This document shows positions 1 through 64,000 of a DNA stretch of 64,000 nt, in pieces. Source of the stretch: Antiquaquibacter metalliresistens (GTDB taxonomy: Bacteria > Actinomycetota > Actinomycetes > Actinomycetales > Microbacteriaceae). The stretch spans positions 124,001-188,000 of the forward strand of contig NZ_JARGEM010000001.1 of NCBI RefSeq assembly GCF_029211225.1, written 5' to 3'. Each line of letters begins with the position of its first letter. Positions within the stretch are counted from its first letter, which is position 1. A program made the translations under genes and the position numbers. Under the pieces are notes generated by a model. It was given only the letters and a program-made list of their open reading frames with translations. It did no database searches and had not been told where the DNA came from.

Positions 1-100
1 GGTGGTGATCGACCACGAACTGCCGCTCGATTCGGTGGCCGACGGCATCCGCTACCTCGCCGAGGGTCGTGCCCGCGGCAAGGTGGTCGTCGTGCCCTAG
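1..100 (+). CDS. C-terminal end of a medium-chain dehydrogenase/quinone oxidoreductase (partial)
   Basis: Only the last 32 codons lie in the window; the gene enters from the left edge in the frame beginning at base 2 and ends with TAG at 98-100. The visible tail (DSVADGIRYLAEGRARGKVVV) has the pattern of the C-terminus of zinc-type alcohol dehydrogenases and quinone oxidoreductases, where a final helix is followed by a short strand ending in GK-V-V. Its stop codon overlaps the stop codon of the convergent lspA-like gene. The family call rests on a short segment, so substrate and exact class cannot be given. Confidence 0.6.
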   Translation, partial: VVIDHELPLDSVADGIRYLAEGRARGKVVVVP

Positions 101-648
101 GCCTCGGGACGCTCGGCGGTCTCCGCGACCTCGGCTGGGGCCGCCTTGCCCCGGATCGGCACCTGCATCAGGGCGAGCACCCCGCCGAGGATCGCGCCGC
201 CAACGATCGCGATGTCGGCGACGTTGCCGATGAAGAAGTTGCCGTAGCCGATGAAGTCCACGACCTTGCCGCGGAACACGCGGTCGCCGAAGTGCGTGAC
301 GGCGCCGCCGAGCACGAGGCCGAACACGACCGCCCACCACCAGGAGCGCACGCGCCAGCCGTACCAGGCGATCGCCACCGCCGCGGCGCCCGCAACGAGG
401 GCGAGCACCCAGGTGTACCCGGCGCCGAGCCCGAAGGCGGCGCCGGCGTTGTACACGAGTACGAACCGGATGAAGTCCCCGATCACCGGGATGACCTCGC
501 CATCGCCGAGCGCCGCCTCCGCCCAGACCTTGCTGAGCTGGTCGGCGATCACGACGAACACGGCGAGCGCGATCACGAACCAGTAGCGGCGTTGCGGGGG
601 ACGGGGTGTGGCCTCGGTCATCGGGCCATTATCGTGCACCCGGGTCAT
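97..648 (-). CDS. lspA: Signal peptidase II-like lipoprotein peptidase (LspA family)
   Basis: A 183-residue membrane protein with four predicted transmembrane segments. LspA cleaves signal peptides of diacylated prolipoproteins at the membrane. Visible family motifs are ADQLSK (residues 35-40), NAGAAFG (67-73), VVDF with a likely catalytic Asp131, and NVADIAI with Asp145. The usual GN-x-x-DR segment reads THFGDR, so the conserved Asn is replaced by His. It is the last gene of a minus-strand unit with the small membrane gene and the flavin monooxygenase, not next to divIVA, ileS or rluD as lspA often is. It may therefore be a second, divergent copy. Met10 at 621 is an alternative start that would avoid overlap with the upstream gene. 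Confidence 0.8.
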   Translation of the reverse strand: MTRVHDNGPMTEATPRPPQRRYWFVIALAVFVVIADQLSKVWAEAALGDGEVIPVIGDFIRFVLVYNAGAAFGLGAGYTWVLALVAGAAAVAIAWYGWRVRSWWWAVVFGLVLGGAVTHFGDRVFRGKVVDFIGYGNFFIGNVADIAIVGGAILGGVLALMQVPIRGKAAPAEVAETAERPEA

Positions 649-784
649 GCTCCTCGTCGGCCGAACGCGCGCGGTCGATCTCCACCTGCCGCCGGGCCGC
701 CGGGATGAGCACCGCGAGCACGATCACGCCGAGCACGACGACGAGCACGCCGAACACGATCGGCACCAACCAGAACAGCTCCAT
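629..784 (-). CDS. Small single-pass membrane protein
   Basis: A 51-residue protein with an N-terminal hydrophobic segment (about residues 2-30) followed by a charged tail ending RSADEEHDPGAR, so the tail is probably cytoplasmic. Its ATG at 782-784 overlaps the stop codon of the upstream monooxygenase in a TGATG arrangement, which implies translational coupling. I do not recognise the family. The overlap, the clean hydrophobic/charged layout and the following lspA-like gene support it as a real gene. Confidence 0.6.
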   Translation of the reverse strand: MELFWLVPIVFGVLVVVLGVIVLAVLIPAARRQVEIDRARSADEEHDPGAR

Positions 785-1890
785 CAGCGCCCCGCCTGCA
801 GTTTGCTCAGCGTGGCGATGACCTGACGGGCGATCATTCGCCCCGCCCGGTTCGCGCCGATCGTGGAGGCCTGCGGTCCGTAGCCGGCGAAGAACACGCG
901 CGGGTCCTTCCACGACGCGCCCTGCGCCACGACGACGCCGCCCTCCTTCTCGCGCAGCTTCAGCGGGGCCAGGTGGCGCAGTTCGGGACGGAACCCGGTG
1001 GACCAGATGATGGCATCCGCCTCGACGAACGCCCCGTCGGCCCAGCGCACGCCCTTCGGTTCGATCGAGGCGAAGATCGGGCGTGGAGTGAGCACGCCGC
1101 GCTCGATTCCGGCCTGGATCTTGCGCGTGCGCGGCACCCCCGTGCCGCTGACGATGCTCGGCAGCGCGCGGCCGGCCCGAGCGGCCTCGTCCTGCGCGCG
1201 CACCGCCTCCATGCGCGCCTCGAGGTTCAGGTCGCCGTCTTCCAGAAAGTCGATCGGGCGGCGACTGACCCAGGTGAGCTTGGATGCGACGTTCTCGAGC
1301 TCCAGCAGAAAGCCGATCGCCGAGGTGCCGCCGCCGACCACCACGACGCTCTTGCCGCGGAAGTCCTCGGCGGAGGTGTACTCCCCGGTGTGCAGGTGTC
1401 GCCCCTCGAACGACTTCAGCCCCGGGTACCACGGGATGAACGGCGCGCCCCACGTGCCGGTCGCATTGACGACGGTGACCGTGGAGACCTCCTTCTCCTC
1501 GTCGTCGAGTGTGAACTTCACGGTGAGATCGGTGCCCAGATTCTCGACGGCGGTGACGTCGGCGGGGCGCACCACCTGCAGGCCGTAGTACTGCTCGTAC
1601 CGCGCGTAGTAGTCGGCCACGACGTCTTTGGCCGGCGCGTGCCGATCCGCGGTCTCGAAGCTCAGCCCCAGCGCGTCGAGGCCCGGAAGGTCGTTGATCT
1701 TGTGCGCCGAACCGATGCGCAGGGACTCCCAGCGGAACTGCCACGCGCCGCCCGTGCCGGGGCCGCGATCGAGCACCACGAAGTCGTTGCCGGGATCGAG
1801 CCCCAGACGTCGCAGATAGTACGAAACCGAGAGACCGGCCTGACCCGCACCGATGACGACGACCGAGGTGTCGGTAGTCGCGGAAGCCAC
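784..1890 (-). CDS. Flavin-containing monooxygenase / FAD-NAD(P)H oxidoreductase
   Basis: A 368-residue flavoprotein. An FAD-binding GxGxxG (GAGQAG, residues 14-19) is followed by GGAW, an ATGTW motif near 143-147 typical of flavin monooxygenases, and a second nucleotide-binding motif GGGTSA near 186-191 for NADPH. Such enzymes oxidise soft nucleophiles or act in Trk-like or siderophore roles; the substrate cannot be told here. I chose the GTG at 1888-1890 because a TAGCCT hexamer (1897-1902) lies exactly six bases upstream; the GTG at 1894-1896 would directly abut that hexamer. It heads the unit running into the small membrane gene and lspA. Confidence 0.85.
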   Translation of the reverse strand: MASATTDTSVVVIGAGQAGLSVSYYLRRLGLDPGNDFVVLDRGPGTGGAWQFRWESLRIGSAHKINDLPGLDALGLSFETADRHAPAKDVVADYYARYEQYYGLQVVRPADVTAVENLGTDLTVKFTLDDEEKEVSTVTVVNATGTWGAPFIPWYPGLKSFEGRHLHTGEYTSAEDFRGKSVVVVGGGTSAIGFLLELENVASKLTWVSRRPIDFLEDGDLNLEARMEAVRAQDEAARAGRALPSIVSGTGVPRTRKIQAGIERGVLTPRPIFASIEPKGVRWADGAFVEADAIIWSTGFRPELRHLAPLKLREKEGGVVVAQGASWKDPRVFFAGYGPQASTIGANRAGRMIARQVIATLSKLQAGR

Positions 1891-1896
1891 CGACAC

Positions 1897-1902
1897 AGGC
1901 TA
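1897..1902 (-). promoter_or_regulatory. -10 hexamer TAGCCT of a leaderless promoter
   Basis: TAGCCT followed by six bases and the GTG of the flavin monooxygenase. No Shine-Dalgarno sequence precedes this start. The spacing would put the transcription start at or within a base or two of the start codon. Confidence 0.55.
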
Positions 1903-1969
1903 CCGGGCGCCGCGCGCGCCCGCGCTCGCCCACGGTGAACAACACCCGGATCGGGCGAAGACCGCGTGC

Positions 1970-1975
1970 TAAACT
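1970..1975 (+). promoter_or_regulatory. Probable -10 hexamer TAAACT of the DUF3073 gene
   Basis: TAAACT is preceded by TGC, giving an extended -10. It lies 80 bases upstream of the start codon, leaving a leader with a strong Shine-Dalgarno site. No good -35 element is visible. Confidence 0.45.
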
Positions 1976-2055
1976 GCCGGTTAGTTTTCTTCATCCCTGT
2001 TCGCACACGTTCCTCGGCGCCACGCGCGACTGGACAGACCAAGAGGGGGTCTCGC

Positions 2056-2295
2056 ATGGGGCGCGGCCGTCAAAAGGCAAAGCACACGAAGGTCGCTCGC
2101 GACCTCAAGTACTTCAGCCCGGACACCAACTACGGTGCCCTCGAGAAAGAGCTTGGCGCAACCCCGAGCGACCCGCGACTGGCGGAGGACCTCGAGAAGT
2201 GGCCCGAGTTCGCCGGTTCGGTCGACCCCTACGCGGACGACTACGCCGAGGATGAGTTCGACACCGAAGACGCGGACGAGTCCAAGAGCGCCTGA
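2056..2295 (+). CDS. DUF3073 family protein
   Basis: A 79-residue protein starting MGRGRQKAKHTK, with an N-terminal basic half, a central DLKYFSPDTNYGALEKEL segment and a very acidic C-terminus. This layout matches DUF3073, a small actinobacterial family of unknown function; the strict basic head and acidic tail are characteristic. A purine-rich AAGAGGGGG at 2041-2049 serves as a strong ribosome binding site and fixes the start at 2056 rather than the longer open frame from 1966. It is alone on the plus strand and converges with purM. Confidence 0.85.
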   Translation: MGRGRQKAKHTKVARDLKYFSPDTNYGALEKELGATPSDPRLAEDLEKWPEFAGSVDPYADDYAEDEFDTEDADESKSA

Positions 2296-2301
2296 CCGCT
2301 C

Positions 2302-3408
2302 CTAGCTCGCGTAGCTCCCGCTCAACCTGACGGCCCCGCCGTCGACGCCCTTCGCGCCCTGCTCCCAGCCCTGCGCCGAGGCCAGGGGAGCGAACGAGAC
2401 TCGCCCGACCTCCCACGCGGGGATGCCCTCGGCCTCGATCGACGCGATGACCTCGGATGCCGCATCCGCCGCCACGATCGCGATCATGCCGATCCCGAGG
2501 TTCCAGGTGCCCTCGGCCGACTCGAGGCTCGTGCCGCCGAGGTCGGAGAGCACGCGGAAGATCGACGGCGGCGACCACGTGGAGCGCTCGACCTCGACCG
2601 AGGCGCCCTTGGGCAGCACGCGCGCGAGGTTCGCGGCGATGCCGCCGCCGGTCACGTGGCTGAGCGCATGCACCGCGTCCGGTTGCGCCGCCAGCAGCCG
2701 CAGCAGCGGCGTGGTGTACAGACGCGTCGGCACCAGCAGCGCCTCGCCGACGGTGCCGAGGTCGTCGATGCGCTGCGTGTAGCCGATCCCGCGCTGGGCG
2801 AGGATGTGCCGCACCAGCGAGAAGCCGTTGCTGTGCAGTCCCGATGATGCCATCGCGACCACCACATCGCCGTCGAGCACCAGATGCGGGCCGAGCAGGG
2901 CATCCGCCTCGACCGCACCGACCGCGGCACCCGCGACGTCGTAGTCGTCGGGCCCGAGGAGCCCGGGGTGCTCCGCCGTCTCGCCGCCGACGAGCGCGGT
3001 GCCGGTCGCCTCGCAGGCCGCGGCGATGCCGCGCACGATGTCGGCGATCCGCTCGGGCACGACCTTGCCGCACGCGATGTAGTCGGTCATGAACATCGGG
3101 CGCGCGCCGACGACGACGATGTCGTCGACGACCATGCCCACGAGGTCCTGGCCGATCGTGTCGTGCTTGTCGAGCGCCTGCGCGATCGCCACCTTGGTGC
3201 CGACGCCGTCGGTGGACGACGCGAGCAAGGGCCGCGAGAACGCCTTGAGGAACGAGACATCGAAGAGGCCAGCGAACCCGCCGACCCCGCCGAGCACCTC
3301 GCTGCCGTGCGTGGCGCTGACGGCCGCCTTCATGAGCTCGACGGCAAGGTCGCCCGCGGCGGTGTCGACACCGGCGTCGCGGTACGTGCTGGAGGAATCC
3401 GCGGTCAC
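2302..3408 (-). CDS. purM: Phosphoribosylformylglycinamidine cyclo-ligase (AIR synthetase)
   Basis: A 368-residue cytosolic enzyme closing formylglycinamidine ribonucleotide to aminoimidazole ribonucleotide with ATP, step five of purine synthesis. Family landmarks include TYRDAGVD near the start, SSTDGVGTK, DDIVVVGARP, GGETAEHPG and the C-terminal GTWNLGIGM segment. The open frame extends to 3603, but the upstream part is low-complexity GC sequence; the GTG at 3406-3408 sits seven bases after a TACGCT hexamer and gives the family's normal length. It is divergent from purF across a 260-base spacer containing repeats. Confidence 0.95.
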   Translation of the reverse strand: MTADSSSTYRDAGVDTAAGDLAVELMKAAVSATHGSEVLGGVGGFAGLFDVSFLKAFSRPLLASSTDGVGTKVAIAQALDKHDTIGQDLVGMVVDDIVVVGARPMFMTDYIACGKVVPERIADIVRGIAAACEATGTALVGGETAEHPGLLGPDDYDVAGAAVGAVEADALLGPHLVLDGDVVVAMASSGLHSNGFSLVRHILAQRGIGYTQRIDDLGTVGEALLVPTRLYTTPLLRLLAAQPDAVHALSHVTGGGIAANLARVLPKGASVEVERSTWSPPSIFRVLSDLGGTSLESAEGTWNLGIGMIAIVAADAASEVIASIEAEGIPAWEVGRVSFAPLASAQGWEQGAKGVDGGAVRLSGSYAS

Positions 3409-3415
3409 GCCCTCA

Positions 3416-3421
3416 AGCGTA
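3416..3421 (-). promoter_or_regulatory. -10 hexamer TACGCT of purM
   Basis: TACGCT lies seven bases upstream of the purM GTG, the spacing expected of a leaderless transcript. It decides the purM start codon. Confidence 0.5.
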
Positions 3422-3462
3422 CCCGGGCTCGTTTCGCGGCTCGCAACGCCACCGCCGACGCA

Positions 3463-3568
3463 CTTGCGGAGGATGACACGCCGCGCGCCGCGCGCCGCGC
3501 GGCACGAGCCGGCGCGCCATCCTCCGCAACGTCGACTCGCCCGGCGCGCCATCCTCCGCAACGTCGAC
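3463..3568. repeat. Intergenic repeat group: two direct 28-bp copies and one imperfect inverted copy
   Basis: An identical 28-base unit (core GCGCCATCCTCCGCAACGTC) occurs at 3509-3536 and 3541-3568, with a period of 32 bases. A shorter, imperfect inverted copy (core TTGCGGAGGATG) lies at 3463-3483, so a long hairpin can form with the first direct copy across the GC alternation at 3484-3508. The group sits between the divergent purM and purF genes, upstream of both likely promoters. No other copy was noticed in the window. Confidence 0.75.
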
Positions 3569-3668
3569 GGGCCCGTGTGCCGCACTCGAGGTCGCCTGGC
3601 CATCAGTGTGAGAAACTAGAACGTACCCGCCCGGGTGCGTTCGCAGACCTCGGGAGTTCCCCGCCCAC

Positions 3669-5126
3669 ATGTGCGGCATCGTCGGCATCGTCTCGTCCCA
3701 GCCCGTCAACCAGCAGGTCTACGACGCCCTGCTGCTGCTGCAGCACCGCGGCCAGGACTCGACTGGCATCGCGACGGATGAGGGCAGCATCATCCACATG
3801 TTCAAGGCCAAGGGGCAGGTGCGCGAGGCCTACCGCACGCGCGACATGCGCAGCCTGCTCGGCAACGTGGGCCTCGGGCACGTGCGTTACGCGACGAAGG
3901 GCAGCGCCTCGAGCGAGGAGGAGGCGCAGCCGTTCTACGTGAACGCGCCCTACGGCATCACGCTCGTGCACAACGGCAACCTCACCAACACGCGCGAGCT
4001 CACCGACGAGCTGTTCCACATCGACCGCCGCCACCTCAACACCTCGAGCGATACCGAGCTGCTCGTCAACGTGCTCGCCAACGAGTTGCAGGCGCAGATC
4101 TCGGGCACCGACCTCGACCCCGACCAGGTGTTCAACGCGATCACGCGCGTGCACGAGCGGGTCGAGGGCTCGTACGCGGCGATCGCGATCATCGCCGGGC
4201 ACGGGCTGCTGGCGTTCCGCGACCCGTACGGCATCCGCCCCCTCGTGCTCGGGCGGCGCCCGGCCGGCTTCGTCGGGGATGACTGGATCGTGGCATCCGA
4301 ATCGCTCGTGCTCGAGAGCGCGGGCTATGAATTCGTGCGGGATGTCGCCCCCGGCGAGGCGATCTTCATCACGCCCGACGGACAGATGGCCTCGAAGCAG
4401 TGCGCGGCGAACCCGCGGCTGATCCCCTGCTCGTTCGAGTACGTCTACCTGGCCCGTCCGGACTCGGTGATGAACGGCATCTCGGTGTACGAGGCACGTC
4501 TGCGCCTGGGCAACCGGCTCGCGGACACCATCGCCAGGTACACACCGATGGGCGACATCGATGTGGTCATGCCGATCCCGGATTCCTCGCGGCCCGCCGC
4601 GATGCAGGTCGCCCAGAAGCTCGGGGTCGAGTACCGCGAGGGCTTCTACAAGAACCGCTACGTCGGCCGCACGTTCATCATGCCCGGCCAGGCCGAGCGC
4701 AAGAAGAGCGTCAAGCAGAAGCTCAACGCGATGTCGAGCGAGTTCAAGGGCAAGAACATCCTGATCGTCGACGACTCGATCGTGCGCGGCACGACGAGCA
4801 AGGAGATCGTGCAGATGGCCCGCGAGGCCGGGGCGAACAAGGTCACCTTCACCTCGGCAGCGCCGCCCGTGCGCTACCCGCACGTCTACGGCATCAACAT
4901 GCCGAGCCGCCATGAGCTCGTCGCGCACGGCCGCAAGATCCCCGAGATCGCAACCGAGATCGGCGCCGATTACCTCATCTACCAGGAGGTCGCAGACCTG
5001 GAGGCGGCGATCATCGAGGGTTCGGATGTCACGGCCCTGGAGATGAGCTGCTTCACCGGCGACTACGTCACCGGCTCGGTCACCCCGGAGTACCTCGCCT
5101 GGGTGGAGAAGACCCAGCTCAGCTGA
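3669..5126 (+). CDS. purF: Amidophosphoribosyltransferase
   Basis: A 485-residue enzyme that commits PRPP to purine synthesis by making phosphoribosylamine with glutamine-derived ammonia. It begins MCGIVGIV, so Cys2 is the N-terminal nucleophile of the glutaminase domain after Met removal. Further landmarks are LLLLQHRGQDS, GHVRYATKG, VHNGNL and, in the phosphoribosyltransferase half, the PRPP motif ILIVDDSIVRGTT. A CFTGDY segment near the C-terminus retains a cysteine of the iron-sulphur type enzymes. The likely promoter is the A-rich GAAACTAGAAC stretch at 3612-3622. Its stop codon overlaps the start of the next gene. Confidence 0.97.
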   Translation: MCGIVGIVSSQPVNQQVYDALLLLQHRGQDSTGIATDEGSIIHMFKAKGQVREAYRTRDMRSLLGNVGLGHVRYATKGSASSEEEAQPFYVNAPYGITLVHNGNLTNTRELTDELFHIDRRHLNTSSDTELLVNVLANELQAQISGTDLDPDQVFNAITRVHERVEGSYAAIAIIAGHGLLAFRDPYGIRPLVLGRRPAGFVGDDWIVASESLVLESAGYEFVRDVAPGEAIFITPDGQMASKQCAANPRLIPCSFEYVYLARPDSVMNGISVYEARLRLGNRLADTIARYTPMGDIDVVMPIPDSSRPAAMQVAQKLGVEYREGFYKNRYVGRTFIMPGQAERKKSVKQKLNAMSSEFKGKNILIVDDSIVRGTTSKEIVQMAREAGANKVTFTSAAPPVRYPHVYGINMPSRHELVAHGRKIPEIATEIGADYLIYQEVADLEAAIIEGSDVTALEMSCFTGDYVTGSVTPEYLAWVEKTQLS

Positions 5127-5578
5127 TGAGCAACCGGTGGCGCGCGGTGGCCGCGGCCCTCGCCGACCCGTATCGGCGCCGCGTGTACGCCGAACTCGTG
5201 CTCGGGCTGCCCGGCTCCGTCGGGCGGCGCCGCGAGAAGGCGATCGCTGATCTTCGGGCGGCCGGACTGGTCGACGACGTCGGCGCACCGACCGAGCGAT
5301 TCGCCGAGCTGCTCGCCGAGAGCGCCCCCGAGCGACTCGAGGGCGTCGACCGCTGGGTGCGGGACGGGCGAATCGACCAGTACCCGGCGAAGCCCTCGGA
5401 CCGCCTGGAACTGCTCGAGTGGGCGGCCGCGCGGCTGCCCACTGGAGAGCTCGACGAGCGCGCTGTCACCGAGGCTCTCGCGCAACTCGCGCCGGACGGA
5501 GTCACCCTGCGGCGCTACCTCGTGGATGCCGGGCTGCTCGTGCGAGCCGCCGACGGATCGCGCTACTCGCGCCCCTGA
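5126..5578 (+). CDS. DUF2087-type winged-helix protein
   Basis: A 150-residue protein. Residues 1-60 look like a small winged-helix region (ALADPYRRRVYAELVLG), and the C-terminal half carries the DUF2087 pattern: DGRIDQYPAKPSDRLELLEW, then LRRYLVDAGLLVR and a final dGSrY. DUF2087 proteins are small putative regulators of unknown target. The ATG shares a base with the purF stop (TGATG), so it is translated from the purF message. Its end overlaps the convergent membrane gene by 16 bases. Confidence 0.75.
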   Translation: MSNRWRAVAAALADPYRRRVYAELVLGLPGSVGRRREKAIADLRAAGLVDDVGAPTERFAELLAESAPERLEGVDRWVRDGRIDQYPAKPSDRLELLEWAAARLPTGELDERAVTEALAQLAPDGVTLRRYLVDAGLLVRAADGSRYSRP

Positions 5579-5850
5579 GCCTCGACGTGCTCGATCTCCA
5601 CGGCGACCGTCTTCGCTCGCTTGCGCGAGATCCAGTCGAGCAGAATCGCCAGCAGCGCGCCGAGCGCGACGCCGATCGGGATGCCGAACAGGCTGAAGTA
5701 GGCGAAGAGCGCGCCGAAGCCGACCGCGGGGTCCGCGGGCTGCAGCGAGGTGACGATCAGGGTCGCGAGCAACCCCACCATGCCGCCCACGATCATGAAG
5801 GCGCCGAACTTCGGGGCCCTGCGCACGGTGGTCTGCTCGGGTTGGCTCAC
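5563..5850 (-). CDS. Small two-pass membrane protein
   Basis: A 95-residue protein with a short polar N-terminus, two hydrophobic segments (about residues 19-39 and 49-75) and a charged C-terminus with [12 protein letters not shown]. No family recognised. I chose the GTG at 5848-5850 because it forms a GTGA overlap with the stop of the upstream sterol-carrier-type gene and has GGAGGG directly before it. It is last in a three-gene minus-strand unit. Confidence 0.65.
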
Positions 5851-6218
5851 CCCTCCATTGTCTCCCACGGCAGCGGAAGGTGCGCGCTCAGGTCGGCGCG
5901 GGATCCGGATGCCGCCACCGAGCCCGCGGCGACGGCATCGGCCCAGTCGAGCCGACCGGTCGCGAGGTGCAGCCAGGTGGCGGCATCCGTCTCGATGACG
6001 TTGGGTGGCGTGCCGCGCGTGTGCCGCGGCCCTTCGATCGCCTGCACGGCACCAAATGGCGGCACCCGGATCTCGACCGTGTTGCCCTCGGCGCGCTCGG
6101 CGAGCACCTGCAGCAGGTAGCGCACGGCGGTCGCGGTCGCCTCACGCGCGGCGGCGGGTTGCAGGGCGGCGGCGACCGCGGCCCTGCCCTCAGCCGGCGG
6201 GATTCGCTTCGGCGGCAT
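5847..6218 (-). CDS. Sterol-carrier-type (SCP2-like) family protein
   Basis: A 123-residue protein resembling the actinobacterial sterol carrier family: a basic start [12 protein letters not shown], an alanine-rich helical stretch, [42 protein letters not shown] and a final [16 protein letters not shown]2-like folds bind lipids or acyl chains in the cytosol; the ligand is unknown. The Met at 6216-6218 fits the family start better than the one four codons upstream. It overlaps the upstream membrane gene and couples to the downstream one by GTGA. Confidence 0.75.
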
Positions 6219-6678
6219 GGTCGATGGCATCGCGATGCAGCAGACCCTCGCGGTACTCGGTGTAGCCCGGGCCGACCATCGCGATGAGGGATGCCGTGCC
6301 GAGCACGCTGATGATCCCCGCGGTCCAGTCGAGGGTCTCCGCTTCGATGCTCCAGATCACGCCGACGATCGTGCCGGAGATGATCGCGATCATCACGAGC
6401 ACCCACGCGACCGCGATGAGGCGTGCGGTCGTCGTCGCCTTGATGAAGGCGACATCGCGCACCCCGGCCTTGGTCAGCCGACGCACGAAGATCAGCGCCA
6501 GCACGGCGGCCACCGACGCGAGGATGCTCGCGGCCATACCCGCGAAGTTCTCGGCGCCATCGAGCGCCACGGCCAGAATCGCCTGAAACAGCAGGAAGAA
6601 GCTGCCGATTGTACCGGCCCACTGCACGCGGATCCAGGCACGCTGTTCCCTGCCGGGGCGCGGTGCTCCTTCGTTCAC
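6190..6678 (-). CDS. Four-pass membrane protein of unknown function
   Basis: A 162-residue protein with four predicted membrane segments (about residues 18-38, 44-66, 86-106, 118-140), a polar start [13 protein letters not shown] and an amphipathic C-terminus. No family motif is recognised. The GTG at 6676-6678 is placed six bases after TACTCT, so a leaderless message is likely. It is divergent from purD, and its 3' end overlaps the sterol-carrier-type gene by 29 bases. Confidence 0.7.
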
Positions 6679-6684
6679 GACAGC

Positions 6685-6690
6685 AGAGTA
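6685..6690 (-). promoter_or_regulatory. -10 hexamer TACTCT of a leaderless promoter
   Basis: TACTCT, six bases, then the GTG of the four-pass membrane protein gene. It is 20 bases from the divergent purD hexamer, so the two promoters are close enough to interfere. Confidence 0.55.
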
Positions 6691-6710
6691 GCGGACCGGA
6701 CCGCGCTCGA

Positions 6711-6716
6711 TAGTCT
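6711..6716 (+). promoter_or_regulatory. -10 hexamer TAGTCT of purD
   Basis: TAGTCT lies seven bases before the purD GTG and no ribosome binding site intervenes, indicating a leaderless purD-purC message. It also selects this GTG over the open frame extending upstream to 6217. Confidence 0.55.
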
Positions 6717-6723
6717 TGAACCC

Positions 6724-7965
6724 GTGCGTATCCTCGTTCTCGGTTCCGGTGCCCGCGAGCACGCGATCGTCACCGCGCTGCTGCGCGAGGAGGGCGAGCA
6801 CGAGATCATCGCGGCCCCCGGCAACGCCGGCATCGCCGCGGTCGTGCCGGTGATCGCCCTCGATCCCACGAATCCGACCATCGTCGCCGACTACGCGATG
6901 GACAACGACATCCAGCTCGTCGTGGTCGGCCCCGAGGCCCCACTCGTCGCCGGTGTCGCCGATGCGCTGCGCCGCCGCGGCATCGCCGTGTTCGGCCCCG
7001 GCAAGGCGGCGGCGGCCCTCGAAGGCAGCAAGACCTTCGCGAAGCGGATCATGGATGACGCGGGCGTGCCCACCGGTCGCGCCACCCGCGCGGGCACCCT
7101 CGACGAGGCCGTGACGGCGATCGACGAGTACGGCGCCCCCTACGTGGTGAAGGCGGACGGCCTCGCCGCCGGCAAGGGCGTGCTCGTCACGGCGGACCGC
7201 GGTGCCGCGCTCGCCCACGCGGAGTACTGGCTGCAGCAGGGCCCCGTGCTCGTCGAGGAGTTTCTCGCCGGCCAGGAGGTCTCGCTGTTCCTGCTCAGCG
7301 ACGGTCACGACGTGCTCCCGCTGGCCCCCGCCCAGGACTACAAGCGCGCCTTCGACGGTGACGACGGTCCGAACACCGGCGGCATGGGCGCCTACTCGCC
7401 GCTGCCCTGGCTGCCGGAGGGCTTCGTCGACGAGGTGATCGAGACGATCGCGCTGCCGACGGTGCGCAAGCTCGCCGAGGAGCAGACCCCGTTCATCGGG
7501 CTGCTCTACTGCGGGCTCATCATCACCAAGCGCGGCGTGCGCGTGATCGAGTTCAACGCCCGCTTCGGCGATCCGGAGACGCAGGTCGTGCTGCCGAGAC
7601 TGATCACACCGCTTTCGGGCCTGCTGTTCGCGGCCGCGACGGGCGGGCTCGGCGCGCTGCCCCGCCCCCGATTCAGCGACGACGTCGCCGTGACGGTCGT
7701 GCTCGCCAGCGAGGGCTACCCCGACAACCCGATCACGGGCCGGGAGATCACCGGGCTCGAGAACGTCGGCGACGTGACCATCGCGCACGCCGCCACCGCC
7801 ATCGTCGACGGCAAGGTGCTCGCCACGGGCGGGCGGGTGCTGAGCGTCGTCGCGACCGGCGCCGACTTCGCCGTCGCCCGCGCGAAGGCCTACACGGCGC
7901 TGGACGCCATCCACCTCGAGGGCGGCCACTACCGCACCGACATCGCGCTGCGGGTCGCCGAGTGA
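6724..7965 (+). CDS. purD: Phosphoribosylamine--glycine ligase (GAR synthetase)
   Basis: A 413-residue ATP-grasp enzyme joining phosphoribosylamine and glycine, step two of purine synthesis. It starts [15 protein letters not shown] (the family N-terminal GxGxREHA motif), continues with GPEAPLV, the ATP-grasp [23 protein letters not shown] and [12 protein letters not shown]. Its stop codon overlaps the GTG of purC (GTGA), so the two are translated from one message. Substrate for this enzyme comes from PurF encoded 1.6 kb upstream in a separate unit. Confidence 0.97.
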
Positions 7966-8807
7966 GCTGGGAGCACAGCTACTCGGGCAAGGTGCGCGAC
8001 CTCTACTCCGACGCGGAGCACCCCGAGCTCGTGCTCATGGTGGCCAGTGATCGGGTGAGCGCGTTCGACCATGTGCTCGAGCCGGGCATCCCGGGCAAGG
8101 GCGAGCTGCTGACGCGACTGAGCCTGTGGTGGTTCGCGCAGCTCGACGAGGTGCCCAATCACCTCGTCGACCCGGTGGTCGAGCGCGTCGAGGTCCCCGT
8201 CGAGTTCGCGGGCCGCGCCATGCTCGTCAAGCGTCTTGAGATGCACCCGATCGAGTGCGTCGTGCGCGGCTACCTCACCGGCAGCGGCTGGGCCGAGTAT
8301 CGCGAGCAGCAGACCGTGTGCGGCATCGCGCTGCCGGCGGGCCTCCAGGACGGCGACCGGCTGCCCGAGCCGATCTTCACCCCCGCCTTCAAGGCCCCGA
8401 TGGGCGAGCACGACGAGAACATCTCCTTCGAGCGGGCCGCCGAGATCGTGGGCGCACCCGCGGCCGAGGCGCTGCGCGACCGGTCCCTCGCGATCTTCGC
8501 GCGGGCCTCCGCGATCGCCGAGGCCCGCGGCATCATCCTCGCCGACACCAAGTTCGAGTTCGGCGACGACCCGGCCACGGGCGAGCTCACCCTCGGCGAC
8601 GAGGTGCTCACGAGCGACTCCAGCCGGTACTGGGATGCCGTCGAGTACGACGCCGGGCGGCGCGGCCTGAGCTTCGACAAGCAGATCGTGCGCGACTGGC
8701 TCGCCGCCAACTGGGACAAGCAGGGCACGCCGCCCCGGCTGCCGCAGGAGATCGTCGAACAGACCGCCGCGCGCTACCGGGAGCTGATCGAGCGGCTCAC
8801 CGCGTGA
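7962..8807 (+). CDS. purC: Phosphoribosylaminoimidazole-succinocarboxamide synthase (SAICAR synthase)
   Basis: A 281-residue cytosolic ligase adding aspartate to CAIR with ATP. It begins almost at the SGKVRDLY motif and continues with VASDRVSAFDHVLEPGIPGKG, PIECVVRGYLTGSGW, and ADTKFEFG. The start GTG overlaps the purD stop; its own stop TGA overlaps the GTG of the following acetyltransferase gene. The N-terminus is shorter than in some relatives but all catalytic segments are present. Confidence 0.97.
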   Translation: MSWEHSYSGKVRDLYSDAEHPELVLMVASDRVSAFDHVLEPGIPGKGELLTRLSLWWFAQLDEVPNHLVDPVVERVEVPVEFAGRAMLVKRLEMHPIECVVRGYLTGSGWAEYREQQTVCGIALPAGLQDGDRLPEPIFTPAFKAPMGEHDENISFERAAEIVGAPAAEALRDRSLAIFARASAIAEARGIILADTKFEFGDDPATGELTLGDEVLTSDSSRYWDAVEYDAGRRGLSFDKQIVRDWLAANWDKQGTPPRLPQEIVEQTAARYRELIERLTA

Positions 8808-9271
8808 TCGAGGTGCGAGAGGTGCCCTGGGCGCATCCCGACGCCGTCACGCTGCGGGCCGAGCAACGCACCGAGATCGATGCGCGCTACGGCACGCCCG
8901 ACTCGGAGCCGGGCCCGGCGCCCTCCGCGGACGACGTGAGCGCGTTCTTCGTCGCCTACCGCGACGGCGAACCCCTCGGTTGCGGCGGGCTGCGCGAACT
9001 CGATGCCTCCCACGCGGAAGTGAAACGGATGTTCGTGCGCCCCGCCGCGCGCGGCTCCGGCGTCTCCTCGGCCGTGCTCGCCCGGCTCGAGCACACCGCC
9101 CGCGGCCGCGGCTACGACCGGCTCGTGCTGGAGACCGGCGACCGCCAACCCGACGCGATGCGGTTCTACGAGCGTGAGGGCTACGTGCGCATCCCGAACT
9201 TCGGGTACTACGCCGACGAGCCCTCGTCCGTCTGCTACGAGAAGCGGTTCACGCCTCCAGCGCCCGCGTGA
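8804..9271 (+). CDS. GNAT-family N-acetyltransferase
   Basis: A 155-residue protein with the GNAT fold signatures VKRMFVRPAARGSGVSSAVLARLE (acetyl-CoA loop R-x-x-G-x-G region) and LETGDRQPDAMRFYEREGYVRI near the C-terminus. The acceptor substrate is not predictable. It starts with a GTGA overlap on purC and is the last gene of the purD-purC unit, converging with a marR gene over 23 bases. Confidence 0.85.
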   Translation: MIEVREVPWAHPDAVTLRAEQRTEIDARYGTPDSEPGPAPSADDVSAFFVAYRDGEPLGCGGLRELDASHAEVKRMFVRPAARGSGVSSAVLARLEHTARGRGYDRLVLETGDRQPDAMRFYEREGYVRIPNFGYYADEPSSVCYEKRFTPPAPA

Positions 9272-9695
9272 TCGCGGTCGCGATGCGTTCGAGGGCCGCG
9301 ACATCCGCGGCCGACAGCGCCTTGAGCACGGGTTCACGCACCTCGGCGACCTGACCGGGCGTCACCGCGCGCACGATGCCGGCGCCCTCGGCGGTGAGTT
9401 CGGCGAACTGCACCCGCCGATCCTCGGTGGAGCGCACCCGCCGCACCCAGCCGGAGCGCTCGAGGCTCGCCACCGCGTGCGCCAGGCGGCTCGGCGAGTA
9501 GCCCAGCTGCACGGCGAGCTGCGACATCGCGAGCCGTCGATCCCCGGACTCGTAGAGGAACACGAGCAGCTTGTAGTACGCGTGCGGAATGCCGCCGTCC
9601 CGCCTCGACTGCCGGTCGAGCGCCTCGTCGAGACGGTGGGTCGCCATCACGAGCGCACGCCACGCACGCTGTTGCGCGGCGGTGAGTTCGGACAT
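9249..9695 (-). CDS. MarR-family transcriptional regulator
   Basis: A 148-residue winged-helix repressor: an N-terminal dimerisation helix, AMSQLAVQLGYSPSRLAHAVASLERSGWVRR as the helix-turn-helix, and STEDRRVQFAELTAEG as the wing. It is divergent from the CatE-like dioxygenase gene; such MarR/VOC pairs usually control the response to catechols or quinones. The ATG at 9693-9695, six bases after TACGCT, is preferred to the longer frame. The palindrome at 9725-9737 is the likely operator. Confidence 0.88.
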   Translation of the reverse strand: MSELTAAQQRAWRALVMATHRLDEALDRQSRRDGGIPHAYYKLLVFLYESGDRRLAMSQLAVQLGYSPSRLAHAVASLERSGWVRRVRSTEDRRVQFAELTAEGAGIVRAVTPGQVAEVREPVLKALSAADVAALERIATAITRALEA

Positions 9696-9701
9696 GATCC
9701 G

Positions 9702-9707
9702 AGCGTA
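9702..9707 (-). promoter_or_regulatory. -10 hexamer TACGCT of the marR gene
   Basis: TACGCT, six bases, ATG. A TTGAGA at 9725-9730 read on the minus strand, 17 bases upstream, is a fair -35 and overlaps the proposed operator. Confidence 0.6.
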
Positions 9708-9724
9708 GCGGAATACTTGAACTC

Positions 9725-9737
9725 TCAACTAAGTTGA
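9725..9737. promoter_or_regulatory. Palindromic operator candidate for the divergent MarR/dioxygenase pair
   Basis: TCAACTAAGTTGA is a perfect inverted repeat of six-base arms around a single A. It lies seven bases before the dioxygenase start, over the likely -10 region TAAGTT (9730-9735), and overlaps the -35 element of marR, so one bound dimer could repress both genes. Confidence 0.6.
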
Positions 9738-9744
9738 ATCCGAC

Positions 9745-10611
9745 ATGAACGACATCACGCACCAACTCGCCGCGGACACCGCCATGGGCCCGGTCACCCT
9801 GAAGGTCGGCGACCTCGACGCGATGACCGCCTACTACCGGGATGCCGTGGCCCTGCAGGTGCTCACCGCAACCGCCGACACGGTCACCCTCGGTCGCGGC
9901 ACGACACCGGTGGTCATCCTGCAGCACGCCCCGGAACTGCGGCACGCCAGCCCACGGGACGCCGGGCTCTTCCACACCGCCATCCTCTTCGACACCGAGG
10001 AGGCGCTCGCCGCCGCGGTCTACTCGGTTGCCCGCAAGTTCCCGAACACGTTCACCGGCAGCTCGGACCACCTGGTGAGCAAGGCGTTCTACTTCACCGA
10101 TCCGGAGGGCAACGGGGTGGAGCTCTACTGGGACCGTGAGCGCAGCGCCTGGAGCTGGGCGCACGGCACGGTCGAGATGAGCACGCTCTACCTCGACCCG
10201 AACGCGTTTCTGCAGCAGAACCTCACCGAGGCGGCCGTCGCCGAGCCCGTGATCGGCGGGGCGCGGGTGGGGCACGTGCACCTGCAGGTCGGCGACATCC
10301 CGAGCGCCCGCGAGTTCTACGTGAATCGGCTCGGCTTCGACGAGACCGCCGCCTACGGGCCGCAGGCGCTGTTCGTCAGCGCCGGCGGCTACCACCACCA
10401 CATGGCCATGAACACGTGGAACAGTGCCGGCGCAGGTCCCCGGCTGCCCGCGCTCGGACTCGGGCAGATCGACATCGCGGTGCCGAGCACCGACGACCTC
10501 GGGGCGCTGACCGAACGGCTCGGGCACCACGGCATCCAGGTGCGCGACGACGGGCGCACCGTGAGCTTCGACGACCCGTGGGCGAATCTGATCCGGGTGG
10601 TGGCTGGCTAG
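9745..10611 (+). CDS. VOC-family ring-cleavage dioxygenase, CatE-like (catechol 2,3-dioxygenase type)
   Basis: A 288-residue protein of two vicinal-oxygen-chelate modules. The first has LKVGDLDAMTAYYRDAV, FHTAILFD and DPEGNGVELYWDR; the second has GHVHLQVGDIPSAREFYVNRLGF and YHHHMAMNTWNSAGAGPR. This arrangement closely follows the Bacillus CatE protein, an extradiol dioxygenase induced by catechol. His residues in HVHLQV and YHHH and Glu in GVELYW are plausible iron ligands. No ring-cleavage pathway genes are adjacent, which fits a detoxification role. The TAG stop is also the first half of the next gene's promoter hexamer. Confidence 0.85.
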   Translation: MNDITHQLAADTAMGPVTLKVGDLDAMTAYYRDAVALQVLTATADTVTLGRGTTPVVILQHAPELRHASPRDAGLFHTAILFDTEEALAAAVYSVARKFPNTFTGSSDHLVSKAFYFTDPEGNGVELYWDRERSAWSWAHGTVEMSTLYLDPNAFLQQNLTEAAVAEPVIGGARVGHVHLQVGDIPSAREFYVNRLGFDETAAYGPQALFVSAGGYHHHMAMNTWNSAGAGPRLPALGLGQIDIAVPSTDDLGALTERLGHHGIQVRDDGRTVSFDDPWANLIRVVAG

Positions 10612-10614
10612 GCT
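10609..10614 (+). promoter_or_regulatory. -10 hexamer TAGGCT built on the upstream stop codon
   Basis: TAGGCT begins with the TAG stop codon of the dioxygenase gene and lies six bases before the ATG at 10621. It favours that ATG over the one at 10618. Confidence 0.5.
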
Positions 10615-10620
10615 GGGATG

Positions 10621-10947
10621 ATGTCAGCCACCCTCGCCCAGCTCGCCACGCACGTGCAGGCGCTCACCACCGACGATGTCGCCTACAGCGTGGACGGCGC
10701 CACCGTCACCGCGACCGTCGCGGACGAGCCCTTCGTGGTCGCCGAGCTCGACGAGAAGGCGCACACCTTCCGCTTTCTCGCGGTGAAGTCGTCACGGCCG
10801 ACCCCGCGAACGCCGTCGTGGGATGCCGGCGGTATCTACAACGCGGCCAAGCGCGGCGGGCTCACCGGCCACAAGCCGTCCCAGCTGCGGGTGAAGGCGA
10901 CGCTCGGCGAGCTGTTCACCCGCAACGGGTGGACGAAGGTGCGCTAA
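10621..10947 (+). CDS. Hypothetical protein
   Basis: A 108-residue soluble protein (starting MSATLAQLATHVQAL) with a beta-rich central part and a conserved-looking C-terminal segment GGIYNAAKRGGLTGHKPSQLRVKATLGELFTRNGWTKV. I do not recognise it. It overlaps the convergent serine hydrolase gene by four bases. A second ATG three bases upstream is possible, but the promoter spacing favours this one. Confidence 0.6.
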   Translation: MSATLAQLATHVQALTTDDVAYSVDGATVTATVADEPFVVAELDEKAHTFRFLAVKSSRPTPRTPSWDAGGIYNAAKRGGLTGHKPSQLRVKATLGELFTRNGWTKVR

Positions 10948-11957
10948 CCCCCGAGGCGCTCGTCGAGCTCCTGGATGATGGGCCAGGCCCCCTCCTCGGA
11001 GTTGGAGAGCACCGCGATGTCGAGCCCGGCATCCACGTAGTGACGCAGGATGCCGGACGCGCCGACGTTGATGCCGTCCTTGTAGTACGAGCGCACCGTG
11101 CCGTCGTCCTCGAGGTCGAACTCGAGCCCGAAGCCGTAGCTGACCGTCTCGTCGTGCGCGACCTGCGGCACGAAGAACTCCTCGGTCCACTCGGCGTCGA
11201 GCAGCTCGCCCCCGCGCACGGCCTGCATGAACCGCACCAGGTCGCCGACCGTGGTCTGCGCGCCGCCCTCCGGGGAGCCGATCGGCGGGGAGCTGTAGAT
11301 GTTCGAGAACCAGGTGCCGTCGTCGCGACGGTCCCAGCCCTCGGCGACGCGGGGCGCGGCGTCGCGGCGATCGTAGAAGCCGGAGTCGAGCATCCCCGCC
11401 TTCGTGAACACCTCGTCGAAGACCACCTGACGGTAGGGCAACCCGGTGACCCGCTCGATGGCGAGGCCGGCGAGCACATAGCCGACGTTGTTGTAGCGGC
11501 AGACGGTGCCCGGCTCGGCCAGCGGTGTCTTGTGCACGAACTGGGGCAGGAAGTCCTTCGTCTCGACGATCGAGTAGTTGGGCACCTGGAGGAACAGGTC
11601 CTCGTAGCGCTCGCCCGCCTCCTCGTCGGCGTCGTCCGCGATGCCGCTCGTGTGGGTCAGCAGGTGCAGCAACGTGACCCCGACCGGGATCTGCGTGCCC
11701 TCGAGGTCGACGTAGTGATGGATCGAGGTCTCGAGGTCCAGCTCGCCCTTGCCCACGAGCTGCAGGGCCGCGACCGCGGTGAAGAGCTTCGTGATGGATG
11801 CCGTGTCGAACCGCATGTCGAGCGTGTTCGGCACCTCCCACCGCGGTGTCGCGAACCCGGTCGCGGCCTCGTACAGGGTCGCGTTGCCCTTGCGGATGAG
11901 CACCGCACCGCTGAACTCGTGCTCGGCCAGAACGTCGTCGAGCCCGTTCGTATCCAT
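10944..11957 (-). CDS. Serine hydrolase of the beta-lactamase/DD-peptidase family
   Basis: A 337-residue enzyme of the class C beta-lactamase fold. The nucleophile motif S54-I-T-K57 and the second motif Y155-N-N157 are both present, with LLTHTSG and GYVLAGLAIERVTG between and around them. No signal peptide is visible, so it is probably cytosolic and more likely an esterase or peptidase than a secreted beta-lactamase. The ATG at 11955-11957 lies six bases after TATCGT; the promoter overlaps that of the divergent SGNH hydrolase gene. Confidence 0.88.
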   Translation of the reverse strand: MDTNGLDDVLAEHEFSGAVLIRKGNATLYEAATGFATPRWEVPNTLDMRFDTASITKLFTAVAALQLVGKGELDLETSIHHYVDLEGTQIPVGVTLLHLLTHTSGIADDADEEAGERYEDLFLQVPNYSIVETKDFLPQFVHKTPLAEPGTVCRYNNVGYVLAGLAIERVTGLPYRQVVFDEVFTKAGMLDSGFYDRRDAAPRVAEGWDRRDDGTWFSNIYSSPPIGSPEGGAQTTVGDLVRFMQAVRGGELLDAEWTEEFFVPQVAHDETVSYGFGLEFDLEDDGTVRSYYKDGINVGASGILRHYVDAGLDIAVLSNSEEGAWPIIQELDERLGG

Positions 11958-11963
11958 GCCGCA

Positions 11964-11973
11964 ACGATAGCCT
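11964..11973. promoter_or_regulatory. Two overlapping divergent leaderless -10 hexamers
   Basis: The ten bases ACGATAGCCT contain TAGCCT (11968-11973) for the plus-strand SGNH gene, seven bases before its ATG, and TATCGT (11969-11964, minus) for the serine hydrolase, six bases before its ATG. The two hexamers share the bases TA at 11968-11969. Confidence 0.6.
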
Positions 11974-11980
11974 GAGTGCC

Positions 11981-12715
11981 ATGCTGCTGAGTCGGCTCGC
12001 CATCGTCCCGACAGGCCCGGTGCTCATCGCGCAGGCCCGCCGGCTGCGCCGTGACACGCCCCGGCTGCCGGATGCCGCACCGCCGTGGCAGGGCGCGTTG
12101 CCCGGTCCGCGGCCGTTGCGGCTGCTCGTGCTCGGTGACTCGACGGCGGCCGGAGTCGGTGCCGACACCCAGGATGACGCGCTGCCCGGTGCCCTCGCCC
12201 GGGAGCTCACCGCACGACTCGGCCGTGGCGTGGAGTGGCGCGCGGTGGGGCGCAACGGCGCCACCGCTCGCGACCTCATCACGGACTACCTCGACGAGGC
12301 CACCTCGGCTCCGGTCGACCTCGTGTTTCTCAGCGTGGGGGCGAACGATGCGCTCGGCATCCGCTCGCGGGGGGCGTTCGCGCGCGACATCCGCACCATC
12401 GTCGCGAGGCTGCGCGAAGCGAACCCGAAGGCCACGATCATCATGTCGTCGCTGCCCGCGTTCCACCGCTTCGAGTTGCTGCCCAACCCCCTGCGCTGGA
12501 ACCTCGCGCTGCACTCGCGCAGCCTCGAGGATGCCGCCCGCGCGATCATGGACGCCACTCCGAACGCGACGATGTCGCCGAAGCCGCCACCGTACACGGC
12601 CGGGTTCTTCGCGAGCGACCTGTTCCACCCGAGCGCCCAGGGCTACCGCGACTGGGCCCGCTTCGCGATCGAGGATGCCGCGCTCAACGGATCGCTGCCA
12701 CCGGCCGCCACATGA
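11981..12715 (+). CDS. SGNH/GDSL-family hydrolase
   Basis: A 244-residue esterase-like protein. The four blocks are clear: GDS-x-x-AG with Ser54, G90-RN92-G, GAND with Asn122, and D213-x-x-H216 in DLFHP. Together they define the Ser-His-Asp triad and oxyanion hole of lipases and acyl esterases. The N-terminus (MLLSRLAIVPTGPVLIAQARRLRR) is a weak membrane-associating stretch without a cleavage site. The final 32 bases overlap the convergent MFS gene. Confidence 0.88.
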   Translation: MLLSRLAIVPTGPVLIAQARRLRRDTPRLPDAAPPWQGALPGPRPLRLLVLGDSTAAGVGADTQDDALPGALARELTARLGRGVEWRAVGRNGATARDLITDYLDEATSAPVDLVFLSVGANDALGIRSRGAFARDIRTIVARLREANPKATIIMSSLPAFHRFELLPNPLRWNLALHSRSLEDAARAIMDATPNATMSPKPPPYTAGFFASDLFHPSAQGYRDWARFAIEDAALNGSLPPAAT

Positions 12716-13904
12716 CCAGCGCCGCGGCGACGACGAGCACCACGAGCACGCCGGCGGCCCAGGCCAGCCCCGAGTAGCCGAGGAGGGCGAGCACGGGACC
12801 GGCGCTCGCGCCGCCGAGCGCACCCGAAAGGCTCATGATCGTGTCGGTGCGACCCTGCACCCGCACCCGTGTCGCTCCGGTGACGAGATCGGAGACGAGC
12901 GCCGATCCCGCGACGGTGGCAGCGCTCCAGCCGAGTCCGAGCAGCACCAGGGCCACCGTCACCGCGACGTCGCTCTGCTCGGCCAGGCCGATGACGACCA
13001 CCGAGGCCGCGAGCATCGCCTGCCCGGCGATGATCACCGGCATGCGTCCCACGCGATCGCTCGCCCAGCCGAACACCGGCGAGAGGGCGAACATGCCGGC
13101 GACGTGCAGGCTGATGGTCAGCCCCACGATCGAGATGCCGACCCCGTGACTGGTCAGGTGCACCGGCGTCATCGACATGATCGAGACCATCACCGCATGG
13201 CTGACCGCGATCGTGCCGATGGCGAAGACCAGCGTGCTGCGGCCTCGCACGACCCCGGCATCCGCGACCGGTGCGAGTTCGACCTCGCGGCCCTTCGCGA
13301 GCAGCAGGGGATCGGGCCGCAGCGCCGCGACATACAGCGCGGCCGCGAGCAGCTGGGCCGCGATCGCGATCACGAACGAGCCGGTGTGGGTCGGCAGTCC
13401 GAGCGCGTGCTGGATGAGCTCGCCCGGACCGAACAGGTTCGGGCCGATCACGGCACCGATCGTGGTCGACCAGACGACGAGCGAGAGATCCCGACCGCGG
13501 CGGGCGGGCGCGGCGACGTCCGTCGCGGCGAACCGGGCCTGCAGACCGACCGCGGTGCCGACGCCGAGCATGGCGAAGCCGACGACGAGCAGCGGAAAGA
13601 AGACCAGCCCGGTACCGACGACGGTGAGGATCGATCCCAGCGCCGCCGTGAACGCGCCGGTCGCCAGCGCGGGGCGACGACCGAGTCGCTGGGCGAGCCG
13701 CGCGAGCGGGATCGCGGCGATCGCCGCGCCGAGCGTGCTCGAGGTCGCGGCGGCGCCGGAGAGCGCCGGCCCGGCGATCTCCGCGGCGATCACGGCACCG
13801 ATCGCGAGGGTGGCGCCCTGCCCGAGCCCGGCGAGCACCTGCCCCGTGACGAGCACTCCGACGATGCGGCGCTGGACGGCGGTGTCGGCTGTCGCGGTGG
13901 TCAC
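12684..13904 (-). CDS. MFS transporter
   Basis: A 406-residue membrane protein with about 12 hydrophobic segments and the MFS loop motif RLAQRLGRRPALATG after segment two, repeated as GWASDRVGRMPVIIAG in the second half. This is the layout of drug or metabolite exporters. The GTG at 13902-13904 is preceded by GGGGGAGA at about nine bases. A larger open frame continuing to 14552 is only the antisense of the kinase gene. Confidence 0.88.
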   Translation of the reverse strand: MTTATADTAVQRRIVGVLVTGQVLAGLGQGATLAIGAVIAAEIAGPALSGAAATSSTLGAAIAAIPLARLAQRLGRRPALATGAFTAALGSILTVVGTGLVFFPLLVVGFAMLGVGTAVGLQARFAATDVAAPARRGRDLSLVVWSTTIGAVIGPNLFGPGELIQHALGLPTHTGSFVIAIAAQLLAAALYVAALRPDPLLLAKGREVELAPVADAGVVRGRSTLVFAIGTIAVSHAVMVSIMSMTPVHLTSHGVGISIVGLTISLHVAGMFALSPVFGWASDRVGRMPVIIAGQAMLAASVVVIGLAEQSDVAVTVALVLLGLGWSAATVAGSALVSDLVTGATRVRVQGRTDTIMSLSGALGGASAGPVLALLGYSGLAWAAGVLVVLVVAAALVMWRPVAAIR

Positions 13905-13943
13905 CGACCCATTCTCCCCCGTCGCCGGCGAGCGCCCCGCCGG

Positions 13944-13949
13944 TAGCGT
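13944..13949 (+). promoter_or_regulatory. -10 hexamer TAGCGT of a leaderless promoter
   Basis: TAGCGT, six bases, then the ATG (13956) of the kinase gene; it selects this ATG over the GTG at 13950. Confidence 0.55.
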
Positions 13950-13955
13950 GTGGGC

Positions 13956-14570
13956 ATGGCCACGTTCCGCTCGGTTGCCGCCGTCGCCGACGAGCTCTGT
14001 GGTGCACCGCCCGCCGCCCGCCGCATCATCGGCATCACCGGGCCACCCGGCGCCGGCAAGTCGACGATCGCCGAGCAGCTCGTGCAACGGCTCGACGCCG
14101 CGGCGCTCCTCCCGATGGACGGCTTCCACTTGCCGCAGGCCCGCCTCATCGCCCTCGGCCGGCGCGAGCGGATGGGGGCTCCGGACACCTTCGACATCGA
14201 CGCCTTCGTCGAGACGCTCGCGCGTGTGCGTGGTGACGCGACGGTGCTGGCGCCCGGCTTCGACAGGCAGATCGAGGAGCCGGTGGATGCCGCCATCACC
14301 ATCGCGCCATCGGTGCGCACCGTGGTGGTGGAGGGCAACTACCTGCTGCTGGACTCCGGCGGGTGGGAGCGGGTCGCACCACTGATCGACGTGAGCTTCT
14401 TCGTGCGCGTCGATGACGGCATCCGTCACGATCGACTCATCGCGCGGCACGTACGTTACGGCAAGAGCGAGACGGATGCCCGGGCCTGGGCTCTCGGGCC
14501 GGACGAGACGAACGCGCGGCTCATCGCGGCGAGCGCGGGCCGCGCCAACCACGTGATCGAGTTCCCGTAA
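13956..14570 (+). CDS. Nucleoside/nucleotide-kinase-like P-loop protein
   Basis: A 204-residue protein with a Walker A motif GPPGAGKST (residues 29-37), followed by LLPMDGFHLP and GAPDTFDIDAF, features shared with pantothenate kinase, uridine kinase and the fructose-transport kinase FrcK family. VVVEGNYLLLD is the Walker B-like strand. The phosphate acceptor, probably a sugar or nucleoside, cannot be decided. It converges with the phosphonate operon. Confidence 0.8.
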   Translation: MATFRSVAAVADELCGAPPAARRIIGITGPPGAGKSTIAEQLVQRLDAAALLPMDGFHLPQARLIALGRRERMGAPDTFDIDAFVETLARVRGDATVLAPGFDRQIEEPVDAAITIAPSVRTVVVEGNYLLLDSGGWERVAPLIDVSFFVRVDDGIRHDRLIARHVRYGKSETDARAWALGPDETNARLIAASAGRANHVIEFP

Positions 14571-14618
14571 GGCAGCCCGTCGGGCGCCCCGCGACCATCC
14601 TCCCTCTGGGGCCCAGCC

Positions 14619-15284
14619 TCAGGGCAACGCCGCGGGAAGATCGGCGACGCTCTGGAGCACGATGTCGGCGCCGGCGCTCGCCAGGGCCGACTCCTCACGT
14701 CCGCCCGTGAGCACGCCCACCACGAGCCCGGCCCCGGCGGCGCGGCCGCTCGCGGCGTCGGACTCGGTGTCTCCGACCGTGACCATCGCGGCCACCGAAC
14801 TGGTCGCCGTCCGCAGCAGTGCCGTCAGTGCCAGGTCGGGGGCGGGACGACCGCGCCCGGCGTCCGCGGGGGTGAGCACGACATCCGCGAGATCGGTCCA
14901 GCCGAGCGCGGCGAGGATCGCATCCGCCGTCGAGCGGGAGAACCCGGTCGTGAACGCGATCTTCAGACCACGGGCGCGCAGCGACCGGATGGCCTCCTCC
15001 GCGCCGGGGATGGGTTCGCAACGCCCCTCGTCGATGAGCTCGCGGAATGCCGCCTCGAACTGGGCATTGATCGCCTGCGCCGTCTCTTCGTCGGCGAGCG
15101 CCCGGAAGACCTCGATCTTCGACTGGCCCATGGTCGCGCGCACGTGATCGAGCGCCGCCTCTCTACCGTCCTCGGTCGCCTTCACCCGATCCCAGGCCCG
15201 AGCGAACGCGCTCTCCACGAGGCCGTCGTCGACGACGGTCGTGCCTGCCATGTCCAACACGACGAGTTCGAACTGCGATGTCAT
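14619..15284 (-). CDS. Phosphonatase-like HAD hydrolase
   Basis: A 221-residue HAD enzyme. VLDMAGTTV contains the nucleophile Asp11 in the D-x-AGT form of phosphonoacetaldehyde hydrolases; AFTTGFSRS supplies motif II and VGDTESDAASGRAAGAG motif IV. The protein lacks an obvious Schiff-base Lys of true PhnX and best fits the phosphonatase-like group (TIGR03351), which is encoded beside the flavoenzyme found next door. Expected role: release of phosphate from a phosphonoaldehyde produced by that oxidase. The ATG overlaps the upstream stop (ATGA). Confidence 0.85.
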   Translation of the reverse strand: MTSQFELVVLDMAGTTVVDDGLVESAFARAWDRVKATEDGREAALDHVRATMGQSKIEVFRALADEETAQAINAQFEAAFRELIDEGRCEPIPGAEEAIRSLRARGLKIAFTTGFSRSTADAILAALGWTDLADVVLTPADAGRGRPAPDLALTALLRTATSSVAAMVTVGDTESDAASGRAAGAGLVVGVLTGGREESALASAGADIVLQSVADLPAALP

Positions 15285-16378
15285 GGTGCTCCTTCTGTGG
15301 TCGAGAACAGTTCCGCGACGACCCGATCGCCCAGACCGAGCCCCGTCGTCATGCCGATCCCGGTGGTGACCGCCACGACGCGCACGCCGTCGGCCGGCCG
15401 CTCCACCAGGAAGTCCTGCGGGGCCGAGGCGTAGACGCCCTGCCACCGCTGCCGAATCCGCACGGGCTTGCCGAACAGCTCGGCCGTGATCCGCTCCAGC
15501 ACGCCGAACGCGGCCTCGTCCTGGAAGGGCGAGACGGTGACCGCCCGAACGTGTGTGTCGCCGACGACGAGGGTGCCGTCCGGCCGCTCGGTGTACATCT
15601 GGTTGATGTCGTGCTCGATGAGCTCGGGATGATCGCGCTCGAACCGCTGACGCACGTCGGTCGCCGACGGGGATGACGCGAACGCCGAGTACCGGAGCAT
15701 CGACGAACCGGTGAGCACCGGCAGTTCGAGGCCGACGCCGTCGGCCAGCAGCATGTCGAGGGAGCAGCGCACCACACCGTGCCGCTCCGCGAGCTGCGGA
15801 TACAGCTGGTCGACATCGAAGTTGGTCGCGACCACGATGCACTCCGCGCGAACCTCGCCGCGGCTCGTGTGCACCGTTCCGCTCTCGACGCCGAGGGCGG
15901 TCGTGCGCCACAGGAAGTCGACGCCACGGTCGGCGAGGTGGCGGGCGATCGCGGGCGCGGCGGCGCGGGGGTCGACCTGCAGGTCGAGCTCGCTGCGCAT
16001 CCCCCCGACGGCGCCGATGACCGGTGCGAGGTCCGACACCTGCGCGGCGGTCAGCAGCGGGCCCGCACCGGACTCGGCGAGCACCGCCAGCTCGTCCTCG
16101 GCTCGGGCGACCACGAGCGCTCCGCTCTGCCGCATCCAGAACCCGCACCGCTCTGCGAGATCGATCCAGAGCGCGCGGGCTCGCGCGGCGTACTCGCCCG
16201 CCTCGCCGCGATGCATCCCCGTGCCGACGTGTCCGAAGTTGCGCACGCTCGACCCGACGATCTCGGTCGATCGCTCGATCACGACGACCCGCAGCCCTCG
16301 CCGCAGCGCCGCGTCCGCGTGGGCGAGCCCGACGATCCCGGCTCCGACCACCGCGAGGTCGTATCCCCCGCCGGTCAT
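15281..16378 (-). CDS. FAD-dependent amine oxidase of the aminophosphonate group (TIGR03364-like)
   Basis: A 365-residue DAO-type flavoenzyme: GAGIVG at residues 12-17, ERSTEIVGSSVRNFGHVGTGMHRGE characteristic of this subgroup, a substrate-binding middle, and the C-terminal VVAVTTGIGMTTGLGLGDRV FAD segment. Family members co-occur with phosphonatase-like HAD enzymes and phosphonate transporters and are proposed to deaminate 1-hydroxy- or N-methyl-aminoethylphosphonate to an aldehyde. The placement between phnE and the HAD gene, with ATGA overlaps on both sides, supports that role here. Confidence 0.85.
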   Translation of the reverse strand: MTGGGYDLAVVGAGIVGLAHADAALRRGLRVVVIERSTEIVGSSVRNFGHVGTGMHRGEAGEYAARARALWIDLAERCGFWMRQSGALVVARAEDELAVLAESGAGPLLTAAQVSDLAPVIGAVGGMRSELDLQVDPRAAAPAIARHLADRGVDFLWRTTALGVESGTVHTSRGEVRAECIVVATNFDVDQLYPQLAERHGVVRCSLDMLLADGVGLELPVLTGSSMLRYSAFASSPSATDVRQRFERDHPELIEHDINQMYTERPDGTLVVGDTHVRAVTVSPFQDEAAFGVLERITAELFGKPVRIRQRWQGVYASAPQDFLVERPADGVRVVAVTTGIGMTTGLGLGDRVVAELFSTTEGAP

Positions 16379-18147
16379 TTCAGCGCTCGCCGGATGAGCA
16401 TCGCAGCACCCTCGATGAGCAGCACGAGCGCGATGATCAGCAGCAGGAAGGCGGTCACCTGGTCGTACTTGGAGACCCGCAGCGAGTCGTAGAGGTAGAG
16501 ACCGATGCCGCCACCGCCGACGATGCCGAGCAGCGTGGCCGCTCGAACGTTCTGCTCGAGCAGATAGAGCAGGTGCCCGACGAATGCGGGGATGCTCATC
16601 GGCAGGGTCGACGCGAAGAACACCTGAGGTCGCGTGCCGCCGACGGCGATGATCGACCGCTCCGGACCGTGGGGCACCTCTTCGAGCGAGTCGGCGATGA
16701 GCTTGCCGAGCAGGCCGATGCCGCCGATGCCCAATGCCAACGTGCCCGCCTGCGCGCCGAGACCCGAGACGATCACGAACAGGATCGCCAGGATGAGCTC
16801 GGGGATGCCGCGGATGACGAGCAGCGCACCGCGAAACGTGTTGCGCACGATCGGACCGGGGGCGACGTTGCGCGCCGCGAGGGTGCCGAAGAGCGCCGAG
16901 AGCACCGCGCTGATCAGGGTCGCCGCGAACGCCACCTGGAAGGTCACCAGAATGGCGCCCATCACGTCGTCGAGGCTGTAGATGCCGAAGGTCGGCGGCC
17001 ACAGGTTGTCCTTGGCGAGCAGGATCGGCAGATTGCTCCAGAAGGTGAAGAGATCCGACCAGTGGGCCTGCGAGGCCACGAAGCTGCCGGCGAGCACCGC
17101 GACGGCGATCCAGATCGAGACGGTCGCGCCGAAACGTTCGCCGGTCCACGGCCGCTTCATCGCCGCCTGGATCGCGGCCCCGCGATCCTCCTCGACCCCG
17201 GGCTTGCGGATGGCCGCGGCGATGGACGTCGACCTGCGGGCCGCGGCGCGCACGATCGTGTCGCCCATGCCCTTGCCGGTCGGCCGCACACCGAGCAGAC
17301 GGGACCGCACCACCGACGAGACGATCTCGAACAGGATGCAGAGCACGATGATGGTCAACGCGATCGGGATCGCCCGACGGTAGTTCAGCGCGTGGATGGC
17401 GTTGGAGAGCTCGAGCCCGAGGCCGGCGACGCCCACGTAGCCGAGGATGACCGTCTCGCGCAGGTTGATATCCGCGCGATGCAATCCCACCGCGACCCAG
17501 GCCGGGAACACCTGGGGCACGACGCCCGCCCAGAACTCCTGGGCCTTCGAGCCGCCCGCGGAGCGGATGGCCAGCCGCGGTCCCTCGTCGATCTGCTCGA
17601 TCGCGTCGGCGAACATCTTCGAGATCATGCCGATGGAGTGCAGGGCGAAGGCGAGGATGCCGGGCAGCGGTCCCAGCGAGAACAGGAAGACGAAGATGCT
17701 CACGAACGCGATCGCGGGAATCGACCGGGAGACCACACCGAGTCCGCGGCAGAGCATCATCACGACCGGATGCGGCGTCGTGTTCCGCGCGGCGCCGTAC
17801 GCCACGGGGATGGAGATGAGGGCCGCGATGAAGGTGCCGACGATGACGATGCCGAGGGTCATCCCGACCGCGCCCCAGAACTCGCCGACGCCGGCCCAGC
17901 CCTCCCAGACCAGGGAGGCGGACTCGCGGTCGTAGCGCCAGCCGGGCCACACGAGAGGGGTGGCGCGGGCGACGAACTGCGGGATGTTGTCGAGGCTGTC
18001 GATCATCGAGCTCAGGGAGAACCCGAGCCCGGAGAACGACACGACGCCGAGCACGAGCAGCACGAGCAGGGTCACCACCGAGACGACCGTCGCGGGCTTC
18101 GGCGGCGGGCGGCGCACGGCCGCGACGCGCGCCGCGAGGTCGGTCAC
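16375..18147 (-). CDS. phnE: Phosphonate ABC transporter permease, two PhnE domains fused
   Basis: A 590-residue membrane protein made of two consecutive PhnE-like permeases. Domain one (about residues 20-290) and domain two (about 340-590) each carry an EAA-type coupling loop: IEQIDEGPRLAIRSAGGSKAQEFWAGVVPQ in the first and LEEVPHGPERSIIAVGGTRPQVFFASTLP in the second. Many bacteria use two separate or duplicated PhnE subunits; here one polypeptide would supply both halves of the channel. GTG start, GTGA overlap with phnC, ATGA overlap with the oxidase gene. Confidence 0.92.
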   Translation of the reverse strand: MTDLAARVAAVRRPPPKPATVVSVVTLLVLLVLGVVSFSGLGFSLSSMIDSLDNIPQFVARATPLVWPGWRYDRESASLVWEGWAGVGEFWGAVGMTLGIVIVGTFIAALISIPVAYGAARNTTPHPVVMMLCRGLGVVSRSIPAIAFVSIFVFLFSLGPLPGILAFALHSIGMISKMFADAIEQIDEGPRLAIRSAGGSKAQEFWAGVVPQVFPAWVAVGLHRADINLRETVILGYVGVAGLGLELSNAIHALNYRRAIPIALTIIVLCILFEIVSSVVRSRLLGVRPTGKGMGDTIVRAAARRSTSIAAAIRKPGVEEDRGAAIQAAMKRPWTGERFGATVSIWIAVAVLAGSFVASQAHWSDLFTFWSNLPILLAKDNLWPPTFGIYSLDDVMGAILVTFQVAFAATLISAVLSALFGTLAARNVAPGPIVRNTFRGALLVIRGIPELILAILFVIVSGLGAQAGTLALGIGGIGLLGKLIADSLEEVPHGPERSIIAVGGTRPQVFFASTLPMSIPAFVGHLLYLLEQNVRAATLLGIVGGGGIGLYLYDSLRVSKYDQVTAFLLLIIALVLLIEGAAMLIRRALK

Positions 18148-19022
18148 CGCTGATCCTGGTCGGGGTCGTGCTCGAGTTCCCGCTGGAGCTCCTCGGTCAG
18201 CATCTGCGTGCGAACATCGGCGAGCTCGAGTTCGATCGCGGTCAGCTCGGTGGTGCTGGTCGCGACGCGGCCGTAGATCTCCATGACCTGGTCGCGGCCG
18301 AGGTCCTGGGTGGGCGTGTCGAGCACGACGCTGCCCGCACGCAGGCCCACGATGCGGTCACCCCAGCCGAGGGCGAGGTCCACCTGGTGCAGGCTGCAGA
18401 TCACCGTGAGCGACCGTTCGGCGGCGATCTCACGGATGAGGGCCATCACCTGGCTGCTCGACTCCGGATCGAGCGAGGCGACCGGTTCGTCGGCGAGCAG
18501 GATCTCGGGGTCCTGCATGAGCGCGCGGGCGATGGCAACGCGCTGCTGCTGTCCGCCGGAGAGCGTGTCGGCGCGCTGATAGGCCCGCTCGAGCAGACCG
18601 ACGCGGTCGAGGTGCCCCAGCGCCTTGAGGCGCAGCGAGCTCGGATAGCTGAAGACGCCGAGCCGGGGCGCGTGCAGCTTCGCCAGGGCCCCGGTGAGCA
18701 CGTTCTCCAGCACGGTGAGGGGGCCCACGATCTCGAACTGCTGGAAGATGAAGCCGATGCGGCCGCGAAGTGCGCGCAGGGCGGCGCCGCGCAGGGCCGG
18801 AACATCCTGGCCGAGCGCGCGGACGGTGCCGGTGCTCGGTGATTCGAGCCCGTCGATGTGCCGCAGGAGGGTGGACTTTCCGGAGCCCGAGAGCCCCAGG
18901 AGCACGACGACCTCGCCGCGCTCGACCGTCAGCGACACCCCCTGGAGTGCAGGATCGGCGGCGCCCGGGTAGGTCTTGCCCAGGTGCTGGATCTCGACGA
19001 CGGGAGTGTCGCTGACGGTCAT
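18144..19022 (-). CDS. phnC: Phosphonate ABC transporter ATP-binding protein
   Basis: A 292-residue ATPase: Walker A GLSGSGKST (residues 43-51), Q-loop FIFQQFEIVGPLTVLENVL, signature LSGGQQQRVAIARALMQDPEILLADEPVASLDPESS, and switch His in CSLHQVDLAL. The QFEIVGPLTVLENVLTG region is typical of PhnC. A C-terminal extension of about 45 residues rich in Glu and Gln (ELTAIELELADVRTQ onward) may be a coiled coil. AAGGAA eight bases before the ATG serves as ribosome binding site. Confidence 0.93.
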   Translation of the reverse strand: MTVSDTPVVEIQHLGKTYPGAADPALQGVSLTVERGEVVVLLGLSGSGKSTLLRHIDGLESPSTGTVRALGQDVPALRGAALRALRGRIGFIFQQFEIVGPLTVLENVLTGALAKLHAPRLGVFSYPSSLRLKALGHLDRVGLLERAYQRADTLSGGQQQRVAIARALMQDPEILLADEPVASLDPESSSQVMALIREIAAERSLTVICSLHQVDLALGWGDRIVGLRAGSVVLDTPTQDLGRDQVMEIYGRVATSTTELTAIELELADVRTQMLTEELQRELEHDPDQDQR

Positions 19023-19035
19023 GATGCGATGTTCC

Positions 19036-19965
19036 TTACTGGCAGGACTCGACCGACGGCAGCTCGGTGCAGAGCTCGCGGATCTGGTCGTAGTAGGCGT
19101 CGTCGACGGGCTTGAGCGCGGACATCCAGTCCTTCGCGGCGGCGACGTCGTCGACCACCACACCGGCCTCGATCATCTCCTCGAGGGTGACGTCGGAGAG
19201 GCCGGCGACCAGCGCGTCGATCACCGACTGCGGGAGCGCGTTCGAGTAGACGATCGGCGGGCCGGGGACGAGCTCACGGGCGACCTCGATGAGCTTGCCC
19301 TCCTCGATCAGCGGGTCGGCGACGGCGTCCTCCGCGAAGCCCACGGTGCACTCGCTGCCCGCGACGACCTTCTCGGCCGACGCGTCGTGCTTGCCCGCGA
19401 AGACGGGGGTCAGGTCGGCGGACGGGTCGACACCGGCCTCGAGGAGCGCCTTGCTCGGGAACAGGTAGCCCGAGGTCGAGGTCTCCGAGACGAAGCAGGT
19501 GTTCTGGCCCGCGAAGCCCTCGAGCGTCGTGATGCCGGACTCGGGGTTCGCGACGGCGACCGAGTAGTAGCCGGGCTCGGTGAGCTCACCGGTGACCACC
19601 GCCGAGAACGGCGTGACCTCGGCGCCGTTCTTGTTCGCGGCGTAGTAGGTGAAGCCCGAGAACGCGGCGACGTCGACCTTGCCGGCGATGGAGGCCTCGA
19701 TGAGCGCAGTGTAGTCGGCCGCCTCGAAGTAGTCCACCGTCTTGCCGGTGACGATCTCGATGTACTGAGCGAGCGGCTCCCAGTTGTTCTGGGTCGACTC
19801 GGTGTCGGGCACGACGCCGAAGACGAGCGTGCTCTCGTCGCCCGACGCGAAGGTGCCCGCGTCCGCGGTGGCGTCGTCGGCCGGCGTCGCGGCGCACGCG
19901 GTCATGGCGCCGAGCACGAGCGCGGCAGCGCCGACGCTCAGCAGACGCTTGGATGCAATGTTCAA
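19036..19965 (-). CDS. phnD: Phosphonate/phosphite-binding lipoprotein of the ABC importer
   Basis: A 309-residue periplasmic-binding-type lipoprotein. Residues 1-24 form a signal peptide with a lipobox-like MTAC, placing the lipid-anchored Cys near residue 24. LVFGVVPDTESTQNNWEPLAQYIEIVTGKTVDYFEAADYTALIEA is the standard PhnD opening, and SETSTSGYLFP is the ligand-contact segment. Translation probably starts at TTG 19963-19965, seven bases after GAAAGG. It is first in the operon phnD-phnC-phnE-oxidase-HAD; the PHO-box-like repeat lies about 90 bases upstream. Confidence 0.92.
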   Translation of the reverse strand: MNIASKRLLSVGAAALVLGAMTACAATPADDATADAGTFASGDESTLVFGVVPDTESTQNNWEPLAQYIEIVTGKTVDYFEAADYTALIEASIAGKVDVAAFSGFTYYAANKNGAEVTPFSAVVTGELTEPGYYSVAVANPESGITTLEGFAGQNTCFVSETSTSGYLFPSKALLEAGVDPSADLTPVFAGKHDASAEKVVAGSECTVGFAEDAVADPLIEEGKLIEVARELVPGPPIVYSNALPQSVIDALVAGLSDVTLEEMIEAGVVVDDVAAAKDWMSALKPVDDAYYDQIRELCTELPSVESCQ

Positions 19966-20022
19966 GGGAGAACCTTTCGTGAGTGTCGGCGGCTGGCCGA
20001 CGGTGAGAGCAGGACGCACCGA

Positions 20023-20076
20023 AGCTAAGCGGGGCATGTGTCCGCGAACGCAGCGCCGAGTGAACGGCAGCCGAAC
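20023..20076 (-). promoter_or_regulatory. Putative PHO box and -10 element of the phosphonate operon
   Basis: Read on the minus strand, 20076-20055 is GTTCGGCTGCC followed directly by GTTCACTCGGC, two 11-base units starting GTTC, the form of the actinobacterial PhoP-binding PHO box. TTAGCT at 20028-20023 is a plausible -10, placing the repeats just upstream of a missing -35. This would make the operon phosphate-starvation induced. Confidence 0.45.
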
Positions 20077-20133
20077 AGCGAGCCACGCGAGCGCACCGAG
20101 GGCCGCCGGGGACGCGACACCGACCGGGCCGCG

Positions 20134-20139
20134 TAAACT
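20134..20139 (+). promoter_or_regulatory. -10 hexamer TAAACT of purS-purQ
   Basis: TAAACT lies 27 bases before the purS GTG, with AAGGAG at 20156-20161 as ribosome binding site in a short leader. Confidence 0.5.
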
Positions 20140-20166
20140 AGTGAGCACACCCCGCGAAGGAGTCAC

Positions 20167-20445
20167 GTGCCCACCATCGTCGTCGAGGTCATGCCCAAGG
20201 CCGAACTGCTCGACCCGCAGGGCAAGGCCATTGCCGGTGCCCTCGCGCGTCTCGGCAAGAGCGAGTTCAGCGCCGTGCGGCAGGGCAAGCGCTTCGAGCT
20301 CACGGTCGACGGCCCCGTCGACGAGGCGCTTCTCGCCGAGGTGCGTGAACTCGCCGAGGACATGCTCGCCAACACCGTGATCGAAGACGTCGTGAGCGTG
20401 CACCAGGCCGAGATCGAGTCCGTCGCCGCGGGCGAGACGCACTGA
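20167..20445 (+). CDS. purS: Phosphoribosylformylglycinamidine synthase subunit PurS
   Basis: A 92-residue subunit that bridges PurL and PurQ in the three-part FGAM synthase. The fold is visible as [41 protein letters not shown], followed by a C-terminal helix. GTG start after AAGGAG. The stop shares a base with the purQ ATG (TGATG). The partner PurL is encoded 3.6 kb downstream, after unrelated genes. Confidence 0.95.
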
Positions 20446-21140
20446 TGCGCATCGGCGTCATCACCTTTCCCGGCTCGCTCGACGACCGGGACGCGCAGCG
20501 GGCCATCCGTCTCGCCGGGGCCGAGTCCGTGTCGCTCTGGCACGGCGAGCACGACCTGAAGGGCGTCGACGCGCTCGTGCTGCCCGGTGGCTTCAGCTAT
20601 GGGGACTACCTGCGTTGCGGCGCCATCGCCGCGCGGTCGCCGATCATGTCCGAGGTCATCGACGCCGCGAATGCCGGGATGCCCGTGCTCGGCATCTGCA
20701 ACGGCTTCCAGATCCTCGTGGAGGCCCACCTGCTGCCCGGCGGCCTCATCCGCAACGATCACGGCGACTTCATCTGCCGCGACCAGCGGATGCGCGTCGA
20801 GAACACCTCGACCGCGTGGACGAACGGCTTCACCGAGGGCCAGGAGATCACGATCCCGCTCAAGAACGGCGAGGGCGGCTTCATCGCCGATGCCGAGACC
20901 ATCGCCCGACTCGAGGGCGAGAACCGCGTGGTGTTCCGCTACCTCGACGTGAACCCGAACGGCTCGATGAACGACATCGCCGGCATCGCGAACGAGCGCG
21001 GCAACGTCGTGGGTCTGATGCCGCATCCCGAGCATGCCGTGGAACCCGGCTTCGGACCGGACACCCCGGACGCGATGCGCTCCGGCACGGACGGCCTCAC
21101 CTTCTTCACCAGCGCGATCGCCGCGTTCGTCAGCGCGTGA
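20445..21140 (+). CDS. purQ: Phosphoribosylformylglycinamidine synthase subunit PurQ (glutaminase)
   Basis: A 231-residue class I glutamine amidotransferase. [16 protein letters not shown] opens the fold, [20 protein letters not shown] is the family signature, GICNGFQIL carries the catalytic Cys, and [10 protein letters not shown] the catalytic His and Glu. It supplies ammonia to PurL for step four of purine synthesis. The stop codon overlaps the GTG of the next gene. Confidence 0.97.
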
Positions 21141-21604
21141 CGCCCCGCGCACTCTTCCGGCTGGTCGCCATCGCCGAGGCGATCACCTGGACGCTGCTCA
21201 TCGCCGCGCTCATCGTGCGGGCGACCACCGGGTTCGCCCTCGGCGTGACGGTCGCGGGTGGCATCCACGGTTTCGTGTTCCTGGCGTACGGCGCGACCGC
21301 GGTGCTGCTCGCCGTGAACCAGCGCTGGCACCCGGGCGTCGCCGCGGTCGCGATCGTCAGCGCCATCGTGCCCTACGCGACCATCCCGGTCGAGATCTGG
21401 CTCGCGCGCACCGGTCGCCTCGACGGTGATTGGCGACGCGACGAGACGGATGACCCGCGCGACCGGGTCTGGATCGACCGGCTCGCCCGGTGGTTCATCC
21501 GTCACCCGGTGCTGCTCGTGCTCGCCATCGCGGCCGCCGTGGTGGTGCTGTTCGTCGTGTTGCTGTCGCTCGGGCCGCCACAGTTGCCCGGCTCCGCGCA
21601 CTAG
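21137..21604 (+). CDS. DUF3817 family membrane protein
   Basis: A 155-residue protein with about four hydrophobic segments. [28 protein letters not shown] and the following hydrophobic stretches match DUF3817, an actinobacterial integral membrane family of unknown function. A basic cytoplasmic segment precedes a final transmembrane helix at about residues 125-147. GTGA overlap with purQ makes it part of the purS-purQ message. Confidence 0.8.
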
Positions 21605-21619
21605 CCCTCCCGAGCGCCG

Positions 21620-22480
21620 CTACGGCGAGATCAGGAAGAACGGGATGACCCCGTCGTTGCGCGCGTGCACGATCACCAGGAACACCACGGCATCGAACAG
21701 CAGGTGCACGGTCAGCACGTAGACGAGCGACTTGGTCTGGGAGTAGATCCAGCCCTGCAGCAGCGCGAACGGGATCGTCAGCAGCGGGCCCCACGACTGG
21801 TAGCCGAGTTCCCAGAGGAACGAGACGAAGATGATCGCCTGCAGCAGGTTCGCCTGCCAGGTGGGGAAGTGCCGCTTGAACAGCACGAACACGGTGATGA
21901 TGAAGAACAGCTCATCCCAGGTGCCGACCGCGTTGACGCCGATGAAGAGGCGCCCGATCTCGTGCCACTCGGTCACCGCGGGCCAGTTGAGGTAGACCCC
22001 CGAACTGATGAAGTAGAACGGCAGGATGAGCCAGCCGAGGAACAGCACGAGCGCGAGGTACCCCCACTGCACCGGGGTCCAGGGCCAGCCCCCGCGCCAG
22101 CGGAACCGGATGATGCGGTCTTTGAACACGAACCGCGAGATCAGGTACGGCACCGCCACGGCGGCGGCGAGCACGACGCCGAGCAGGAAGAAGTTGGTCC
22201 AGCCGATGTCGGCCTCGACGGAGATGGTGGAGACGATCGCCATGCCAACCGCGATCAGCAGCAGGTCGCGGAACAGTCCTTCGCTCAGCGCCCGGCGGTC
22301 GAACGCCCAGGCGACGACGAGGGCGACGACGAGCATCCCGTAGCCGACCAGGGTCGACGCGACGGAGGTGCCGCGCCAGGCGAACAGGAACAGGGCCGAT
22401 GCGCTCAGCAGCACGGCCGGCACGAGGGACCACGACCATGCGGGGCGAGGCGGGGCGTCGATCGTCTCGTCGGCGGGCAC
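21620..22480 (-). CDS. CPBP-family intramembrane protein
   Basis: A 286-residue membrane protein with about eight hydrophobic segments. The C-terminal half follows the CPBP (CAAX protease/bacteriocin-processing) plan: TWDELFFIITVFVLFKRHF as the first motif, FLWELGYQSWGPL and LTVHLLFDAVVF as later motifs. The usual paired Glu of motif one reads Asp-Glu, so protease activity is uncertain. GTG start six bases after TAGGCT. Confidence 0.75.
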   Translation of the reverse strand: MPADETIDAPPRPAWSWSLVPAVLLSASALFLFAWRGTSVASTLVGYGMLVVALVVAWAFDRRALSEGLFRDLLLIAVGMAIVSTISVEADIGWTNFFLLGVVLAAAVAVPYLISRFVFKDRIIRFRWRGGWPWTPVQWGYLALVLFLGWLILPFYFISSGVYLNWPAVTEWHEIGRLFIGVNAVGTWDELFFIITVFVLFKRHFPTWQANLLQAIIFVSFLWELGYQSWGPLLTIPFALLQGWIYSQTKSLVYVLTVHLLFDAVVFLVIVHARNDGVIPFFLISP

Positions 22481-22486
22481 GGGGTC

Positions 22487-22492
22487 AGCCTA
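22487..22492 (-). promoter_or_regulatory. -10 hexamer TAGGCT of the CPBP gene
   Basis: TAGGCT, six bases, GTG at 22478-22480; leaderless spacing. Confidence 0.5.
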
Positions 22493-22563
22493 GCCGGGGC
22501 GTCGTGATGTGCCGCGGGGTCGCACGAGCGCTACCTTCGTCGTACGAGCGATGGAGGCAGTAG

Positions 22564-23985
22564 ATGCGACGCGGCGGTCGGACGATTCTCTCCGGTGGAC
22601 TGACGGTGGCACTGGTCGGCGGCATCATCGCGCTCGCCTCGGTGTTGCCGGCGAGCGCCACGGTCGTCACCCCCGGCGGCGACCCCGACACCGACGTCGA
22701 CCAGGTCGCCGCGGACCTCGAGGTCGTCGGGCTGGAACACGACTCGATCCTGCTGGCCAATCGGCTGCCCGCGCCGCCGGTCTCGCCCACCGCATACCCG
22801 GCCGGCTCGTTCAGCGGCACGGGCACCGATGCCGCGCTCGTCGTCGTGCGCGACACGCAGACCCTGCGCGAGAGCCGCGCGTTCTGCATCGACCTGGACA
22901 CGACGACCTATGCCGGCATCGACTACTCGAACTCCGACTGGACGACCGCGGGCGTGCCGAACAGCTCGTACATCGTCTACATCCTGCTGAACTACCCGTG
23001 GGATGCGGTTGCGCCGGGCTCGCGCACGGCCGAGGTCGGGGCGATCCAGGCGGCGATCTGGTTCTTCAGCGACGGTCTCGTGCTCACCTCGGGCGACCCG
23101 GCTCGGCCGCGCACCGCGGCGATCGTCGACGACGCGATCCTGAACGGTGGTGCGACCCCACCCCCGACCCCGCCCACCCTCGTGGTGACGCCCGCGGATG
23201 CCGAGGCGCCGTCGACCGGCGAGCTCACCGGCCCGTTCACGGTCTCCGGCTCCGCGACCGGGGCGACCGTGCAGACCATCGACGGACTCGACCTGTACCT
23301 GGATGCCGCGGGCACCATCCCCGCATCCGTCGGTACGGCCGCACCCCCGGGAACGCAGTTCTGGGTCGCGAATGCCCAGACGATGACGCCGCCGGCCTCG
23401 TTCTCCATCGGGTTGGACTACACGATCCCGGTCGGCACCGTCTACCTCGCCGATCCGGACCCCGACGACTACCAGAAGATCGTGCTCGCCCAGGAGGCGA
23501 GCCTGCCGGTGCGCGCGGGAGCGTCGGTCTCGGTCTACTCCGCGGGCTCGGTGGTCGTGACGCAACGCATCGAGGGGCCCGCCGCAGGCGACCAGGGGGA
23601 GATCACCCTGGTGCTGAACTGCGATCTGCCCGTCGCGTCGCCCGCGACGACGACGTTCACGGTGGCCGCGGGCGCGGCGGCCGGGGACCGGTCGTTCACG
23701 GCGACGGGACTGCGAGCGGGCGCGACCTGTCGAGTGACGCAGACCGCGAACGGTGCGACGGCCCGCGCGATCGTGTCCATCACGACGATCAGTCCGGCGA
23801 GCGTCGCGGTGCCCGCGGCGCCGGCGACGGCAGCGCAGGTGCTCGTCGTCACGCGGTACACGGCGCCGCTGCCCGTCACCGGAACGGGCCTCGGCCTCAC
23901 CCCGACGGCGGGTCTGCTCGTGCTGCTCGGCGGCGGCGTGCTGCTCATCGCTCGACTGCGACCGGCGAGGCGACCGCGCGGGTAG
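22564..23985 (+). CDS. Thioester-domain surface adhesin with LPVTG sorting signal
   Basis: A 473-residue secreted protein. A signal peptide (residues 1-32, ending PASA) leads into a thioester domain: AFCIDLDT with Cys108 and AIQAAIWFF with Gln162, the Cys and Gln pair that forms an internal thioester in Gram-positive host- or surface-binding adhesins. A Pro-rich hinge (about 197-203) and a middle domain follow, then a DUF5979-like domain (VVVTQRIEGPAAGDQGEIT with two Cys). LPVTG at 436-440, a hydrophobic helix and RLRPARRPRG form a sortase signal. GGAGG precedes the ATG by seven bases. Confidence 0.82.
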   Translation: MRRGGRTILSGGLTVALVGGIIALASVLPASATVVTPGGDPDTDVDQVAADLEVVGLEHDSILLANRLPAPPVSPTAYPAGSFSGTGTDAALVVVRDTQTLRESRAFCIDLDTTTYAGIDYSNSDWTTAGVPNSSYIVYILLNYPWDAVAPGSRTAEVGAIQAAIWFFSDGLVLTSGDPARPRTAAIVDDAILNGGATPPPTPPTLVVTPADAEAPSTGELTGPFTVSGSATGATVQTIDGLDLYLDAAGTIPASVGTAAPPGTQFWVANAQTMTPPASFSIGLDYTIPVGTVYLADPDPDDYQKIVLAQEASLPVRAGASVSVYSAGSVVVTQRIEGPAAGDQGEITLVLNCDLPVASPATTTFTVAAGAAAGDRSFTATGLRAGATCRVTQTANGATARAIVSITTISPASVAVPAAPATAAQVLVVTRYTAPLPVTGTGLGLTPTAGLLVLLGGGVLLIARLRPARRPRG

Positions 23986-23988
23986 GAT
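23983..23988 (+). promoter_or_regulatory. -10 hexamer TAGGAT of purL, formed on the upstream stop codon
   Basis: TAGGAT starts with the TAG stop of the adhesin gene. The purL leader would be about 27 bases with GGAG at 24014-24017. Confidence 0.45.
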
Positions 23989-24021
23989 CGAGGCATCCGG
24001 CCATCGCCACTCTGGAGCTCC

Positions 24022-26304
<2,283 letters not shown>

Positions 26305-26307
26305 GTC

Positions 26308-28719
26308 GTGACCGACCTCGGGGCGACGGCCGGCATCGGCCTGACGTCCGCCGAGGTGCGCGAACGCCGTGAGCGCGGCGAGGTCAACACGCTGCCGGAT
26401 GACACGGGCCGGTCGTTCCTTCGAATCCTCTACGCCAACGTCTTCACCCTGTTCAACGCCATCGCGGGCGCGGGCTTCCTGCTCGTGCTGCTGCTCGGCT
26501 ACTGGCAGGACGCCCTCTTCGGCGGGTTCCTCATCGCCAACGTGCTCATCGGGGTGGTGCAGGAGTTCCGGGCGAAGCTCACGCTCAGCCGCCTGAGCGT
26601 GCTCCACGCCCAGAAGGCCCGCGTGCTGCGCGACGGCGTCGTGCAGGAGATCGCGATCGCCGAGGTCGTCCTCGACGATGTCATCCTGCTTTCCACCGGC
26701 GATCAGGTGGTCGCCGACGCGATCGTGATCGAGGACGGCCGTCTCGAACTCGACGAGTCGCTGCTCACGGGCGAGGCGGAACCGGTCGCCGGCACCGTCG
26801 GCCGCGAGGTGCTCTCCGGCTCCAGCATCGTCGCCGGCAACGGTGTCGCCCGCGTGGTGCGCGTGGGCGGCGACTCCTACGCGAACCGGGTGACGAGGGA
26901 GGCGAAGCAGTTCTCGCTGGTCAACTCGGAGCTGCGCACGTCGATCGCGCGGGTCATCCGATGGATCAGCTGGCTGCTGCTGCCGATCGGCGCGATCGTC
27001 GTCAACGGTCAGATGCAGGCGCGCGGGGGTTGGCAGGCTGCGATCGAGAGTGGTGCCTGGCGTGAGGCCGCGGTCGCGTCCGTCGCCAGCCTGATCGGGA
27101 TGGTGCCGCAAGGGCTCGTGTTCATGACGAGCGTGGCCCTCGCCGTCGGAGCGGTGCAGCTCGGCCGCCGCGGGGTGCTCGTGCAGGAACTGGCGGCGGT
27201 CGAAGGGCTCGCGCGCGTCGACATTCTCTGCCTCGACAAGACCGGCACGCTCACCGAGGGCGGCGTCGAGTTCGAGGCGGTCGAGGTGCTCACCGAACCG
27301 CGGGGTTGGCGGCACGCGCTCGCGTGGTTCGGCGCCGACGTGCACGCCAACGCCACCGCGCGAGCCCTCGCCGGCGCGTTCACGGATGCCGCGCCCGAGC
27401 CGGTCTCGACCGTCGAGTTCTCTTCGGCACGCAAGTGGAGCGCGGTGAGCTTCGACGATGGGCGGGCGCGTGGCACGTGGCTGCTCGGCGGACCCGACAT
27501 CCTGGTCGCGGACGAGGATGCCGTGCTCGACCGCGCGAGGCAACTCACCAGCGCCGGCGCCCGCACGCTCATGCTCGCGCACGTGCCCGAGCCCATGACG
27601 ACGCAGCAGGCGGACTCCGAGCTGCTGCCCGATGCCATCACCCCCGTGGCCTTCCTGACCTTCCGCGAGAAGCTCCGCCCCGACGCGCGCCGGATTCTCG
27701 AGTACTTCGACGCGGAGGGCGTGGATCTCTGCATCATCTCCGGCGACGACCCGCGCACCGTCGCCTCGGTCGCGCGCGCTGCGGGGATGACCGTGACGGG
27801 GCACGGATTCGACGCCCGGGACCTGCCCGAGGATGCCGCGGCGCTGGCCGAGGTGATGTCACGCGAGCGGGTGTTCGGCCGCGTCACCCCCGCGCAGAAG
27901 AAGGACATGGTGATCGCCCTGCAGTCGGCCGGGCACACGGTGGCGATGACCGGCGACGGCGTGAACGACGCCCTCGCGCTGAAGCACGCCGACCTCGGCA
28001 TCGCGATGGGCTCCGGCGCGCCCGCCACGCGTGCCGTCGCCCGCATCGTGCTGCTGGACGGCCAGTTCTCCCACCTGCCGCGCGTGGTCGCCGAGGGCCG
28101 CAAGGTCATCGCCAACGTCGAGCGGCTCGCGAAGCTCTTCCTCTCGAAGACGGTCTATGCGATCGCACTCGCGGTCTTCTTCGGCGCGGTGCTCTGGCCG
28201 TACCCGTTCCTGCCGCGCCAGCTCTCGATCGTCGACGGGCTCACCATCGGTCTCCCGGCCCTCGTGCTCGCCCTGCTGCCGAACCACCCGCGCTATCTCG
28301 CGGGGTTCTTGGGCAGGGCGGCCAGATTCTGCATCCCCTCCGGGCTCACCATCGCGGGGGTGCTCATCCCGGTCGTGGCCTACGCCTACCTCAGTGGGCA
28401 GTTCGACACCGCAGCGATCCAGGGCACCGCGGTCATCACCCTCACGCTCACGGGCCTCTGGGTGCTCGTGATCCTCAGTCGGCCGTTCAACTGGTGGAAG
28501 GCCTGCCTCGTCGCCGCGATGTACGTCGGGCTGGTGCTCGTGCTGGCGACGCCGATCGCCCGCGAGTTCCTGCAGCTCGAGGTGCCCCCGCTCGAACTCA
28601 TCCTGATCTCGGTGGCCGCCGCCGCAGTGGGCACCGTCGTGCTCGAGGTGCTCTACCGGTTCGGGGGCGCCCGCGGCTCTCAGGCGCCGGCGAGCAGGTC
28701 CACGCGCTCGGCGAGGTAG
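26308..28719 (+). CDS. Cation-transporting P-type ATPase, CtpE-like
   Basis: An 803-residue pump. The phosphatase loop contains DESLLTGEAEP; the phosphorylated Asp310 is in CLDKTGTLTEGG; the hinge GDGVNDALALKHADLGIAMGSG is complete. The membrane helix before the P-domain reads MVPQGLVFMTSVALA, with Gln where calcium pumps have Glu (PEGL). Length and motifs fit mycobacterial CtpE, reported as a calcium importer. Start GTG three bases after the purL stop, so it is probably cotranscribed. The end overlaps the convergent gene by 40 bases. Confidence 0.85.
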   Translation: MTDLGATAGIGLTSAEVRERRERGEVNTLPDDTGRSFLRILYANVFTLFNAIAGAGFLLVLLLGYWQDALFGGFLIANVLIGVVQEFRAKLTLSRLSVLHAQKARVLRDGVVQEIAIAEVVLDDVILLSTGDQVVADAIVIEDGRLELDESLLTGEAEPVAGTVGREVLSGSSIVAGNGVARVVRVGGDSYANRVTREAKQFSLVNSELRTSIARVIRWISWLLLPIGAIVVNGQMQARGGWQAAIESGAWREAAVASVASLIGMVPQGLVFMTSVALAVGAVQLGRRGVLVQELAAVEGLARVDILCLDKTGTLTEGGVEFEAVEVLTEPRGWRHALAWFGADVHANATARALAGAFTDAAPEPVSTVEFSSARKWSAVSFDDGRARGTWLLGGPDILVADEDAVLDRARQLTSAGARTLMLAHVPEPMTTQQADSELLPDAITPVAFLTFREKLRPDARRILEYFDAEGVDLCIISGDDPRTVASVARAAGMTVTGHGFDARDLPEDAAALAEVMSRERVFGRVTPAQKKDMVIALQSAGHTVAMTGDGVNDALALKHADLGIAMGSGAPATRAVARIVLLDGQFSHLPRVVAEGRKVIANVERLAKLFLSKTVYAIALAVFFGAVLWPYPFLPRQLSIVDGLTIGLPALVLALLPNHPRYLAGFLGRAARFCIPSGLTIAGVLIPVVAYAYLSGQFDTAAIQGTAVITLTLTGLWVLVILSRPFNWWKACLVAAMYVGLVLVLATPIAREFLQLEVPPLELILISVAAAAVGTVVLEVLYRFGGARGSQAPASRSTRSAR

Positions 28720-29135
28720 TCCCCGAGCGGTCGCGTCGCCGTGCCGTTCCAGCGCACCAGCACCGAGCTCCCGTCGACGACGAGCGGATCGCCCGGTGGC
28801 TCGAGCTCGATCGCCCGATAGTCGAAGTTGACGGTCTCCCCTTCCGGAAAGCGCCCGCGCGCCGCGGCGCGGCGATGCTCCCGCCGCACCTCGGCATCCG
28901 GCGACTTGTTCGCGACCCCTCGCAGCGGCTCGATCGCCCGCGTGACCTGGCCGGTCGCGTACAGCCGGCCATTTCGATCGAGCAGCAGCACGCCGAGCCG
29001 CCACGCTCGGCCCGCGGGGACCAGCCGGCGCCCCCGCCAACGCGAGTTGCGCTCCTCGGCGAGCGCCTCGTCGGGAAGCTCCCGTGCCTCGAGCTCCTCG
29101 ACCGTGCGGCGCAGCAGCGCCGACAGGTCAGACAT
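28680..29135 (-). CDS. Hypothetical protein in the chorismate mutase-SDR unit
   Basis: A 151-residue, Arg- and Glu-rich soluble protein (SALLRRTVEELEARELPDEA at the start). A middle WRGRRLVPAGRAWRLGVLLLDRNGRLYATGQVTRA segment suggests a beta-meander, and FPEGETVNFDYRAIELEPPGDP is the most conserved-looking part. No family recognised. The ATG overlaps the SDR gene end by eight bases, so it is coupled to it. Confidence 0.65.
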   Translation of the reverse strand: MSDLSALLRRTVEELEARELPDEALAEERNSRWRGRRLVPAGRAWRLGVLLLDRNGRLYATGQVTRAIEPLRGVANKSPDAEVRREHRRAAARGRFPEGETVNFDYRAIELEPPGDPLVVDGSSVLVRWNGTATRPLGDYLAERVDLLAGA

Positions 29136-30033
29136 CGAAGGTGACGCCGGTCGCCTCCTCGGCGAGCCGCCACACCTCGGCGCCGAACGCGGGTTCGGCG
29201 CTCTGAGCCACGGGTGTGGTCGGCGCGGGCCGGCCGACCGTCGAGAACCTCGGCCCGAAGAACTGGCCGCCCTGCACGTCGGGATCGGTTGCCGCACGGA
29301 TGACAGGGGCGGCCCCGCGATCCTTGCCGTGCGCCATGGGTCGCAGCAGCCAATCGCCGAGCTTCTGGCCCGCGGACCCGGTGTCGGTGATCCCGGCACG
29401 ACGCGCCGACGTGGCGTCGAGCGCGAAACCGGGATGGGCCAGGATCGAACGAACGGCGAGTCCCCGGGCCCGCGCCCGACGGTCCAGTTCGAGCGCGATC
29501 GCGTGCACCGCGTGCTTCGAGGCGGCGTATGCGCGCGAGACCGAGAAGCGGCCGCGCTCCTGCTGGAGGTCGGCCAGGTCGGCCTTGGACAGTCGGGTCG
29601 CGAGGCTGCCGAGCCAGATCACCCGGGCATTCCGGCTCAGCGACGGCCAGAGCAGCGCCGTGAGCGCGAACGGGCCGTACGCGTTCGTGCCGACCATGGT
29701 CTCGAAGCCGTCGGCGGTGGTCTCGCGACGACGCGGCGCGGAGGTGCGCCCGGCGTTGTTGACGAGCACGTCGATCGGAGCGTAGGCAGCGAGCTCTTTC
29801 GCGGCCGTGCGAACGGAGGCGAGCGAGGCGAGGTCGAGCGTGACGTGTTCGAGTTGCGCATCGGGTACGCGGGCACGGATCGAGGCGAGCGCGACCTCGG
29901 CCTGCGACGCCGAGCGCGTGGTGAGCACCACTCGGGCGCCCGCGGCGGCCAGCCCTTCGGCCACGAAGTAGCCGACGCCCCGGCCGGCACCGGTGACCAC
30001 GGCCGTGCGACCGTGTTGCGACGGCGTCGTCAC
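29128..30033 (-). CDS. Short-chain dehydrogenase/reductase
   Basis: A 301-residue NAD(P)-dependent oxidoreductase: TGAGRGVG nucleotide motif near residue 15, DVLVNNAG, and the catalytic YAASK. The longer C-terminal part with GGQFFGPR resembles protochlorophyllide reductase/retinol dehydrogenase-type SDRs that act on hydrophobic substrates. The substrate cannot be named. Its GTG forms a GTGA overlap with the chorismate mutase stop. Confidence 0.88.
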   Translation of the reverse strand: MTTPSQHGRTAVVTGAGRGVGYFVAEGLAAAGARVVLTTRSASQAEVALASIRARVPDAQLEHVTLDLASLASVRTAAKELAAYAPIDVLVNNAGRTSAPRRRETTADGFETMVGTNAYGPFALTALLWPSLSRNARVIWLGSLATRLSKADLADLQQERGRFSVSRAYAASKHAVHAIALELDRRARARGLAVRSILAHPGFALDATSARRAGITDTGSAGQKLGDWLLRPMAHGKDRGAAPVIRAATDPDVQGGQFFGPRFSTVGRPAPTTPVAQSAEPAFGAEVWRLAEEATGVTFDV

Positions 30034-30338
30034 GGCGTCTCGATGGCGCCCGTGGCGATCTGCTCGTGGTGGTGGATGACCTCAGCGATGATGAAGTTCA
30101 GAAACTTCTCGGCGAGGTCAGGGTCGAGGTGCGACTCCGAAGCGAGCTGACGCAGTCGCGCGATCTGCACGCGCTCACGCTCGGGATCCGACGGAGGCAG
30201 CCCGGTCTCGGCCTTCAAGCGACCGACGCGCTGCGTGAACTTGAAGCGCTCCGCGAGCAGGTGCACGAGCGCGGCATCGATGTTGTCGATGCTCTGCCGC
30301 AGACTCGTCAGCTCGGCAGGCGGCTGGTTCTCGTTCAT
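30030..30338 (-). CDS. Chorismate mutase (AroQ type)
   Basis: A 102-residue all-helical enzyme turning chorismate into prephenate for Phe and Tyr synthesis. LRQSIDNIDAALVHLLAERFKFTQRVGRLKAETGL gives the AroQ first helix with Arg, Lys and the ID-x-ID pattern; PERERVQIARLRQLA and the IIAEVIHHHEQ helix complete the site. Leaderless start: TATCGT, six bases, ATG. It heads a three-gene unit with the SDR. Confidence 0.9.
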   Translation of the reverse strand: MNENQPPAELTSLRQSIDNIDAALVHLLAERFKFTQRVGRLKAETGLPPSDPERERVQIARLRQLASESHLDPDLAEKFLNFIIAEVIHHHEQIATGAIETP

Positions 30339-30344
30339 CGCTCA

Positions 30345-30350
30345 ACGATA
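30345..30350 (-). promoter_or_regulatory. -10 hexamer TATCGT of the chorismate mutase gene
   Basis: TATCGT, six bases, ATG at 30336-30338. Confidence 0.55.
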
Positions 30351-30374
30351 ACGGCTGGCCGCACACAGAACTGA

Positions 30375-30411
30375 TCGGCGGGGCCGGACCCTGGCGATCC
30401 GGCCCCGCCGA
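30375..30411 (-). terminator. Strong GC-rich hairpin downstream of the ActP-type symporter
   Basis: A perfect 14-base stem (TCGGCGGGGCCGGA at 30375-30388 and its complement at 30398-30411) with a nine-base loop, 25 bases after the symporter stop. There is no T-run on either side; GC stems without U-tracts are common as terminators in actinobacteria. It also insulates the chorismate mutase promoter. Confidence 0.7.
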
Positions 30412-30436
30412 CGATGGGGGGTGTGACGACGAGGCG

Positions 30437-32041
30437 TCAGTGGTGGATGGCCTTCTCGGCGCCGATGCCGGTCAACGACCGCACCTCCATCTCCGCCTGC
30501 TTGCCCGGGTCCTCCTTCTTGCGATCGAGCACCGTGCCGAGCCAGCCGAGGAAGAACGCCAGCGGAATCGAGATCAGGCCCGGGTTGGAGAGCGGGAAGA
30601 ACGCGAAGTTCACACCGGGGATCATCGAGGTCGGCGACCCCGACACCACGGGGGAGAAGGCGATCAGGATGATGGACGACGCGAGTCCACCCACCATGCT
30701 CCAGACCGCGCCCCGCGTCGTGAACCGCTTCCAGAACAGCGAGTAGAGGATGGTCGGCAGGTTCGCAGATGCCGCGACGGCGAAGGCGAGCGCGACCAGG
30801 AACGCGATGTTCTGTCCGTTCGCGCCGATGCCGCCGATGATCGCGACGATACCGATCACGACGACCGTGCGCCGCGCCACCTTCACTTCCTCCTCGGGCT
30901 TGGCCTTGCCCTTCTTCACCACGTTCGCGTAGATGTCGTGCGCAAAGGATGCCGCCGCCGTGATGGTCAGGCCCGCCACCACCGCGAGGATGGTCGCGAA
31001 CGCCACCGCCGAGATAAGGCCGAGCAGGATCGGTCCGCCCAGCTCGAACGCGAGCAGGGGAGCCGCTGAGTTCGCGCCGCCCGGAGCCGCCGCGATCACG
31101 TCCGGTCCGATGAGCGCCGCGGCGCCGTAGCCCAGCACGAGTGTGAAGACGTAGAAGATGCCGATGAGCCAGATCGCCCAGACCACCGAACGGCGGGCCT
31201 CCTTCGCGGTGGGCACCGTGTAGAACCGCATGAGCACGTGCGGCAGACCGGCGGTGCCCAGCACGAGGGCGAGCCCGAGCGAAACGAAGTCGATCTGCGT
31301 GATCGCGTTCACGCCGTACTTGATTCCGGGATCGAGGATCGCAGGGTTGCCCGCGGTCTCGACGGCGTGGTCGAGCAGGGTCGAGAGATTGAAGCCGTGG
31401 AGCGCGAGCACCCACACCGTCATCACGCCGGCACCGACGATCAGCAGCACGGCCTTGATGATCTGCACCCAGGTGGTGCCCTTCATGCCGCCGATGAGCA
31501 CGTAGAGGATCATGAGCGCGCCGACGATGGTGATGACCACCGACTGACCGACCCGGTCGTTGATGCCCAGCAGCAGCGAGACCAGCCCGCCCGCCCCGGC
31601 CATCTGCGCGAGCAGATAGAAGAAGCACACCACGAGCGTGGTCGTCGCCGCGGCGATGCGCACGGGGCGTTGCTTCAGCCGGAACGAGAGCACATCGGCC
31701 ATCGTGTACTTGCCGGTGTTGCGCAGCAGCTCGGCCACCAGCAGCAGCGCGACGAGCCACGCGACGAGGAAGCCGATGGAGTACAGAAAGCCGTCGTAGC
31801 CGGTGATCGCAATCGCGCCGGCGATGCCGAGGAAGGATGCCGCCGACAGGTAGTCGCCGGCGATGGCCGCACCGTTCTGCGGCCCGGTGAACGATCGACC
31901 GGCGGCGTAGTAGTCGGCGGCGGTCTTGTTGTTCCGGCTGGCGCGGATCACGATGACGATCGTGATGGCGACGAACGCGCCGAAGATCGCGATGTTGAGA
32001 ATCGGGTTGCCGGGCGAGGTCGCCGTCTCCATGAAGACCAT
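30437..32041 (-). CDS. actP: Cation/acetate symporter (sodium/solute symporter family)
   Basis: A 534-residue permease with about 13 membrane segments. GRSFTGPQNGAAIAGDYLSAASFLGIAGAIA, MADVLSFRLKQRPVR and GTAGLPHVLMRFYTVPTAKEARRSV are typical of ActP/MctC carriers of acetate, propionate or pyruvate driven by cations. It shares a TGATG junction with the DUF485 gene, the usual actP partner. Acetyl-CoA synthetase at 51583 would activate imported acetate. Whether acetate is the real substrate is inferred from family. Confidence 0.88.
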   Translation of the reverse strand: MVFMETATSPGNPILNIAIFGAFVAITIVIVIRASRNNKTAADYYAAGRSFTGPQNGAAIAGDYLSAASFLGIAGAIAITGYDGFLYSIGFLVAWLVALLLVAELLRNTGKYTMADVLSFRLKQRPVRIAAATTTLVVCFFYLLAQMAGAGGLVSLLLGINDRVGQSVVITIVGALMILYVLIGGMKGTTWVQIIKAVLLIVGAGVMTVWVLALHGFNLSTLLDHAVETAGNPAILDPGIKYGVNAITQIDFVSLGLALVLGTAGLPHVLMRFYTVPTAKEARRSVVWAIWLIGIFYVFTLVLGYGAAALIGPDVIAAAPGGANSAAPLLAFELGGPILLGLISAVAFATILAVVAGLTITAAASFAHDIYANVVKKGKAKPEEEVKVARRTVVVIGIVAIIGGIGANGQNIAFLVALAFAVAASANLPTILYSLFWKRFTTRGAVWSMVGGLASSIILIAFSPVVSGSPTSMIPGVNFAFFPLSNPGLISIPLAFFLGWLGTVLDRKKEDPGKQAEMEVRSLTGIGAEKAIHH

Positions 32042-32391
32042 CAGCGCACCACCCCTGCGGTCTCGGCCTCGTCGCGGATCTCGGCCGCGAGCGGGTCGAG
32101 GCTGCGGTTGGCGAAGGAGACGTAGATCATCGTGACCGCGAACGTGGTCACGACCTGCGCGAGCCCGAGCACCAGGCCGACGTTGATGCTGCCGATCACC
32201 GGGATGGACATGAAGTCCTTCGCGTAGGCCGCGAGCAGCACATAGGCGAGGTACCAGAGCAGACTCGCGGCGGCGACGGGGAAGACGAACCCGCGCAGTC
32301 GTTTGCGCAGTCGTCTGAAGTCGTCCGATTGCTGGATTCGAACGAAGTCGGCCTCGGTCGGCTCCGTGCTGGCGGGGGCGTCGTTGCCCAT
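32041..32391 (-). CDS. DUF485 membrane protein, partner of the symporter
   Basis: A 116-residue protein with a soluble N-terminus and two membrane helices. The core FRRLRKRLRGFVFPVAAASLLWYLAYVLLAAYA and VGLVLGLAQVVTTFAVTMIYVSFANRSLDPLA is the DUF485 signature. These proteins are nearly always encoded just before ActP-type symporters. The ATG at 32389-32391, seven bases after GGAGGA, is preferred to the longer frame. Confidence 0.9.
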   Translation of the reverse strand: MGNDAPASTEPTEADFVRIQQSDDFRRLRKRLRGFVFPVAAASLLWYLAYVLLAAYAKDFMSIPVIGSINVGLVLGLAQVVTTFAVTMIYVSFANRSLDPLAAEIRDEAETAGVVR

Positions 32392-32488
32392 GGATGCTCC
32401 TCCGTGCTTGCGGCGCGGGCTCATCACCCGCGCGCCATCGGTCAGGTCGGTTCACTGTCGCGCACGACGGGCGTGCGCGCCGCCGCGC

Positions 32489-32532
32489 GCCGTTCGTCGT
32501 CGCTCAGCGGCGGCTGTGCTGCGACGAACGGC
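32489..32532. promoter_or_regulatory. Inverted repeat between the symporter unit and the sensor kinase gene
   Basis: GCCGTTCGTCG at 32489-32499 is repeated as its exact complement CGACGAACGGC at 32522-32532, with 22 bases between. The arm centres are 33 bases apart, about three helical turns. It lies in the 179-base divergent spacer, upstream of the kinase -10 at 32558, so it is a good candidate binding site for a dimeric regulator controlling both directions. Confidence 0.5.
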
Positions 32533-32557
32533 ACTGCCGGGTCGGCGAACGATGGCC

Positions 32558-32563
32558 TATCGT
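32558..32563 (+). promoter_or_regulatory. -10 hexamer TATCGT of the sensor kinase unit
   Basis: TATCGT, seven bases, ATG at 32571; leaderless spacing, fixes the kinase start. Confidence 0.55.
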
Positions 32564-32570
32564 GAGGTTC

Positions 32571-33776
32571 ATGGCCGAGTCGACGCTGCTCGCCCTGGCT
32601 GGCGGGTGCCTTCTGGGGATCGTTGCGGCTGCGATCGTGGTGTTCGCGCGGCGATTCGCGCGGCGCTCCGAGTTCGCGACGGACGCCGAACGCGCCACCT
32701 ACACGACCCTGCACCTCGCCTCACGCGCTGCGACCCATCTTCGGGGCGGACTCGTCGGGGGCGAACCGGCCAAGGCCGCCCGGCAGTTGCGTTCCCTGCT
32801 CGACTGCCACGCCCTCGCCCTCGCCGACGAGCGCGGGGTGCTCGCCATCGACGGCGAAGGGGGTGCGGACTGGGCGGCCGCGGCGGAGCGGCTCGCGTCA
32901 TCCGTTCGGGTGTCCGGGCGCGAGGAGATCCTGCGTGACGCCGTGCGTTCCCACCGTGACGTCTTCCACGCGGTCGCCGCGCCCATCCGCAGTGGGGATC
33001 GCGCCGTCGGCGCGGTGGTCGCCTTCGCGCCCGCGGTGCGACCCGGTCTCGTGCGCGCCACCGGCGAGGTCGCCGAGTGGGTCGCGGCGCAGCTCGAGCT
33101 CGCCGAGCTCGACGCGTCCCGGGCCGCGCTCGCCGAGTCCGAGGTTCGTGGCCTGCGTGCACAGATCAGTCCGCACTTCATCTACAACGCGCTCAACGCG
33201 ATCGCCTCGTTCATCAACAGCGACCCCGCCAAGGCGCGCGATCTCGTGCTCGAGTTCGCCGATTTCACGCGCTACTCCTTTCGACGCGACAGCGACTTCA
33301 CGACGCTCGCCGAGGAGCTCGGCAGCATCGACAACTACCTGAAGCTCGAGCGGGCTCGATTCGGCGACCGCCTTGCGGTCTCGCTGCAGATCGCTCCCGA
33401 GGTGCTGGGCACCGTCATCCCCTTCCTCAGCATCCAGCCGCTCGTCGAGAACGCGGTGCGCCACGGGCTGGAGGGCCTGGAGGGGGGCGGGCGCATCACG
33501 ATCACCGCGGCCGACTCGGGAGCGTACGCGGAGATCACGGTCGAGGATGACGGGGTCGGCATCGACCCGGAGGCCCTGCGAGACGTGCTCGCCGGCCGCC
33601 CATCGAGCGCCCATGTCGGCCTGCGGAACGTGGACGCCCGCCTGCGCCGCGTCTACGGCGACGAGCATGGGCTCGTCGTCGAAACCAACCTGCGGGCGGG
33701 CACCCTGGTCACGCTGCGGGTTCCGAAGTCGCAGCCCGGCCGCGATGTCACCCCCGGCGTGAGGTTCGCCTCGTGA
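32571..33776 (+). CDS. LytS-type sensor histidine kinase
   Basis: A 401-residue kinase with one N-terminal membrane helix (residues 5-27), a GAF-like middle region (about 50-180) and a His_kinase/HATPase pair. The H-box is ISPHFIYNALNAI with His202; the ATP site includes LVENAVRHGLEG near 290-300 and DDGVGI. This is the LytS/YehU class, in which small metabolites are often sensed. It is coupled to the response regulator by a GTGA overlap and flanked by two symporters, so a carboxylate or pyruvate-like signal is plausible. Confidence 0.88.
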   Translation: MAESTLLALAGGCLLGIVAAAIVVFARRFARRSEFATDAERATYTTLHLASRAATHLRGGLVGGEPAKAARQLRSLLDCHALALADERGVLAIDGEGGADWAAAAERLASSVRVSGREEILRDAVRSHRDVFHAVAAPIRSGDRAVGAVVAFAPAVRPGLVRATGEVAEWVAAQLELAELDASRAALAESEVRGLRAQISPHFIYNALNAIASFINSDPAKARDLVLEFADFTRYSFRRDSDFTTLAEELGSIDNYLKLERARFGDRLAVSLQIAPEVLGTVIPFLSIQPLVENAVRHGLEGLEGGGRITITAADSGAYAEITVEDDGVGIDPEALRDVLAGRPSSAHVGLRNVDARLRRVYGDEHGLVVETNLRAGTLVTLRVPKSQPGRDVTPGVRFAS

Positions 33777-34510
33777 TCTCGGTGCTCATCGCGGACGACG
33801 AGCAGCCGGCGCTGGACGAGCTCGCGTACCTGCTCGGCCACGACCCGCGCGTCAGCGTGGTGCACCGCGCCGCCTCGGGGGCCGATGCGGTGCGGCAGCT
33901 GACGGCGGAGTCCGTGGATGCCGTGTTCCTCGACATCCACATGCCCGGCCTTTCCGGCTTCGACCTGGCCCGCACACTCGCCCGCTTCGACCGGCGACCG
34001 GCGCTCGTGTTCGTGACCGCGGACGAGGAGGGCGCGATCGAGGCGTTCGAGCTCGCCGCCGTCGACTACCTGCTCAAGCCGGTGCGTGCGGCCAGGCTCG
34101 AGCGGTCGTTGAGCCGCGTCATCCAGTCGCTGCAGACCGGGGCACCGGCACCGCAGACCGCGGACCAGCAGTCGTTCGTCACGGTGAGCGTCGGCAGCAC
34201 CACGCGCATGATCCAACGCGACGAGGTGCGCTTCGTGCAGGCACAGGGCGACTACGCGCGGCTGCACACCGCCAGTGGGTCGCACCTGGCTCGCATCCCC
34301 ATGGCCGACCTCGAGCGGCAGTGGGCCGCACACGGGTTCGTTCGCATCCACCGCTCGTATCTGGTCGCGTTGCGCCACGTCACTCGGCTGCGGTTGGCCG
34401 GTCCGCATCCCGCGGTCGAACTCGAGGGGGTCGAGTTGCCGGTGAGCCGCCGACTGCTCCCCTCGCTGCGCGAGGCGCTGGCGGCGAACCGGCTGAGGTC
34501 GCGGCGATGA
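33773..34510 (+). CDS. LytTR-family response regulator
   Basis: A 245-residue regulator: receiver domain with acidic DDE at residues 8-10, phosphorylated Asp54 in VFLDIHMPG, and Lys near 104 in YLLKPV; then a LytTR DNA-binding domain (about 140-240) with RMIQRDEVRFVQAQGDYARLHT and FVRIHRSYLVAL. It is paired with the kinase upstream and followed by a symporter pair joined through ATGA overlaps, so it probably drives transcription of one or both transporters. Confidence 0.9.
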   Translation: MISVLIADDEQPALDELAYLLGHDPRVSVVHRAASGADAVRQLTAESVDAVFLDIHMPGLSGFDLARTLARFDRRPALVFVTADEEGAIEAFELAAVDYLLKPVRAARLERSLSRVIQSLQTGAPAPQTADQQSFVTVSVGSTTRMIQRDEVRFVQAQGDYARLHTASGSHLARIPMADLERQWAAHGFVRIHRSYLVALRHVTRLRLAGPHPAVELEGVELPVSRRLLPSLREALAANRLRSRR

Positions 34511-34872
34511 CCCAACCGGTGCCGGCCCGCGTGCGGGTCACGGCGCCCCGCGCTGGCGAACCCCGACCGGGCCTCTCCCATGCGCCGACGAACGACAGCG
34601 ATGTCGGCATCGAGTACGCGCGATCGCTGCTGCGCTCGCAGCTGCGGTTGGGGCTGCTGTGCGCGAGCGTGTTCATTCTCTCTCTGATCGCGATCCCGCT
34701 CAGCTTCGCGCTGCTGCCCCGGCTGGAGACGCTGCTCGTCGCGGACCTGCCGCTGTCGTGGTGGCTGCTCGGGTTCGGCGTGTACCCGATCGCGATTGTC
34801 GTCGCGATCGTCTACGTGCGCGCCGCCGCGCGCAACGAGGCGCGGTACCGCTCGCTCGCGGAGCCCGAATGA
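34507..34872 (+). CDS. Small two-pass membrane protein, DUF485-like symporter partner
   Basis: A 121-residue protein with a polar N-terminus of about 45 residues and two hydrophobic helices (about 50-70 and 80-104). SLLRSQLRLGLLCASVFILSLIAIPLSFALLP and VYVRAAARNEARYRSLAE follow the layout of small subunits encoded before sodium/solute symporters. It is locked between the regulator and the symporter by ATGA overlaps on both sides. Confidence 0.75.
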   Translation: MTQPVPARVRVTAPRAGEPRPGLSHAPTNDSDVGIEYARSLLRSQLRLGLLCASVFILSLIAIPLSFALLPRLETLLVADLPLSWWLLGFGVYPIAIVVAIVYVRAAARNEARYRSLAEPE

Positions 34873-36338
34873 ACCCGGTCGTGGGCTATCTCGCGATCGC
34901 CGGCGTCACCGTGGTCACCGCCGCGATCGGCTTCTTCGGGTTGCGGTTCTCGCGCACCACGAGCGACTTCTACGTCGCCTCCCGTCAGGTGCGACCGTGG
35001 TGGAACGCCTCCGCGATCGGAGGCGAGTACCTCTCGGCGGCGAGCTTTCTCGGCATCGCGGGGCTCATCCTGTTGCAGGGCAAAGACGCGTTCTGGTTTC
35101 CGATCGGCTACACCGCCGGCTACCTCATGCTGCTGCTGTTCGTGGCCGCTCCGTTGCGTCGATCCGGCGCCTACACGATCCCGGACTTCACGCAGGCTCG
35201 CCTCGAGTCCCGCGCGGTGCGCCGCATCACCAGCGCGCTCGTCATCATCATCGGCTGGTTCTACATCGTGCCGCAGCTGCAGGGCGCGGCACTCACCGTC
35301 GGCATCACCACCGGCCTGCCGCCGTGGATCGGCTCCATCGCGATCGCGGTGATCGTCGGCGTGATCGTGGCGGCGGGCGGTATGCGCTCCATCACCTTCG
35401 TGCAGGCCTTCCAGTTCTGGCTCAAGCTGACGGCGCTGGCGGTGCCCGCGGTCTTCCTGCTGATCGTCGTGCGCGATCCCGCGATCGGCCGCCTCGACCC
35501 GTCGATCGCCTTCGCGGCCGCCCCCGTCGTCCACGGCGACGCGTACAGGGTGATCTCCCTGGCGGTGGCACTGCTGCTGGGCACGATGGGACTGCCGCAC
35601 GTGCTGGTGCGGTTCTACACGAATCCGGATGGCGCTGCCGCCCGCCGCACGACTCTCATCGTGCTCGGCCTGCTGTCAGTGTTCTACCTGTTCCCGACGG
35701 TCTTCGGACTCCTCGGCCGGGTGTTCGCCCCCGAGCTCGCCGCCGAGGGCGCCGCCGACGCCCTCGTGCTGCTGCTGCCCGGCATGCTCGTGCCCGGCCC
35801 GCTCGGCGATGCCCTCACCGCGCTGGTGATCGCCGGGGCGTTCGGGGCGTTCCTGTCCACCTCGTCCGGCCTGGTCGTCTCGCTCGCGGGGGTGATCAGT
35901 CAGGATCTGTTCGGGGGGAGCGTGCGCGGGTTCCGGATTGCGGCGGTGGCGTCATCCCTCGTCCCGCTGGCGGTGGCCCTGACGACGGCCAGCGGCGGCC
36001 TCGCCGGCAGCGTCGGGCTCGTGTTCGCCTTCACGGCGTCCACCCTGTGCCCGGTGCTGCTGCTCGGCATCTGGTGGCGCGGGCTGACCGCGCGCGGCGC
36101 GATCGCCGGCATGCTCACCGGGGCGGTGGCGTGCGGCGCGGCGATCCTCGTCGGTCAGTTCGTCGGGGGCGAGCCGATCTGGTTGCGCGGCATGCTGCAA
36201 CAGCCCGCTGCCTGGACGGTGCCGCTGGCCTTCGCCGTCACCGTGCTGGCGTCACGTCTCGATCGGCGGGGTGCACCGCGCAACGCGGCGCGGTTCCTCA
36301 CCCGGCTCCACACGCCGGAGCGCTCACTGACCGGCTGA
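34869..36338 (+). CDS. Sodium/solute symporter, second paralogue
   Basis: A 489-residue permease of the same family as the ActP-type protein at 30437. Shared blocks are ASAIGGEYLSAASFLGIAGLIL, PDFTQARLESRAVRR and GTMGLPHVLVRFYTNPDGAAARR. It is about 45 residues shorter than the first. The two probably carry related monocarboxylates with different affinity or preference. ATGA overlap with its small partner; the end overlaps a convergent acetyltransferase gene by 15 bases. Confidence 0.88.
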   Translation: MNPVVGYLAIAGVTVVTAAIGFFGLRFSRTTSDFYVASRQVRPWWNASAIGGEYLSAASFLGIAGLILLQGKDAFWFPIGYTAGYLMLLLFVAAPLRRSGAYTIPDFTQARLESRAVRRITSALVIIIGWFYIVPQLQGAALTVGITTGLPPWIGSIAIAVIVGVIVAAGGMRSITFVQAFQFWLKLTALAVPAVFLLIVVRDPAIGRLDPSIAFAAAPVVHGDAYRVISLAVALLLGTMGLPHVLVRFYTNPDGAAARRTTLIVLGLLSVFYLFPTVFGLLGRVFAPELAAEGAADALVLLLPGMLVPGPLGDALTALVIAGAFGAFLSTSSGLVVSLAGVISQDLFGGSVRGFRIAAVASSLVPLAVALTTASGGLAGSVGLVFAFTASTLCPVLLLGIWWRGLTARGAIAGMLTGAVACGAAILVGQFVGGEPIWLRGMLQQPAAWTVPLAFAVTVLASRLDRRGAPRNAARFLTRLHTPERSLTG

Positions 36339-36926
36339 GACGAGCCGCGAGCGCAGTCGCTCGCGCACCTCGGGCCACTCCTCGGCCAGGATCGAGTACA
36401 CCGCGGAGTCCCGCCACGTGCCATCGGGTCGGGGCATGTCGCGTCGCACGACGCCCTCGAACGTGGCCCCCAGCTTCAGGATGGCTGCCCGCGACCGCGC
36501 GTTCACCGCGTCGGCCTGGAGCTTCACGCGACCGAAGCCGTGCGCGAACGCCTCCTCGAGCAGCAGCAGCTTCGCCTCGGGGTTGACGAAGGTGCCCCAG
36601 ACGCGTGGCGCGTACGCCGTCCACCCCAGGTGGGCGTGCTCGCGCCGTTCGTCGAAATCGCTGAGCGTGGAGGTGCCGACCAGGTCGCCACTCGCGAGCC
36701 GCACACCGTAGACGTTGCCGTCGCGCCAGGGGTAGTACGAGCGACCGAACTCCACGAAGCCGGCCTCGGTGTCCCGAAACCCGGTCGGGCCCCCGCCGTA
36801 CCCCGCGGCGAAGACCTCCGGCACGCCGATCGCCGCGAACAACTCGGGCAGGTCGTCGACCGTCAGCGGTTCGAGACGGATGCCGCGTCCCTCGAGCACG
36901 CGCCGCGGCGGAATGGTGGCTGACAC
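36324..36926 (-). CDS. RimJ/RimL-type GNAT acetyltransferase
   Basis: A 200-residue protein of the ribosomal-protein or small-molecule acetyltransferase type: RGIRLEPLTVDDLPELFAA opening, AHLGWTAYAPRVWGTFVNPEAKLLLLEEAFAHGFGRVKLQADAVNARSRAAILKLGATFEGVVRRDM as the acetyl-CoA core. GTG start; the preceding GAGACT at seven bases is a weaker version of the leaderless signal. Confidence 0.85.
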   Translation of the reverse strand: MSATIPPRRVLEGRGIRLEPLTVDDLPELFAAIGVPEVFAAGYGGGPTGFRDTEAGFVEFGRSYYPWRDGNVYGVRLASGDLVGTSTLSDFDERREHAHLGWTAYAPRVWGTFVNPEAKLLLLEEAFAHGFGRVKLQADAVNARSRAAILKLGATFEGVVRRDMPRPDGTWRDSAVYSILAEEWPEVRERLRSRLVSAGQ

Positions 36927-36940
36927 GGCATCCAGTCTCC

Positions 36941-36946
36941 TACAGT
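36941..36946 (+). promoter_or_regulatory. -10 hexamer TACAGT of a leaderless promoter
   Basis: TACAGT, six bases, then GTG at 36953; it excludes the GTG at 36947 as the start. Confidence 0.5.
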
Positions 36947-36952
36947 GTGGTC

Positions 36953-37600
36953 GTGACCTACTCAGCTGACGCGAAGGCCGGATGGCGGGACTCCCCGCTG
37001 GTGCGCATCCTCGGTTCCGCGATCGGGTGGTTCGGCTTCGCGCTCTGCTTCACGCTGTTGTTCCAGGTCTCGCTCACCGTCATGGCCCTCGGCGGATTCT
37101 GCGCCAGCGGCGGCGCCTACGAGATCGCGGTCGAGTGCCCGGCGGCCGTCGCCGGCTTCGCCCCCCTCAGCATCCTCGGCGGACTCGCCGCGGTCGGGAT
37201 CGCACTGTGGCTCTCACAGGGATTCGGCACGCCGCTGCTCTCCCTGGCCTGGCCGATCCTGTTCGTCGGGCTTGGCGCTGCATTTCTCATGAGCTTCGTG
37301 ACCTACGGCGATCCGACGGGCCTGTTCATCGGCATCCTGTTCGTGATCATGGGGCTGGTACCGCTCGTGCTCGAGCTGCGCGCGAGTCCGCGCCGGGTGA
37401 TCCTCGGGCGTCGCACTGCCGACGGTCGCGAGTTCATCGAAGAGGGCGCCGGCCGGTCGATACTGGCCATGCGCGGGCCGAACTCCGATGGCACGGTGCG
37501 ACCGAACGCCGGCCACTGGCTGCTCCCGATCGCTGTGACGGCGATCGCTGCGACGCTCGGCTGCATCACCGGGCTCGCCTGGTTCGCCAGCGTGACCTGA
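36953..37600 (+). CDS. Five-pass membrane protein of unknown function
   Basis: A 215-residue protein starting VTYSADAKAGWRD with about five hydrophobic segments and a polar region (about 140-178) before the last helix. FCASGGAYEIAVECP may be an extracytoplasmic loop with two Cys that could form a disulphide. No family recognised. It is a single-gene unit between divergent acetyltransferase and convergent purA. Confidence 0.65.
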   Translation: MTYSADAKAGWRDSPLVRILGSAIGWFGFALCFTLLFQVSLTVMALGGFCASGGAYEIAVECPAAVAGFAPLSILGGLAAVGIALWLSQGFGTPLLSLAWPILFVGLGAAFLMSFVTYGDPTGLFIGILFVIMGLVPLVLELRASPRRVILGRRTADGREFIEEGAGRSILAMRGPNSDGTVRPNAGHWLLPIAVTAIAATLGCITGLAWFASVT

Positions 37601-37606
37601 CCCCGG

Positions 37607-38893
<1,287 letters not shown>

Positions 38894-38908
38894 GGATTTT
38901 CCTCCTCA

Positions 38909-38929
38909 GACGGGCGAGCGAAGCCCGTC
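38909..38929 (-). promoter_or_regulatory. Hairpin in the purA leader next to the ribosome binding site
   Basis: GACGGGC at 38909-38915 pairs exactly with GCCCGTC at 38923-38929 over a seven-base loop. On the message it ends two or three bases before the GAGGAGG ribosome binding site, so it could affect translation. A TAGACT at 38974-38979 is the likely -10, giving a leader of about 75 bases. Confidence 0.4.
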
Positions 38930-39014
38930 GTTCCGGCGCGTGCGATGGCCGTGCGGTTTGGGGATTACACCACAGTCTATCGATGCCGGCGTGCGCAGCC
39001 GAAGGAAGAAGCGG

Positions 39015-40490
39015 TCAGGCGCGGCGCCGGTGAACCACGAGCCCGCCGGCGACGAGCAGCACGAGACCGAGTGCGAGCACCGGGGCGGCGTCGAGGCCGG
39101 TCGCCGCGAGCGCGGGCTTCGCGGCGACGGTGACGTCGAGGCCGCGAGCGAACATGTCGGTGGCACCATTGGCGTCGTTCGAGGTCAGGTCGTCGGCATC
39201 CGAGGCGAAGGCTGCGATCGACCCGTCGCCCGACAAACTTGCCCCGTACGATCGATCGCTCCCCCCGCCGGTGCCGGCGAGGTTCATGGACACCAGGGTC
39301 GTCGTACCCGCCGCGAGCGAACGAACATAGATGTCGCCATTGCCCGTGACCGGGTCTGCGACGAGGTCGGTTCCCTCCGATTCGAAGGCGACGAACCTGC
39401 CGTCGCCCGAGATGGATGGGGACTCCGAGGCGCCCGCGGTACCGCCGCCGCTCGTGCGGGGCACGCTCACGACCGTCAGCGAGTCGTCGACGAGCGAGCG
39501 CACAAAGACGTCCTCGACGCCATTCGTGTCATTCGGATACATCTGATCGGACGTCGACGAGAACGCGACGAGCGAGCCGTCGGAGGAGATCGACGGGGAG
39601 AACGCGTTGGGACCGCTGCCCCCGTGACGGTCATGGCTGACCCCGAGGGTCTCGCCGGTCGTCAGGTCCCTGCGGTAGATCTGGGACCCGGTGCTGCCCG
39701 AGGGGAAGATGCTCTGGTCCAGTGAGTCGTACGCCACATACCGGCCGTCGAACGAAAGGGAGGCCGGCGCGGAGCCGGAGCTTGCCGTCATCTGATCCAG
39801 CGTGGTGCGAAGGCTCACGAGCGCGGTGACCGGAATCGCGGCGGAGACGGTGCGGAAGAAGACATCCATCACACCGTTGGTGTCCGTCGCGACCAGGTCG
39901 GAGGCATCCGAGGTGAACGTGACGATCGAGCCATCCCCAGAAATCGCGGGGTTGGAGGAATAGCTGTCACCGCCCGCCGTGCCCACGGCGTTGACGCTCA
40001 CGAGCGTCGTGACGCAGAGGTCCATGTCGCGCAGGAAGACATCGTCGTCTGTGCTCGTGTCGAGCGGGTCGATGTCGGTGGCCGTCGAGGTGAACACGAC
40101 GTATCGACCATCCGCCGACACCGCGGCGCCGCCCGATCCTGCGTTCGCCTGCTGAAGACCCGTGGCGTCGAAGCTGACGAGCACCGTCACGCCGGTGAGC
40201 AGGTCGCGACGGAAGACGTCGTACTGCCCGCCCGTTGCCGCAGGCACGGTCACGAGGTCCTGCGCCGTCGAGGCGAAGACCACGTAGCGACCGTTCGCCG
40301 AGACCTGCCCGCTGCTGACGAATTGCCCCGAACTCGCGCCGCCGGTGTTGACGCTGACCAGCTGCGTCTCACCGACGATCGGAGTCGCGGCGAGGGCCGG
40401 GGCGACGGAGACCAAGCTCGCCGTGGTGGCGAAGGCGGCAATCGCAAGCAAGCGCGACCGGATTGCGGACATTGGGAACCGTTCTGTCAT
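39015..40490 (-). CDS. Secreted beta-propeller surface protein with LAATG sorting signal
   Basis: A 491-residue protein. After a signal peptide ending PALAA (about residue 35), six or seven TolB/WD40-like repeats follow, each with the pattern S-x-DGRYVAF-S-x-A-x-DL, D-T-N-G-x-x-DVFVR-D and TTLVSV. LAATG at 461-465, a hydrophobic helix and RRRA form a sortase E-type anchor. Role unknown; such propellers bind ligands or partner proteins at the cell surface. Met7 at 40472 is an alternative start. Confidence 0.82.
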   Translation of the reverse strand: MTERFPMSAIRSRLLAIAAFATTASLVSVAPALAATPIVGETQLVSVNTGGASSGQFVSSGQVSANGRYVVFASTAQDLVTVPAATGGQYDVFRRDLLTGVTVLVSFDATGLQQANAGSGGAAVSADGRYVVFTSTATDIDPLDTSTDDDVFLRDMDLCVTTLVSVNAVGTAGGDSYSSNPAISGDGSIVTFTSDASDLVATDTNGVMDVFFRTVSAAIPVTALVSLRTTLDQMTASSGSAPASLSFDGRYVAYDSLDQSIFPSGSTGSQIYRRDLTTGETLGVSHDRHGGSGPNAFSPSISSDGSLVAFSSTSDQMYPNDTNGVEDVFVRSLVDDSLTVVSVPRTSGGGTAGASESPSISGDGRFVAFESEGTDLVADPVTGNGDIYVRSLAAGTTTLVSMNLAGTGGGSDRSYGASLSGDGSIAAFASDADDLTSNDANGATDMFARGLDVTVAAKPALAATGLDAAPVLALGLVLLVAGGLVVHRRRA

Positions 40491-40521
40491 CGAGAGGGAT
40501 ACCTCGCGACCCTATCGCAGT

Positions 40522-40536
40522 TGTGCCAGCGGCACA
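40522..40536 (-). terminator. Short hairpin downstream of the RNA methyltransferase gene
   Basis: TGTGCC and GGCACA form a six-base stem with a three-base loop, 12 bases after the methyltransferase stop and upstream of the propeller gene. No T-run is present, so termination is tentative. Confidence 0.35.
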
Positions 40537-40547
40537 CAGTGCTGCGC

Positions 40548-41162
40548 TCAGAACCTCACGTGCTGGACGATCCAGGTGTGCATCGTCACGGCGGCCGCGG
40601 CCGCGGCGTTGATGCTGCGGGTCGAACCGAACTGGCTGATCTCGACCACGACATCCGCTGCCTCGATCGCCTCCGTGGAGAGGCCCGGTCCCTCCTGACC
40701 GAACAACAGCACACAGCGCTGCGGTAGCGCGAAGGTCTCGAGAATCACCGAACCGGGCACGTTGTCGATCGCAACGATCGGCAGACCCTCGGCATTCGCC
40801 CACGCGGCGAGCGCCGCGACATCCTCGTGGTACTGCACGTGCTGGTAGCGATCGGTGACCATCGCGCCGCGCTTGTTCCACCGCCGCCGCCCGACGATGT
40901 GCACGGTGTGGGCGAGGAACGCGTTCGCGCTGCGCACGATCGAGCCGATGTTGAGGTCGTGCTGCCAGTTCTCAATCGCGACGTGGAACGGGTGCCGGCG
41001 CGCATCGAGGTCGGCGACGATCGCCGCCATGCTCCAGTACCGGTACTCGTCGACGACGTTGCGGGTGTCGCCGTGCTCCAGCAGTTCCGGGTCGTAGCGC
41101 TCGTCCGTGGGGTGGGGACCGGACCAGGGGCCGACGCCGTGTACGGGGGCGACGTCATCCAT
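40548..41162 (-). CDS. SpoU/TrmH-family RNA 2'-O-methyltransferase
   Basis: A 204-residue SPOUT methyltransferase. The three family motifs are IENWQHDLNIGSIVRSANAF (motif 1), CVLLFGQEGPGLSTEAIE (motif 2) and QFGSTRSINAAAAAAVTMH (motif 3), which form the knotted SAM site. Target tRNA or rRNA is unknown. The leaderless TACCCT-N6-ATG start at 41162 is preferred to the open frame reaching 41297. Confidence 0.88.
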   Translation of the reverse strand: MDDVAPVHGVGPWSGPHPTDERYDPELLEHGDTRNVVDEYRYWSMAAIVADLDARRHPFHVAIENWQHDLNIGSIVRSANAFLAHTVHIVGRRRWNKRGAMVTDRYQHVQYHEDVAALAAWANAEGLPIVAIDNVPGSVILETFALPQRCVLLFGQEGPGLSTEAIEAADVVVEISQFGSTRSINAAAAAAVTMHTWIVQHVRF

Positions 41163-41168
41163 GCTCCG

Positions 41169-41174
41169 AGGGTA
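41169..41174 (-). promoter_or_regulatory. -10 hexamer TACCCT of the RNA methyltransferase gene
   Basis: TACCCT, six bases, ATG at 41160-41162. Confidence 0.55.
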
Positions 41175-41287
41175 GTCGCGGGACCTTTGGCCTTCCAGCG
41201 GCGCGAGCGCAAGCGTAACTTCGGCCAGAGGATCGCGGTCGATCACCCAGGTGGCACCCGACGCGAGCGAAGCGAAAGGCAACGGCA

Positions 41288-42343
41288 ATGAAGGCACTCG
41301 TCTATAAGGGTCCCGGTGAGAAGTCCTGGGAGGACGTTCCCAACCCGACCATCCAGCACCCGACCGACATCATCGTCAAGATGGACGCGACGACGATCTG
41401 CGGTACCGACCTGCACATCCTCAAAGGCGATGTGCCGGCGGTGACACCCGGTCGCATCCTCGGTCACGAGGGCGTCGGCACGATCACCGAGATCGGTGCT
41501 GCCGTCACCACCCTCAAGGTCGGCGACCAGGTGATCCTGTCGTGCGTCTCGGCATGCGGCAAGTGCTCGTACTGCAAGCTGGGCGTGTTCTCGCACTGCC
41601 TCGGCGAGGAGGGGGCCTCCGGCATCGGCTGGATCTTCGGGCACCTCATCGATGGCACCCAGGCCGAGTACGTGCGCGTGCCGTACGCAGAGACCTCGGT
41701 GTACCCACTGCCGAAGGGTGTCACGCCCGAACTCGGTTGCGTGCTCTCCGATATCCTGCCGACCGGTCACGAGATCGGTGTGCAATACGGGGCGATCAAG
41801 GCGGGGGATGTCGTGGCCGTCGTCGGCGCCGGCCCGGTCGGTCTCGCTGCGATCGCGACCGCGGGCCTGTACGGACCGTCGCGCATCATCTCCATCGACC
41901 TCGACGCGAACCGCACCGAGGCGGCGAAGAGGTTCGGCGCCACCGACGCCGTCGTCGGGAGCGACAAGGACTGGAAGCAGCAAGTGCTCGCACTCACCGA
42001 CGGTCTGGGCGTGGATGTCGCGATCGAGGCGGTCGGGGTGCCCACGACCTTCCAGATGTGCGTCGACATCGTGCGTCCCGCCGGACATGTGGCGAACGTC
42101 GGCGTGCACGGCAAGCCCGTCGAGCTCGCACTGCAAGACCTCTGGATCTCGAACATCACCCTGACCATGGGTCTCGTGAACACGAACACCCTCGGCACCC
42201 TGCTGAAGATGGTCGCGCAAGACAAGCTGCCGGCGAGCGAGTTCATCAGCCACCGGTTCGCACTCGCGGACATCATGGAGGCGTACGACGTGTTCGGGCG
42301 GGCCGCGGAGACGAAGGCGCTCAAGGTCATCCTCAACGCGTGA
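41288..42343 (+). CDS. Zinc-dependent alcohol dehydrogenase
   Basis: A 351-residue medium-chain dehydrogenase. Catalytic zinc ligands are Cys38 in CGTDLH and His60-Glu61 in GHE; the structural zinc site is Cys90, Cys93, Cys96 and Cys104. The NAD(P) fold has VVGAGPVGLAAIATA. The sequence around TTICGTDLHILKGDVP resembles secondary alcohol or formaldehyde-type dehydrogenases. GAAAGG seven bases before the ATG; single-gene unit. Confidence 0.92.
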   Translation: MKALVYKGPGEKSWEDVPNPTIQHPTDIIVKMDATTICGTDLHILKGDVPAVTPGRILGHEGVGTITEIGAAVTTLKVGDQVILSCVSACGKCSYCKLGVFSHCLGEEGASGIGWIFGHLIDGTQAEYVRVPYAETSVYPLPKGVTPELGCVLSDILPTGHEIGVQYGAIKAGDVVAVVGAGPVGLAAIATAGLYGPSRIISIDLDANRTEAAKRFGATDAVVGSDKDWKQQVLALTDGLGVDVAIEAVGVPTTFQMCVDIVRPAGHVANVGVHGKPVELALQDLWISNITLTMGLVNTNTLGTLLKMVAQDKLPASEFISHRFALADIMEAYDVFGRAAETKALKVILNA

Positions 42344-42377
42344 CGAGGTGAGGCGATCGGGTGCGGTCGGCCCCTGT

Positions 42378-42383
42378 TAACCT
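42378..42383 (+). promoter_or_regulatory. -10 hexamer TAACCT of the DNA methyltransferase gene
   Basis: TAACCT, six bases, ATG at 42390. Confidence 0.55.
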
Positions 42384-42389
42384 CGGCAC

Positions 42390-43244
42390 ATGCCCTGGAC
42401 GCCGGACGGACCCGATCTCGTCATCCGCGGTGACAACCTCACGGTCACCGCGGGGTTCCCCGACGCCTCATTCCGCCTCATCTACCTCGACCCGCCGTTC
42501 AACACGGGTCGCACGCAGTCCCGTCGCACGATCACCACGAAGCGCAGTCCGACGGGTGGTCGCGTCGGCTTCCAGGGCCAGACCTACGAGACCGTCAAGG
42601 GCGCGCTCACCCGATACGACGACCGCTTCGCCGACTACTGGGCCTTCCTTGAGCCGAGACTCCAGGAGGCGTGGCGGCTGCTGGACGAACGCGGCACGCT
42701 CTACCTGCACCTTGACTATCGCGAGGTGCACTACGCGAAGGTCGCGCTCGACGCGCTGTTCGGCCGCGACTCGTTCCTCAACGAGATCATCTGGGCCTAC
42801 GACTTCGGCGCCAGAGCCACCAAGCGCTGGCCCGCCAAGCACGACACGATCCTCGTGTACGTAAAGAACCCGAAGCGCTACTACTTCGACAATCTCGCCG
42901 TCGATCGCGAGCCCTACATGGCGCCCGGCCTCGTCACACCCGAGAAGGCGGCGTTGGGCAAGCTCCCGACCGACGTCTGGTGGCACACCATCGTCTCGCC
43001 GACGGGGCGGGAGAAGACGGGGTATGCGACCCAGAAGCCGGCGGGGATCCTGCGCCGGATCATCCAGGCCTCGAGCGCCCCCGGCGACTGGGTGCTGGAC
43101 TTCTTCGCCGGCAGCGGCACCACCGGCGCGGTCGCCGCCGAGCTGCAGCGCCGCTTCGTGCTCGTCGACGAGAGCCCGGACGCGGTGGCCGTGATGCGTG
43201 ACCGCCTCCCGCTCGACACGGCCTTCGCTAGCATCGACGCATGA
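42390..43244 (+). CDS. Orphan beta-class DNA (N6-adenine or N4-cytosine) methyltransferase
   Basis: A 284-residue enzyme. The catalytic motif IV DPPF (residues 34-37, in YLDPPFNTG) comes before the SAM motif FFAGSGTTG (238-246), the beta-class order, with the recognition region between. RWPAKHDTILVYVK and GYATQKPAGILRRIIQASSAPGDWVLD are shared with site-specific methyltransferases. No restriction endonuclease, specificity or Res gene is nearby, so it is probably a solitary methylase with a regulatory or housekeeping role. Its end overlaps the HAD gene (ATGA). Confidence 0.88.
   Translation: MPWTPDGPDLVIRGDNLTVTAGFPDASFRLIYLDPPFNTGRTQSRRTITTKRSPTGGRVGFQGQTYETVKGALTRYDDRFADYWAFLEPRLQEAWRLLDERGTLYLHLDYREVHYAKVALDALFGRDSFLNEIIWAYDFGARATKRWPAKHDTILVYVKNPKRYYFDNLAVDREPYMAPGLVTPEKAALGKLPTDVWWHTIVSPTGREKTGYATQKPAGILRRIIQASSAPGDWVLDFFAGSGTTGAVAAELQRRFVLVDESPDAVAVMRDRLPLDTAFASIDA
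43229..43234 (+). promoter_or_regulatory. Internal -10 hexamer TAGCAT for the HAD phosphatase gene
   Basis: TAGCAT inside the last codons of the methyltransferase, six bases before the HAD ATG at 43241. The HAD gene could thus have its own leaderless message as well as read-through. Confidence 0.4.
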
Positions 43245-44041
43245 GCTCACGCAGCGACATCGAGTGCTGGCTGACCGACATGGACGGCGTGCTCGTGCAC
43301 GAGAACCAGCCGATCCCGGGCGCGCCGGAGCTGCTGCAGCAGTGGCGCGACGAGGGCCGGCCCTTCCTGGTGCTGACGAACAACTCGATCTTCACGCCGC
43401 GCGACCTCAGCGCCCGGTTGCGCGCCTCCGGGCTCATCGTGCCGGAGGAGTCGCTGTGGACCTCGGCATTGGCGACCGCGGACTTCCTGCACTCCCAAAT
43501 CCCCGGGGGCAGCGCCTTCGTCATCGGCGAGGCCGGCATCACGACGGCCCTGCACGAGGTCGGCTTCGTGATGACCGAGTCCGACCCCGACTACGTGGTG
43601 ATCGGCGAGACCCGCAACTACTCGTTCGAGGCGATCACGAAGGCGATCCGCCTGATCGGCTCCGGCAGTCGCTTCATCGCGACGAATCCGGATGCCACGG
43701 GCCCGAGCACCGAGGGGCCGATGCCCGCGACCGGCGCCGTCGCCGCGCTGATCACGAAGGCCACCGGCAAGGAGCCCTACGTCGTCGGCAAGCCGAACCC
43801 GATGATGTTCCGCTCGGCGATGAACAGGATCGGTGCGCACAGCGAGAACACCGGCATGATCGGCGACCGCATGGACACCGACATCGTCGCGGGCATCGAG
43901 GCCGGGCTGCACACCATCCTCGTGCTGACCGGCATCAGCGACCGCGCCGAGATCGAGCGCTACCCGTTCCGTCCGGACGAGGTGATCGACAGCGTGGCCG
44001 ACCTGCTCGCGCCCGGACCCATCGAGTCCGAAGCGTTCTAA
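43241..44041 (+). CDS. HAD-IIA (NagD-like) phosphatase
   Basis: A 266-residue HAD phosphatase: nucleophile motif CWLTDMDGVLVHEN, motif II LVLTNNS, GKPNPMMF with the motif III Lys, and IGDRMDTDIVAGIEAGL as motif IV. The cap between motifs II and III is the large NagD type. Substrates of the family are nucleotide or sugar phosphates. The ATG overlaps the methyltransferase stop; the end overlaps the convergent septum-formation-type gene by four bases. Confidence 0.9.
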   Translation: MSSRSDIECWLTDMDGVLVHENQPIPGAPELLQQWRDEGRPFLVLTNNSIFTPRDLSARLRASGLIVPEESLWTSALATADFLHSQIPGGSAFVIGEAGITTALHEVGFVMTESDPDYVVIGETRNYSFEAITKAIRLIGSGSRFIATNPDATGPSTEGPMPATGAVAALITKATGKEPYVVGKPNPMMFRSAMNRIGAHSENTGMIGDRMDTDIVAGIEAGLHTILVLTGISDRAEIERYPFRPDEVIDSVADLLAPGPIESEAF

Positions 44042-45177
44042 CCCGCTTGCGGTAGGACGAGCGAGGCGCTGAGCGGCTCGCCGCCCGAGCGGTTGACGAA
44101 GCAGAAGTAGTCGCGGTTGCCGTCATCCCAGTCCGCGGCATCCACGGCGTAGCTCGCCGTCACCTGCAGGTCGAGCACCGTGGCGGCAACGACGTAGTCG
44201 ATGATGGTCGGCGCGGTGCACAGCAGGTTGATGCGGCTCTGCAGCTGCTCGACGCCCGGAAACGCGGTATCCGCCGCATCGTCGAAGACCCCGCGGTGCA
44301 CCATCTGCGCCGCGTGCGGCTGCGCGCACGGCACCACGGTGTACTGGTCCTGCCAGGCCGACTCCAAGGGCTCGAGGCATTCCCCGCCGAGCAGCGCGTT
44401 CCAGCGCACCAGACCCGGGGCGACCGGCCCGAGCGCCGACGGACCGCTGCTCGCCGATGGTGTGGGTGATGGGGACGCGGATGCCACGACCGCAGGCGCT
44501 GGCACCAGGTGCGACAGCCGCGTGCCGACCAGGAACAGCGCGACGAGCGCGAGAGCGGCGACGAGTCCGCCCGCGACGCCCAGCAGAATCTTCTGCACGC
44601 GCGGCAGCGGCGCTCGCGCGGCCTTCGGTGCGCGCGGCACCACCACGAGCTCCTGTCCCGGGCCTTCAGCGGGCTGGCGACGCGGCGGCGGCGGCAGGAT
44701 CGGCGTCGCCTCGTACTCCACGAACGCCGCCTCGCCGAACAACGAGTCGAGCGCGGATGACTCCACCGACTCGTCGACCGGGTCGGGCAGTCCCACCGGC
44801 TGAGGCATGAGTGCCTCGGTCACCCCCTCCATGGCGGAGTCCAGGGGCGGGAACGCCGCGGTCGGCTCCGTCGGGGCTGGCTCCGCTGCCGCAGTCGGCT
44901 CGGTCGGGGCGGGCGCGGGGAATGCCGTGTAGGCCTGCGTCGGGGCGGGATCGTAGGCCGCCGGCGGCGGGGTGAACGTCGGCGGCGGGGTCACGGCCGG
45001 CGGCGGGGTGAACGTCGCCGGCGGCGTGAACGGTGCCGGGGGCTCCGGTGCCGGAGGCGGCGGCGCGGGGGCGGGCGGCGGCGCGGCTTCGGGCGCATCC
45101 CCGCCACCGGGGGTCAGCCCCCACGGGAACGGCGAACCCGTCGGCGCCGCGGCCTCCTCGTCGCGCTCGTCGGTCAT
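44038..45177 (-). CDS. Proline-rich membrane protein with septum-formation-type extracellular domain
   Basis: A 379-residue protein. Residues 1-110 are Pro/Ala/Thr-rich with tandem TPPP units, then an acidic stretch, one membrane helix (about 197-218), a Ser/Pro linker and a C-terminal domain with GGECLEPLESAWQDQYTVVPCAQPHAAQM, the C-x-V-V-C-x-x-PH pattern of the actinobacterial septum formation family (PF13845). The C-terminal half should be outside the cell. It follows pyrE by four bases in the same unit. Confidence 0.75.
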   Translation of the reverse strand: MTDERDEEAAAPTGSPFPWGLTPGGGDAPEAAPPPAPAPPPPAPEPPAPFTPPATFTPPPAVTPPPTFTPPPAAYDPAPTQAYTAFPAPAPTEPTAAAEPAPTEPTAAFPPLDSAMEGVTEALMPQPVGLPDPVDESVESSALDSLFGEAAFVEYEATPILPPPPRRQPAEGPGQELVVVPRAPKAARAPLPRVQKILLGVAGGLVAALALVALFLVGTRLSHLVPAPAVVASASPSPTPSASSGPSALGPVAPGLVRWNALLGGECLEPLESAWQDQYTVVPCAQPHAAQMVHRGVFDDAADTAFPGVEQLQSRINLLCTAPTIIDYVVAATVLDLQVTASYAVDAADWDDGNRDYFCFVNRSGGEPLSASLVLPQAG

Positions 45178-45181
45178 CGCG

Positions 45182-45733
45182 TCACTTCGTCAGGCCGAGG
45201 TCGGCGAGCCCGATCGCAGCGTAGTAGGGGTAGCCGGCCGCCTCGATGCGCTCGCGCGCGCCCGTGTCGCGGTCGACGACCACGGCCACGGCCGCGATCT
45301 CCGCCCCGACCTTCAGCAGCGCGTCGATCGCGGCGAGCGGTGAGCCGCCGGTCGTGGAGGTGTCTTCGAGCACGATCACCCGCTGTCCGGCGAGATCCGG
45401 CCCCTCCACCTGCTTGCCGCGCCCGTGATCCTTCGGCTCCTTGCGCACGACGAAGGCGTCGTAGGCGAGCCCGCGGGCGGCACCCTGGTGCAGGATCGCG
45501 GTCGCGATCGGATCGGCACCCATCGTCATCCCACCGACCGCGCGCACACCGGGCACGTCGGCGATGAGATCGAGCATCACCTGGCCGATCAGCGGCGCCA
45601 CGCGGTGGTCGAGCGAGACCTTGCGCAGATCCACGTAGTAGCTGGCGCGCTTGCCGCTGGTGAGGACGAAGTCCCCGTGGAACACTGCCTCGGCGGCGAT
45701 GAAGTCGATGAGCTGCGCTCTGGCGTCGGTCAC
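45182..45733 (-). CDS. pyrE: Orotate phosphoribosyltransferase
   Basis: A 183-residue enzyme transferring PRPP to orotate in pyrimidine synthesis. VLTSGKRASYYVDLRKV, VRKEPKDHGRGKQVEG (the flexible catalytic loop) and the PRPP motif VIVLEDTSTTGGS are all present. GTG start six bases after TATTCT. Other pyrimidine genes are absent from the window. Confidence 0.95.
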   Translation of the reverse strand: MTDARAQLIDFIAAEAVFHGDFVLTSGKRASYYVDLRKVSLDHRVAPLIGQVMLDLIADVPGVRAVGGMTMGADPIATAILHQGAARGLAYDAFVVRKEPKDHGRGKQVEGPDLAGQRVIVLEDTSTTGGSPLAAIDALLKVGAEIAAVAVVVDRDTGARERIEAAGYPYYAAIGLADLGLTK

Positions 45734-45739
45734 GACTCC

Positions 45740-45745
45740 AGAATA
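45740..45745 (-). promoter_or_regulatory. -10 hexamer TATTCT of pyrE
   Basis: TATTCT, six bases, GTG at 45731-45733; leaderless spacing. Confidence 0.55.
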
Positions 45746-45811
45746 GTGACTCGCTCCCGTGAGCCACCCCTCGTGATCGAGCCCGCCGGGTTCGCCCGGA
45801 ACGACACGAGC

Positions 45812-45952
45812 TCAGAGCGTGCCGAGCACCAGCAGCAGACTCGCGACCAGCACGGCGGCCGTCGCCGAGACGGAGATGACCCAGGCGGCGCGCATCTGGC
45901 GGCGGTCCGCGGCGGCAGCCGCGTCATCCATCAGCTCGTCGATCTCACGCAC
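45812..45952 (-). CDS. Short single-pass membrane peptide (46 residues)
   Basis: A small open frame: GTG at 45950-45952, an acidic/basic N-terminal helix (REIDELMDDAAAAADRRQMR), then a hydrophobic helix from about residue 22 to the end (VISVSATAAVLVASLLLVLG). AGGG lies seven bases before the start. The protein layout and ribosome binding site suggest a real gene, but no family is recognised and the call rests on the sequence alone. Confidence 0.5.
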   Translation of the reverse strand: MREIDELMDDAAAAADRRQMRAAWVISVSATAAVLVASLLLVLGTL

Positions 45953-46042
45953 GCTGAAACCCTAGGCGCGCGCTCGACCCGCTGTCGCCGCCCAGTTAGG
46001 GGGCGAACCGGTCGTGGTTCGGATGCCGTCGGTGTGCGCCAG

Positions 46043-46048
46043 TAGCGT
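46043..46048 (+). promoter_or_regulatory. -10 hexamer TAGCGT of xthA
   Basis: TAGCGT, six bases, ATG at 46055. Confidence 0.55.
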
Positions 46049-46054
46049 TGGTGC

Positions 46055-46891
46055 ATGCGCATCGCCACCTGGAACGTCAACTCGATCCGCAGCCGCGTAG
46101 CCCGTGTCACCGACTGGATGATCCGGCAGGACGTGGACGTGCTCGCGATGCAGGAGATCAAGTGCACGGAGGCCCAGTTTCCGTTCGACGCGTTCACCGA
46201 GGCCGGCTACGAGGTGGAGCTGCACGGACTCAACCAGTGGAACGGCGTGGCGATCGCCAGTCGACTCGGCTTCGACGAGGTGATGCTCGGCTTCGACTCG
46301 GCACCCGGGTTCGGCAAGCCGCTCGACGACGGCACGCTGCCGAAGGAGGCACGCGCGCTCGGCGCCACGATCAACGGCGTGCGCGTCTGGAGCCTCTACG
46401 TGCCGAACGGCCGCGAGCTCGACAACGCCCACTACCCGTACAAACTCGAATGGCTCGCGGCGCTCGCGGCCGAGACCCGAGCCTGGCTCTCGGCGCACCC
46501 CGACCAGCCCCTGGCCCTCATGGGCGACTTCAACATCGCCCCGCTCGACATCGACGTCTGGGATATCGCGCTGTTCCAGGGCAAGACCCACGTCAGCCAG
46601 CCCGAGCGGGATGCCTTCGCCGCCCTCGAGGAGGCCGGACTGATCGACGCGCTGCGCACCCGCGGGGTCGAGGGCTACACCTACTGGGACTACCAGCAGT
46701 TGCGCTTTCCCCGGAACGAGGGCATGCGCATCGACTTCATCCTCGGCTCCAAGTCGTTCGACGACCTGGTCACAGGCGCCGCCATCCACCGAGACGAGCG
46801 CAAGGGCGACGCACCGAGCGACCACGTTCCGCTCACCGTCGACCTCGACCTGCCGACCGAGGACGACGACGACCGCCCGATGTTCCTCTAG
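46055..46891 (+). CDS. xthA: Exodeoxyribonuclease III / AP endonuclease
   Basis: A 278-residue exonuclease III-type enzyme of base excision repair. RIATWNVNSIRSR, AMQEIKC with the metal-binding Glu, NGVAIASR, LYVPNGRELDN with the active-site Tyr, GDFNIAPLDIDVW with the Asp-Asn pair, and SDHVPL with the catalytic His are all in place. Leaderless start. Its end overlaps the convergent transporter gene by four bases. Confidence 0.95.
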   Translation: MRIATWNVNSIRSRVARVTDWMIRQDVDVLAMQEIKCTEAQFPFDAFTEAGYEVELHGLNQWNGVAIASRLGFDEVMLGFDSAPGFGKPLDDGTLPKEARALGATINGVRVWSLYVPNGRELDNAHYPYKLEWLAALAAETRAWLSAHPDQPLALMGDFNIAPLDIDVWDIALFQGKTHVSQPERDAFAALEEAGLIDALRTRGVEGYTYWDYQQLRFPRNEGMRIDFILGSKSFDDLVTGAAIHRDERKGDAPSDHVPLTVDLDLPTEDDDDRPMFL

Positions 46892-47811
46892 CGAGCCAGT
46901 AGGGCCGCGATCAGCGCGATCACCGGCACCGCCCCGATCGTGGTCAGGAGCACCACGTCGCGAGCGAGAATCACACCCCGCTCATAGCGCTGGGCGTAGT
47001 TGAACACGTTCTGCGCGCTCGGCAGTGCGGCGAGCACCGTCACCGCGAACAGTTGCTCGCCGTCGAGCGAGAAGACGAACCTGCCGAGACTCCAGGCCAC
47101 CAGCGGCATCACCGTGAGCTTGAGCGCGGTGGCGAGCACCACATCCCGTCGCGCCGTGCCGGGCGCAAGCGGTCGCTGACCGTGCAACGAGATGCCGAAG
47201 GCGATCAGGATGACCGGCACCGCAGCACCCCCGATGAGCTTGAACGGCTCCAACACCGCAGCCGGCAACTGCACCCCGGTGACCGCGATCAGCACTCCGA
47301 GCACGGAGGCGACCACCAGCGGATTGGTCACCGGCTGCAGTAGCACTCGCCGCAGGGAGACGACTCCCCGAGTCTGACTGTCGAGGATCGTCAGGGCGAT
47401 GGGAGCGAACACGAGCATCTGCAGCAGCACGACCGGTGCCGAGAGCGCCGGGTCGCCGAGCACGTAGAGCGAGACGGGGATGCCGATGTTGTTGGCGTTC
47501 ACGTAGCCGGAGGCGAGGCTGCCGACGACCGTCTCGGAGACCGGCCGGCGCCAGACGAACCGCGCGACGGCGGCGAACAGCAGGCCGACCGCGACGGCGG
47601 CGATCGCCGAGACCGGCAGCAGGGCGGAGAACAGGTGCGCGATGTCGGCTTCGGAGAGCACGGTGAGCAGCAGGCACGGGGTGAGCACGGCGAAGCCGAT
47701 GCGGCCGAGCACGAAGCCGGCGTGCTCGCCCAGCACCCCGAGCCGCCCGACGAGGTACCCGACGAGCACGATCACCGCGATGACCGCGAACCCCGTGAGC
47801 ACACCGATCAT
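46888..47811 (-). CDS. AEC-family (auxin efflux carrier type) transporter
   Basis: A 307-residue membrane protein with ten hydrophobic segments in two halves. GYVNANNIGIPVSLYVLGD and LPSAQNVFNYAQRY carry the conserved Asn residues near the helix breaks typical of AEC/malonate-type carriers. Such carriers move carboxylates or similar anions. The ATG at 47809-47811 is preferred to the longer frame because it begins at the first helix and follows CAGACT by seven bases. It is divergent from the GntR regulator, a likely controller. Confidence 0.85.
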   Translation of the reverse strand: MIGVLTGFAVIAVIVLVGYLVGRLGVLGEHAGFVLGRIGFAVLTPCLLLTVLSEADIAHLFSALLPVSAIAAVAVGLLFAAVARFVWRRPVSETVVGSLASGYVNANNIGIPVSLYVLGDPALSAPVVLLQMLVFAPIALTILDSQTRGVVSLRRVLLQPVTNPLVVASVLGVLIAVTGVQLPAAVLEPFKLIGGAAVPVILIAFGISLHGQRPLAPGTARRDVVLATALKLTVMPLVAWSLGRFVFSLDGEQLFAVTVLAALPSAQNVFNYAQRYERGVILARDVVLLTTIGAVPVIALIAALLAR

Positions 47812-47818
47812 GACCACC

Positions 47819-47824
47819 AGTCTG
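47819..47824 (-). promoter_or_regulatory. -10 hexamer CAGACT of the AEC transporter gene
   Basis: CAGACT, seven bases, ATG at 47811. The first base departs from TANNNT, as at the threonine aldolase gene (50074-50079). Confidence 0.4.
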
Positions 47825-47874
47825 GCCGAGCGCTCGGGTGCGTGGCGTAGCGTCACCCATTCGGGGGTGCACCG

Positions 47875-47880
47875 TAGGAT
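47875..47880 (+). promoter_or_regulatory. -10 hexamer TAGGAT of the GntR gene
   Basis: TAGGAT, six bases, ATG at 47887. Confidence 0.55.
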
Positions 47881-47886
47881 CGCGGA

Positions 47887-48546
47887 ATGATCCACCCGCC
47901 GTCCTCATCCGAGCCGGATGCACTGCTGGCCACGAGTTCGGTCGTCACCCGCGTGTTCGATCAGGTGCTCGCCGCCGTGCACGCCGGCACCCTGCTGCCC
48001 GGGCAACGCATCAGCGATGCCGCGCTCGCGGACGAGTTCGGCGTCTCGCGCACCCCGGTTCGGGAGGCCCTGCAGCGGTTGCGCGAGATCGGCATCGTCG
48101 AGGCATCCGCGAGCCGTTTCACCCGCATCGCCGATGTCACCCCGCGGCAGACCGCGCAGGCCTACGTCGTGTGGCTCGCCCTCTACCGCGCGCTGGTGAC
48201 GGAGACGGTGCCGATCGCCTCGCCGCAGACCGCGGACGCGATGCGCGATGATCACGCCCGTTTTCTCGCGAGCCTCATCGAATTGAACTTCCAGCGCATC
48301 GCGACCACCAACTTCGACTTCTTCAATCGGCTGCCCGCCGAGTCGGGGAACCGCGCCCTCACCCGCGCGCTCACCGCGGTCGTGCACATCGTGCGCCTCG
48401 GAAGCCTGCACCTGCCGGCGACAATCGATCTCGAGGCGGTCGGGCGAGCGCAGGGCCTGCTGCTCGAAGCCACCGTGACCCACGACGTCTCGATGGCGCT
48501 CGAGGCCATGGATCTGCTCGGGCAAGTGGAGGTTCCGCAGGCCTGA
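47887..48546 (+). CDS. GntR-family transcriptional regulator (FCD subfamily)
   Basis: A 219-residue regulator. The winged helix ISDAALADEFGVSRTPVREALQRLREIGIVEA is clear; residues 95-215 form an all-helical FCD-like effector domain, though the usual metal-binding His and Asp pattern is only partly kept (DDHARF). It is divergent from the AEC transporter, and the 75-base spacer is the probable shared control region. Confidence 0.85.
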   Translation: MIHPPSSSEPDALLATSSVVTRVFDQVLAAVHAGTLLPGQRISDAALADEFGVSRTPVREALQRLREIGIVEASASRFTRIADVTPRQTAQAYVVWLALYRALVTETVPIASPQTADAMRDDHARFLASLIELNFQRIATTNFDFFNRLPAESGNRALTRALTAVVHIVRLGSLHLPATIDLEAVGRAQGLLLEATVTHDVSMALEAMDLLGQVEVPQA

Positions 48547-48563
48547 CGCGCACATCGTGCGCG
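48547..48563 (+). terminator. Hairpin immediately after the GntR gene
   Basis: CGCGCAC and GTGCGCG form a seven-base stem with a three-base loop, starting at the base after the stop codon. No T-run follows. It may end the GntR message. Confidence 0.4.
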
Positions 48564-48654
48564 AAACCGGCGATGCGCGCGCAGCGCGTGCGTATCGTGG
48601 TGCGTTGCGCATCTTTCCCGCGTCAACCGCAACCAAACCGCGCGAGCCGATCGT

Positions 48655-48660
48655 TACGCT
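48655..48660 (+). promoter_or_regulatory. Probable -10 hexamer TACGCT of the DUF6421 gene
   Basis: TACGCT 39 bases upstream of the ATG, giving a short leader with GGGAGG at 48687-48692 as ribosome binding site. Confidence 0.4.
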
Positions 48661-48699
48661 CGAAGGAGGCATTCGAACGAGACGACGGGAGGTCGATCC

Positions 48700-50073
48700 A
48701 TGGCACGTGCGACGTCACAGCGCGCAATCCTCGGCGAACCCGAGGTGCTCGAGGACACCGCCCCCGCCTGGCTGCGTCTCAAGGCCGCGGTCGGCGAGTT
48801 GCGGCTGCTGCAGGCGCACGATGGGAGCATTCCGGATGCCGCTCAGCACGGTCGCGCCCGCGAGCTCGTCGAGGCGGTGCGCGCCGAACTGCCCGAGTTC
48901 GCCCTCGCGCTGCCGCACGACGCCGACTACCTGAAGGCGCTCGACGCCGACCTCGCGCGCTGGAGCGACCTCGGATTCACCGAACCCGACTTCCTCGATT
49001 CGCTCGTCGCCTTCCAACCCCAGCGCGACCGCGTCGACGGGCTTCGCCATCTGGTGCTGTTCCCGATGCTCACCCAGAACGGCTCGCCGGATCGGCTCAT
49101 GGAGGCGGTGCTGATCGAGGTGATCTGGCCCGAGTTCGTGGCATCCCTCGAGGCCGGCGACTACGGCAACAAGCTCTTCGTGCCGGTGCGCTTCGTCGAC
49201 TTCACCGGTGGCTACGACACCAACTCCGCGGTGCTGTTCCCGGAGACGGTGGCGATGCGGGAGATCCCCACGTTCACCTGGGGCGCGATCTTCGCCGACC
49301 GCGAGGCCGCCAGGTTCCGTCGAGTCGTGCGTGCGGCGTCCGAGATCACGAAACTGGATCTTCCGGACGGCGCCGCGCGCCTGCTCGACGATCAGCACCT
49401 CACGGAGGAGACCTTCGTGATGTGGGACCTGATCCACGACCGCACGCACATGCGCGGCGACCTGCCGTTCGATCCGTTCATGATCAAGCAGCGGATGCCC
49501 TACTTCCTGTACTCCCTCGAGGAGCTGCGCTGCGACCTCATCGCCTTCCGCGAAGCCGTGCGCCTCGTGCGCGCGCCGGAGACGGACCCGGTCGTGCGCG
49601 AGCACGCTCAGCTCGTGCAGTACGCGGTGATCTTCGACCGCATCTTCCGCTTCGCGATCACCGGCTCGCGCAAGCGCAACTACGACGGACTCGGCGGTCA
49701 GCTGCTGTTCGCGTGGATGCATCAGCGCGGCGTGCTGCACTGGACCGATACCCGCCTGACGATCGACTGGGCCGAGGTACCGGATGTCGTGGTCGCCCTC
49801 TCGGACGCCATCAACGATCTCTACTGGCGCTCCATCGACCGCCCGAAGGTCGCCCACTGGCTCGCGGCCTACGACCTGGTCTCCTCCACGGTCACGCCGC
49901 ACCCCGCCTCGCGCTGGGCCAGGCGTGACCTCCCGCTGGAGGGCGCGCCGCGTGAACTGACCGATGCGGTGATGGACGACGAGTTCCCGCTGTCGATGTT
50001 CTACGAGGCCCTCGCGAAGAAGATGACGACGGTGATCGAGTCGACGGCGGGGATCACGGGCACATCGGACTGA
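48700..50073 (+). CDS. DUF6421 family protein
   Basis: A 457-residue soluble protein conserved in actinobacteria without known function. Prominent blocks are HLVLFPMLTQNGSPDRLMEAVLIEVIWPEF, KLFVPVRFVDFTGGYDTNSAVLFPETVA and MWDLIHDRTHMRGDLPFDPFMIKQRMPYFLYSLEELRCDL. The last block holds His246, His250, Glu274 and Glu275, an arrangement that could bind a metal. Strong ribosome binding site. The following aldolase gene is 13 bases downstream but has its own weak promoter-like signal. Confidence 0.75.
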   Translation: MARATSQRAILGEPEVLEDTAPAWLRLKAAVGELRLLQAHDGSIPDAAQHGRARELVEAVRAELPEFALALPHDADYLKALDADLARWSDLGFTEPDFLDSLVAFQPQRDRVDGLRHLVLFPMLTQNGSPDRLMEAVLIEVIWPEFVASLEAGDYGNKLFVPVRFVDFTGGYDTNSAVLFPETVAMREIPTFTWGAIFADREAARFRRVVRAASEITKLDLPDGAARLLDDQHLTEETFVMWDLIHDRTHMRGDLPFDPFMIKQRMPYFLYSLEELRCDLIAFREAVRLVRAPETDPVVREHAQLVQYAVIFDRIFRFAITGSRKRNYDGLGGQLLFAWMHQRGVLHWTDTRLTIDWAEVPDVVVALSDAINDLYWRSIDRPKVAHWLAAYDLVSSTVTPHPASRWARRDLPLEGAPRELTDAVMDDEFPLSMFYEALAKKMTTVIESTAGITGTSD

Positions 50074-50086
50074 CAGACTGGATGCC

Positions 50087-51136
50087 GTGACCCAGCTCCA
50101 CGACCCCGCCTGGCGCGGCTTCGCCTCCGACAACTACGCCGGCGCGCACCCCGAGGTGCTCGCCGCGATCGCGGACGCCAACGGCGGGCACCAGATCGCC
50201 TACGGCGAAGACGTGTACACCGCGCGCCTGCAGGAGGTGATCCGCGCACACTTCGGCGACCGCGCGGAGGCGTTCCCCGTGTTCAACGGCACGGGGGCGA
50301 ACGTCACCGCGCTCACGAGCATGCTGCCGCGGTGGGGTGCGGTCGTGACGAGCTCGAACGCGCACATCCACACCGACGAGAACGCGGCACCGGAGCGCGT
50401 GAGCGGGCTCAAGCTGCTGACCGTGCCGACACCGGACGGTCGACTCACTCCCGAGCTCATCGATGTGGAGGCCTGGGGCTGGGGCGACGAGCATCGCGCG
50501 CAGCCGCTCGCCGTCTCGATCACGCAGTCGACCGAGTTGGGCACGGTGTACTCGGTCGAGCAGATCCGCGCCATCACCGATCACGCCCACGCGCGCGGCA
50601 TGACGGTGCACATGGACGGCGCCCGCATCGCGAACGCTGCGGCGGCACTGGGCACCGGGCTCCGCGAGTTCACCACGGATGCCGGGGTCGACGTGTTGAG
50701 CTTCGGTGGCACCAAGAACGGGCTGCTGTACGGGGAAGCCGTCGTGGTGCTGAACCCCGAGGCATCCGAGGGTCTGGTCTTTCTGCGCAAGCTCTCGATG
50801 CAGTTGGCCTCGAAGATGCGCTTCGTCTCCGCGCAGCTCATCGCGTTGCTCGAGGGCGACCTGTGGCTGCGGTCCGCCGGACACGCGAACGCGATGGCCG
50901 CGCGCCTGCGTTCCGCCCTGGAGGGGGTGCCGGGCGTGCAGTTCACCCAGCCGAGCGAGGCGAATGCGCTCTTCGCGATTTTGCCGCCCGGCGTCGCGGA
51001 CCGGCTGCGACAGCGGTTCCGCTTCTACGACTGGAACCCGGCCACCGGTGAGGTGCGTTGGATGACGGCCTTCGACACCACGGAGGCCGACGTCGATGCG
51101 TTCGCGGCCGCGATCCGCGCGGAGGTCGGCGCGTGA
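50087..51136 (+). CDS. Low-specificity threonine aldolase / beta-eliminating lyase
   Basis: A 349-residue PLP enzyme cleaving L-threonine or allo-threonine to glycine and acetaldehyde. FASDNYAGAHPEVLAAI is the usual opening, VHMDGARIANAAAALG contains the PLP-nitrogen Asp177, and SFGGTKNG carries the Schiff-base Lys210. GTG start, with CAGACT seven bases upstream. GTGA overlap with the next gene. Confidence 0.92.
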   Translation: MTQLHDPAWRGFASDNYAGAHPEVLAAIADANGGHQIAYGEDVYTARLQEVIRAHFGDRAEAFPVFNGTGANVTALTSMLPRWGAVVTSSNAHIHTDENAAPERVSGLKLLTVPTPDGRLTPELIDVEAWGWGDEHRAQPLAVSITQSTELGTVYSVEQIRAITDHAHARGMTVHMDGARIANAAAALGTGLREFTTDAGVDVLSFGGTKNGLLYGEAVVVLNPEASEGLVFLRKLSMQLASKMRFVSAQLIALLEGDLWLRSAGHANAMAARLRSALEGVPGVQFTQPSEANALFAILPPGVADRLRQRFRFYDWNPATGEVRWMTAFDTTEADVDAFAAAIRAEVGA

Positions 51137-51504
51137 GCGACGAGATCGTCATCGACGATCGCGCGGACAAGCCGCCGCGCACCTGGGACTTCTTCCTCAC
51201 GGTGTTCCTCCTGCTCATGCTCGTGGTGATGACGGGGATCTTCGTCGTCTCCGGCCTCGCCTTCGGTGTCACCACGCTCAGCTGCGCGGATTCGGCGCAG
51301 GCCTGCAACGGCCTGGCGATCAGCGTGGGCGCCATCCTGGCGATCGTGGGAACACCGATCGTCGCGATCGCGGGCATCACCGTCTCGATCATCTGGATCG
51401 CGCGACGCAAGATCTCCTCCCTGGTCGCGTTCATCTCGGTGCTCGCCTGCGCCGGCGTCTTCATGCTCGGCGGATGGCTCGTGGAGCTCGCCGTTCCGGC
51501 CTGA
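51133..51504 (+). CDS. Three-pass membrane protein of unknown function
   Basis: A 123-residue protein with a charged N-terminus (SDEIVIDDRADKPPR) and three hydrophobic segments (about 20-45, 57-85, 93-118). CADSAQACNG between the first two could be an extracytoplasmic loop with a disulphide. It resembles small uncharacterised actinobacterial membrane proteins. Coupled to the aldolase by a GTGA overlap. Confidence 0.65.
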   Translation: MSDEIVIDDRADKPPRTWDFFLTVFLLLMLVVMTGIFVVSGLAFGVTTLSCADSAQACNGLAISVGAILAIVGTPIVAIAGITVSIIWIARRKISSLVAFISVLACAGVFMLGGWLVELAVPA

Positions 51505-51570
51505 TCGTCGACCCCCGACCGCATGTTGCGTCATGCGTCGCCCCGGCCCGCGGCGACGACGGCTCGCGCC

Positions 51571-51576
51571 TAGCCT
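51571..51576 (+). promoter_or_regulatory. -10 hexamer TAGCCT of acs
   Basis: TAGCCT, six bases, ATG at 51583. Confidence 0.55.
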
Positions 51577-51582
51577 CAAACC

Positions 51583-53562
51583 ATGGCGCGTTCGACCCCG
51601 ACCCCGTTCGATGAACTGCTCACCGAGACCCGTCGTTTCGCCCCGCCCCCGCACCTGACCGCGACCTCGAACGTCGAGCCCGGCGCCTGGGAGCGCGCCG
51701 CTGCCGACCCCGTCGCGTTCTGGGAGGATGCAGCAGCCCGCCTGACCTGGGCCGAGCCCTGGCACACGGCCCAGCGCTGGCGCCCGGCCCTGCAGCATGA
51801 CGGCTCGCTCGAGCCGCCGTCTGCCGAGTGGTTCGAGGGCGGCACCCTCAACGTCGCCGTCAACTGTGTCGACCGCCACGTGGATGCCGGGCTCGGCGAC
51901 AAGGTGGCGTACTACTTCGAGGGGGAACCGGGGGATCGCCGGACCATCACCTTCGCCGAGCTGCAGCGCGAGGTGAGCAGAGCCGCGAACGCGCTGGAGG
52001 CGCTCGGCGTCGGCCAGGGCGATCGGGTCGTGATCTACCTGCCGGTCATTCCGGAGACCGTGTTCATCACCCTCGCGGTGGCGCGCATCGGCGCGATCCA
52101 CTCGCTCGTCTTCGGCGGCTTCTCCGCAGAAGCACTGCGCTTCCGCGTCGAGGACACCGGTGCGAAGCTGGTCGTCACCAGCGACGGCCAGTTCCGGCGC
52201 GGCAAGGCCGTGCCGGTGAAGCAGAACGCCGACGCGGCGGTCGAAGGTCTCGACCACGTCGAGCACGTGCTCGTCGTCCGCCGCACCGGTGACACGGTCG
52301 ACCTGCGCGAAGGCCGGGACGTGTGGTGGCACGAGATCGTGGACTCCCAGCCGGACACCCACGCCGCGGTCGCCTTCCCCGCCGAAACGCCGCTGTTCAT
52401 CATCTACACCTCCGGCACCACCGGGAAGCCGAAGGGCCTCGTCCACACCTCGGGCGGCTACCTGACTGGCGCGAGCTGGACCCACTGGGCCGCATTCGAC
52501 GCGAAGCCGGATGATGTGCACTGGTGCACCGCGGATCTCGCCTGGGTCACCGCCCACACCTATGAGCTCTACGGCCCGCTCTCGAACGCGACCACGCAGG
52601 TGATCTACGAGGGCACGCCCGACGCACCGAACCGGAGTCGGCACTTCGAGATCATCGAACGCTACGGCGTCACCGTCTACTACACCGCGCCCACGCTCGT
52701 CCGCACGCTCATGACCTGGTTCCCAGAGGGGCTGCCCGGCGAGGCCGATGTGTCGAGCATCCGCCTGCTCGGCTCGGTGGGGGAGTCGATCAATCCGGAG
52801 GCCTGGGTCTGGTTCCGGGAGCACCTCGGCGCCGGCTCGGCCCCCGTCGTCGACACGTGGTGGCAATCCGAGACCGGATCGGCGATCATGGCGCCGATCC
52901 CCGGGCTGTCGACGCTCAAGCCGGGTTCGGCCACCCGCGCTCTGCCGGGGGTGCGCACCTTGGTGGTCGACGACGCCGGAGAACCGGTCCCGGCGGGCGC
53001 CGGAGGTTACCTCGTGATCGACGGCACGTGGCCCTCCATGGCCCGCACCGTGTGGGGCGATCCGCAGCGCTACCTCGACTCCTACTGGGCCCGGTTCGCC
53101 GAGCGCGGCTACTTCTTCTCCGGCGACGGGGCGAAGGTCGACGCGGACGGCGACATCTGGCTGCTCGGCCGTGTGGACGACGTCATTAATGTCTCGGGCC
53201 ACCGACTGTCGACGATCGAGATCGAGTCGGCGCTCGTCGCCCATCCACTCGTCGGCGAGGCCGGGGTGACCGGGGCGGACGACGCGACGACGGGCGAGGC
53301 CATCGTCGCCTTCGTGCGAGCGGCTCGGGATGTCGGCCCCGACGCCGCGCGGGAGCTGCGCGAGCACGTGGCACGCACCATCGGGCCGATCGCCAAGCCC
53401 CGCGACATCCATTTCGTCGGCGACCTGCCCAAGACGCGCTCTGGCAAGATCATGCGACGCCTGCTGCGGGACATCGTCGACGGTCGACCCCTCGGTGACA
53501 CCACCTCACTGCAGGACCCGGACGTTCCCGCCCGAATCGCCGCCCACATCCGAAGGAGCTGA
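51583..53562 (+). CDS. acs: Acetate--CoA ligase (acetyl-CoA synthetase)
   Basis: A 659-residue AMP-forming ligase. LNVAVNCVDRH, the ATP loop YTSGTTGKPKGLVHT, WCTADLAWVTAHTYELYGPL, WWQSETGSAIMAP with the acetate-pocket Trp, GDGA and GRVDDVINVSGHRLST are all Acs-type. The C-terminal TRSGKIMRR contains the Lys that is acetylated to switch these enzymes off. It would activate acetate brought in by the ActP-type carrier at 30437. Leaderless start. Confidence 0.93.
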   Translation: MARSTPTPFDELLTETRRFAPPPHLTATSNVEPGAWERAAADPVAFWEDAAARLTWAEPWHTAQRWRPALQHDGSLEPPSAEWFEGGTLNVAVNCVDRHVDAGLGDKVAYYFEGEPGDRRTITFAELQREVSRAANALEALGVGQGDRVVIYLPVIPETVFITLAVARIGAIHSLVFGGFSAEALRFRVEDTGAKLVVTSDGQFRRGKAVPVKQNADAAVEGLDHVEHVLVVRRTGDTVDLREGRDVWWHEIVDSQPDTHAAVAFPAETPLFIIYTSGTTGKPKGLVHTSGGYLTGASWTHWAAFDAKPDDVHWCTADLAWVTAHTYELYGPLSNATTQVIYEGTPDAPNRSRHFEIIERYGVTVYYTAPTLVRTLMTWFPEGLPGEADVSSIRLLGSVGESINPEAWVWFREHLGAGSAPVVDTWWQSETGSAIMAPIPGLSTLKPGSATRALPGVRTLVVDDAGEPVPAGAGGYLVIDGTWPSMARTVWGDPQRYLDSYWARFAERGYFFSGDGAKVDADGDIWLLGRVDDVINVSGHRLSTIEIESALVAHPLVGEAGVTGADDATTGEAIVAFVRAARDVGPDAARELREHVARTIGPIAKPRDIHFVGDLPKTRSGKIMRRLLRDIVDGRPLGDTTSLQDPDVPARIAAHIRRS

Positions 53563-53603
53563 ACGGGGCCGCGATCGTCGACCAACAGGCGCACAATGAC
53601 AGC

Positions 53604-54074
53604 ATGAGCGAACCCTCGAACAACCCCGAGATCGTCACCCTCGCACCGACGCCGGCCACCCTCGTGCGGGAGGTCGTTCCCATGACCGCGCTGTCCGAGT
53701 TCTTCGGTCGCGCGTTCGAGGCGAGCGCCACGGCCCTCGAACGACAGGGCATCGCGATCGCGGGGCCTCCGCTCGGCGTCTACTACGGCATGCCGACCGA
53801 CACCGTCGATGTGGGCGCCGGTTTTCCCAGCGCGAGCCTCCCCACCGATGCGGAGGGCGTCACCGGCACAATGCTGCCCGGTGGCCGCGCCGCCCGCGTG
53901 GTGCACTTCGGCTCCTACGACACGCTGTCCGAGACCTACGGGCGTCTCATGTCATGGCTCGCCGAAGAGGGGCTCACCCCGGGACCGGTGATGTGGGAGT
54001 CGTACCTCAACGAGCCGCAACCCGACGACCCCACCGCCACCCAGACCCTCATCGTCTGGCCGCTCGCGGAGTAG
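53604..54074 (+). CDS. GyrI-like small-molecule-binding protein
   Basis: A 156-residue stand-alone effector-binding domain. VREVVPMTALSEFFGRAFEASATALERQGIAIAGPPLGVYYGMP, GTMLPGGRAARVVHFGSYDTLSETYGRLMSWL and a WESYLNEPQPDDP ending follow the GyrI/AraC-effector (SOUL-like) family. Such domains bind hydrophobic small molecules and may act as sponges. It sits alone between acs and the heat-shock operon. Confidence 0.85.
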   Translation: MSEPSNNPEIVTLAPTPATLVREVVPMTALSEFFGRAFEASATALERQGIAIAGPPLGVYYGMPTDTVDVGAGFPSASLPTDAEGVTGTMLPGGRAARVVHFGSYDTLSETYGRLMSWLAEEGLTPGPVMWESYLNEPQPDDPTATQTLIVWPLAE

Positions 54075-54104
54075 GCGCACTCGCACCCGGCCGGGCGCGC
54101 TCGC

Positions 54105-56273
<2,169 letters not shown>

Positions 56274-56279
56274 GACCTC

Positions 56280-56696
56280 CTAGTTTTTCCTGAGCGGTCG
56301 CCACACGACGACCTGATTGGAGCGCTGCGCCCGGGTTCCGGCACGCAGCGAGATCACGTCACCGGCGGGCCCGGCAGCGAACACGCGGCGGCCCGGCCGG
56401 TTGAGCAGTTCGTCGGCGAGCGCGTGCTCGAGCTCGCGCACGCGTTCGACGAGTTCCGCGTTCTGGTTCTCGAGTTGCAGGATGCGCTTGATGCCCTCGA
56501 GGTTCAGGCCCTCAGCACTCAGTGCGGCGATCTCGCGCAGCTGGGCCACATCCCGCATCGAGTAGCGACGCGACTGCCCGGCCGTGCGGGTGGGGCTCAC
56601 CAGACCGAGGCGGTCGTACTGACGCAGGGTCTGCGGATGCATGCCCGCGAGCTCTGCCGCGACCGCGATCGCGAACACGGGCGAGAACTCGTCCAT
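56280..56696 (-). CDS. hspR: HspR, MerR-type heat-shock repressor
   Basis: A 138-residue MerR-family repressor. [49 protein letters not shown] is the HspR DNA-binding region; a helical segment ([21 protein letters not shown]) allows dimerisation. In other actinobacteria HspR with DnaK as co-repressor binds HAIR sites before dnaK; a matching site is at 60248-60268. It overlaps the dnaJ stop (TGATG) and precedes clpB by six bases. Confidence 0.93.
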
Positions 56697-57673
56697 CAGC
56701 GATCCGCCCTCGCCCTCGTCAGCAGGTCGTCGCGCGGGTTCTCCTGGGGCATCGCCGCGGCGAAGGCCTCGAGCTTGGTGAGTGCGTCGGCCGGCAGGTG
56801 GTCCGGCACCGCGATCTGCACCTCGGCGAGCAGATCGCCGGAGCCCTTCGCGGTGGTCACCCCGCGGCCCTTCACCCGCAGCACGCGACCGCTCGGAGTG
56901 CCGGGCGCGACCTTGAGCTTCACCGGGTCACCGCCGAGCGTGGGCACCTCGATGGTCGCACCGAGCACCGCCTCGGGAAAGGTGACCGGCACGACCACGC
57001 GCAGGTTGAGCCCATCGCGCTCGAACACGGGATGCTTGCGCACCGCCACGGTGAGCACCAGGTCGCCAGGTTCGCCGCCGTCCGGGCTCGGTTCGCCCTT
57101 GCCCTTCAGCCGGATCTTCTGACCGTCGCTGACCCCCGCCGGGATCTTGACGTTGATCGCCTTGCCGCCCGCGGGCTGGAGCTTGATCGTCTCGCCCCGG
57201 ATGGCCGTGACGAAATCGAGCGTGGTGGATGCCGTGACATCCCGGCCAGGAGTCGGCCCACCGAATCCGCGGTAGCCGCCGGTCGAGCTGCCGAAGCCGC
57301 CCGAACCGCCGAACATGCCGCCCAGCAGGTCTTCGAAGCTCGCGTTCGACTGGTAGCTGCGCTGGCCGCCGCCGAACATGCCGCCGAACACGTCCTCGAA
57401 GCCGCCGGAACCGCCGGGTGCGGTGAAGCGCGCCCCAGAGCCCATCGCGCGGATCTGGTCGTACTCCTTGCGAAGCTCGGGGTCGGAGAGCACCGAGTGC
57501 GCCTCGCTGATCTCCTTGAACTTCGCTTCGGCCTTCGCATCCCCCGGATTCGAATCCGGGTGGTACTGCCGCGCGAGCTTGCGGTAGGTCTTCTTCAGCT
57601 CCGCCTCGGACACGTCCTTGGACACGCCGAGCACCGCATAGAAGTCCTTGTCGAACCAGTCCTGACTGGCCAC
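56696..57673 (-). CDS. dnaJ: DnaJ-type co-chaperone without zinc finger
   Basis: A 325-residue J-protein. The J domain (residues 10-75) has HPD at 38-40, followed by a Gly/Phe-rich region with repeated GGMFGG (about 90-140) and the two C-terminal beta-sandwich domains. The four CxxCxGxG repeats of type A DnaJ are missing and the protein has no Cys at all, so it is a type B (CbpA-like) J-protein in the dnaK operon position. It stimulates DnaK ATPase. Confidence 0.9.
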   Translation of the reverse strand: MASQDWFDKDFYAVLGVSKDVSEAELKKTYRKLARQYHPDSNPGDAKAEAKFKEISEAHSVLSDPELRKEYDQIRAMGSGARFTAPGGSGGFEDVFGGMFGGGQRSYQSNASFEDLLGGMFGGSGGFGSSTGGYRGFGGPTPGRDVTASTTLDFVTAIRGETIKLQPAGGKAINVKIPAGVSDGQKIRLKGKGEPSPDGGEPGDLVLTVAVRKHPVFERDGLNLRVVVPVTFPEAVLGATIEVPTLGGDPVKLKVAPGTPSGRVLRVKGRGVTTAKGSGDLLAEVQIAVPDHLPADALTKLEAFAAAMPQENPRDDLLTRARADR

Positions 57674-57690
57674 GTCGCCTCCTGAGACCC

Positions 57691-58286
57691 TTACTCGGCG
57701 GGAACGGAGACGGCGACCTTGGCCGGCCGCACGAGGCGGTCGCCGAGGATGTAGCCGGCCTGGATCACGTCGGCGACCGTCTGCGAGGTTGCGGCGGGGT
57801 CGGGCAGCTGCACGACCGCCTCGTGGATGGTCGGATCGAAGGGCTCACCCTTGACGCCGACCTCCTTGAGCCCGTACTTCTCGAACGTGGCCCGCAGCTT
57901 CTGCGCGATCAAGGTCACCGGAGCACCCTCGACCAGATCGCCGTGCGCTTCCGCGAGCGCGAGGTCGTCGATCACCGGCAGCAGCGAACGCAGCACCTCG
58001 GCGATGACCGCCTCGCGGTTCGCGGCGCGGTCGCGTTCGACTCGCTGCCGGAAGTTCACGAGCTCGGCCTGCGCCCGAAGCATGTCGTTGCGCATGTCGG
58101 CGACCAGATCCTTGCTGGCCTCATCGAGAAGGGCCTGATCCTCCGGGCTCAGTTCCTCGCCCTCGACGGGGGCGTCGTCGGACGCCCCCGCCTGAGGCTC
58201 GCGAACGTCACCGGTCTCCGGGTCGATCCGCCGCTTGTCACGGATGATCGGCTCGTCCTTCTCGGACTCGTCCCTGTTGTCGGTCA

Positions 58287-58287
<1 letters not shown>
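57691..58287 (-). CDS. grpE: GrpE nucleotide exchange factor
   Basis: A 198-residue cochaperone releasing ADP from DnaK. An acidic, disordered N-terminus (about 1-45), a long helix (LVADMRNDMLRAQAELVNFRQRVERDRAANREAV) and the C-terminal beta domain with GVKGEPFDPTIHEAVVQLPDP and VIQAGYILGDRLVRPAKVAV are all typical. Its ATG shares a base with the dnaK stop (TAATG). Confidence 0.95.
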
Positions 58288-60179
<1,892 letters not shown>

Positions 60180-60203
60180 TTAAACCTGAGCCGCGTGGTA
60201 TCA

Positions 60204-60232
60204 AGTTTGGTGGATGCCCGCACGCGCGTCAA
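60204..60232 (-). promoter_or_regulatory. Probable housekeeping promoter of the dnaK operon
   Basis: On the minus strand TTGACG (60232-60227) and CAAACT (60209-60204) are 17 bases apart, a good -35/-10 pair. The HAIR repeat lies 16 bases upstream of the -35. Confidence 0.5.
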
Positions 60233-60247
60233 GTTCTCCACCTGAAA

Positions 60248-60268
60248 ATTGAGTGGGAGTGGCTCAAG
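60248..60268. promoter_or_regulatory. HAIR operator for HspR
   Basis: ATTGAGT, seven bases, GCTCAAG. The HspR inverted repeat is CTTGAGT-N7-ACTCAAG, so each arm has one mismatch and the spacing is exact. It is upstream of the dnaK operon, which encodes HspR itself, and about 45 bases upstream of the divergent transporter gene. Confidence 0.8.
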
Positions 60269-60300
60269 AATCCAGTCACCTTTCGGCTACCTTCTGCCAC

Positions 60301-60306
60301 TAGCGT
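60301..60306 (+). promoter_or_regulatory. -10 hexamer TAGCGT of the UMF1 transporter gene
   Basis: TAGCGT, seven bases, ATG at 60314; it rules out the overlapping GTG at 60305 as the start. Confidence 0.5.
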
Positions 60307-60313
60307 GATCACC

Positions 60314-61729
60314 ATGACGGACGCGCCCGACGCTGTGCCCCCCACCGACAAGACCCTCCCCGCCGCCGCGAACACGCTCGCGATCGGCGTCATGGGCCTG
60401 GAACTCCAGGAGGGAGTCGTCGTGCCGCGCCGCCGGGTGTTCGCCTGGGCGTTCTGGGACTGGGCGACGCAGCCCTTCAACACGGTGCTGCTCACCTTCG
60501 TTTGGGTGCCGAGCTACCTCACGAGCACGTTCTTCGTCGACCCCGCCGTGATCGGTACCGCCGGAGAGGAGGCCGCGCTCGGTCAACTGGCGAGCTACCT
60601 CGGCTACGGCGTCACCGTCGCCGGCCTGCTCATCGCGCTGCTCGCGCCCGTGCTCGGCCAGCGCGCCGACCGCGCCGGCCGCCAGAAGCTCCAGTTGCTC
60701 GTCTTCACCGGCCTGCTCATCGCCTCCCAACTCGGCATGGTCTTCGTGCAGCCCGGCGGCGAGTGGTTCTGGATGGGGGTCGCCCTCATCGCCGTCGGCA
60801 GCGTCTTCGGCGAGATCGCCGGGGTCAACTACAACGCGCTGCTCATCTCCGTCTCGAACCCGAGGACGATCGGCAAGGTCTCCGGTCTCGGCTGGGGCTT
60901 CGGCTACCTCGGCGGCATCGTCGCCCTCGCCGTGGTCGTCGGGCTGATCCTCGGTGGGGTGCTCGACGGTACCGCGGCATCCACCTTCCAGATGATCGCG
61001 CTCGGCTGCACGATCTGGACCGTGATCTTCGTGATCCCGATCTTCGTCAGCGTGCCGGAGCCGTCGCACACCTACGCCGGTGAGAAGGTCGGGTTCTTCC
61101 AGAGCTACGTCGAACTCGTGCGCGGCGTCATCCGCCTCTACAAGGAGACCCGCCCCACCTTCTGGTTCCTGCTCGCCAGCGCGGTCTACCGCGACGGCCT
61201 CTCCGCGGTGTTCACCTTCGGGTCGATCATCGCCGCCGTCGTCTTCGGCTTCGGCTTCACTGACCTCGTGATCTTCGGCATCGTGCTCAACATCGTCGCG
61301 GGGGTGTCGACGATCCTCGCCGGCCGCCTCGACGATCTCTTCGGCCCGAAGCGGGTGATCCTCGTCTCCGTCTTCGGTCTCGTCGCCTGCACCCTCGTCG
61401 TGTTCTTCGGCGCCGGGCTCGGAGCACCGCTGTTCTGGGCCGCGGGCATCGTTCTCGCCCTGTTCGTCGGGCCGGCCCAAGCGGCCTCCCGCTCGTTCCT
61501 CGCCCGGGTCACACCGGCGGGGCGCGAGGGCGAGGTCTTCGGCCTCTACGCGACGACCGGTCGCGCGGCCGGCTGGATGGCGTCGCTGCTCTGGGGCGTG
61601 TTCATTGCGATCGCCGCGAGCCAGACCCTCTACGGCATCCTCGGTATCACCCTCGTGCTGCTTGCGGGCGGCATCATGCTGCTGTTCGTCAAGGCGCCGC
61701 CCGCCGCCGTGAAGGCGCACGAGGCGTAG
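60314..61729 (+). CDS. UMF1/Atg22-type MFS transporter
   Basis: A 471-residue membrane protein with about 12 segments. RRRVFAWAFWDWATQPFNTVLLTFVW is the typical opening of the UMF1 family (related to yeast vacuolar Atg22 amino-acid effluxers), with PVLGQRADRAGRQK as the MFS loop and AQAASRSFLARVTPAGREGEVFGLYATTGRAAGW in the second half. Its substrate is not known. It is divergent from dnaK across the HAIR site. Confidence 0.85.
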   Translation: MTDAPDAVPPTDKTLPAAANTLAIGVMGLELQEGVVVPRRRVFAWAFWDWATQPFNTVLLTFVWVPSYLTSTFFVDPAVIGTAGEEAALGQLASYLGYGVTVAGLLIALLAPVLGQRADRAGRQKLQLLVFTGLLIASQLGMVFVQPGGEWFWMGVALIAVGSVFGEIAGVNYNALLISVSNPRTIGKVSGLGWGFGYLGGIVALAVVVGLILGGVLDGTAASTFQMIALGCTIWTVIFVIPIFVSVPEPSHTYAGEKVGFFQSYVELVRGVIRLYKETRPTFWFLLASAVYRDGLSAVFTFGSIIAAVVFGFGFTDLVIFGIVLNIVAGVSTILAGRLDDLFGPKRVILVSVFGLVACTLVVFFGAGLGAPLFWAAGIVLALFVGPAQAASRSFLARVTPAGREGEVFGLYATTGRAAGWMASLLWGVFIAIAASQTLYGILGITLVLLAGGIMLLFVKAPPAAVKAHEA

Positions 61730-61732
61730 TAC

Positions 61733-61754
61733 CCAGGGCAGGCTGTTTGCCTGG
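61733..61754. terminator. Hairpin between convergent transporter and marR genes
   Basis: CCAGGGCA and TGCCTGG pair with one bulged G over a seven-base loop, in the 31-base gap between the two stop codons. It could terminate both messages; there is no clear T-run. Confidence 0.4.
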
Positions 61755-61760
61755 CGACCG

Positions 61761-62333
61761 TCAGCGTGGCCAGGCGGCCGCGAAGCGGCTGAGCAGGGCG
61801 GCGAACTGCTCTCGTTCGGCATCCGTGAAGCCGACGAGCGCCTCGGTCACCGCCGAGCGTCGGGATGCCCTCGCCGCCTCCAGCACGCCGCGGCCGACCT
61901 CGGTGATCGTGACGACGCTGCGGCGAGCATCCCGGGGATCGACGGCGCGATCGACCAGGCCGCGTTCGGCGGCGTCGTTGACCAGTCGGGAGGCGCGGGG
62001 CTGATCGACCCCGATCGCGGCCGCCACCTCCGAGATGCCCAGCCGGGTGTCGACGGATGCGGCGGCGAGCGCCTCGAGCAGCCGGAACCGCGCGGCCCCG
62101 CCGAGCGAGCGGTCATGACCGCGGCCGGGACCGTGCCCACCCGCCCACGGCGGAGGGCCGTCGCCCCACGGGGGGCGACGCGGGCCCTCGTCATCGGCAT
62201 CGCGCGCCCACGGGGGCCGGTGCGCGCTGGGGCCGTGGCCACCCGGGCGGTGGGCGCGGCCCGGGGTGGGGCGCAGCAGGAGGAGGGCGTCCTCGATGCG
62301 GCGCACGGCATCCGCTTGACTTTCGGAATCCAT
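61761..62333 (-). CDS. MarR-family regulator with a Gly/His/Pro-rich N-terminal region
   Basis: A 190-residue protein. After a short helix (AVRRIEDALLLLR) comes a low-complexity stretch (about residues 22-72) rich in Gly, His, Pro, Arg and Trp, then a standard winged helix: RFRLLEALAAASVDTRLGISEVAAAIGVDQPRASRLVNDAAERGLVDRAVDPRDARRSVVTITEVGRGVL. The His-rich part could bind metal or be a flexible linker. Start ATG 62331-62333 follows TATAGT by seven bases. It is divergent from the two other MarR-type genes. Confidence 0.82.
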   Translation of the reverse strand: MDSESQADAVRRIEDALLLLRPTPGRAHRPGGHGPSAHRPPWARDADDEGPRRPPWGDGPPPWAGGHGPGRGHDRSLGGAARFRLLEALAAASVDTRLGISEVAAAIGVDQPRASRLVNDAAERGLVDRAVDPRDARRSVVTITEVGRGVLEAARASRRSAVTEALVGFTDAEREQFAALLSRFAAAWPR

Positions 62334-62365
62334 GTATGTAACTATACAACTGTTGTCATATGACA
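62316..62365. promoter_or_regulatory. Divergent promoters and palindromic operator of the MarR cluster
   Basis: Minus strand: TATAGT (62346-62341), seven bases, ATG of the first marR. Plus strand: TTGACT (62316-62321), 17 bases, TAACTA (62339-62344), with overlapping TATACA at 62343. Over the expected start sites lie two palindromes, ACAACTGTTGT (62346-62356) and the perfect 12-base TGTCATATGACA (62354-62365). The region is unusually AT-rich. Autorepression by one of the MarR proteins is likely. Confidence 0.6.
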
Positions 62366-62425
62366 TGCATCGCCGATCCCGGTGAGAAGAACCCGGCGAC
62401 CGCCGGAGAAGAAGAGACGAAGAAC

Positions 62426-62740
62426 ATGAACACCCCCAACGACACCGACACCCCCACCCACCCCCGACGCCCCGGCTTCTGGCTGCGCGCGATCGAACAG
62501 CGCAAGCACGCGCTCGCGCACGAGTACCGCAAGGGCCTCGGCGACACCGCCCGCGAGGGCATCAGCGACGAGGACTACGCCACCACCATGGCCACCCTCG
62601 AGCGGATGGCGCGCAATCTCGGCTGGGACGAGGAGCAGACCCCGTTCGGGCGCGGCTTCGGCGGCCACGGCCGCCCCGGCATGCGCGGTCACCGATTCGG
62701 GCCGCGTCGCCCCTCCCGCGACGAGGCGCCCGAGGCGTAA
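62426..62740 (+). CDS. MarR-like small protein lacking the DNA-binding domain
   Basis: A 104-residue protein. RPGFWLR (15-21) and EGISDEDYATTMATLERMARNLGWDEE (44-70) closely match RPIGFWLK at the N-terminus and EGISEQEYEQAIAVLERLARNLGYED at the C-terminus of the MarR protein encoded just downstream. The winged-helix middle (about 70 residues) is absent. A Gly/His/Arg-rich tail (71-104) follows. Since these shared segments form the MarR dimer interface, it may form heterodimers that cannot bind DNA. The ATG at 62426 follows a GA-rich ribosome binding stretch. Confidence 0.7.
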   Translation: MNTPNDTDTPTHPRRPGFWLRAIEQRKHALAHEYRKGLGDTAREGISDEDYATTMATLERMARNLGWDEEQTPFGRGFGGHGRPGMRGHRFGPRRPSRDEAPEA

Positions 62741-62743
62741 CGT
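62738..62743 (+). promoter_or_regulatory. -10 hexamer TAACGT formed on the upstream stop codon
   Basis: TAACGT begins with the TAA stop of the small MarR-like gene and lies six bases before the ATG at 62750, so the full-length MarR gene can be transcribed independently as a leaderless message. Confidence 0.45.
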
Positions 62744-62749
62744 CGAGAC

Positions 62750-63169
62750 ATGAACGCACCTCGACCGATCGGATTCTGGCTCAAGCTCGTCGACCGCCTG
62801 ATCGACGAGCAGTTCGCCTCGACTCTTGAGGAACACGGCGTCACCCGGCGCCAGTGGCAGCTGTTGAACGTGCTCGCTCGCGAGGCGTCGACGGTGGAGC
62901 AACTGGATGCCGCGGTGGCGCCATTCCTGTCGACCGACGACCAGGAGTCCTCGGTCGAGCACCTCACCGAGCTCATCGAGTCGGGCTGGGTGACCACGAC
63001 CGTAGCCACCTACGAGATCACGGAGCGGGGCCGCGGCGCCTTCGAGCGCCTCGTCGACGTCGTCGCGGTGCAGCGCACCGTCATGGCGGAGGGCATCAGC
63101 GAGCAGGAGTACGAGCAGGCGATCGCCGTGCTCGAGCGCCTGGCCCGGAACCTCGGCTACGAGGACTGA
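62750..63169 (+). CDS. MarR-family transcriptional regulator
   Basis: A 139-residue winged-helix protein: N-terminal helix IGFWLKLVDRLIDEQFASTLEEHGVTRRQWQLLNVLA, recognition region SSVEHLTELIESGWVTTT, wing and YEITERGRGAFERL, then the C-terminal dimer helices with EGISEQEY (114-121) and LARNLGYED. It is the full-length counterpart of the preceding small protein, nine bases upstream. It converges on the carotenoid elongase gene with a one-base gap; in corynebacteria a MarR protein (CrtR) controls carotenoid genes, so a similar role is possible. Confidence 0.82.
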   Translation: MNAPRPIGFWLKLVDRLIDEQFASTLEEHGVTRRQWQLLNVLAREASTVEQLDAAVAPFLSTDDQESSVEHLTELIESGWVTTTVATYEITERGRGAFERLVDVVAVQRTVMAEGISEQEYEQAIAVLERLARNLGYED

Positions 63170-63170
63170 A

Positions 63171-64000
63171 CTAGGCGGCGAGCCGCCACCAGATCAACAG
63201 CATCGTCACGAGAAACCCCGTCGCGAAGTTGAGCCAGAGGAACCGCTTCCAGCCGCGGTTCGCGGACTCGCAGGTGGCATCCGTCACGTTCCAGAACTGC
63301 GCGCAGCTGATCGCGTAGGGCAACGCGAGGATCGCCGCGAGCGGTCCCGGCCACTGCGTCACCAGCAACAGGGCCCCTGCCAGCAAGTAGAGCACCACCG
63401 AGAGCCGCGCGGTGGCGCGAGCCCCGATGACGGTCGCGATGGAGGAGATCTGCGCCTCGCGGTCGGCGGTGACATCCTGCACGGCACCGAAGGCGTGCGA
63501 GGCCATGCCCCAGAGGAAGAACGCGCCGAGCAGCGCCCAGAGCTGCGGGGTGAAGACCGCCCCGGCGAGCACGAGGCCGTAGACGGCGGGCGAGACGAAG
63601 TGCGTGCTCGAGGTGATCGAGTCGAGGAAGGGCTTCTCCTTGAAGCGCAGGCCCTTCGCCGAGTAGGCGACCACCGCGAACAGGCTGATCGCGAGCACGA
63701 GCCAGCTCAGCGGTGAGCCGACGGCGACGAGATACACCACGAAGGGCACCGTGGTCACGATCGAGGCGATGATCGTCGGTCGGTGCATCCTGGTGTCGAG
63801 CACCGCGCCCTCGACCCCGCCCTTGCGCGGGTTGCGCAGGTCGGACTCGTAGTCGAACACGTCGTTGATGCCGTACATCGCGAGGTTGTAGGGCACGAGG
63901 AAGAAGACGGTGCCGAGCACGAAGGTCAGGTCGATACTGCCGGTCGTCAGCAGGTAGGCGGCCGCGAAGGGGAACGCGGTGTTGACCCAGCTGAGCGGGC
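63171..64000 (-). CDS. crtEb: UbiA-type prenyltransferase, probable lycopene elongase of C50 carotenoid synthesis (partial)
   Basis: At least 276 codons of a membrane prenyltransferase; the start lies beyond the right edge. SWVNTAFPFAAAYLLT, the first Asp-rich motif NDVFDYESDLRNPRKGG, and the second motif DVTADREAQISS are visible, with about eight hydrophobic segments. The NDVFDYESDLRNPRKGGVEG sequence is that of lycopene elongases (CrtEb/LbtB-type), which add C5 units to lycopene for decaprenoxanthin-like pigments. Other carotenoid genes would be expected beyond the window. Confidence 0.82.
   Translation of the reverse strand, partial: PLSWVNTAFPFAAAYLLTTGSIDLTFVLGTVFFLVPYNLAMYGINDVFDYESDLRNPRKGGVEGAVLDTRMHRPTIIASIVTTVPFVVYLVAVGSPLSWLVLAISLFAVVAYSAKGLRFKEKPFLDSITSSTHFVSPAVYGLVLAGAVFTPQLWALLGAFFLWGMASHAFGAVQDVTADREAQISSIATVIGARATARLSVVLYLLAGALLLVTQWPGPLAAILALPYAISCAQFWNVTDATCESANRGWKRFLWLNFATGFLVTMLLIWWRLAA

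Follow-up and report, generated by a model that had tools for sequence, protein, structure and literature searches.

MarR proteins, widespread one-component sensors of bacteria, are generally regarded as responding to small ligands or to oxidation. The window, a stretch of 64,000 nucleotides from Antiquaquibacter metalliresistens, holds three MarR-like reading frames in a row, at 61761–62333, 62426–62740 and 62750–63169 (Table 1), and the middle one raises the question of what a protein reduced to MarR-type terminal helices might do, and with which of its neighbors it might do it. A preliminary description, which had placed all three frames correctly, proposed that the small protein titrates the adjacent full-length protein. 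Its observation is right and stronger than it was stated; its interpretation is half right and thus partly supported.

Table 1 Features of the regulatory locus, in positions of the window.
Feature	Position	Strand	Remarks
Divergent MarR repressor, 190 aa, canonical winged helix	61761–62333	−	G/H/P/R-rich stretch between first helix and winged helix
Operator site 1, TGTAACTATACA	62337–62348		3 nt upstream of divergent MarR start codon
Operator site 2, TGTCATATGACA	62354–62365		Perfect palindrome; identical in 11/11 genus loci
Small winged-helix-less MarR-like partner, 104 aa	62426–62740	+	Helices at residues 16–43 and 48–64; tail from about residue 70
First predicted helix, residues 16–43, read as alpha1 joined to alpha5	62471–62554	+	Fusion point putative
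Second predicted helix, residues 48–64	62567–62617	+	Homologous to C-terminal alpha6 of MarR-like partners
G/H/R-rich tail	62633–62737	+	Low prediction confidence; length variable; weakly constrained
MarR-fold protein, 139 aa, acidic recognition helix, short wing	62750–63169	+	9 nt downstream of small gene

Both ends of the small protein resemble those of its downstream neighbor, as had been noticed at the outset. The C-terminal motif EGISDEDYATTMATLERMARNLGWDE matches EGISEQEYEQAIAVLERLARNLGYED of the neighbor at 14 of 26 positions (54%; pairwise E 1e-8), and the N-terminal RP-GFWL segment beats 2000 of 2000 self-shuffles (z 8.3), the homology of this helix resting on the shuffle test because profile comparisons align just the C-terminal 33–37 columns. 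The middle is missing, also as described: the small protein has zero domain matches in Pfam and NCBIfam and zero to a winged-helix model built in this analysis, and AlphaFold2, supplied with 12 orthologues, predicts two helices only, followed by a poorly predicted tail. Confidence in this monomer model is modest (mean pLDDT 64, pTM 0.25; about 67–85 for blocks inside the helices), and a Foldseek search against the PDB returned no match to it, as expected for a two-helix piece. The predicted model of the neighbor shows a complete MarR fold (mean pLDDT 77, pTM 0.65) with helices at residues 7–28, 33–44, 49–59 and 69–77, a short wing, and helices at 92–112 and 118–134, which is the full MarR order. 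Its model resembles many MarR structures, the best being ST1710 with DNA (3gfi; VIA-align Z 14.8, rmsd 3.3 over 133 residues); its Pfam matches stay below the curated cut-offs. Set against this order of helices, the small protein reads as alpha1 running into alpha5, then alpha6, with the exact alpha1/alpha5 joint being putative. The small protein thus lacks the winged helix-turn-helix that lies between the terminal helices in the MarR family and has terminal dimerization helices homologous to those of MarR-like proteins, which supports its assignment as a dimer-helix-only relative of that family.

The helices of the small protein are under purifying selection. Among 11 sequences of the genus, mean pN/pS is 0.35 over the 49 codons of the helix core and 0.82 over the tail, where the alignment is unreliable. 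Twelve sequences share 28 invariant columns, one of them being the start residue chosen in this analysis. A decaying gene without function might be suspected from the short length, the variable tail and the lack of a known domain; given the constraint on the core, the invariant columns and the presence of the gene in two clades beside the same neighbor, we consider such decay most improbable.

That neighbor is the divergent MarR. Small proteins of this type were found in 11 of the 27 genomes of the genus (E at most 5.3e-21), and orthologues of the divergent MarR in exactly those 11 (E at most 3.1e-34; next best match 1.9e-8); by hand calculation, such exact co-occurrence has a chance of 1 in 13,037,895 if genomes are independent, which they are not. 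All ten fetched pair loci of the genus have the gene order of the window (divergent MarR, small gene, 62750-type gene), with −1 to 44 nt between the last two genes as against 9 nt in the window. Sixteen genomes lack the pair, and at the ten of these loci that were fetched the 62750-type gene is accompanied by the same genes for transporter and prenyltransferase, the small gene and the divergent MarR being missing from all ten. Through this joint presence and joint absence, the two genes behave as a two-gene cassette.

A search of the named genome collection gave 16 loci, nine of which were contigs or genomes already in the sample; one locus (L116) has a winged-helix partner and another (L117) is a distant match. 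The other five (L108, L111, L112, L113 and L115) group with L003 as a second clade, whose small proteins likewise have no winged helix and whose six small genes all lie opposite an orthologue of the divergent MarR, in divergent orientation. Locus L115, in which the operator and first helix are missing, appears to be wrongly assembled but was kept. A single-sequence search found no 62750-type protein in these six genomes, the two weak matches (E about 0.006) lying in unrelated frames of 750 and 1210 aa, and none was found at 1e-6 in ten further genomes with winged-helix-less partners (g76, g50 and f7, described below). All 16 tested genomes outside the genus that have a winged-helix-less partner are therefore without a detected 62750-type protein. 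Since the pair occurs in the second clade without a detected protein of this type, the conserved mate of the small protein is the divergent MarR and not the adjacent gene, so the preliminary description keeps its dimer-helix-only relative and loses its mate. It had also raised the possibility of a recent deletion confined to this genome, which the 11 genus genomes and the second clade contradict. The small gene is genetically linked to the divergent MarR, as a SinI-type antagonist should be to its target. An isocitrate lyase/PEP mutase-like gene (identified by eye) recurs near the pair in both clades that have the small protein (L064:2593-3477, L102:287-1132, L108:4099-4932 and L112:4430-5260).

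The charge of the downstream protein also bears on the choice of mate. The segment that runs from recognition helix to wing has a net charge of −3 to −6 in all of the 21 aligned 62750-type orthologues, compared with −1 to +3 for the same segment in six other MarRs of the genome. The protein thus lacks the basic recognition helix and wing used for DNA contact, which makes it a doubtful DNA binder and argues that it is not a standard one, with the proviso that charge alone cannot prove the point. Titration of this protein by the small one would suit two adjacent and probably co-transcribed genes whose products share motifs at both ends. We nevertheless consider it decidedly unlikely, given the acidic recognition helix, the absence of a detected protein of the adjacent type from the six second-clade and ten further genomes, and its presence at all ten fetched genus loci that lack the pair.

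The divergent MarR matches Pfam MarR_2 above the cut-off and has a canonical winged helix with a recognition helix and DxR wing. In its alignment, G-V-D-Q-P-R and S-R are invariant in 14 of 14 rows and the net charge from recognition helix to wing is +1 to +2 in all 14; the recognition helix VD[QR]PR[AT][ST]R is retained by 70 of 70 orthologues. Profile comparison aligns the small protein with it weakly, in the expected alpha5/alpha6 register (38 columns, E 0.0045, probability 7.7%). On its own strand, a TATAGT box precedes the start codon of the divergent MarR by 7 nt, and the operator is 3 nt away from that codon (window 62334–62346), an arrangement that suggests a leaderless transcript.

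Between the two start codons lies a twin palindrome, two 12-bp TGT-N6-ACA sites separated by a 5-bp spacer. The palindromic operator of the preliminary description is therefore real, with its extent corrected from 62316–62365 to 62337–62365. All 11 genus loci have the 5-bp spacer, which elsewhere measures 4–6 bp, and at least two sites within about 110 bp occur at 25 of the 32 scanned loci, a count that leaves out L164–L201; 200 shuffles average 0.07 such loci and never exceed 2. No such operator stands between the transporter and the 62750-type gene at any of the ten fetched pairless genus loci. The genome contains a single exact match to the double site with its 5-bp spacer, which makes local control probable; with at most one mismatch the pattern occurs at 2 places, as does a reversed control pattern, and the genome scan alone thus does not show enrichment. 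A regulon of many operator copies was rejected on the single exact match, for that spacer only. A promoter scan found no sigma-70-like site, and the repeat search did not pick up the operator. The local circuit with one operator, proposed at the outset, is in these respects supported.

How far does the pair extend? Among the genomes sampled, orthologues of the divergent MarR are present in 24 of 249 from the family and, at E 1e-18, in 45 of 396 from the order; seven of these 45, the weakest, are probably other MarRs. Two repressor matches at E about 1e-20 (L202 and L203) served as outgroup only, with no partner-type match in their fetched stretches, and five other order-level matches of similar strength were left out of the sample. 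Among 70 orthologue loci, a MarR-like partner is divergent from the repressor at 69; the remaining one (L197) does not enter the label count, since its repressor frame start was mis-called and its partner not read. The repressor is absent from the contig of L093, which is in no count. The winged helix is carried by 34 of the 69 partners, namely 20 compact ones whose C-terminal tail is rich in G/H/R, 11 in which a long G/H-rich insert separates the HTH helices, and 3 plain ones. The other 35 are without it: 17 of the window type, 14 of f7 (another family of the order), one of g76 and three of g50, in which the G/H-rich part precedes the helices. The winged-helix model scores at most 5.9 bits in 34 of these 35 and 10.9 bits or more in all 34 partners that carry the winged helix. 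These scores are partly circular, since the training set of the model took in the 62750 family and eight of the 20 tailed partners; the insert and plain classes did not contribute to it. One winged-helix-less partner (L184) was labeled separately and not run through the model, and three loci (L173, L175 and L176) were labeled by kinship for the tree, with which a later model run agreed. Almost half of the partners keep the winged helix, so the system does not depend on a loss of DNA binding. Plain 62750-like frames, read by eye, are divergent from a MarR in three genomes from other families and even other classes, which suggests an old origin for the divergent pair. Inserts rich in G/H/P, up to several hundred residues long, were seen between the HTH helices of the L085, L086, L088, L090 and L092 partners, which belong to other genera, and many partner tails at L164–L177 and L185–L196 end in a motif like (F/Y)(E/D)(R/H)GF(A/D)AG(F/Y) after a low-complexity stretch.

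This spread bears on where the small protein came from. Profile comparisons rank the tailed divergent partners from other genera first as matches to its C-terminal helix (E 1.6e-19, 37 columns), followed by the 62750 family (6.5e-13, 33 columns) and the f7 partners (5e-7). Position and sequence together therefore make it the counterpart of the divergent partner and not a clipped copy of the 62750 protein, of which it had been called a reduced relative. A recent in-frame deletion of that protein was likewise rejected, on this ranking and on the occurrence in two clades. On the tree of repressor cores, the fewest partner changes number five (4–6 in bootstrap trees), of which the well-supported branches force only two; the tree has 118 columns for 72 rows, and the long branch of L180 is unsurely placed. 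We tentatively propose, at somewhat less than even odds for the proposal as a whole, a MarR-derived family of dimer-helix-only modulators in Actinobacteria, in which the winged helix was lost several times with repressor and operator intact. Its ancestor would be a divergent pair of a true MarR repressor and a MarR-like partner with poor DNA-contacting residues; the partner would have gained Gly/His/Arg-rich segments before several independent winged-helix losses, giving a MarR-family counterpart of SinI/SinR or Id/bHLH, possibly metal-gated via His-rich tails. Recurrent loss of the DNA-binding part in one gene would amount to a natural experiment on which part of the partner matters. Annotation can miss such proteins: no Pfam or NCBIfam model covers the small protein, and Pfam gave no match for L062 and L180, two further partners without a winged helix.

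The tails vary more than the helices. Each of the 12 small-protein sequences has 5–8 Arg in its tail, and some tails are strongly His-rich, with 15 His in 54 residues at L003 and HGHGHY-like repeats at L180. The tail of the window's own small protein had been likened to the N-terminal stretch of the divergent MarR; the two are alike in composition only, and we claim no homology. Histidine-rich tails would suit a small protein acting alone, as a homodimer that binds metal or nucleic acid and whose gene the divergent MarR merely regulates without contact between the two products. We think this unlikely, because the small protein of the window carries just 2 His among its 37 tail residues, the conserved part is the helix pair, and the partner is MarR-like throughout the order.

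We know of no dimer-helix-only modulator of a MarR-family protein of the kind described here, and in listings of the open-licence literature we found no paper on a MarR heterodimer partner without a DNA-binding domain, nor, for MarR antirepressors and G/H-rich MarR pairs, one on such a system. Eukaryotic Id proteins, dimerization-only relatives of DNA-binding bHLH factors, are an analogy only, their fold being unrelated to that of the small protein. SinR, discussed next, is not a MarR protein, and we know of no homology to MarR for ArmR. In Bacillus subtilis, SinI is a small helix-pair protein resembling the multimerization helices of its repressor SinR, and formation of the complex abolishes DNA binding (PMC3163267). 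The small protein is likewise a helix pair resembling dimer helices, here of MarR type; unlike the SinI/SinR system, its gene is divergent from that of the repressor, its product has a G/H/R-rich tail, and a complex would be expected by analogy. In the LuxR family, TrlR and CerN, relatives without the HTH domain, antagonize the full-length TraR and CerM (PMC11655674); these proteins have a ligand domain, whereas the part absent from the small protein is internal, a winged helix flanked by the two terminal helices. ArmR, of 53 aa, binds the MarR-family dimer MexR and relieves its repression, sitting in the MarR cavity with one molecule per dimer (PMC6018408). The likeness is that of a small protein that acts, or here would act, on a MarR-family dimer.

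We hypothesize that the small protein acts as a modulator of the SinI or TrlR kind, which heterodimerizes with the divergent MarR and weakens its repression, and we give this reading a probability of about 45%. The divergent MarR would bind the twin operator and shut both promoters. The small protein, consisting of terminal dimer helices, would pair with repressor subunits, and because such heterodimers would have one DNA-binding head each, repression at the paired sites would weaken; the 62750 gene just downstream would then be co-expressed. More speculatively, the tail may be a signal site, perhaps for a metal ion, that sets the strength of the effect. We infer both the pairing with the divergent MarR and the sign of its effect, and the opposite sign deserves weight: the small protein might pair with the divergent MarR and strengthen or space its two-site binding, or bind DNA by its Arg-rich tail, in either case tightening repression. 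Two sites at a fixed spacing suit a cooperative complex, and every tail has its arginines; yet the tail is poorly conserved, and SinI, TrlR and CerN, themselves free of DNA-binding domains, act as antagonists (PMC3163267, PMC11655674), so that such a co-repressor or bridge, in its two forms taken together, seems to us improbable. If repression is indeed weakened by heterodimers, a conserved pair with a dimer-helix-only partner would mean that MarR repressors are also controllable by subunit exchange.

The cassette adjoins what looks like a C50-carotenoid operon, its gene names being assigned by eye except for the prenyltransferase, named by NCBIfam. The prenyltransferase (63171–63998) is the last gene of this apparent cluster, at whose end the regulatory cassette lies; beyond the end of the window the cluster appears to continue with a desaturase, cyclase, phytoene synthase, prenyl diphosphate synthase and idi (L118:172-5639). 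In Corynebacterium glutamicum, the MarR repressor CrtR (195 aa, with a long N-terminal part) lies near C50-carotenoid genes, controls the C50-carotenoid operons through a site with a central TTAA, and is encoded divergently mostly from crtE, idi or mmpL (PMC5401885, PMC7432914). By this description the divergent MarR resembles CrtR in size, carotenoid neighborhood and divergent layout, and differs in its TGT-N6-ACA site, as against one centered on TTAA, and in being divergent from a MarR-like partner gene. Beyond the carotenoid cluster lie three genes that by eye resemble type I restriction-modification genes (L118:7785-13935).
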